From: a virus
DNA length: 22,525 bases
Strand: one strand, 5' to 3'
IMG/VR virus record: IMGVR_UViG_3300006920_000278
Location: 1-22,525 of that record
In this document: positions 1 through 22,525 of the stretch, in pieces
Position numbering within the stretch: position 1 is the stretch's first letter
Layout: every line of letters begins with the position of its first letter
The notes under the pieces: generated by a model
What the model saw: only the letters and a program-made list of their open reading frames with translations
Told to the model about the DNA's origin: nothing
The model's database searches: none
Position numbers and translations under genes: made by a program

Positions 1-1
1 C

Positions 2-1381
2 TGGCCCAACCTTGAAGAGCGTGGCCCTAAGCTTACAAATGAGTGGGACGTATTCTCGGTTAATACTGACACGCAGGTTCAGTTTAGTTTTGAAAATGGG
101 CCGGAGATGGCATTAACTGCTGTGAGCGAGCAGCAGATACAAAACACAGATCGAGTTTATAGAAATCTTTCGGTGATTGCATTGAGCCTTTTCGCTGGTC
201 GAAATATACAGGATTTGCGAAACGTGACCACGTTTGTAGAGGAGGGCAAGAAAAGCTACAAGGTTGAAGACTTTACCCAGCAACATCCAAGTGCAAGTAC
301 TAGCTATGCACCTGACATTTTTGTAGATACTGTTCTTGATAAAGTAAACGGAATTGGCAAATACGCGCCAACTTCTGTTTTAGATCAAGACAGTCTTAAA
401 CTTGCTAAGGCTTTCTGCCAGAACAACAACCTGCCCGCTCATCCTGAAGACGGTGGGGCGCCATCAAAAGTTCAATTGTTTATGGACTGTGTGATTGCTG
501 ATAATTCGTCTTGGCGTGAGTTTTGGGTTAACAATGCTCCTTTTAGCTTGCTTGAGTTTGCAAGAAAGAATGGCAGAGAGACTTTAGTCCCTGTGTTGCC
601 AACACGCAGCAATGGAAAAGCAGCCGAAAACGATGGCCGCCCTATTTCTATGACAATTTCTGGGCTGTTTACGACAGGCAATATTCTTGAAGATTCTTAC
701 AAAGAAGAGTTCTTAGATTATGGAACAAATACTCAAGACCTTATCGCAACTGTTGTTTACAGAGAAGAATTTTCAAAGGCAATTTTTCAGCGCAGAAGGA
801 CAGTCCGAGTTTCAAGAAAGCAAGCTAACGTTGTCAGTGAAAAAATAATTAGAGAAACTTTTGATGCAAGTGGCTTTATTACGACCAGGCAGCAGGCCAT
901 TTTGTTTGGCAAGATGCTGGTCAATCAGCGCAGGTTTATTCGGCGCGGCATTGAATTTAAGACTTTCCCGTCAGTCAACCCAGTTGAGCCTGGAGCGTTT
1001 ATTTATGTTGATATTGGCCTTGCTCATTGGGAAAGAACGTCTTCCGGCGTTATTGCTGAAGGTGGCGCCTTGAACTCGCCATTAAAAGATAAAATTCCGA
1101 ATGGAACTTACGACTTTTTAGTTTATAACCGGGATAACAAACAAGTTGTGGCTAAGAACTCAATAAGCGTTTTAAACGGTGTTGCTTCAGCGTTGTCTGG
1201 AAGGGCTGGCCAGCTTTATGTGATGGGGATCAGTTCGGGTAAGAAGCGTGTGTTCCGGATTACGGAAGTAGAAATGGATCAGGACGGTGAAGTGACTGTA
1301 AGAGCTATCGAGTATCCCTGTGACGATCAAGATCGCGCTCATGTCGCGGACTTTAGGCACAGCGAGTTTGATGTAAGCTAG
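2..1381 (+). CDS. Tail tip / J-like protein, C-terminal part (truncated by left edge)
   Basis: The frame is open from base 2 with no stop before 1381, so the Met at 107 is probably internal and the real start lies left of the window. The protein continues a phage tail-tip (central fibre, lambda J-like) polypeptide, which sits at the tail end and contacts the host surface. Counting from Met107, the visible part has a mixed alpha/beta central section (PVLPTRSNG at about 160-170, then a stretch with many Phe/Tyr and Arg residues) and a C-terminal beta-rich domain ending in HSEFDVS. I recognise this as the style of J-like proteins in marine siphoviruses from order and composition, not from a diagnostic motif. 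It is followed 32 bases later by two tail-tube-like genes and the fibres, which fits a tail operon. A baseplate hub protein is the main alternative. Confidence 0.6.
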   Translation, partial: WPNLEERGPKLTNEWDVFSVNTDTQVQFSFENGPEMALTAVSEQQIQNTDRVYRNLSVIALSLFAGRNIQDLRNVTTFVEEGKKSYKVEDFTQQHPSASTSYAPDIFVDTVLDKVNGIGKYAPTSVLDQDSLKLAKAFCQNNNLPAHPEDGGAPSKVQLFMDCVIADNSSWREFWVNNAPFSLLEFARKNGRETLVPVLPTRSNGKAAENDGRPISMTISGLFTTGNILEDSYKEEFLDYGTNTQDLIATVVYREEFSKAIFQRRRTVRVSRKQANVVSEKIIRETFDASGFITTRQQAILFGKMLVNQRRFIRRGIEFKTFPSVNPVEPGAFIYVDIGLAHWERTSSGVIAEGGALNSPLKDKIPNGTYDFLVYNRDNKQVVAKNSISVLNGVASALSGRAGQLYVMGISSGKKRVFRITEVEMDQDGEVTVRAIEYPCDDQDRAHVADFRHSEFDVS

Positions 1382-1413
1382 TATGAAAGCAATGTTCTAA
1401 GCCCAGCGCAGCG

Positions 1414-1845
1414 ATGGCCTTTTACACCGGACGTACAGGCTCGCTGGTTTTTGGCGGGAAGCCTGTAGCTAAGATCCGTGATTGGTCTATTGAGACCACG
1501 GTAGAGCTTTTAAGTACCAACGATATCTCTAGCAGCGTAAACACCTTTACTCCTGGAGTTAAAGGCGCAACTGGCAGCGCAACCTTGATGTATTACAAGC
1601 TTGAATCTGGCGAAAGCGCAACCAATACTCAATTTACTGCGTTGCTGTCCAAAATCATGAAAACAAGTGCTGTCACGGAAAGCGACCGTGTAAGTCTTGA
1701 GTTGAATGTCGGCACCGGCAGTGCAGATGATATTAAATTCAACGCTTACATCACGTCGGCAAGCGTTTCTGTCTCAACTGGCGAGTTAAGTGTCGTCCCA
1801 ATTAATTTTACAGTTGACGGAGACTTTGCTGAAGTCATTAGCTGA
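1414..1845 (+). CDS. Tail tube-like protein (143 aa)
   Basis: A small beta-rich protein with the pattern of phage major tail/tube proteins. It has an N-terminal strand block, then a segment around residues 18-61 (VAKIRDWSIETTVE, followed by a short loop and a GATGSATLMYY strand) that resembles the core of TP901-1/lambda-V type tail tubes. It ends in beta strands with a Val-Pro-Ile-Asn-Phe motif. It has no signal peptide or membrane segment. Its stop overlaps the next start by one base (TGATG at 1843-1847), so the two are probably translationally coupled. No clear Shine-Dalgarno precedes the ATG. It lies after rather than before the tail-tip gene, so it may be a tube-fold protein of the tip or fibre-attachment zone instead of the main tube subunit. 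Confidence 0.5.
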   Translation: MAFYTGRTGSLVFGGKPVAKIRDWSIETTVELLSTNDISSSVNTFTPGVKGATGSATLMYYKLESGESATNTQFTALLSKIMKTSAVTESDRVSLELNVGTGSADDIKFNAYITSASVSVSTGELSVVPINFTVDGDFAEVIS

Positions 1846-2720
1846 TGACGTTTTTTCTTGGCAGTCAAGGCAACGTTCGACTGCGCCGTGGAACGGATCC
1901 AACTCTTGGCGTCCTGCAAGAAAGCATTAGTCTTGACGACATCAGTACGGTCCTTAACCGCATTGGAACGGCAAACGGAATAGATAACCTTTTTACTGGT
2001 GACAGGATCGATATTGAGACAACTGACGCACGAAAACTTCTGTTTATCCCAGCCTCTAACTGGTCTTCCGGGGTAGTTGAAGATACTTTTAGTGCTTATG
2101 TAAATGTAAATGCCGCTGGCGGCTTGCGGTTGTTTTCATCTTTTGCGGATGCCGTTAATAACGTTAGATCTAATGAGATTGCTTTAGAGGCTTTTACGGG
2201 TGATTCTATTGCAGTAACGATTGCCGTTAGAGACGTTAGTTCTAACATTCTTGGGGACGTCACGAGCTACGAATTTAACGCCAGTCGTGAGCAAGTTGAT
2301 ACTACAACGCTTTCGGACAAGTTTAAGAATCAATACAATGCTGGTTTGATCAGCGGTAGTGGACGTATTGAATGCGTTTTCAACAATGCGACTGACGGCG
2401 TAAGGGAAACCCCGTTATTGATGCTGCAATTAATCCAAAGGCTTGACTTGGGTTGTGCCTTTGACTTGTTCCTTTATTTGGTTGATAGGGATTTAAATCC
2501 AGCAGAGCAGAGCGTTTTTTACTCTCTCACTGCCGTCGTAACCAATTCTGGTGTCTCTGTTGACTTAGACGATGCAATCAGATGCACCTTAGATTTCGTG
2601 ACGACTGGTGAGTTGAAGCTTGTTGTTGGAACGTTAGGTGAGTATCTACTTAAGGAAGACGACGATCGGATTCGTCAAGAGCAGTCTCTTGATTACCTGC
2701 TGAAGGAAGTTACGGATTAA
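1845..2720 (+). CDS. Second tail protein, related to the preceding tube-like protein (291 aa)
   Basis: An all-beta phage structural protein of two parts. Residues 1-130 include LRRGTDP, a FTGD turn and a long beta section. From about residue 138, VTSYEFNASREQVDTTTLS, followed about 15 residues later by a Gly-Ser-Gly strand, matches the layout of residues 18-61 of the previous gene (strand, T-T-L-S, loop, G-x-G-x strand). The C terminus carries two copies of a short (E/D)YLLKE motif, at about 267 and 284. It overlaps the upstream stop by one base and is followed 37 bases later by the first fibre. A tail-tube-like or distal tail/fibre-adaptor role is inferred from fold and position. The exact role cannot be settled from sequence. 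Confidence 0.5.
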   Translation: MTFFLGSQGNVRLRRGTDPTLGVLQESISLDDISTVLNRIGTANGIDNLFTGDRIDIETTDARKLLFIPASNWSSGVVEDTFSAYVNVNAAGGLRLFSSFADAVNNVRSNEIALEAFTGDSIAVTIAVRDVSSNILGDVTSYEFNASREQVDTTTLSDKFKNQYNAGLISGSGRIECVFNNATDGVRETPLLMLQLIQRLDLGCAFDLFLYLVDRDLNPAEQSVFYSLTAVVTNSGVSVDLDDAIRCTLDFVTTGELKLVVGTLGEYLLKEDDDRIRQEQSLDYLLKEVTD

Positions 2721-2744
2721 ACTGAACGCAAGTACCCCTGGCGT

Positions 2745-2750
2745 AAGGAG
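2745..2750 (+). promoter_or_regulatory. Shine-Dalgarno AAGGAG fixing a TTG start
   Basis: AAGGAG lies seven bases upstream of the TTG at 2758. The translation from that TTG begins with ADQRITQLNEL, a typical cyanophage fibre N terminus. This site is the reason for choosing TTG rather than a later ATG. Confidence 0.7.
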
Positions 2751-2757
2751 CTGAGCC

Positions 2758-5700
2758 TTGGCTGACCAACGAATTACGCAGCTCAATGAGCTGTCCAAGG
2801 CTGGGGTTGCAGCAATAGACGTCCTGCCTATTGCGGACATTAGCGGCTCCGAGACCAAAAAGGTTACGGCAAAAAACCTTGTCGATGCTGGTCTGGACCT
2901 GATCGATGTCAGCACTATTGATCTAGACAAGCTTGATCAAAGCAGCACGACAAAGCTAGGTACGGCTTCGATTGCTGATGATGCAATCACGTATGCCAAG
3001 GTCCAGAACGTTACGGCAACTGACCGTTTGCTGGGACGTAGCACTGCAGACGCTGGTGTTATTGAGGAAATTGTTTGTACTGCAGCAGGTCGAGCATTAT
3101 TAGATGACTTAAGTGCCGCAGCTCAAAGAACAACGTTAGGTCTTGGCACAATTGCCCTGCTTGACGCTGATGGCGCAACTCTTACAAACCTGACCATCAC
3201 CAGTGGCACGATCACTGGTATTACAGACATCACCATTGCGGATGGTGGAACGGGAGCAAGTGATGCTGCCAATGCACGGGTAAACCTTGGCGTAGCAATC
3301 GGGACGGATGTCCAGGCTTATGACGCTGGGTTGCAGTCAATTTCAGGATTAACGACTGCTGCGGATCAAGGTATTTACGCGACTGCCTCTGACACGTATG
3401 CAGTTTTCTCGTTAACAGCAGCAGGTCGAGCGTTGCTTGACGATGCTGATGCTGCAGCTCAACGCGCCACATTAGGGCTTGGGACGCTAGCTACACAAAG
3501 CGGAACGTTTGCTGGAACGCATTCGGGCACAACTTCTGGCACTAACACGGGCGATCAAACGATCACGCTGACGGGAGCTGTTACTGGTAGTGGCACTGGT
3601 ACGTTTGCGACGACAATTGCCGCAGGGATTATTGGAGAGGCGAACCTTGCTCCCGATTCTGTCACTTACGACAAACTGCAAGATACAACTGCCACAGATG
3701 TACTTCTAGGTCGTGCAACTGCTGGTGCAGGGACAATTGAGCAGATTAGTTGTACTGCAGCAGGTCGCGCATTACTTGATGATGCCAACAGCGGAGCACA
3801 GAGAACAACACTTGGCCTTGGAACGTTAGCGACGCAAAGCGGCACGTTTACGGGAACACATAGTGGTACAACTTCTGGCACTAACACTGGCGACCAGACG
3901 ATTACATTAACTGGCGCGGTAACAGGAACAGGTACTGGCTCCTTTTCGACAAGTCTTTCTGCTGGAATCGTAGAAAACGCCAATATTGCATCAGACGCAG
4001 TTACTTATGAAAAGATTCAAAATACAACTAACACTGACATAATTCTTGGTCGCAGTAGCGCTAACGGCGGTTTAATTGAAGAAATTGCTTGCACAGCTGC
4101 TGGTCGAGCTTTACTTAATGATGGAACTGCAGCAGACCAACGCACCACATTAGGTCTTGGAGATTTAGCTACCTCTACTGGAACTTGGACAAACGGATCA
4201 GTTTTTAGCGGAACTAGCAGCGGAACAAATACCGGCGATCAAACAATTACTTTGAGCGGTGCTGTAACAGGCAGCGGCACTGGAGCGTTTGTAACAACGT
4301 TAGAGAATGGCATTGTTCTTGAGGCAAATCTTGGCACTAGCGCTGTAACAACAGGCAAGCTTCACGCTGATTCAGTTACCGCAGCAAAGATTGGTGATCA
4401 GGCAACCTGCATTGTTAGCAGTTCTACCCCTTCTGGGACAGGTGATTACACAGGCCAAGGTTGGTACAACACTAATACAAGCATTGCGTACCGCTGGAGC
4501 GGAGAAGCGTGGTCACAAGTTGCTGGTATCCAGTCGATAACAGTTACGGAGTCCACTCCATTCGCTGTTGTTGTTAGCAACCCAACTGCATTTACAACTG
4601 ATCTATCGCTGTCACTTGACACGCAAGTCGCAGCCAGTGTATTTGCAGGTCCAGCTACTGGAGCGGATGCCGCACCAACATTCCGTAGTCTGGTCCCAAC
4701 TGATCTGCCTGATGCAACAGCATCGGCTAAGGGCATTATCCAGCCTGGAACAGGTCTAGCAGTTACAAGTGGAACATTAGATCACAGCAATAGCGTAACT
4801 GCAGCAACAGTTAGTGGCGTTACATTTGACGCCCAAGGCCATATTACTGCAGCAACTGCTCTGCTTTATGCAGATATTCCTGATCTTGATGCAGCAAAGA
4901 TTACAACGGGCGAGTTCCTGACTGACCGTATTGCTGATAGTGCAATCACTGGAGACAAGCTTGCTGATAGTTCTGTTACTGCATTTGGCGAATCACTGCC
5001 TACTGCTGCGTTCAAGGGTCAGCTGTTTTATAACCCGCTTGAAAGAAATTTCTTTGTTTGGGACGGTAACGTTTGGCAGCCGCTTGGCATCTCGGCTGGT
5101 GCAATCATTCTTGCTGGCACTTACAACGCAACAACAAACCAAGTTGCAAGCGTAACTGGCGAGGGTGCTGCCCTAGGGATAAGTGTTGGCAATGCTTTAC
5201 CTTCTCCCAGCTCAGACAACTCAAATTATTACCTTGTTGTCTCTATTGGTGGTACGGGCACAGCGCCAGCGCCTACGGTAACTCTTGCGCCGCCTGACAT
5301 TCTTTTGTCAGACGGATCAAGCTGGATTGAAATTGATGTTTCGTCTACTTATACGGCGCAAACGGCCAATAATGTTGCATTTTCACCTGCAGCAAGCCTT
5401 GGTAGCACGAACGTACAACTAGCACTTGAAGAAGTTAGCAACGAATGCCGCGTTGCAACCAACTTGACCAGCGGAATGCTGGCTGTAGCTCGTGGTGGTA
5501 CTGGGATTGCTTCTTATGTAAAAGGCGATCTAATTGTTCCTACTGGTACGACCACGCTGGACAAGCTTGGCGTTGGGACAAATGGTTACATCCTCAGCGC
5601 TAATAGCAGCGAAACAACTGGCCTTGAGTGGATTGCTAATCAGGCTGGCACCGTCACCAGCGTCACTGGCACCGCTCCAATTCAAGTTGCAACTGGAACG

Positions 5701-6042
5701 GTAACGCCTGTTATCTCGGTCACGACTGGCACGACAAGTGCTGTTGGCGTGTTGCAGCTAACTGATGGCGTTGCAAGTTCTAGTACAACAACTGCCGCCA
5801 CACCAAATGGCGTTAAGACCGCGTATGACTTGGCTGCATTGGCATTGCCAAAAGCTGGCGGCACAATTAGTGGTCAGTTATTGCTTGATGAGAACGCATC
5901 GCTGGTGTTTGAAGGCGTTAGCCCTGATGACTTTGAGACAACTTTGGCGGTTGCCGATCCAACTGCAGATCGTGTCGTGACGTTGCCTAATTTGACTGGA
6001 ACGGTTGCATTGACCAGCCAGCTTGATGACGGCAGTTTTTGA
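2758..6042 (+). CDS. Giant tail fibre 1 with tandem repeats (1094 aa)
   Basis: A long Gly/Thr/Ser/Ala-rich fibre, probably a trimeric rod involved in host binding. The N terminus (ADQRITQLNELS, then LPIADISG about 25 residues later) has the look of a virion-attachment domain. Residues of roughly 109-510 are built of repeats carrying the landmarks CTAAGRALL, QRTTLGLG, SGTNTGDQTITL and GAVTGSGTG, with a period of about 113 residues. Downstream come AAKITTGEFLTDRI-type fibre motifs, and then a C-terminal module around the last 60 residues (VFEGVSPDD, PTADRVVTLPNLTGTV) that also appears inside the next fibre. There is no signal peptide or catalytic motif. The start is TTG, supported by AAGGAG seven bases upstream. 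It ends with DDGSF, without an obvious adhesin tip or chaperone, so it may depend on the next gene product. Confidence 0.85.
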   Translation: MADQRITQLNELSKAGVAAIDVLPIADISGSETKKVTAKNLVDAGLDLIDVSTIDLDKLDQSSTTKLGTASIADDAITYAKVQNVTATDRLLGRSTADAGVIEEIVCTAAGRALLDDLSAAAQRTTLGLGTIALLDADGATLTNLTITSGTITGITDITIADGGTGASDAANARVNLGVAIGTDVQAYDAGLQSISGLTTAADQGIYATASDTYAVFSLTAAGRALLDDADAAAQRATLGLGTLATQSGTFAGTHSGTTSGTNTGDQTITLTGAVTGSGTGTFATTIAAGIIGEANLAPDSVTYDKLQDTTATDVLLGRATAGAGTIEQISCTAAGRALLDDANSGAQRTTLGLGTLATQSGTFTGTHSGTTSGTNTGDQTITLTGAVTGTGTGSFSTSLSAGIVENANIASDAVTYEKIQNTTNTDIILGRSSANGGLIEEIACTAAGRALLNDGTAADQRTTLGLGDLATSTGTWTNGSVFSGTSSGTNTGDQTITLSGAVTGSGTGAFVTTLENGIVLEANLGTSAVTTGKLHADSVTAAKIGDQATCIVSSSTPSGTGDYTGQGWYNTNTSIAYRWSGEAWSQVAGIQSITVTESTPFAVVVSNPTAFTTDLSLSLDTQVAASVFAGPATGADAAPTFRSLVPTDLPDATASAKGIIQPGTGLAVTSGTLDHSNSVTAATVSGVTFDAQGHITAATALLYADIPDLDAAKITTGEFLTDRIADSAITGDKLADSSVTAFGESLPTAAFKGQLFYNPLERNFFVWDGNVWQPLGISAGAIILAGTYNATTNQVASVTGEGAALGISVGNALPSPSSDNSNYYLVVSIGGTGTAPAPTVTLAPPDILLSDGSSWIEIDVSSTYTAQTANNVAFSPAASLGSTNVQLALEEVSNECRVATNLTSGMLAVARGGTGIASYVKGDLIVPTGTTTLDKLGVGTNGYILSANSSETTGLEWIANQAGTVTSVTGTAPIQVATGTVTPVISVTTGTTSAVGVLQLTDGVASSSTTTAATPNGVKTAYDLAALALPKAGGTISGQLLLDENASLVFEGVSPDDFETTLAVADPTADRVVTLPNLTGTVALTSQLDDGSF
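3082..4330 (+). repeat. Tandem repeat array in fibre 1 (period about 339 bases, 113 aa)
   Basis: The codons for AAGRALL recur at 3082, 3418, 3757 and 4096 (spacing 336, 339, 339). The SGTNTGDQTITL block recurs with its Thr codon at 3541, 3880 and 4225 (spacing 339, 345). The last three units are full copies. The first shares only its beginning. DNA identity is highest in the TNTGDQ block, consistent with duplication followed by drift. Confidence 0.85.
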
Positions 6043-6091
6043 GTCTCGTAAGATAGAGCCATAATTTCCGGCCTGGCAACAGGTATTAAGG

Positions 6092-9000
6092 ATGGCTCTT
6101 CAGCACCTGCGTTCTGGCACAGCAAATAAGCGTCCTCTGCCAACCGCAATGTCGGATGGACAGCTTGCTGTTAACACTAATCTTGCTAGCCCTGGTCTGT
6201 TCTTTAAAGACGGCAATGGCGATCTAGTCAAGGTTGGTCCGGTCCATATTGGAACGACTGCGCCAAATGCTTCGCCAGCAAGTACGGCTGCAACAGCGTT
6301 GGTCGCTAATACGATTTATAAGATCTTGACGGTTGGAACGTCAGATTTTACAACTGTTGGGGCGTCTTCAAATGCGGTCGGTGTTGTCTTTACGGCAAGT
6401 GGGACCACAACTGGCACAGGTACGGTCAGTGGTGAGCAGGGTAATGAGAAGGGAGAGCAGTGGTTGGATACAACCGGTGGAACGTATGTGCTGAAGATTT
6501 ATGACGGCACTGCATGGCGCAGTGAGTCCGGCACGTTTGTCGATGCAAGCGGCGACACCATGACCGGCGATCTACTTTTTAATAATGCAAATATTGTTTT
6601 TGAAGGCTCAGCGGCTGATGATCATGAAACTACGTTAACGGTTGCAAACCCAACAGCAGACCGCACGATTACACTGCCAAATACTACTGGAACGGTAATA
6701 ACGACAGGCGACACGGGCAGTATTACTAGCACGATGATCACTGACGGCACGATCGTCAATGCTGACATTAATGCAAGTGCAGAGATTGCAGTTAGCAAGC
6801 TTGCAAACGGCACTGCGCGTCAATTGCTGCAGACTGATTCCGGTGGGTCAGGCGTTGAATTTACAAGCAACGTTGATGTCCCTGGAACGTTAGATGTAAC
6901 TAGTGCAGCAACTCTTGATTCGACGCTGACTGTTAGCGGCAATGTTGTTATTGGCACCGCTAATGCAGAGAGCAAGCTATGGTTAAAGAATGGGTCTAGT
7001 TCAGGTAGCGGGAACGGTGCTGAGCTTAATTTTGGCAATACAGAAGGAACAGGCTCAATTAAATACAATGATGTATCAAGTAAATCGATGCTTTTTTATG
7101 TCGATGGTTATGAAATCATGCGGCTTCAGGATATTAACACCACTGCAGGTAGTACAAATATTGAGCACCGCATCGGCATCGGAACTTCAAGCCCTCAGTC
7201 AATGTTGGACGTTGAAGATGGAGCACAATTTGTAGAACGCAGCACTGTTGGCAATAACGATCCACGCATCAAATTAGAAAAAGTTGTTACTGACGGCACG
7301 ATTACAGGCAAGATCACAACCGATAATTTAGTAAGCCACGATGACATTTTGTGGACTAAGGCTGATGACAGTAACGTTAGCGGCAGGATTGGCAACGCTC
7401 CTGATATACACAATGCGGGCACCGATGGGGATCTAGCAATTCAATCAGAGGCCGGCAATATTGCATTTGTTACCTCAAGTGGTGGCGGTGCAGAGCAGAT
7501 GCGAATCGACAGCTCGGGCAGGCTGTTGCTTGGTACGACAACTGAAGGTGAAGCTACTGCTGATAATTTGACTATTGCAGATTCTGGTCATTGCGGAATC
7601 ACTCTGCGTTCTGGTACAAGCAGTGTTGGAACAATTTTCTTCTCTGATGGTACTTCTGGTTCTGCAGAATATCAAGGATATGTTCAGTATGATCACAGCG
7701 CAAATTATTTAAAATGGGCAACTGCTGGTACCGAGCGGATGCGAATCGACAGCTCGGGCAGGGTTGGGATTGGCATAACTTCTCCACAGACAAGATTTCA
7801 CAGCTCAGGTACAACTAACGGAGCACAAGCTACATTTGGTATTACAAGCTCTGGTCTAAAAATTTCTACGTTCCAAAAAACTGGCAATGACGCTGGTGTG
7901 ATTCTGGATGCTCAAGAATCTACTAATGGGACACTTGCTTTTAATACTCGTGGCTCCGAACGGATGAGAATCGACAGCTCGGGCAATGTTGGGATTGGCA
8001 CCACGGGGCCTAGTCAAAGTCTCACTTTGCGCGGAGAACAATTTATTGAAACCAATTCAACAGCTGCTGATTCTGGCAATGGAATTTACTGGCAGTCAAC
8101 TACAAGCGGCTGGACTACTTCAAGTGCTCATGCTGCCATTTACGGCAAACGAGTTGATGGTAGCAACGGTTATTTAAGGTTTGATACTCGCTCAAGCGGT
8201 ACAACTGCTGAGCGGATGCGAATCGACAGCTCGGGAAATGTTGGGATTGGCGTTTCCAGCCTGAGTTCTGGTGATGGAAATTTAACTGTTTTAGCGGATG
8301 GCACGGGAGCAGGCACAGCCAATACGCGTTTGTTCATGACTGGATACGAAGGGACATCCGGGAATGCAGCTGGCTTGTGGTTTGGTGCAAGAAATAATGA
8401 AAATACAGGTGTAATTGGTTCTCGAACTGCTAGTGGAAACATTGCTTTTGAAACATATAGTGGTGGCTGGGGAGAGCGGATGCGAATCGACAGCGCGGGC
8501 AGAGTTGGGATTGGAAAAACCAACCCTAATACAACATTTGAGATCTACGAGGCTACGAATCCTTATATATACCTGCAAAACTCCACTACTGGCACAGGCG
8601 CTAGCGATGGTTTTAGTCTTATTGAGTTTGGATTAGATACTTATATCAACAATAGAGAAGCAGGAAATATGATTTTCTTGAATAACGGAAGCGAGCGCCT
8701 ACGAATCGACAGCTCGGGAAATGTTGGGATTGGAGTTTCAAGCTTATCTAGTTCATCTCGACTTACATTGCTTGAAAGTGCTGGCAACGGTCAGACATTA
8801 GAAATCAAAGGTGCAAATACAGGAGGTGTTGGTTCACAACCAGGAATTAAATTTACAGCTTCAACTGGTGACAACATCGGTGGTATTTTTGGCGACACTA
8901 ATTCTGATGCTGTAGTTCTGCAGTCAGGCGGAACCGAGCGCATGCGAATCGACAGCTCGGGTGCAACTACATTTATTAAAACAGTTAATAATACAGCAGA

Positions 9001-9682
9001 GTTGTTGTTTGGATATGGGAGCAGTTCAGGTATTTATGCAGGCATTGGCGGTCAAAATCACTTCAACACCAATCAATTATGTGATTTGCTTTTCTATACA
9101 AATGGCAGCACAGGCTCTCGCAGTCCAAGCGAGCGCATGCGAATCGACAGCTCGGGAAATGTTTTAATTGGGAAATCTAGTGCTTCCACTTCTGCTGGCA
9201 CTGGCGTTCAATTAATAACGGGTAGCACGGCAAGTGTAGATGTTGTTACTAACACAGCGTCAAATATTGGTGTTAATCATATTTACAACTTAAATGCAAC
9301 AAGAAATGGTTACAGATATTATGTTGGAATAGACGGAGGCATTTATAATTTCTCCGGCAACAATGTTAATCTTTCTGACGAGCGTGAGAAAAAAAACATT
9401 GTTGATATGGATAGCACCTGGAGCGAACTAAAGCAATGGACATTAAGGCAGTTTCATTTCAATGAGCAAGATAATTCCGAAGATAAGTGTTACGGTGTCA
9501 TCGCTCAGCAAATTGAAACAATTAGCCCTCAAGTCCTATCTACTTTTGAAACAAATCCGACAACTGCTAGAAAAGGTGTCAAAGAGCAAAAAATGATGTG
9601 GATGGCAATCAAAGCACTGCAAGAAGCAATGGCAAAGATCGAAACCCTTGAACAGCGTCTATCTGATGCTGGTATCGCCTAG
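6092..9682 (+). CDS. Giant tail fibre 2 with C-terminal peptidase S74 chaperone (1196 aa)
   Basis: The fibre starts with a cyanophage-type virion-attachment region (ALQHLRSGTANKRPLP, SPGLFFKDGNGDLVKVGPVH). A module around residues 165-205 (VFEGSAADD, PTADRTITLPNTTGTV) is shared with the end of fibre 1. Residues of about 470-1025 carry eight ERMRIDSSG(N/R)VGIG repeats separated by different beta-rich inserts. The last 102 residues are an intramolecular chaperone of endosialidase type (peptidase S74). They contain SDEREKKNI, with Ser1095-Asp1096 as the expected self-cleavage site, then GVIAQQIE and a terminal coiled coil ending in KIETLEQRL. In this family the chaperone trimerises the fibre and then cuts itself off. 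The product should be a host-range adhesin whose variable inserts face the host. It follows fibre 1 with only 49 bases between. Confidence 0.9.
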   Translation: MALQHLRSGTANKRPLPTAMSDGQLAVNTNLASPGLFFKDGNGDLVKVGPVHIGTTAPNASPASTAATALVANTIYKILTVGTSDFTTVGASSNAVGVVFTASGTTTGTGTVSGEQGNEKGEQWLDTTGGTYVLKIYDGTAWRSESGTFVDASGDTMTGDLLFNNANIVFEGSAADDHETTLTVANPTADRTITLPNTTGTVITTGDTGSITSTMITDGTIVNADINASAEIAVSKLANGTARQLLQTDSGGSGVEFTSNVDVPGTLDVTSAATLDSTLTVSGNVVIGTANAESKLWLKNGSSSGSGNGAELNFGNTEGTGSIKYNDVSSKSMLFYVDGYEIMRLQDINTTAGSTNIEHRIGIGTSSPQSMLDVEDGAQFVERSTVGNNDPRIKLEKVVTDGTITGKITTDNLVSHDDILWTKADDSNVSGRIGNAPDIHNAGTDGDLAIQSEAGNIAFVTSSGGGAEQMRIDSSGRLLLGTTTEGEATADNLTIADSGHCGITLRSGTSSVGTIFFSDGTSGSAEYQGYVQYDHSANYLKWATAGTERMRIDSSGRVGIGITSPQTRFHSSGTTNGAQATFGITSSGLKISTFQKTGNDAGVILDAQESTNGTLAFNTRGSERMRIDSSGNVGIGTTGPSQSLTLRGEQFIETNSTAADSGNGIYWQSTTSGWTTSSAHAAIYGKRVDGSNGYLRFDTRSSGTTAERMRIDSSGNVGIGVSSLSSGDGNLTVLADGTGAGTANTRLFMTGYEGTSGNAAGLWFGARNNENTGVIGSRTASGNIAFETYSGGWGERMRIDSAGRVGIGKTNPNTTFEIYEATNPYIYLQNSTTGTGASDGFSLIEFGLDTYINNREAGNMIFLNNGSERLRIDSSGNVGIGVSSLSSSSRLTLLESAGNGQTLEIKGANTGGVGSQPGIKFTASTGDNIGGIFGDTNSDAVVLQSGGTERMRIDSSGATTFIKTVNNTAELLFGYGSSSGIYAGIGGQNHFNTNQLCDLLFYTNGSTGSRSPSERMRIDSSGNVLIGKSSASTSAGTGVQLITGSTASVDVVTNTASNIGVNHIYNLNATRNGYRYYVGIDGGIYNFSGNNVNLSDEREKKNIVDMDSTWSELKQWTLRQFHFNEQDNSEDKCYGVIAQQIETISPQVLSTFETNPTTARKGVKEQKMMWMAIKALQEAMAKIETLEQRLSDAGIA
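7496..9160 (+). repeat. Eight conserved DNA boxes in fibre 2
   Basis: The 18-base core GCGAATCGACAGCTCGGG starts at 7501, 7741, 7966 (variant), 8218, 8482 (one mismatch), 8701 (one mismatch), 8944 and 9139. Spacings are 240, 225, 252, 264, 219, 243 and 195 bases, all multiples of three. The core encodes RIDSSG, and even the synonymous positions are kept while the sequence between boxes is unrelated. Confidence 0.9.
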
Positions 9683-9691
9683 CGGTATTCC

Positions 9692-9711
9692 GCCCCATGG
9701 CAACGTGGGGC
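9692..9711 (+). other. RNA hairpin with GCAA tetraloop after fibre 2
   Basis: Bases 9692-9699 pair with 9704-9711 (GCCCCATG/CGTGGGGC) around a GCAA loop, ten bases after the fibre 2 stop. There is no T-run, so this is more likely an mRNA-stabilising or processing hairpin than a full terminator. Confidence 0.5.
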
Positions 9712-9747
9712 CTTGCTATTACACTTCCTTTGGAGTCTTAACTCATC

Positions 9748-10062
9748 ATGGCTACAACTTTTACTTGGGCGATTGCCAATCTGGATCGTGAAACATCCGA
9801 TGGCTTCGTTTTCACTGCTCACTACACCGTTTCAGCTGCAGACGACACCTACTCTGCTGGTGCGTATGGAAGCATCGGCTTCGAGCGTCCTGACACGCTA
9901 GTTGCTTTTGCTGATCTGACTTCTGAGATCGTTGTCGGCTGGGTCAAAGAAAAGCTGACTGCAGAAAAAGTCACTGAAGTCGAAGCTGCTTTGCAGGCTC
10001 AGCTTGATGAGCAACGCGCTCCAACTAAAGCTGCAGGTCTGCCTTGGGCTGCTGCTGAGTAA
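9748..10062 (+). CDS. Conserved small cyanophage protein next to fibres (104 aa)
   Basis: The protein begins MATTFTWAIANLDRETSDGF, followed by a beta-rich section (FTAHYTVSA, GSIGFERPD) and a C-terminal helical, charged stretch (TEVEAALQAQLDEQ). I recall similar small proteins directly after tail-fibre genes in marine phages, but no function is known to me. TTTGGAG lies about 12 bases before the ATG and can serve as a weak ribosome-binding site. It has no signal peptide or membrane helix. Its stop overlaps the start of the next 34-codon gene by one base (TAATG), which supports expression of both. A virion accessory or fibre-assembly role is only a positional guess. Confidence 0.7.
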   Translation: MATTFTWAIANLDRETSDGFVFTAHYTVSAADDTYSAGAYGSIGFERPDTLVAFADLTSEIVVGWVKEKLTAEKVTEVEAALQAQLDEQRAPTKAAGLPWAAAE

Positions 10063-10166
10063 TGACCTTTGCCTTTGGTGTGCTGGCTGGGGTTGTATTA
10101 ACAGCCCTTGTCTTGGCATTTGATCCAGACGATGACCTTTACGAGGATGAACGACGTGGCAGCTAG
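10062..10166 (+). CDS. Small single-pass membrane protein (34 aa)
   Basis: A short gene whose ATG overlaps the previous stop by one base (TAATG). The product has one hydrophobic helix (FAFGVLAGVVLTALVLAF, residues 3-20) followed by an acidic tail (DPDDDLYEDE) and a basic end (RRGS). This is the layout of a bitopic inner-membrane miniprotein. It overlaps the next gene by 20 bases in another frame. Nothing in the sequence gives a function. A lysis-related or envelope role is possible but unproven. Confidence 0.5.
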   Translation: MTFAFGVLAGVVLTALVLAFDPDDDLYEDERRGS

Positions 10167-10353
10167 ACCTGATCCAATGATTCCCTGCAAGCCAGGGGCA
10201 GAAGATTTAGTTGCGATGAACAATCGCGTTGTCTGGATGGACATGCTCTACAAGCTTGAAGGTCGCGACAAGCCTGATCATCCAAAGCGTGGTCTTTACA
10301 CCGGCTTACATAAGCGTCATTTCTCAACGTTCCCTGGAACGGATGAAAACTGA
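10147..10353 (+). CDS. Small conserved phage protein of unknown function (68 aa)
   Basis: A soluble small protein with the recognisable core DPMIPCKPGAEDLVAMNNR, then VVWMDMLYKLEGRDKPDHP and TGLHKRHFSTFP. I believe proteins with an EDLVAMN/VWMDMLY core occur in marine cyanobacteria and their phages, but I know no function. The start at 10147 is a choice. In-frame ATGs also exist at 10132 and within DPMIP, and the GAGG in front of 10147 is too close to be a good ribosome-binding site. It overlaps the 34-codon gene by 20 bases and so belongs to the same transcript. Confidence 0.6.
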   Translation: MNDVAARPDPMIPCKPGAEDLVAMNNRVVWMDMLYKLEGRDKPDHPKRGLYTGLHKRHFSTFPGTDEN

Positions 10354-10430
10354 TCCTGTAGATCACATTCAAAACTGTCCATTGACTGGGCCAGCTAATC
10401 TGGCTCAAGAAAACTCAACCCCTTCTAAAA

Positions 10431-10787
10431 ATGATCAAAGCGTTCGCAGTAGCTGTTTCTGGTGTTCTCGCTGGTTCAGCTGCCTTGGCAGGCCCTTATG
10501 TCAACGTTGAGAATAACGCTGGTTATTCGGGCGGCGATTATTTAGGCGCAACAACTGATCTTCACGTTGGTTTTGAAGGCAGCGAAGGTGTCTACAGCTA
10601 TTACGTGCAAGGCGGCCCAGCTCTTGTTTCACCCCAAGGCGAAGACACTGAGTTTGAACTGTCCGGCAAGATTGGCGGTAGCGTCCAAGCAACAGAGCAG
10701 TTTGGCATTTATGGCGAGCTGAGCTTCATCACCGCAGAAAACGATCCTTCTGTGGGATCTAAGATCGGCATGAAGTACAGCTTCTGA
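10431..10787 (+). CDS. Exported beta-barrel-like protein (118 aa)
   Basis: Residues 1-20 form a Sec signal peptide: Met-Ile-Lys, a hydrophobic core, then SAALA before Gly-Pro-Tyr. The mature protein of about 98 residues consists of short alternating strands (PYVNVENNAGYSGG, TTDLHVGFEG, YYVQGGPALVS) with many Gly, Tyr and acidic turn residues. It ends in KIGMKYSF, a terminal Phe as in outer-membrane barrels. I recall similar proteins in many marine cyanophages. The inferred location is periplasm or outer membrane of the infected cell, perhaps altering surface properties or superinfection. It is the last gene before a strong terminator. No clear Shine-Dalgarno is seen. Confidence 0.75.
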   Translation: MIKAFAVAVSGVLAGSAALAGPYVNVENNAGYSGGDYLGATTDLHVGFEGSEGVYSYYVQGGPALVSPQGEDTEFELSGKIGGSVQATEQFGIYGELSFITAENDPSVGSKIGMKYSF

Positions 10788-10813
10788 GCTAGCCTTTAAT
10801 CGGAAGAGACCCG

Positions 10814-10850
10814 CCCTTTCTTGCCTCACACCAAGGAAGGGTATTTTTTT
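10814..10850 (+). terminator. Intrinsic terminator after the exported-protein gene
   Basis: CCCTTTCTTG (10814-10823) pairs with CAAGGAAGGG (10832-10841) as ten base pairs including one G-U, with an eight-base loop. It is followed by TATTTTTTT ending at 10850. It closes the tail/accessory transcript, so the next gene at 10862 needs read-through or its own promoter. Confidence 0.85.
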
Positions 10851-10861
10851 GGACTTTCACC

Positions 10862-11095
10862 ATGCAAAAAGTTTTCAACCTGTTTGCCACTCTTGGCTTC
10901 GTGATGTCGGCTTCAATGGTTGTTGGATCGTTGCTGCTTTACACGCGGATTCCATCACTGACGAAGTATTACATGAGCGAGTTGAAGTTAGAGCTGACAG
11001 AGCTAGTGACCGACATGGTGCCTGGCCAGATTGACGAGGTGATGCCGGAACTACCGGCTGCAACTGGCCCGGCGATGCCTTTCAAGCTTCCATGA
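10862..11095 (+). CDS. Small membrane protein (77 aa)
   Basis: The N terminus MQKVFNLFATLGFVMSASMV plus the next ten residues (VGSLLLYTRI) form one hydrophobic helix, followed by an amphipathic helix (SELKLELTELVTDMV) and a Pro-rich end (MPELPAATGPAMPFKLP). The start MQKVFNLFA is familiar from short cyanophage membrane proteins of unknown role. It begins 12 bases after the T-run of the preceding terminator and ends in an ATGA overlap with the DUF3310 gene, so the two are translationally coupled. One helix plus a cytoplasmic or periplasmic tail could fit a lysis accessory protein, but there is no direct evidence. Confidence 0.65.
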   Translation: MQKVFNLFATLGFVMSASMVVGSLLLYTRIPSLTKYYMSELKLELTELVTDMVPGQIDEVMPELPAATGPAMPFKLP

Positions 11096-11316
11096 TTGAT
11101 TCGGTAAACTCTCCCTTTCATTACACCCAAGGTCGGGTAGAAGCAATCGAAATTATTGAAGATGTGGTGGCTGGAGCCCCTGAACCAGTCGTTGGTTATT
11201 TGATGGGGCAAACGTTGAAATATCTACTGCGTGCGTGGCATAAAGGCAATGCGTCACAAGACCTGCAAAAAGCTTCTTGGTATTTGAATCGTGCGATTTT
11301 GCGTTTAGATGCCTGA
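11092..11316 (+). CDS. DUF3310 phage protein (74 aa)
   Basis: The pattern NSPFHYTQGRVEAIEIIEDV, then GQTLKYLLRAWHKGN, then DLQKASWYLNRAI matches DUF3310, a small family found in many phages and sometimes labelled a nucleotide-kinase-like protein without good proof. The conserved pieces are the His-Tyr near the N terminus, the (I/V)E.IE.IE helix, the KYL.R.....G core and the DL.KA.WYL helix. It starts inside the ATGA of the previous stop and overlaps the next gene by eight bases. Biochemical function is unknown. Confidence 0.8.
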   Translation: MIDSVNSPFHYTQGRVEAIEIIEDVVAGAPEPVVGYLMGQTLKYLLRAWHKGNASQDLQKASWYLNRAILRLDA

Positions 11317-12082
11317 AATCCCCGAGATTGGCGTGGGGCAAGTTGCGGTGGAGCGTATTGCCATCCCAGAAATACCAGCTTGGAGAGGTATACCGCCGCA
11401 AAGCCTTCCGCAAGAGCCACCAATCACATTGATGCTTGGTTTTCCAGTAGCTGAGATGCCGGGCTGCGTTGAGACCAGGAATACACAGGCCGGAAACGAC
11501 AAGGCTTACGACAATGACCCAAAGGGCAACTTTGTTGTTTGCGATGGAACGATGCCATCGTTTAACGCGATGGACATTACACCTGGAACGTTGACCTATG
11601 GGTCGGCAAAACCACCTGCTATTCAGCCACCAAAAGAAGAGCCGGCTGCCTCCCAACAACCGGCTAAGTCCCCTTCACCGGAGGCGTCCAACCCAACCGG
11701 CATTCCAAATGTAGCTCCAGAACTGCCATGTCCGCCACCGGACGCAATACCTATAGGAGCTAAAAATAAGCTTCAGACTGCTGTCATCACTGGTTACAAG
11801 CGTGTTGATGGAGAATGCAAAGCCCAATTCAAGCCGTTGGACATACCAGCGATTCTCGGCAACCATTTACCTGGCTCGCCTGTTGTGGTCACGACTGCAA
11901 CGATTGCGGTTGTCGCAACAACAGCGGCAGTCCTAGCCAAACCATTAGGCGATATTTTGCTGAAGGTGATCAAGCCTCTTGTCAAAAAGACAATCAAGAA
12001 GATTAAGGAGAAGCTAGGGAAAACTACTGCTGTTGAGTCAGCTTGGCAGCGCCGGAAGTTTCAACGGTCTTTGAAGAACTAG
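11309..12082 (+). CDS. Proline-rich protein with one membrane segment and cationic C terminus (257 aa)
   Basis: Residues 1-40 are a Pro/Ile-rich strand-like region (MPEIPEIGVG, AIPEIPAW). A small Cys-containing domain follows (LGFPVAEMPGCVE, DPKGNFVVCDG; Cys53, Cys78). Residues 100-145 are a Pro/Ser/Ala linker. About 190-210 is a transmembrane helix (VVVTTATIAVVATTAAVLA), and 211-257 is very basic (KPLVKKTIKKIKEKLGK). I recall similar proteins in marine cyanophages with no assigned function. The topology suggests a membrane protein whose cationic tail meets lipid headgroups or DNA. A virion or lysis role is a guess. It overlaps DUF3310 by eight bases at the 5' end and a convergent gene by 59 bases at the 3' end. 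Confidence 0.7.
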   Translation: MPEIPEIGVGQVAVERIAIPEIPAWRGIPPQSLPQEPPITLMLGFPVAEMPGCVETRNTQAGNDKAYDNDPKGNFVVCDGTMPSFNAMDITPGTLTYGSAKPPAIQPPKEEPAASQQPAKSPSPEASNPTGIPNVAPELPCPPPDAIPIGAKNKLQTAVITGYKRVDGECKAQFKPLDIPAILGNHLPGSPVVVTTATIAVVATTAAVLAKPLGDILLKVIKPLVKKTIKKIKEKLGKTTAVESAWQRRKFQRSLKN

Positions 12083-12737
12083 GGATTGAATGGATGTGGG
12101 GCGGAAGGACGCCAGGCGGATTGGTTAAGACAACATCAGCACAGATCCGAGAGTAGGGCGATTTGGGGTGGAACATTACACCTTCCTTCATCAGGTTTGC
12201 ACAGTTCTTCAGCCTTGCAATTTCATAGTTGAGCCTTTTATCTGCAAGTGTTGCGTCTAAAAGCGCCACTTGTTTTTCGGCGGCTTTGCGGCAAGTTCGT
12301 ACGTGATGACGATCCAGCGGTATCGAAATTGTGGCAGTGATGCCGCCGTTAATCGAGAAGTTAGTTTTTTGCCCTGTCCGCATTGGCTTGTAAAAAAGGA
12401 CATCGCCTGGATTATCGGGCCTGCCATCTGGGACAGGATTGCCTTCAGGGTCAAACGCACCAACAACATCAATCGTGTCATAAACAGGCTCGTTGTAATA
12501 TTTCTCGTAAGGGTCCGCCCAACCTGTTGTTGTACTTATGAAGGGGTTGATATTTAGCGTTGCACCTTGGCAACTAATGCCTGAGCCATACGTGTTAGTG
12601 AATTGCCTTGCTGGCACGACTTGAACAGCTTGGTTTGTAACTGATCCAGAGCTGTTTGCGACTGGAGCGGCAGTGCTTGAGACCTGTGCTTGTGCTGGAG
12701 CGGTTAGCAGCAAAAGCGTTGCGATGACTCGCTTCAT
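12024..12737 (-). CDS. Exported cyanophage protein (237 aa)
   Basis: MKRVIATLLLLTAPAQA is a clear Sec signal peptide cleaved before Gln-Val-Ser. The mature part begins with Ser/Val repeats (SSGSVTNQAVQVV) and has a Cys in SGISCQGATLNINPF. It continues with a central beta section containing the turn DPEGNPVPDGRPDNPGD and a helical, Cys-containing C-terminal region (RHHVRTCRKAAEKQ, ARLKNCANL, SRICADV). SVTNQAVQV and CQGATLNI look familiar from cyanophage proteins of unknown role. It is the last gene of a four-gene minus-strand operon, starts in an ATGA overlap with its neighbour, and overlaps the convergent plus-strand gene by 59 bases. The likely location is the periplasm or outer surface. Confidence 0.75.
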   Translation of the reverse strand: MKRVIATLLLLTAPAQAQVSSTAAPVANSSGSVTNQAVQVVPARQFTNTYGSGISCQGATLNINPFISTTTGWADPYEKYYNEPVYDTIDVVGAFDPEGNPVPDGRPDNPGDVLFYKPMRTGQKTNFSINGGITATISIPLDRHHVRTCRKAAEKQVALLDATLADKRLNYEIARLKNCANLMKEGVMFHPKSPYSRICADVVLTNPPGVLPPHIHSIPSSSKTVETSGAAKLTQQQ

Positions 12738-13180
12738 TGACTAAAGGTGCTGGTCGTCTCTGTTAAAGATTCAATGTCTGTTTCCCTGTTAATCAGGGTG
12801 TGATTTGTGAGTCCTGGCCCTTGGAGCGTTTCAACAAATTGGAACGATGCGCCTTGGTTGACGATGTTCCAGACAGGTTTGCTAGCAGGGTCAAGACCAG
12901 TCCAACGACTAGAAACACCATTTAACGTGTTTGTTGTTGAAGTCAGACTAGCCGGAGCAATTGCGCCGCCAACAGGAGCAATGTTTGTTCCGCTTGCGCT
13001 GTACTCGTAACCTGTTCTGTACTCGTAAGAGTTAATCACTTCAGTGACTTTTGTTTTGGTGCTTGTTGTGGAAGACAACACGCCTTGTTGAAAGTTTGGA
13101 ACAACAGGAATTGCCGCTACTGGAGCGGCAGTTGCTAATAGATCAAAACCTGCATAAAGAGCAAGCAATAATACGCGCAT
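12734..13180 (-). CDS. Exported protein of unknown function (148 aa)
   Basis: The N terminus MRVLLLALYAGFDLLATAAP, extending to VAA before Ile-Pro-Val, reads as a signal peptide. The rest is Ser/Thr/Asn-rich beta-like sequence (STTSTKTKVTEVINSYEY, then APVGGAIAPASLTS, then NHTLINRETDIESLTET) with no Cys and no known motif. The start overlaps the upstream stop by one base (TAATG) and its stop overlaps the downstream start (ATGA), so it is translated as part of the operon. I do not recognise a family beyond its likeness to other cyanophage exported proteins. Confidence 0.65.
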   Translation of the reverse strand: MRVLLLALYAGFDLLATAAPVAAIPVVPNFQQGVLSSTTSTKTKVTEVINSYEYRTGYEYSASGTNIAPVGGAIAPASLTSTTNTLNGVSSRWTGLDPASKPVWNIVNQGASFQFVETLQGPGLTNHTLINRETDIESLTETTSTFSQ

Positions 13181-13677
13181 TATTTAATTGTGAGTTCTTG
13201 GATAACTTGACCAATCGCAGTAGTACCAGCTCCACCAGCCGTGACAGTTAGCGCACCGTCTGTTGCAATTGTTCCAGCCAGCGTTCCAGCAACTCCGCCT
13301 GCTGTTGTTGTCGTATTGCCAAAAGTAGGCAGTGCTGGGACAACTCCTGCCGTAACTGTTGTTGAAAGAACAGTTGGCGTATTATCGCCGCCTATAAACG
13401 ACTCTGAATAAGAAAAGCTGTCACCAGCAGTAGTAACAGTAAACACGCCAGGAGTGTAACCAAGAGCGGTCCCGGCGCTATAGCTCCCGAACTTAGGAGC
13501 AGTACCCAAAGTGACGTTAGAGCCAGATACAGATAATGTGCTCGGAAGTCTGACTGCTTGGGACGCTGCTCCATCAACAGTTAGCGAAATACTGGATTGG
13601 ATCCTGTGCGTCATATCCGCTGACGCAGGACTTATCGCAAAGAATGTTAGGCACGATACAAAAAGAAAACGTCTCAT
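13180..13677 (-). CDS. Exported Gly/Thr/Ala-rich beta protein (165 aa)
   Basis: MRRFLFVSCLTFFAISPASA is a Sec signal peptide with an A-S-A cleavage box before Asp-Met-Thr. The mature protein is low-complexity Gly/Thr/Ala/Val with alternating strands (LTVDGAASQAVRLPSTLSV, then GTALGYTPGVFTVTTAGD, then TAGGVAGTLAGTIATDGA). This composition suits a secreted beta-helix or adhesin-like structural protein. The start overlaps the upstream stop as ATGA, and its own stop shares one base with the next start. The run of three successive exported products suggests they act together in the envelope. Confidence 0.65.
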   Translation of the reverse strand: MRRFLFVSCLTFFAISPASADMTHRIQSSISLTVDGAASQAVRLPSTLSVSGSNVTLGTAPKFGSYSAGTALGYTPGVFTVTTAGDSFSYSESFIGGDNTPTVLSTTVTAGVVPALPTFGNTTTTAGGVAGTLAGTIATDGALTVTAGGAGTTAIGQVIQELTIK

Positions 13678-13943
13678 TTTGGCTTGGACGTAGGGGTTTG
13701 TTCCTTAATTGTAGGCTCTTCTTTTTTTGCTTTCTTGTTGCCGCCAACGGCTAGACCAAAGGAAGCTGCCGTTCCACTCAATATGGAAGCGGGGTAGGTA
13801 GGGTCAAGGGATTGCTTGAAGACGCCAAGGTAGTTTGCCGTCAGGATTGCCATTGCCCAGCCGAGCAAGACAACCTTGATGACATCACCTAAGCGTGAAT
13901 TGTTGTCTTGTTCTTGCTCTTGCTTAGCCTGTTCTTCTGCCAT
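13674..13943 (-). CDS. Small two-helix membrane protein, possibly holin-like (89 aa)
   Basis: The N terminus is charged (AEEQAKQEQEQDNNSRLGD). It is followed by a hydrophobic helix (VIKVVLLGWAMAILTANYLG, residues about 22-41), a short loop with SLDPTYP, a second more weakly hydrophobic Gly/Ala-rich helix (ASILSGTAASFGLAVGG), and a Lys-rich C terminus (NKKAKKEEPTIKEQ). Two helices with charged ends resemble class II holins, but many cyanophage membrane proteins share the layout. It is the first gene of the minus-strand operon and starts 23 bases from a divergent plus-strand gene. The short gap must hold both translation starts, and no clear Shine-Dalgarno is seen here. Confidence 0.6.
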   Translation of the reverse strand: MAEEQAKQEQEQDNNSRLGDVIKVVLLGWAMAILTANYLGVFKQSLDPTYPASILSGTAASFGLAVGGNKKAKKEEPTIKEQTPTSKPK

Positions 13944-13966
13944 GATGAGTTCACGCTAGAGGTCGA

Positions 13967-14221
13967 ATGGTGGTTGAAATCTGGGCTGCTGTTGCTGGTG
14001 CGTCAATAGGCGTGGCGGCTAGCGGTGTTCGGGGTGCAAACCGCGAAAGCCAAAACGGTAGGGACTCGTTGGTGCGTTTAACCTCGGCTGTCGATAATTT
14101 AGCGAGCCGCATGGATGTTCTCCATGCTGATCTCAGGGTTAGAGATCAGGAGTTATTCGCTCGAATCTCAGATCTAGAGCAAAATGTTGCCAGGCTTGAG
14201 GGTCATCAAAACCGGGTCTAG
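13967..14221 (+). CDS. Membrane-anchored coiled-coil protein, XhlA/holin-accessory-like (84 aa)
   Basis: Residues 2-20 (VVEIWAAVAGASIGVAASGV) form a short hydrophobic helix. The remaining 60 residues are a charged heptad-like coiled coil (DSLVRLTSAVDNLASRMDVL, RDQELFARISDLEQNVARLE). This arrangement recalls XhlA-type haemolysin/holin accessory proteins, and I recall similar cyanophage proteins placed near lysis genes. AGAGG four bases before the ATG gives a good ribosome-binding site. The two genes downstream (a 57-residue protein and a membrane-anchored peptidase) follow closely, so a lysis cassette is a reasonable inference, not a proof. Confidence 0.6.
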   Translation: MVVEIWAAVAGASIGVAASGVRGANRESQNGRDSLVRLTSAVDNLASRMDVLHADLRVRDQELFARISDLEQNVARLEGHQNRV

Positions 14222-14245
14222 AATTTCGGCACATACAGCGATCCC

Positions 14246-14419
14246 ATGGTTTTACTTCTAAAGCCAATCCTGTTCAGCTTCATCAAATCAAAAGCTGTAA
14301 AACAGTTATTGATGGATTGTCTGATCAAGATCAGCGAGCAAACCGACAATCAGCTTGACGACGTTGCTTGCAAGTATGTGCAGGATCTACTTTTCCCAGA
14401 GGCTCGCGTTGAAAAGTAA
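14246..14419 (+). CDS. Small helical protein of the putative lysis cassette (57 aa)
   Basis: A short gene ending directly at the base before the next ATG. The product begins MVLLLKPILFSFIKSKAVKQ and continues as amphipathic helix (LLMDCLIKISEQTD, then QLDDVACKYVQDLLFP). The N terminus is hydrophobic with interspersed Lys, so it may associate with the membrane. I recall close relatives in cyanophages, always small and of unknown function, beside the coiled-coil membrane protein upstream. No strong Shine-Dalgarno is visible. Conserved-looking sequence and exact abutment to the next gene are the main support. Confidence 0.6.
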   Translation: MVLLLKPILFSFIKSKAVKQLLMDCLIKISEQTDNQLDDVACKYVQDLLFPEARVEK

Positions 14420-15148
14420 ATGTGGTTTTGGTTCGTAATCGTGGCCTTATCATTACTGCCCTTCTTCCATTGGTTCCGTGGCACTCCTCACCAACTTGCC
14501 GCTATTAAAGAGCTTGAAGACTCCTTGCCGGAGGAGTTACTTGATGACGATGCCGCCTGGTTTGATGCGTGGAAAGCATCAGGAATTGACCAAGAGATCT
14601 ATACCCCTTATTTCAGCCAGCTCGATAACGCCAGTGGTCAGGGCTACCGAGAGTGCTTCAGTTCAGCAGCAGCAATGGTTGCCGCAACGTATAGGCGTGT
14701 TGGAACGGATGATGAATACAATCAAATCCGTGAAAGGTTTGGCCCATCAACAGCTGTTGGAGCGCAAATTGAAACGCTGAAAAGCTTGGGTTTGAATGTT
14801 GAGTTTCGGATTGACGGTGATGCAGAAATGATTGAGATGGAAATTGAAATGGGCAGACCGGTTTTGGTTGGTTGGTTGCATAAGGGCGATTTGTCGCAAG
14901 GCGAACGACCACAATGCGACAGCGGCAACTGTGGTCATTGGTCTTTGATTACTGGTTACAAGGGAAAGAACAGTGATGATCCACGCTGGGTCATGCAAGA
15001 TCCACGCGGCAAGCCTGATCTACTGCAAGGGGGGCATTCGACTCCTGCAGGAGGAGAACAGGTCGAAGTAAGGCAGTCTGAATTTAGTCCGCGCTGGGAA
15101 GTTGACGGTGTTGGAACGGGCTGGGTGATTCTTGTAGATGAGAGCTAA
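14420..15148 (+). CDS. Membrane-anchored C39-like cysteine peptidase, candidate lysin (242 aa)
   Basis: Residues 1-18 (MWFWFVIVALSLLPFFHW) are a hydrophobic, aromatic N-terminal anchor. An acidic linker follows, then a papain-fold domain of the peptidase C39-like type. The expected residues are Gln67 in YFSQLDN (oxyanion hole), Cys79 in GYRECFSSAA (nucleophile), His173 in CGHWSLITGY and Asp194 in VMQDPRG. The C-terminal 45 residues (GGEQVEVRQSEFSPRWEVDG) add a beta section. Such domains cut peptides, including cell-wall cross-bridges in some phage lysins. Position after a holin-accessory-like gene and the membrane anchor make a peptidoglycan- or envelope-directed lysin plausible. A maturation protease is the alternative. 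The ATG lies directly after the previous stop. Confidence 0.75.
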   Translation: MWFWFVIVALSLLPFFHWFRGTPHQLAAIKELEDSLPEELLDDDAAWFDAWKASGIDQEIYTPYFSQLDNASGQGYRECFSSAAAMVAATYRRVGTDDEYNQIRERFGPSTAVGAQIETLKSLGLNVEFRIDGDAEMIEMEIEMGRPVLVGWLHKGDLSQGERPQCDSGNCGHWSLITGYKGKNSDDPRWVMQDPRGKPDLLQGGHSTPAGGEQVEVRQSEFSPRWEVDGVGTGWVILVDES

Positions 15149-15170
15149 GGTACGTTTTTATCTTTAAGGC

Positions 15171-15689
15171 GTGGCAGTTCTGTGTGACTGGGAGATTCGG
15201 TCTCATTGCGAAGGTGGCCAGATGGTGTGGCCTTTTAATCCAGAGCTAGTCAATCCAGCCAGCCTTGATGTGGTGCTGGGCAATCACCTGATGTGTGAGT
15301 CGCCAACAGAAAGGGAGTTGTTTCGGGTAGACATTGCAAAAGCAACAAAGGATGATCCGTACTGGCTATCGCCCGGCAGCTTTTGCTTGGCTGAAACACG
15401 TGAGTGCTTTAATCTCCCTGACGACATCTCCGCTCAGTTTGTACTCAAGTCAAGCCGTGCCAGAGAAGGCTTTAATCATCTTCTTGCTGGTTGGTGCGAT
15501 CCAGGCTGGCACGGAAGCAAACTGACGCTTGAACTGAAGAATGAGCGTCGTTACCATGGCCTGCCTTTGTATCCAGGGTTAAAGATTGGTCAGATGGTGT
15601 TTCACGTAATGAATAACGTTCCATTGCATAGCTACGCCTTGACGGGTAATTACAACAATCATTTAACCGTGATGCCGAGCGTTGCATGA
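15171..15689 (+). CDS. dcd: dCTP deaminase (dUTPase-fold) (172 aa)
   Basis: The protein has the order of dCTP deaminase motifs: VLCDWEIR at the N terminus, NPASLDVVLG (residues 28-37), KSSRAREG (93-100, Ser95 and Arg98 aligned with substrate/catalytic Ser-Arg), AGWCDPGWHGSKLTLELKN (106-124, Glu121 as the expected catalytic Glu), and YPGLKIGQMVFHVM (134-147). The C terminus LTGNYNNHLTVMPS is of the short phage type. The enzyme makes dUTP from dCTP and so feeds thymidylate synthesis for phage DNA. The start is GTG at 15171, chosen because the next residues match the family N terminus. A dUTPase or bifunctional activity cannot be excluded. The stop overlaps the next start (ATGA). Confidence 0.85.
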   Translation: MAVLCDWEIRSHCEGGQMVWPFNPELVNPASLDVVLGNHLMCESPTERELFRVDIAKATKDDPYWLSPGSFCLAETRECFNLPDDISAQFVLKSSRAREGFNHLLAGWCDPGWHGSKLTLELKNERRYHGLPLYPGLKIGQMVFHVMNNVPLHSYALTGNYNNHLTVMPSVA

Positions 15690-15895
15690 ACTGGGGGTAT
15701 GTCAGCGCGTTTTGGACAACAGTCGTGATGAACTGCGTTCAGCCTGTGAATTGGGAAGCTTGCTTGCCGGTGCAGGACTGGTTATTCCCGGCTATAGGTG
15801 ATTACATACGTTTTAAGACGGAGGAACCGTATGCTTCCGAAAAACGAATCTTACGGTCCATCAATGGAGTGGATGGTAGTAACGCAAAGCCTTGA
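15686..15895 (+). CDS. Possible small protein coupled to dcd (69 aa)
   Basis: The ATG sits in an ATGA overlap with the dcd stop, typical of coupled genes. The product is Trp/Val/aromatic-rich at the N terminus (MNWGYVSAFWTTVVMNCV) with a second compact part (EACLPVQDWLFPAIGDYIRF). The last 22 residues overlap the next gene in another frame and look like leftover translation. I recognise no family. The overlap of 65 bases with a gene that has a strong ribosome-binding site lowers confidence. Confidence 0.4.
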   Translation: MNWGYVSAFWTTVVMNCVQPVNWEACLPVQDWLFPAIGDYIRFKTEEPYASEKRILRSINGVDGSNAKP

Positions 15896-16061
15896 AGAAG
15901 AGCTGTCGTTGGAACGGAGCGTAAGGGAGATCGAAGATTGCGAGAATATTGATGTGCTGTCTCGGCTTTGTGTTGCCATGGCACGCCAAAGCTGGCACCA
16001 GGGAAAGTTGCTTAGGCAAGCAGTGGAACGTGTTGCTGAACTGGAATCAGTTATGTTCTAG
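15831..16061 (+). CDS. Small helical protein of cyanophage/cyanobacterial type (76 aa)
   Basis: GGAGG six bases before the ATG at 15831 fixes this start rather than the earlier in-frame one at 15798. The product (LPKNESYGPSMEWMVVTQSL, then DVLSRLCVAMARQSWHQGKL, then RQAVERVAELE) is almost wholly helical. I recall short proteins with KNESYGPS and RQ.(W/F)HQ.KLL patterns in marine cyanobacteria and their phages, with no known function. The C-terminal 20 residues look like a coiled coil. Its 3' end overlaps the convergent minus-strand gene by 15 bases. Confidence 0.7.
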   Translation: MLPKNESYGPSMEWMVVTQSLEEELSLERSVREIEDCENIDVLSRLCVAMARQSWHQGKLLRQAVERVAELESVMF

Positions 16062-16247
16062 CTCTTTAAGGATGGTGTCAGCTGTTGATTCAAGCGCAAC
16101 CTTGTACTGCACGTGCTGGTAAACAAGATCTCTTATAAAAGAAGATGGTTTTTGATTTAAAGAGTTTGCCTCTTCGATTAAGAGTTGAGCGTAATCTTCA
16201 GCCAGTAGCACGCTAAAGCGGATACGATCTCCGTGCCTATTGGCCAT
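16047..16247 (-). CDS. Small ribbon-helix-helix-like protein (66 aa)
   Basis: Starting at MANRHGD, the layout is a short strand (RIRFSVLLAED), helix A (YAQLLIEEANSLNQ), a turn with Lys-Pro-Ser-Ser, and helix B (FIRDLVYQHVQYKV). This is the strand-helix-helix plan of MetJ/Arc/CopG-type DNA-binding proteins. A longer reading frame reaches 16382, but its extra part overlaps another small gene and looks non-coding. The ATG at 16247 has AGGA immediately before it, too close for an ideal ribosome-binding site, so the start is uncertain. A transcriptional regulator in the early region is the natural guess. Confidence 0.5.
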   Translation of the reverse strand: MANRHGDRIRFSVLLAEDYAQLLIEEANSLNQKPSSFIRDLVYQHVQYKVALESTADTILKELEHN

Positions 16248-16272
16248 TCCTAAGTGCAACAATGGATTAACA

Positions 16273-16482
16273 TTACCATGATATTGAATCGTCAACTTTT
16301 TTCTTCCAAGCATTTGCCTGTGCTGATCGAGCAGAAGAGCGTTGACGGCTTGACCCTGATCTAATCTTTTTGGCCCCTTCAAGGAGCATTGCAGCCCTTT
16401 GAATATCAGCTGTTGTTGCTGATCTAACTGCTTCGTAAAGCCGATCTAACATCAGCTGTCGCCCTGATTTTGGAAGGGACAT
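16273..16482 (-). CDS. Small basic protein (69 aa)
   Basis: The product starts SLPKSGRQLMLDRLYEAV, continues RSATTADIQRAAMLLEGAKK, and ends in a Ser/Arg/Lys-rich tail (SSRQRSSARSAQANAWKKK). It has one helical part and a basic tail that could bind nucleic acid. GGAG nine bases before the ATG is a good ribosome-binding site, and the gap to the neighbours is 38 and 25 bases. I recognise no family. The composition and spacing within a compact minus-strand cluster support a real gene. Confidence 0.5.
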   Translation of the reverse strand: MSLPKSGRQLMLDRLYEAVRSATTADIQRAAMLLEGAKKIRSGSSRQRSSARSAQANAWKKKVDDSISW

Positions 16483-16520
16483 CTGTCATCGCTCCAGCCA
16501 GTGTTTTGTGGAACGTTATC

Positions 16521-16778
16521 TCAAGCGTATTTAGAAAGCTTGTTGATCCAGGCAAAGTCTTCCATAGGAGAAGCAGTGATGACGCTGACATCTACGCCGC
16601 ACGAAAGAGCTGCAGAGACTTGCCGTTGAAAATAATTGGAGTCACTTTCATAGGTAACTTGCTCTACCGATAAGGGCCTGTGATCCTCGTCATAGGCAGT
16701 AAAGCGAGCAATGGCTAAAGGAAAATGATTGTCTTCGTCTTCGACCTGGCAGTAGTAGAAACTAATTTTTTGCTGCAC
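16521..16778 (-). CDS. Small soluble protein of unknown function (85 aa, GTG start)
   Basis: The frame stays open to an ATG at 16895, but that would overlap the RHH gene by 134 bases and its ATG has no ribosome-binding site. The GTG at 16778 has AGGAG nine bases upstream and leaves only a 17-base overlap, so I chose it. The product (QQKISFYYCQVEDEDNHFP, then AIARFTAYDEDHRPLSVEQV, then DVSVITASPMEDFAWINKL) is mixed alpha/beta and acidic. I know no family. It lies between two putative DNA-binding proteins. Confidence 0.5.
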   Translation of the reverse strand: MQQKISFYYCQVEDEDNHFPLAIARFTAYDEDHRPLSVEQVTYESDSNYFQRQVSAALSCGVDVSVITASPMEDFAWINKLSKYA

Positions 16779-17034
16779 GAAGACTTGCTCCTGAGAACTC
16801 TGCAAATACTGATGCCACAAGGCTTTCAGCTTGATGACGCCCCAACAGATAACCGCAACGCTTGCGAACCCTAACGACAGCTTTGTTGTAATCATCAGGG
16901 GTGATGTTGAAACTTGTTTGTGAATTAAGAAGCAAGTCGCGAATCAATTCTGATCGCCTTACGCCAATGCTTTCTGCTTGATCAGAAAGACGTTTGGCGA
17001 CTTCTTCCGGGAGGTAGGTTTCGACTCTTTTCAT
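16762..17034 (-). CDS. Ribbon-helix-helix DNA-binding protein (90 aa)
   Basis: The N-terminal 40 residues are a textbook RHH domain: strand KRVETYLPEE (residues 2-11), helix A VAKRLSDQAESIG, turn VRRS, and helix B ELIRDLLLNS. The C-terminal half (DDYNKAVVRVRKRCGYLLG, then HQAESLVASVFAEF) is helical and may serve oligomerisation. RHH proteins dimerise and place the strand pair in the major groove. In phages they act as repressors or activators. It lies downstream of the primase-helicase gene on the same strand and overlaps the small basic gene before it by 53 bases. Confidence 0.75.
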   Translation of the reverse strand: MKRVETYLPEEVAKRLSDQAESIGVRRSELIRDLLLNSQTSFNITPDDYNKAVVRVRKRCGYLLGRHQAESLVASVFAEFSGASLRAAKN

Positions 17035-17179
17035 GCCGTGATTTTACGGGTTTACGTTTAGGTTTTTTGGATTTGTTGGACGATTTAACTCTTGGTTTGG
17101 AGCGTACCAAAGCAACGGTTTCAAGGTAGCCCGGAGGTTCGGGAACACCAGCCTTGGTAAGGATTTCGCTCCAATTCAT
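16982..17179 (-). CDS. Small very basic protein (65 aa)
   Basis: The N terminus MNWSEILTKAGVPEPPGYLE reads like a real short domain. From about residue 28 it becomes a Lys/Arg/Ser/Pro-rich tail (KPRVKSSNKSKKPKRKPVKS). The last 18 residues overlap the RHH gene. Such a tail could bind DNA or RNA nonspecifically. There is no strong ribosome-binding site, only GAGAAG about nine bases upstream. It is the first gene after the primase-helicase. I recognise no family, and the overlap leaves doubt that the whole frame is used. Confidence 0.45.
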   Translation of the reverse strand: MNWSEILTKAGVPEPPGYLETVALVRSKPRVKSSNKSKKPKRKPVKSRHEKSRNLPPGRSRQTSF

Positions 17180-17212
17180 CGAAAGGCTTCTCGCGCGTAT
17201 AGATGTAAAAAG

Positions 17213-17416
17213 TGTCCCTATTGGTCAAAAGCCAGTCATGCTAAAGGGTTTGCATGGGGACACCCAAGGGGGACAGCTAGAGTTGTCCCCTTTGTTCCTC
17301 AGTTAATTCAATCTCAACCGCTCCATCCATCAAAGGGGGACAGAGTGGATTGTCCCCCATGTCTTGTCCCCCTTCAGATAACGCTCCAGCACTGGGTTTA
17401 CTAGTAGAAGGGGACA
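17213..17416. repeat. Cluster of GGGGACA/TGTCCC(C) elements with two hairpins; candidate origin or regulatory site
   Basis: Eight copies of GGG(G)GACA or its complement start at 17213 (TGTCCCT), 17256, 17268, 17284, 17335, 17351, 17365 and 17410. Two pairs make perfect hairpins with eight-base loops: 17269-17275 with 17284-17290, and 17335-17342 with 17351-17358. The outer pair 17365/17410 is a third, wider inverted repeat. The primase-helicase stop codon lies in the first loop. Inside the gene the copies fall in different codon phases, so they are not a protein repeat. Confidence 0.6.
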
Positions 17417-19535
17417 GTTTCTGACCCTCTCCGCACGCGAGAACAGCTTGATAATGTTTGGAGCGAGATCCTTCTAAGACGTAAGAGACGATCAACTTAC
17501 GGTCTTCCATTCGTTGGAGCGTTTTCTTAATCGCGACAGCAGACCCAGCAACCAAAGGGTCAGCAAGTAGATCCGTTTTGGTGCGTGACTCAGGGAAAGC
17601 AGTGCGAAGGCGGCTAAGAACGCGACCTGCAACAGACGAAGGAGTGTTGTCCTCTGGATCCATTTCGGGCGTGAAGTCTTCGATATAAAAACCAAGGTCT
17701 TCGTTTTGCCCAAGCTTGAGCTTGGTGCCAGAGCGACCAGAGCGGCTTTTTTCGATAGTGATGAGCCGTTCATGCTTTTCAACCCGTTGGTCCTTCATTG
17801 GGCGGTTCTGAAGTTTGTTCTCAGGGTTGTGGGGGTTCTGAAGTGACCAAGTTTCATCTACAGCGTCACGAATAGCTGAAGTGCCTCTGAATCCTCCATT
17901 TTTGTTGGCATGGTGGATGATCAAGATTGTGGTGGCAGGAAACAGCTGACCATTGTTTTTTGTGAGCCAGTAAAGGGGGGTTGCGAACTCGGATTTGTTC
18001 TCGTCAAAAGCTGCACCGCCAGAGCAACCAATCAAGGAGTCAATGACGACAAGCTTTGGCTGATACTTTTCCATCAGCTTGATGAACTGGGCGTAACGAC
18101 GAAGCTGCCAGTCACTTCGGATGTAAGTGTCACTGTTGACTGGAAAATCAGCTTCGATCAACTGTTCTTTCAACTGCGGCAGACCTTGGTCGCCATTTAG
18201 CAAAAGAACAGGGCCTTGTTCGACTGGCACTTCAGCTCCGCGAACCTTGAATGGTTTACCGGAAGCTATATGCCCTGCAAGAGCCCAAGCTGCTGTGGAC
18301 TTACCGTCACCACCAGCGCCATAGACCAAGACGACAGAAGGATGAGGCAAGACATCAGGGATCAAGTAATCGCGCTTAGCTTCTTTCTCCATCAACTCTT
18401 CAACAGTAAGAAGTTCAACTTTTTTCTCAAAAGCGATTTGATCAACAATGAGTTTTTCAAGTGCGCTTTGATCTCTGTATCCAGCCCGTAAAGCAAGGCT
18501 GTTGAGCTTGTAGTTGACCTCAGCAGGGTTATCAAGTTCGAGTATTTGTTTGGAGCGGCGGATGACCTCTTCAAACTCAAGAGTTGCTGTGCGGAACTCT
18601 TGGACTACTTTTTCTTCGGCTGATTTGACGACCTTGGCCAAACTATCTGAAAACCTGAGTCGTTTGGGATCCTCCCTGTCCGCCAAGTGGATAAGAGTTC
18701 CGATACCTACGCCATTGCCTTTAAAGGTGTTCCAAACATCAGCGCAAGGGTTGTCGTTTTCCCATTCAGATGCGTAATCAGAATCTTCTGCTGACCACGC
18801 AGACCAAAGCATGAAGCCCATTTCATTGGGCAAAGCAGAATTAATTGCCATGCCAATCCTGACCCAGTGATCCCTGGATCCAGCTCCTTTGCAAGGTATG
18901 ACATTTAGGCAGTCACGAACGATCTCAAAGATTTCGTCTTGGGTGCGATCTGTGAAATCAGGATCACGCTTGTTGATCGCCTTGGCAGGCTGCTTCATTT
19001 CAGCAAGCAACCAATCTGGAGCGACAGGAATACTGGATAGATCACCAGAAATTGTGTACTGACCAGGCTCTGAGGTTTTGCTGCCAGGGTATTCACCAAA
19101 GATGACCCCCTGCCGCTTGGAGTTCCAAAGGATCTCATAGTCCTGATCGCCTAAGCCTCTGCCTTCAACGCTGCTCCAAAGCTCCTCAGGCACGCGGAAA
19201 AGGTATTTAGCAGCATTGCCCTTGGTTGATGTGATTGTTGGAGCGCCTTCAAGGGAGGAGCCCCAGACTTTGAGAAGTTTTTTTAAGCCAAGGTCAACGT
19301 CAAGGATGACGATGCCATTACCGCGAATGCCAGTGAAGACGCCTATGGCCTGAAGGTCTGGATTGCGCTGTATGGCAAGAGCAGCATCAGCAGCATCAAA
19401 CTTGCGATCAAAGCTTGCCTCTAGAGGGTTCTTGCCAGTAGCAGGCTTGCCAGAGGCCATTTGTGCCCCTTTACGATATATCGGTGCATACACCAATCCA
19501 GCTGGAAGTGACTGGACAAACTCAAGAAGTTTCAT
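17277..19535 (-). CDS. Primase-polymerase / RepA-like helicase fusion (752 aa)
   Basis: Start chosen at MKLLEFVQSLPAG (19535). The upstream 41 residues of the longer frame run through a hairpin and look non-coding. Residues about 1-180 are a bifunctional primase/polymerase (AEP) domain with the metal-binding VILDVD at 76-81 and a WNSKRQGVIFGEYPG strand. The usual S-x-H motif appears as AAKYLFRVP, lacking the His. Residues about 200-285 resemble a PriCT domain (DHWVRIGMAI, FMLWSAWS, VWNTFKGNGVGIGTLIHLA). Residues about 390-600 are a RecA-like hexameric helicase: Walker A GAGGDGKST at 406-414, Walker B LVVIDS ending 500, and LIIHHANKNGGFRGTSA at 538-554. A C-terminal part (640-700) looks winged-helix-like. 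It should prime and unwind phage DNA. No DNA polymerase gene is in the window. Confidence 0.9.
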   Translation of the reverse strand: MKLLEFVQSLPAGLVYAPIYRKGAQMASGKPATGKNPLEASFDRKFDAADAALAIQRNPDLQAIGVFTGIRGNGIVILDVDLGLKKLLKVWGSSLEGAPTITSTKGNAAKYLFRVPEELWSSVEGRGLGDQDYEILWNSKRQGVIFGEYPGSKTSEPGQYTISGDLSSIPVAPDWLLAEMKQPAKAINKRDPDFTDRTQDEIFEIVRDCLNVIPCKGAGSRDHWVRIGMAINSALPNEMGFMLWSAWSAEDSDYASEWENDNPCADVWNTFKGNGVGIGTLIHLADREDPKRLRFSDSLAKVVKSAEEKVVQEFRTATLEFEEVIRRSKQILELDNPAEVNYKLNSLALRAGYRDQSALEKLIVDQIAFEKKVELLTVEELMEKEAKRDYLIPDVLPHPSVVLVYGAGGDGKSTAAWALAGHIASGKPFKVRGAEVPVEQGPVLLLNGDQGLPQLKEQLIEADFPVNSDTYIRSDWQLRRYAQFIKLMEKYQPKLVVIDSLIGCSGGAAFDENKSEFATPLYWLTKNNGQLFPATTILIIHHANKNGGFRGTSAIRDAVDETWSLQNPHNPENKLQNRPMKDQRVEKHERLITIEKSRSGRSGTKLKLGQNEDLGFYIEDFTPEMDPEDNTPSSVAGRVLSRLRTAFPESRTKTDLLADPLVAGSAVAIKKTLQRMEDRKLIVSYVLEGSRSKHYQAVLACGEGQKLSPSTSKPSAGALSEGGQDMGDNPLCPPLMDGAVEIELTEEQRGQL

Positions 19536-19564
19536 GTAGAGTGACAAGTGAACAAGTAAACATT

Positions 19565-19599
19565 TCCGGTCAGCTAGCGGTAGTTGGCCGGATTTTTTT
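19565..19599 (+). terminator. Plus-strand intrinsic terminator between divergent genes
   Basis: TCCGGTCAGC (19565-19574) pairs with GTTGGCCGGA (19583-19592) as ten pairs, two of them G-U, around an eight-base loop. Seven Ts follow (19593-19599). The two G-U pairs would be A-C mismatches on the minus strand and that strand lacks a T-run after the stem, so the terminator works in the plus direction. That direction is antisense to the primase leader. Confidence 0.7.
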
Positions 19600-19612
19600 A
19601 TCTTAGCCCATA

Positions 19613-19641
19613 TTGACAAGGTGCAGCAATGTCTGTAGCTT
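19613..19641 (+). promoter_or_regulatory. Candidate sigma70-type promoter for the SSB-like gene
   Basis: A perfect -35 TTGACA (19613-19618) is followed after 17 bases by TAGCTT (19636-19641), a weak -10 match. It lies just after the plus-strand terminator and 47 bases before the GTG start of the SSB-like gene. Confidence 0.4.
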
Positions 19642-19688
19642 GTTGGAGCGTCAAGCACTGACGCGACAACCTACTAGACAACCTTCAC

Positions 19689-20294
19689 GTGAAACTTTCT
19701 GCAGGCTTCATCGAGTCTCTTGAAAAAGAGAATGACGGTAGTTCGTCAAAAGACAACTATCTTGGTTATACAAAACTAGAGCAAGGTAAGCCAGCAAACT
19801 TTGCACTTTTAGAGCAAGACCCGCTTGAATACTGGCTTGTCTGGGCAGAAGCGAAAGCATCAGGCTCCATGAAGCCATTTCGTTTCATGAACCAACCATC
19901 CTCTGATGAAATTAATTTAGAGCTTGGCTCTGAGTATGTCCAGTCAATGAATTATGACAAGACAGCTATTCGCAAGCCACAGCAATGTTTGACGTGGCCT
20001 GTCTACAACTGGGACATGAATAGGGTCCAAGTTTTAGAAGTTTCACACATTTCATTAGCACGTCAGTTTGCAAAGTATGGTTTGAACAAGAAGTACAGCA
20101 AGAACTTGCTGGACTGGGATTTCGAGCTGAGCAAGATCAAAGCTGACATGGTGCGTTATGAGCTGTTGATCGTTCCCCGTGACGAGGACGAGCACAACGA
20201 GACTCAGATGGAAAAGGCTTGGCTGCAGGTGCAGAAGGGTGGATTTGACCTGAACCGAATGGTGACAGGCGAGGATCCGTTTAGCGAAAGCTAA
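19689..20294 (+). CDS. Putative single-stranded DNA-binding replication protein (201 aa)
   Basis: A soluble protein starting at GTG 19689, the only suitable start, with no clear Shine-Dalgarno. The pattern YTKLEQGKPANFALLEQDP (27-45), EYWLVWAEA, SMKPFRF (60-66), then LTWPVYNWDMNRVQVLEVSH (101-120) and a beta stretch ending ELLIVPRDEDE is shared, as I recall, with phage OB-fold-like proteins annotated as ssDNA-binding or hypothetical. Near the C terminus GEDPFSES echoes the acidic, Phe-bearing tip by which SSBs recruit partners. It lies divergent from the primase-helicase gene, has its own candidate promoter and terminator, and so forms a one-gene unit that could be expressed strongly. Confidence 0.6.
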   Translation: MKLSAGFIESLEKENDGSSSKDNYLGYTKLEQGKPANFALLEQDPLEYWLVWAEAKASGSMKPFRFMNQPSSDEINLELGSEYVQSMNYDKTAIRKPQQCLTWPVYNWDMNRVQVLEVSHISLARQFAKYGLNKKYSKNLLDWDFELSKIKADMVRYELLIVPRDEDEHNETQMEKAWLQVQKGGFDLNRMVTGEDPFSES

Positions 20295-20302
20295 AAGAAA
20301 GG

Positions 20303-20324
20303 GGGCCGAAAGGCCCCTTTTTTA
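20303..20324. terminator. Bidirectional terminator between convergent genes
   Basis: GGGGCC (20303-20308) pairs with GGCCCC (20313-20318) around a GAAA tetraloop, with six Ts (20319-20324) on the plus strand. On the minus strand the stem is followed by CTTTCTTTT. It sits nine bases after the SSB-like stop and touches the stop of the minus-strand gene ending at 20322. Confidence 0.85.
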
Positions 20325-20837
20325 GTCTTGTTTGTAGTCAGGCAGTTTTAATCCTTTGCGTTGCATTCGCAAGGATTGTGTTCTTGCCCCTTGCGCTGCT
20401 GCTGCGATAAAAGCGTGTCTACTTTGATCGGCTTGCAGTTGCTTCTGGTCTTTTTCGTTTAACTGGGACGAATCGATATGCGTAAACAGTTGGCTGGTTT
20501 TGTTTTTGTGTTTACGCAACCCCGCATTTGCTTGAGCGTTTAGGTAAGGGCCAGCTTCTGAATCAGTCAAGACTCTGAGCCCGCCATCTTCTGATCGCAT
20601 GACAAGAGGTTGTAATCCCAACTCTCTGCGAACATTTTCAATTGTTGTTTTGAGTTTGTTTACAGCGAAAGACATTGGGTCTTGTCTCTCTCCACGGTTA
20701 TAGGATGCAATTTTTTCGTGAACATTAGGTTCAAGAACATAGAACGCATCTTCAACTTGTTGGCGATTGTAAGAGTCGCCTTTTTTCATGCTTGTAATGT
20801 TGATGCCAATCGTCTGAAGCTTTTGAATTTCATTCAT
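20322..20837 (-). CDS. Phage protein of unknown function (171 aa)
   Basis: The start is the ATG at 20837, with TTTGGAG about eight bases upstream. The longer frame to 21071 adds a Pro/Arg-rich stretch that does not look coding. The product has an N-terminal part (MNEIQKLQTIGINITSMKKG, YNRQQVEDAFYVLEP), a middle mixed section (NKLKTTIENVRRELGLQPLV, GGLRVLTDSEAGPYLNAQAN) and a helical basic end with RHAFIAAAAQGARTQSLRMQ and RKGLKLPDY. I believe the RH.FIAA.A.GA......M...GL.LP ending recurs in other phages, but no role is known to me. The neighbouring replication genes suggest a DNA-metabolism function. Confidence 0.7.
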   Translation of the reverse strand: MNEIQKLQTIGINITSMKKGDSYNRQQVEDAFYVLEPNVHEKIASYNRGERQDPMSFAVNKLKTTIENVRRELGLQPLVMRSEDGGLRVLTDSEAGPYLNAQANAGLRKHKNKTSQLFTHIDSSQLNEKDQKQLQADQSRHAFIAAAAQGARTQSLRMQRKGLKLPDYKQD

Positions 20838-21297
20838 GGATTTACTCCAAAGAAGGTAGGAGTCCCATTGATCGTTGGGACGGACGATGGCGTAGCTTCG
20901 CGGTGCAATGCTCCGAGCAGTAGTGGGACGACCTGCGGCGCTTGACAGGAGTATGCAGCGCATGGGTTCACCAGCTTCACCACGAAGGGCTGCTGGTGAT
21001 GAGCAGGGTTTTAGTCGGAACCCAGAACGATGGTGGAGCGGGGCAGGGCAACGGGTTGTCGTGGACTGCAATGATCAGCGCAGCGGGGCAAAGCGAAGCA
21101 ACAGTTTCCCTTTCCCGGCTCATGCACCTGCAGAAAGAGTTGAAGTGCCGGTTTAATCGTGACCGGCGGACGATGGCATAGCTTTAATCAGCTCTGTAAG
21201 GTTTCGCAAGGCACCGATTCGCAGAACAACGCTCGGCCGCAAAGCGCGGTGCTCGGCACTGTGGGATGGGACTTACACCTTTCGGATGCCCAGCTCA
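20838..21297. other. Non-coding, GC-richer, structure-rich stretch (candidate structured RNA or origin)
   Basis: No convincing gene lies here; frames in this stretch have no ribosome-binding site and odd composition. Inverted repeats are dense. TGGGTTC (20963-20969) pairs with GAACCCA (21018-21024) and encloses ACCAGC/GCTGGT (20970-20975 with 20992-20997), which in turn encloses TTC/GAA. GCGCT/AGCGC (20938-20942 with 20957-20961) and GCACCG/CGGTGC (21211-21216 with 21247-21252) form further stems. An 18-base direct repeat is present near both ends. GC content is visibly higher than in flanking genes. Confidence 0.5.
20881..21184 (+). repeat. Direct repeat pair, 18 bases, 17 identical
   Basis: CGGACGATGGCGTAGCTT at 20881-20898 recurs as CGGACGATGGCATAGCTT at 21167-21184, 286 bases apart. 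Each copy is preceded by ATCGT within about ten bases, so similarity may extend to nearly 30 bases. The pair brackets most of the non-coding stretch. Confidence 0.75.
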
Positions 21298-21933
21298 TCA
21301 AACCTCTAGTTCTTCAAGTACGGAAGAAAAGCGACCGTATCTGGGACGCCAGGTGCCTAAGCCTTCAAAACGTCCTGCTGCATTAGCGATACGTTCAAGG
21401 GAGTCAATGCTGATTCGATCGTCGTCAATAGTGACGTTAAAAGTGCAGGACCATTCAGGGATCACAATGCGAGTGCACCAGTTAGTGACTTTTTGCCTGA
21501 CTACAGGGCTAGTGTTGACGAATCTGCCGTGTTCAGACATTTCTTGTGCAGTATCTGGCCCGTCAAACTCAATTTCAGGGTTGTTTTCAACAATTAGGGC
21601 GCGTTCTACTTCTTTGCCCAACTTAAAAGCTGTTGCTCCATTGCGAAGACAACGTTGAAAGTTTTGCGCTGGCATATATAGGTTTTCAAAGCCACGGAAT
21701 GAAACTGAGTTTTCAGTGTCATCAATAATGACTTTGCCATCTACGCCCCAGTAGCCCGAATAAACCCAGTCAATAACACGAAGGTTTTGGTGATCTTTGT
21801 CTGCTTTAACTCGTTTACCGGTGAAATGTTTTTTGATTTTGGATGCTTCGCTTAGTGGATCGGAGCATCGATTGTTGGAGAGCAGCAGTTGTGACTCACC
21901 GTTTACCTTGATGGCAAACCGTCTAATAGACAT
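21298..21933 (-). CDS. Phage protein with C-terminal GLGTWRPRYGRF signature (211 aa)
   Basis: A beta-rich soluble protein starting MSIRRFAIKVNGESQLLLSN. A segment VVRQKVTNWCTRIVIPEWSC followed by a strand (FNVTIDDDRIS) and helix (SLERIANAAGRFEGLG) leads to TWRPRYGRFSSV near the C terminus. I recall phage proteins of about 200 residues that share this end (a valine-rich strand ending in PEW(S/D), a helix, then G.G.WRP.(Y/F)GRF), usually near replication or recombination genes, with no known activity. AAAG about five bases before the ATG is only a weak ribosome-binding site. It is divergent from the gene at 22100 across 166 bases. Confidence 0.7.
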   Translation of the reverse strand: MSIRRFAIKVNGESQLLLSNNRCSDPLSEASKIKKHFTGKRVKADKDHQNLRVIDWVYSGYWGVDGKVIIDDTENSVSFRGFENLYMPAQNFQRCLRNGATAFKLGKEVERALIVENNPEIEFDGPDTAQEMSEHGRFVNTSPVVRQKVTNWCTRIVIPEWSCTFNVTIDDDRISIDSLERIANAAGRFEGLGTWRPRYGRFSSVLEELEV

Positions 21934-21951
21934 GAACTTTACGTTGTTTAA

Positions 21952-21964
21952 GTTAACCCTTAAC
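21952..21964. promoter_or_regulatory. Perfect dyad GTTAACCCTTAAC in a divergent intergenic region
   Basis: GTTAA and TTAAC flank a three-base centre, 18 bases upstream of the minus-strand start at 21933. A short perfect dyad in a divergent gap is a reasonable operator candidate, possibly for one of the RHH proteins. Nothing else supports it. The rest of the 166-base gap shows no gene. Confidence 0.3.
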
Positions 21965-22099
21965 GGGCGTCCCTTGAGGACATCATTAAATTAGAACACG
22001 AGTGGCAACCAAACAGAAAGTTGTGCTTCTTGCGTAATTGGCACATAGCCTTGCGGGGAGGCGGCGATCTGGTACTTTAGTGTTGGAGCCGTATGTTTA

Positions 22100-22297
22100 A
22101 TGCCCGGTACAACAGAACTACCCGAGACAGTCACAGAGTTTCTAGAAGATGGCTCCGTTGCTGTCGTCGTTGGTCATCTAAGGGGCTGGGTTTCGAGCGC
22201 CCATTTAATTGAGCCAAAGGCCAACCAACTAATGCGTAAATGGCTGGAAGAAAAATCAGAAGCTCTATTGAACGAGGATTATGACGGAGCCTCTTGA
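22100..22297 (+). CDS. Small conserved-looking protein (65 aa)
   Basis: The product starts MPGTTELPETVTEFLEDGSV, continues with a hydrophobic strand and turn (AVVVGHLRGWVSSAHLIEP), and ends in a charged helix (RKWLEEKSEALLNEDYD). TTGGAG about 11 bases before the ATG may serve for initiation. I recognise no family. It overlaps the exonuclease-like gene downstream by 17 bases, so it is probably the first gene of an operon continuing past the window. Confidence 0.55.
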   Translation: MPGTTELPETVTEFLEDGSVAVVVGHLRGWVSSAHLIEPKANQLMRKWLEEKSEALLNEDYDGAS

Positions 22298-22525
22298 CGC
22301 CCAAGACATATTGGCGTCACTGCGTCGATGGCAACTGGAGCAAGATAACTCTGGCCCATTCAGGGTTTACAGAGATCAAGAAGGGCAGATATATCACTCT
22401 GTCACCCATATCCTGAAGCACACAGCCCCTCAATCCCAAAAAGATGCATTGGCACGATGGTCCAAGAGACCTGGCAGTTCATTGGAGCGTGATCTTGCCT
22501 GTGACCGGGGTACTGTTGCCCATGA
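22281..22525 (+). CDS. PD-(D/E)XK-type exonuclease, N-terminal part (truncated by right edge)
   Basis: An open frame from ATG 22281 runs off the right edge (81 codons plus two bases). The N terminus (MTEPLDAQDILASLRRWQLE) leads into GQIYHSVTHILKHTAP and then ALARWSKRPGSS and CDRGTVAH. This matches the opening of phage Cas4/RecB-like exonucleases: a (Y/H)-x-SVT-x-IL motif, a Leu...Trp helix and the RGT-x-(V/H)-H motif that precedes the catalytic PD and (D/E)XK residues. The catalytic half lies outside the window. GAGG just before the ATG may act as ribosome-binding site. The inferred role is DNA recombination or host DNA degradation. Confidence 0.65.
   Translation, partial: MTEPLDAQDILASLRRWQLEQDNSGPFRVYRDQEGQIYHSVTHILKHTAPQSQKDALARWSKRPGSSLERDLACDRGTVAH

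Follow-up and report, generated by a model that had tools for sequence, protein, structure and literature searches.

A dyad-symmetric GGGACA array at the 3' end of a phage primase-helicase gene as a candidate replication origin

The origins of SaPI Rep and SCCmec Cch2 lie directly downstream of the helicase gene and are recognised by the C-terminal domain of the helicase (PMC7581432); SaPI Rep and its downstream iterons were described by Ubeda et al. 2007, and Rep is thought, as that work is cited in PMC7581432, to bind as two hexamers. In the IncQ plasmid RSF1010, as summarised in PMC4234260, the oriV system comprises RepA, RepB' and RepC. The plasmid pRN1 encodes a Prim-Pol protein with a winged helix (orf904) and has an origin candidate 3' of that gene, for which specific binding was not detected (PMC4234260). 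The PLE RepA origin is an iteron origin of a phage satellite at which binding of the initiator has been demonstrated (PMC7145576).

The DNA analysed here (the window) comprises 22,525 nucleotides of a viral record, positions 1 to 22,525 of IMG/VR record IMGVR_UViG_3300006920_000278, and contains an array of short sites at the 3' end of a primase-helicase gene. In relatives of this phage the array lies across or beyond the stop codon of the putative initiator helicase gene, an arrangement resembling that of SaPI and SCCmec, and as in SaPI the repeats would be recognised by a C-terminal domain, judging from co-variation and from a modelled winged helix. The SaPI and Cch2 helicases are of the DUF927 or D5_N/Primase_Cterm type, whereas here an AAA_25 (RepA-like) helicase is fused to Prim-Pol/PriCT-2; the array also overlaps the coding end, its hexamer and geometry differ, and it occurs in tailed-phage contigs, not islands. 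A RepA-type (AAA_25) helicase, a dedicated primase and a putative repeat-binding function are shared with RSF1010, but these are combined here in one fused protein of which the candidate reader is a domain, in place of the separate iteron-binding RepC, and the short sites lie in both orientations, unlike the direct iterons of RSF1010. In common with pRN1, the locus encodes a Prim-Pol protein that ends in a predicted winged helix and has its origin candidate on the 3' side of the gene; pRN1, however, has an SF3 helicase and a continuous stem-loop of ~100 nt with no iterons, in contrast to AAA_25 and separate sites. The RepA_N initiator of PLE is unrelated to the primase-helicase, and the locus differs from a classical plasmid iteron origin in having neither direct repeats of ~20 bp nor an adjacent AT-rich unwinding region. 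An earlier note on this DNA had drawn a parallel with phage lambda, which keeps its iterons inside its initiator gene O. The parallel holds for position but not for mechanism, as the gene here encodes a Prim-Pol/AAA_25 primase-helicase and not an O-type initiator, and the SaPI origin is closer. Lambda O is not a primase-helicase, the lambda iterons lie in the middle of the gene, and DnaB is recruited through P.

All seven copies of GGGGACA in the window (22.5 kb) were found at 17256-17416, a span of 161 bp, while the expectation for the whole window was 1.9 and seven copies were reached in none of 100 shuffles. When all hexamers were compared, GGGACA was the most clustered of the window (8 in 210 bp), and its maximum across 40 dinucleotide shuffles was 3 per 210 bp. 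Other hexamers attained 7-9 per 210 bp in 6 of the 40 dinucleotide shuffles, so that the window alone is suggestive and the relatives decide. The eight GGG(G)GACA/TGTCCC(C) elements in 204 bases that had been noted earlier were confirmed, and the case proved stronger than described. Two perfect hairpins (arms 17269-17275/17284-17290 of 7 nt and arms 17335-17342/17351-17358 of 8 nt, both with a loop of 8 nt) and a wider inverted pair (17333-17342/17365-17374) were likewise found as noted. A point absent from that note is that all eight elements (17213-17416) make up one near-perfect dyad-symmetric array centred at ~17313. With the two orientations written as F and R, it reads R 45 F 14 F 15 R 52 F 15 R 13 R 43 F on the gene strand, and start-to-start distances by window coordinate are 43, 13, 15, 52, 15, 14 and 45. 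The array elements measure 6-7 bp and occur in both orientations. The primase-helicase stop codon (17277-17279) falls within the array, in a hairpin loop; three elements lie downstream of it and five in coding sequence, where, by their coordinates, they occupy two codon phases, in line with the earlier statement that in-gene copies differ in phase. A similarity search of the array DNA against annotated phages gave no match, nor did a comparison of a structural protein of the window with them.

Table 1. Positions of the array, the flanking boxes and the primase-helicase features in the window
Feature	Position	Strand	Remarks
Conserved outer box CTCGCGCGTATAGATG	17190..17205	+	Near-invariant among close relatives; upstream of small ORF
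Element 1, GGGACA	17213..17218	-	A precedes on gene strand
Element 2, GGGGACA	17256..17262	+	
Element 3, GGGGACA	17269..17275	+	
Element 4, GGGGACA	17284..17290	-	
Central spacer holding the dyad axis (~17313)	17291..17335		52 bp element-to-element
Element 5, GGGGACA	17336..17342	+	
Element 6, GGGGACA	17351..17357	-	
Element 7, GGGGACA	17365..17371	-	
Element 8, GGGGACA	17410..17416	+	
Inverted outer box CTCGCGTGCGGAGAGG	17426..17441	-	In coding sequence, so protein coding also constrains
Primase-helicase gene, 752 aa from ATG	17277..19535	-	Pfam; start aligned with relatives
C-terminal winged-helix domain (predicted), aa 634-698	17442..17636	-	AlphaFold2 on 41 sequences; PDB matches
Recognition helix (predicted), aa 666-678, ...AIKKTLQRM...	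17502..17540	-	Predicted secondary structure
K670 codon	17526..17528	-	Residue co-varying with array motif

Pfam, run on the longer ORF of 793 aa (17277-19658), identified Prim-Pol, PriCT-2 and AAA_25 domains in the primase-helicase (E 6.7e-19 for AAA_25), while a PDB sequence search with the protein returned nothing beyond a weak ATPase match. The C-terminal domain was modelled with AlphaFold2 from 41 sequences as helix 46-56, strand 61-63, helix 64-69 and helix 77-89, followed by a two-strand wing, with a pLDDT of ~84-91 per block over this helix-strand-helix-helix-strand-strand order. Its PDB matches were winged-helix regulators of the MarR/MepR and Fur-like kinds (best E ~0.02), the MepR-like matches aligning over ~63 residues at 1.6-1.9 angstrom, and residue 670 lies on helix 3 of the modelled winged helix. 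A full-length model from 9 sequences was of low confidence (mean pLDDT 41) and was therefore used for secondary structure only.

Approximately 100 relatives of the primase-helicase were obtained from two protein scans of viral contigs; in the cellular genomes searched there was one relative, in a proteobacterial MAG. Where the 3' end of the gene is intact, relatives had the array there, complete or partly degenerate, and at least six exact copies of one heptamer were present in 69 of the 84 relatives examined. The earlier note had envisaged relatives lacking the repeats while conserving the protein end; what was found was an array that persists even in relatives with a poorly conserved protein tail. 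The half-array R-45-F-13-F-15-R is seen repeatedly, as is its mirror image, in contigs with a GC content of 0.36-0.54, and a second architecture (R44 F17 R10 R24 F11 F17 R44 F) was found in contigs of GC 0.55-0.59. Its position with respect to the stop codon shifts among the relatives, and the array ranges from wholly coding in L133 (first element at -255) to mostly downstream of it in L077 (first element at -34). The centre spacing also varies among the relatives (~10, 12, 21, 32, 43, 53 and 77 bp; range ~10-78), and these lengths approximately follow the helical repeat (R=0.82, p ~0.01 by simulation), as do those of the second architecture (p ~0.02). In L063 several elements have reversed their orientation without a change of position. 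The outer boxes (Table 1), which are inverted relative to each other, were alike in 32 of 65 relatives and in 1 of 65 in the control; the box upstream of the small ORF is a possible boundary or priming site, and both boxes could be priming sites, though the second is also coding. An oriV of the RSF1010 type has two inverted single-strand initiation sites, to which this inverted pair of boxes may be compared.

Within one phage nearly all copies in the array are the same variant of the motif, and between clades all copies switch together, the variants being GGGGACA, TGGGACA, CTGGACA (L066-L069 and L083) and TGCGACA (L095 and L097). These switches were accompanied by changes at residue 670 of the protein, in the predicted recognition helix, within the sequence A-I-X-K-x-L-Q-R: GGGG and AGGG phages always have K here, TGGG phages always R and CTGG phages always H or Q, while in the TGCG phages the residue is still R and the Q of L-Q-R (Q674) has become E. 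Alignment columns 670 and 749 were the only ones to split G from T phages without error; the codons of column 749 belong to the array itself, which leaves 670 as the sole error-free column outside the tail that the array encodes. When the tree was built with the winged helix left out of the protein, the motif and residue 670 each showed seven changes, and all five independent G/T pairs agreed (p=0.0625 by sign test, the lowest value that five pairs can give). Comparison of the window with L005 placed the N-terminal part of the window's primase-helicase closest to the T-type, while its C-terminus and array are G-type, which suggests that winged helix and array were exchanged together by recombination.

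Among the functions proposed in the earlier note, the best supported is that of a phage origin or a site to which the primase-helicase binds, and these sequence comparisons make it very probable that the array is the replication origin of the phage and that the primase-helicase binds it through its C-terminal winged helix. Copies of the protein would bind the array sites through this domain and assemble as two oppositely oriented sets, one on each side of the central spacer; the AAA_25 motor would then load at the centre and open the DNA, and the Prim-Pol domain would synthesise the initial primers. One self-contained unit would thereby comprise initiator, helicase, primase and origin, comparable to RepC, RepA and RepB' of RSF1010 fused and sitting on their own origin. 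No clear AT-rich melting zone or unwinding element was found at the array, the AT content of which is 0.41-0.53. A switch in GC skew at about 17.3 kb had been suggested earlier as a check and was absent from the window, and in five relatives of 36-43 kb (L362-L373) the skew was monotone, with one sign throughout regardless of gene strand. As no switch was seen anywhere, skew neither supports nor excludes an origin at this site, and the check was uninformative. A search of the literature for this motif with a phage origin found nothing.

The strongest alternative is that the primase-helicase binds the array for copy-number control (like P4 crr), partition, packaging or autoregulation while initiation takes place elsewhere. 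Co-variation tells who reads the sites and not why, GC skew does not support an origin, and arrays of a similar kind flank terminase genes in other phages, so that the motif alone is no proof of an origin, which is defined instead by the link to the initiator protein. This alternative is nevertheless considered unlikely: the site-reading domain shares one protein with a helicase and a primase, the SaPI and SCCmec precedents show a site downstream of the gene serving as origin (PMC7581432), there is no second GGGGACA cluster in the window, and in partial listings for 17 related records each had one dense motif cluster and scattered single sites.

The suggestion in the earlier note that nearby RHH proteins bind the element did not stand. 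The array does lie just upstream of a small-ORF/RHH operon, for which it could be an operator, and RHH proteins bind short repeats; close phages of the G and T types, however, have RHH proteins of 86-94% identity, and in L074, L089-L092, L099, L103, L132, L133 and other relatives that keep the array none was found in the 2.2 kb downstream, which makes an RHH-read operator highly improbable. As candidate readers, RHH and small-ORF proteins alike were rejected, since they do not track the motif and were not found within that distance in many array-keeping relatives. It is equally improbable that the two perfect hairpins, whose pairing is preserved by the concerted changes, act in RNA as a terminator or protein-binding site at the gene end, given that element orientation flips in L063 while positions stay, spacer lengths track the DNA helical repeat, motif switches follow a DNA-binding helix and the array of L133 is wholly in coding sequence.

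Arrays at the same place as in the window were also found in annotated phages with an AAA_25 primase-helicase, in most of them with other hexamers: GTGACA in 15-16 copies in Rhizobium phages 16-3 and RHph_X2_25, GGCGGA in RHph_N65 and GGGACA in Salicola phage CGphi29. In Rhizobium phage 16-3 (L350), fifteen GTGACA sites lie in a 358-bp gap (~4830-5190) after p101, which encodes a DNA polymerase/primase, and this gap is a candidate for the origin of that model phage. The Roseobacter phages CRP-831 (L352; TATAAA) and CRP-811 (L353; CTACAA) each carry an array just 3' of a helicase RepA family gene, with nearly the same geometry and different words; in these cultured phages the motif has again changed in concert, a second natural example. 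No such array was seen in other AAA_25 phages examined, for example Caulobacter GB2A, Microcystis Mae-JY30 and Mycobacterium Rich, so the 3'-end rule is not universal; a GGGACA array was also absent from S-CBS4 (AAA-type ATPase) and BPP-1 (different helicase).

It is likely that a large class of Prim-Pol/AAA_25 phages carries a portable, self-contained replicon in which winged helix and dyad array evolve as lock and key with a readable code. In such a code K, R and H/Q at position 670 would correspond to first bases G, T and CT, and Q to E at position 674 to a G-to-C change of the third base. Origins are unknown for most phages, especially uncultivated ones; if this reading is true, the origins of uncultivated phages could be located, and their specificity predicted, from sequence. 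As a search rule for origins, the locus points to the 3' end of genes for AAA_25 primase-helicases, and it provides a natural specificity code in which one amino acid is tied to all the sites of an array. It would allow the joint change of specificity in an initiator and its many sites to be tested directly, and it offers a compact self-loading replicon for biochemistry.

A protein-blind scan of DNA for the pattern GGGACA-TGTCCC-TGTCCC returned at least 120 array loci, and clusters of at least six sites were present at 102 of the 120 loci listed, whereas a hexamer of the same composition, used as control, gave 9 of 120. Among the matches listed, a clear homologue of the window's gene was present at 30 loci and a more distant primase/helicase cluster at ~30 further loci; the four of these that were checked all had AAA_25, two with Prim-Pol. 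Other arrays were at terminase genes in isolate prophages and at O-like replication genes. The former are of a different type (R7 R64 F13 F15 R13 R16 R12 R at L107:3643-3788), adjoin the terminase small and large subunit genes in prophages and were also found in L114, L115, L118, L123, L139, L148, L154, L159, L199, L211 and L215; the L107 region is present in 59 E. coli genomes, strain HS among them, and the array is probably a packaging (cos/cosB-like) site. Lambda O-like replication genes contain GGGACA arrays in L127, L135, L144, L160, L207, L209 and L222 (the L144 protein being assigned to DUF1376 and phrog_22470), and the same word is apparently used separately inside an initiator gene. 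At L130:5777-5997 (R9 R40 F13 R11 R10 R10 R28 F11 F21 F13 R40 F9 F) and L195:7760-7980, a palindromic array of 13-14 elements comes right after the gene of a VapE-type helicase, upstream of which stands a separate Prim-Pol gene; these arrays are candidates for further origins with another helicase class.
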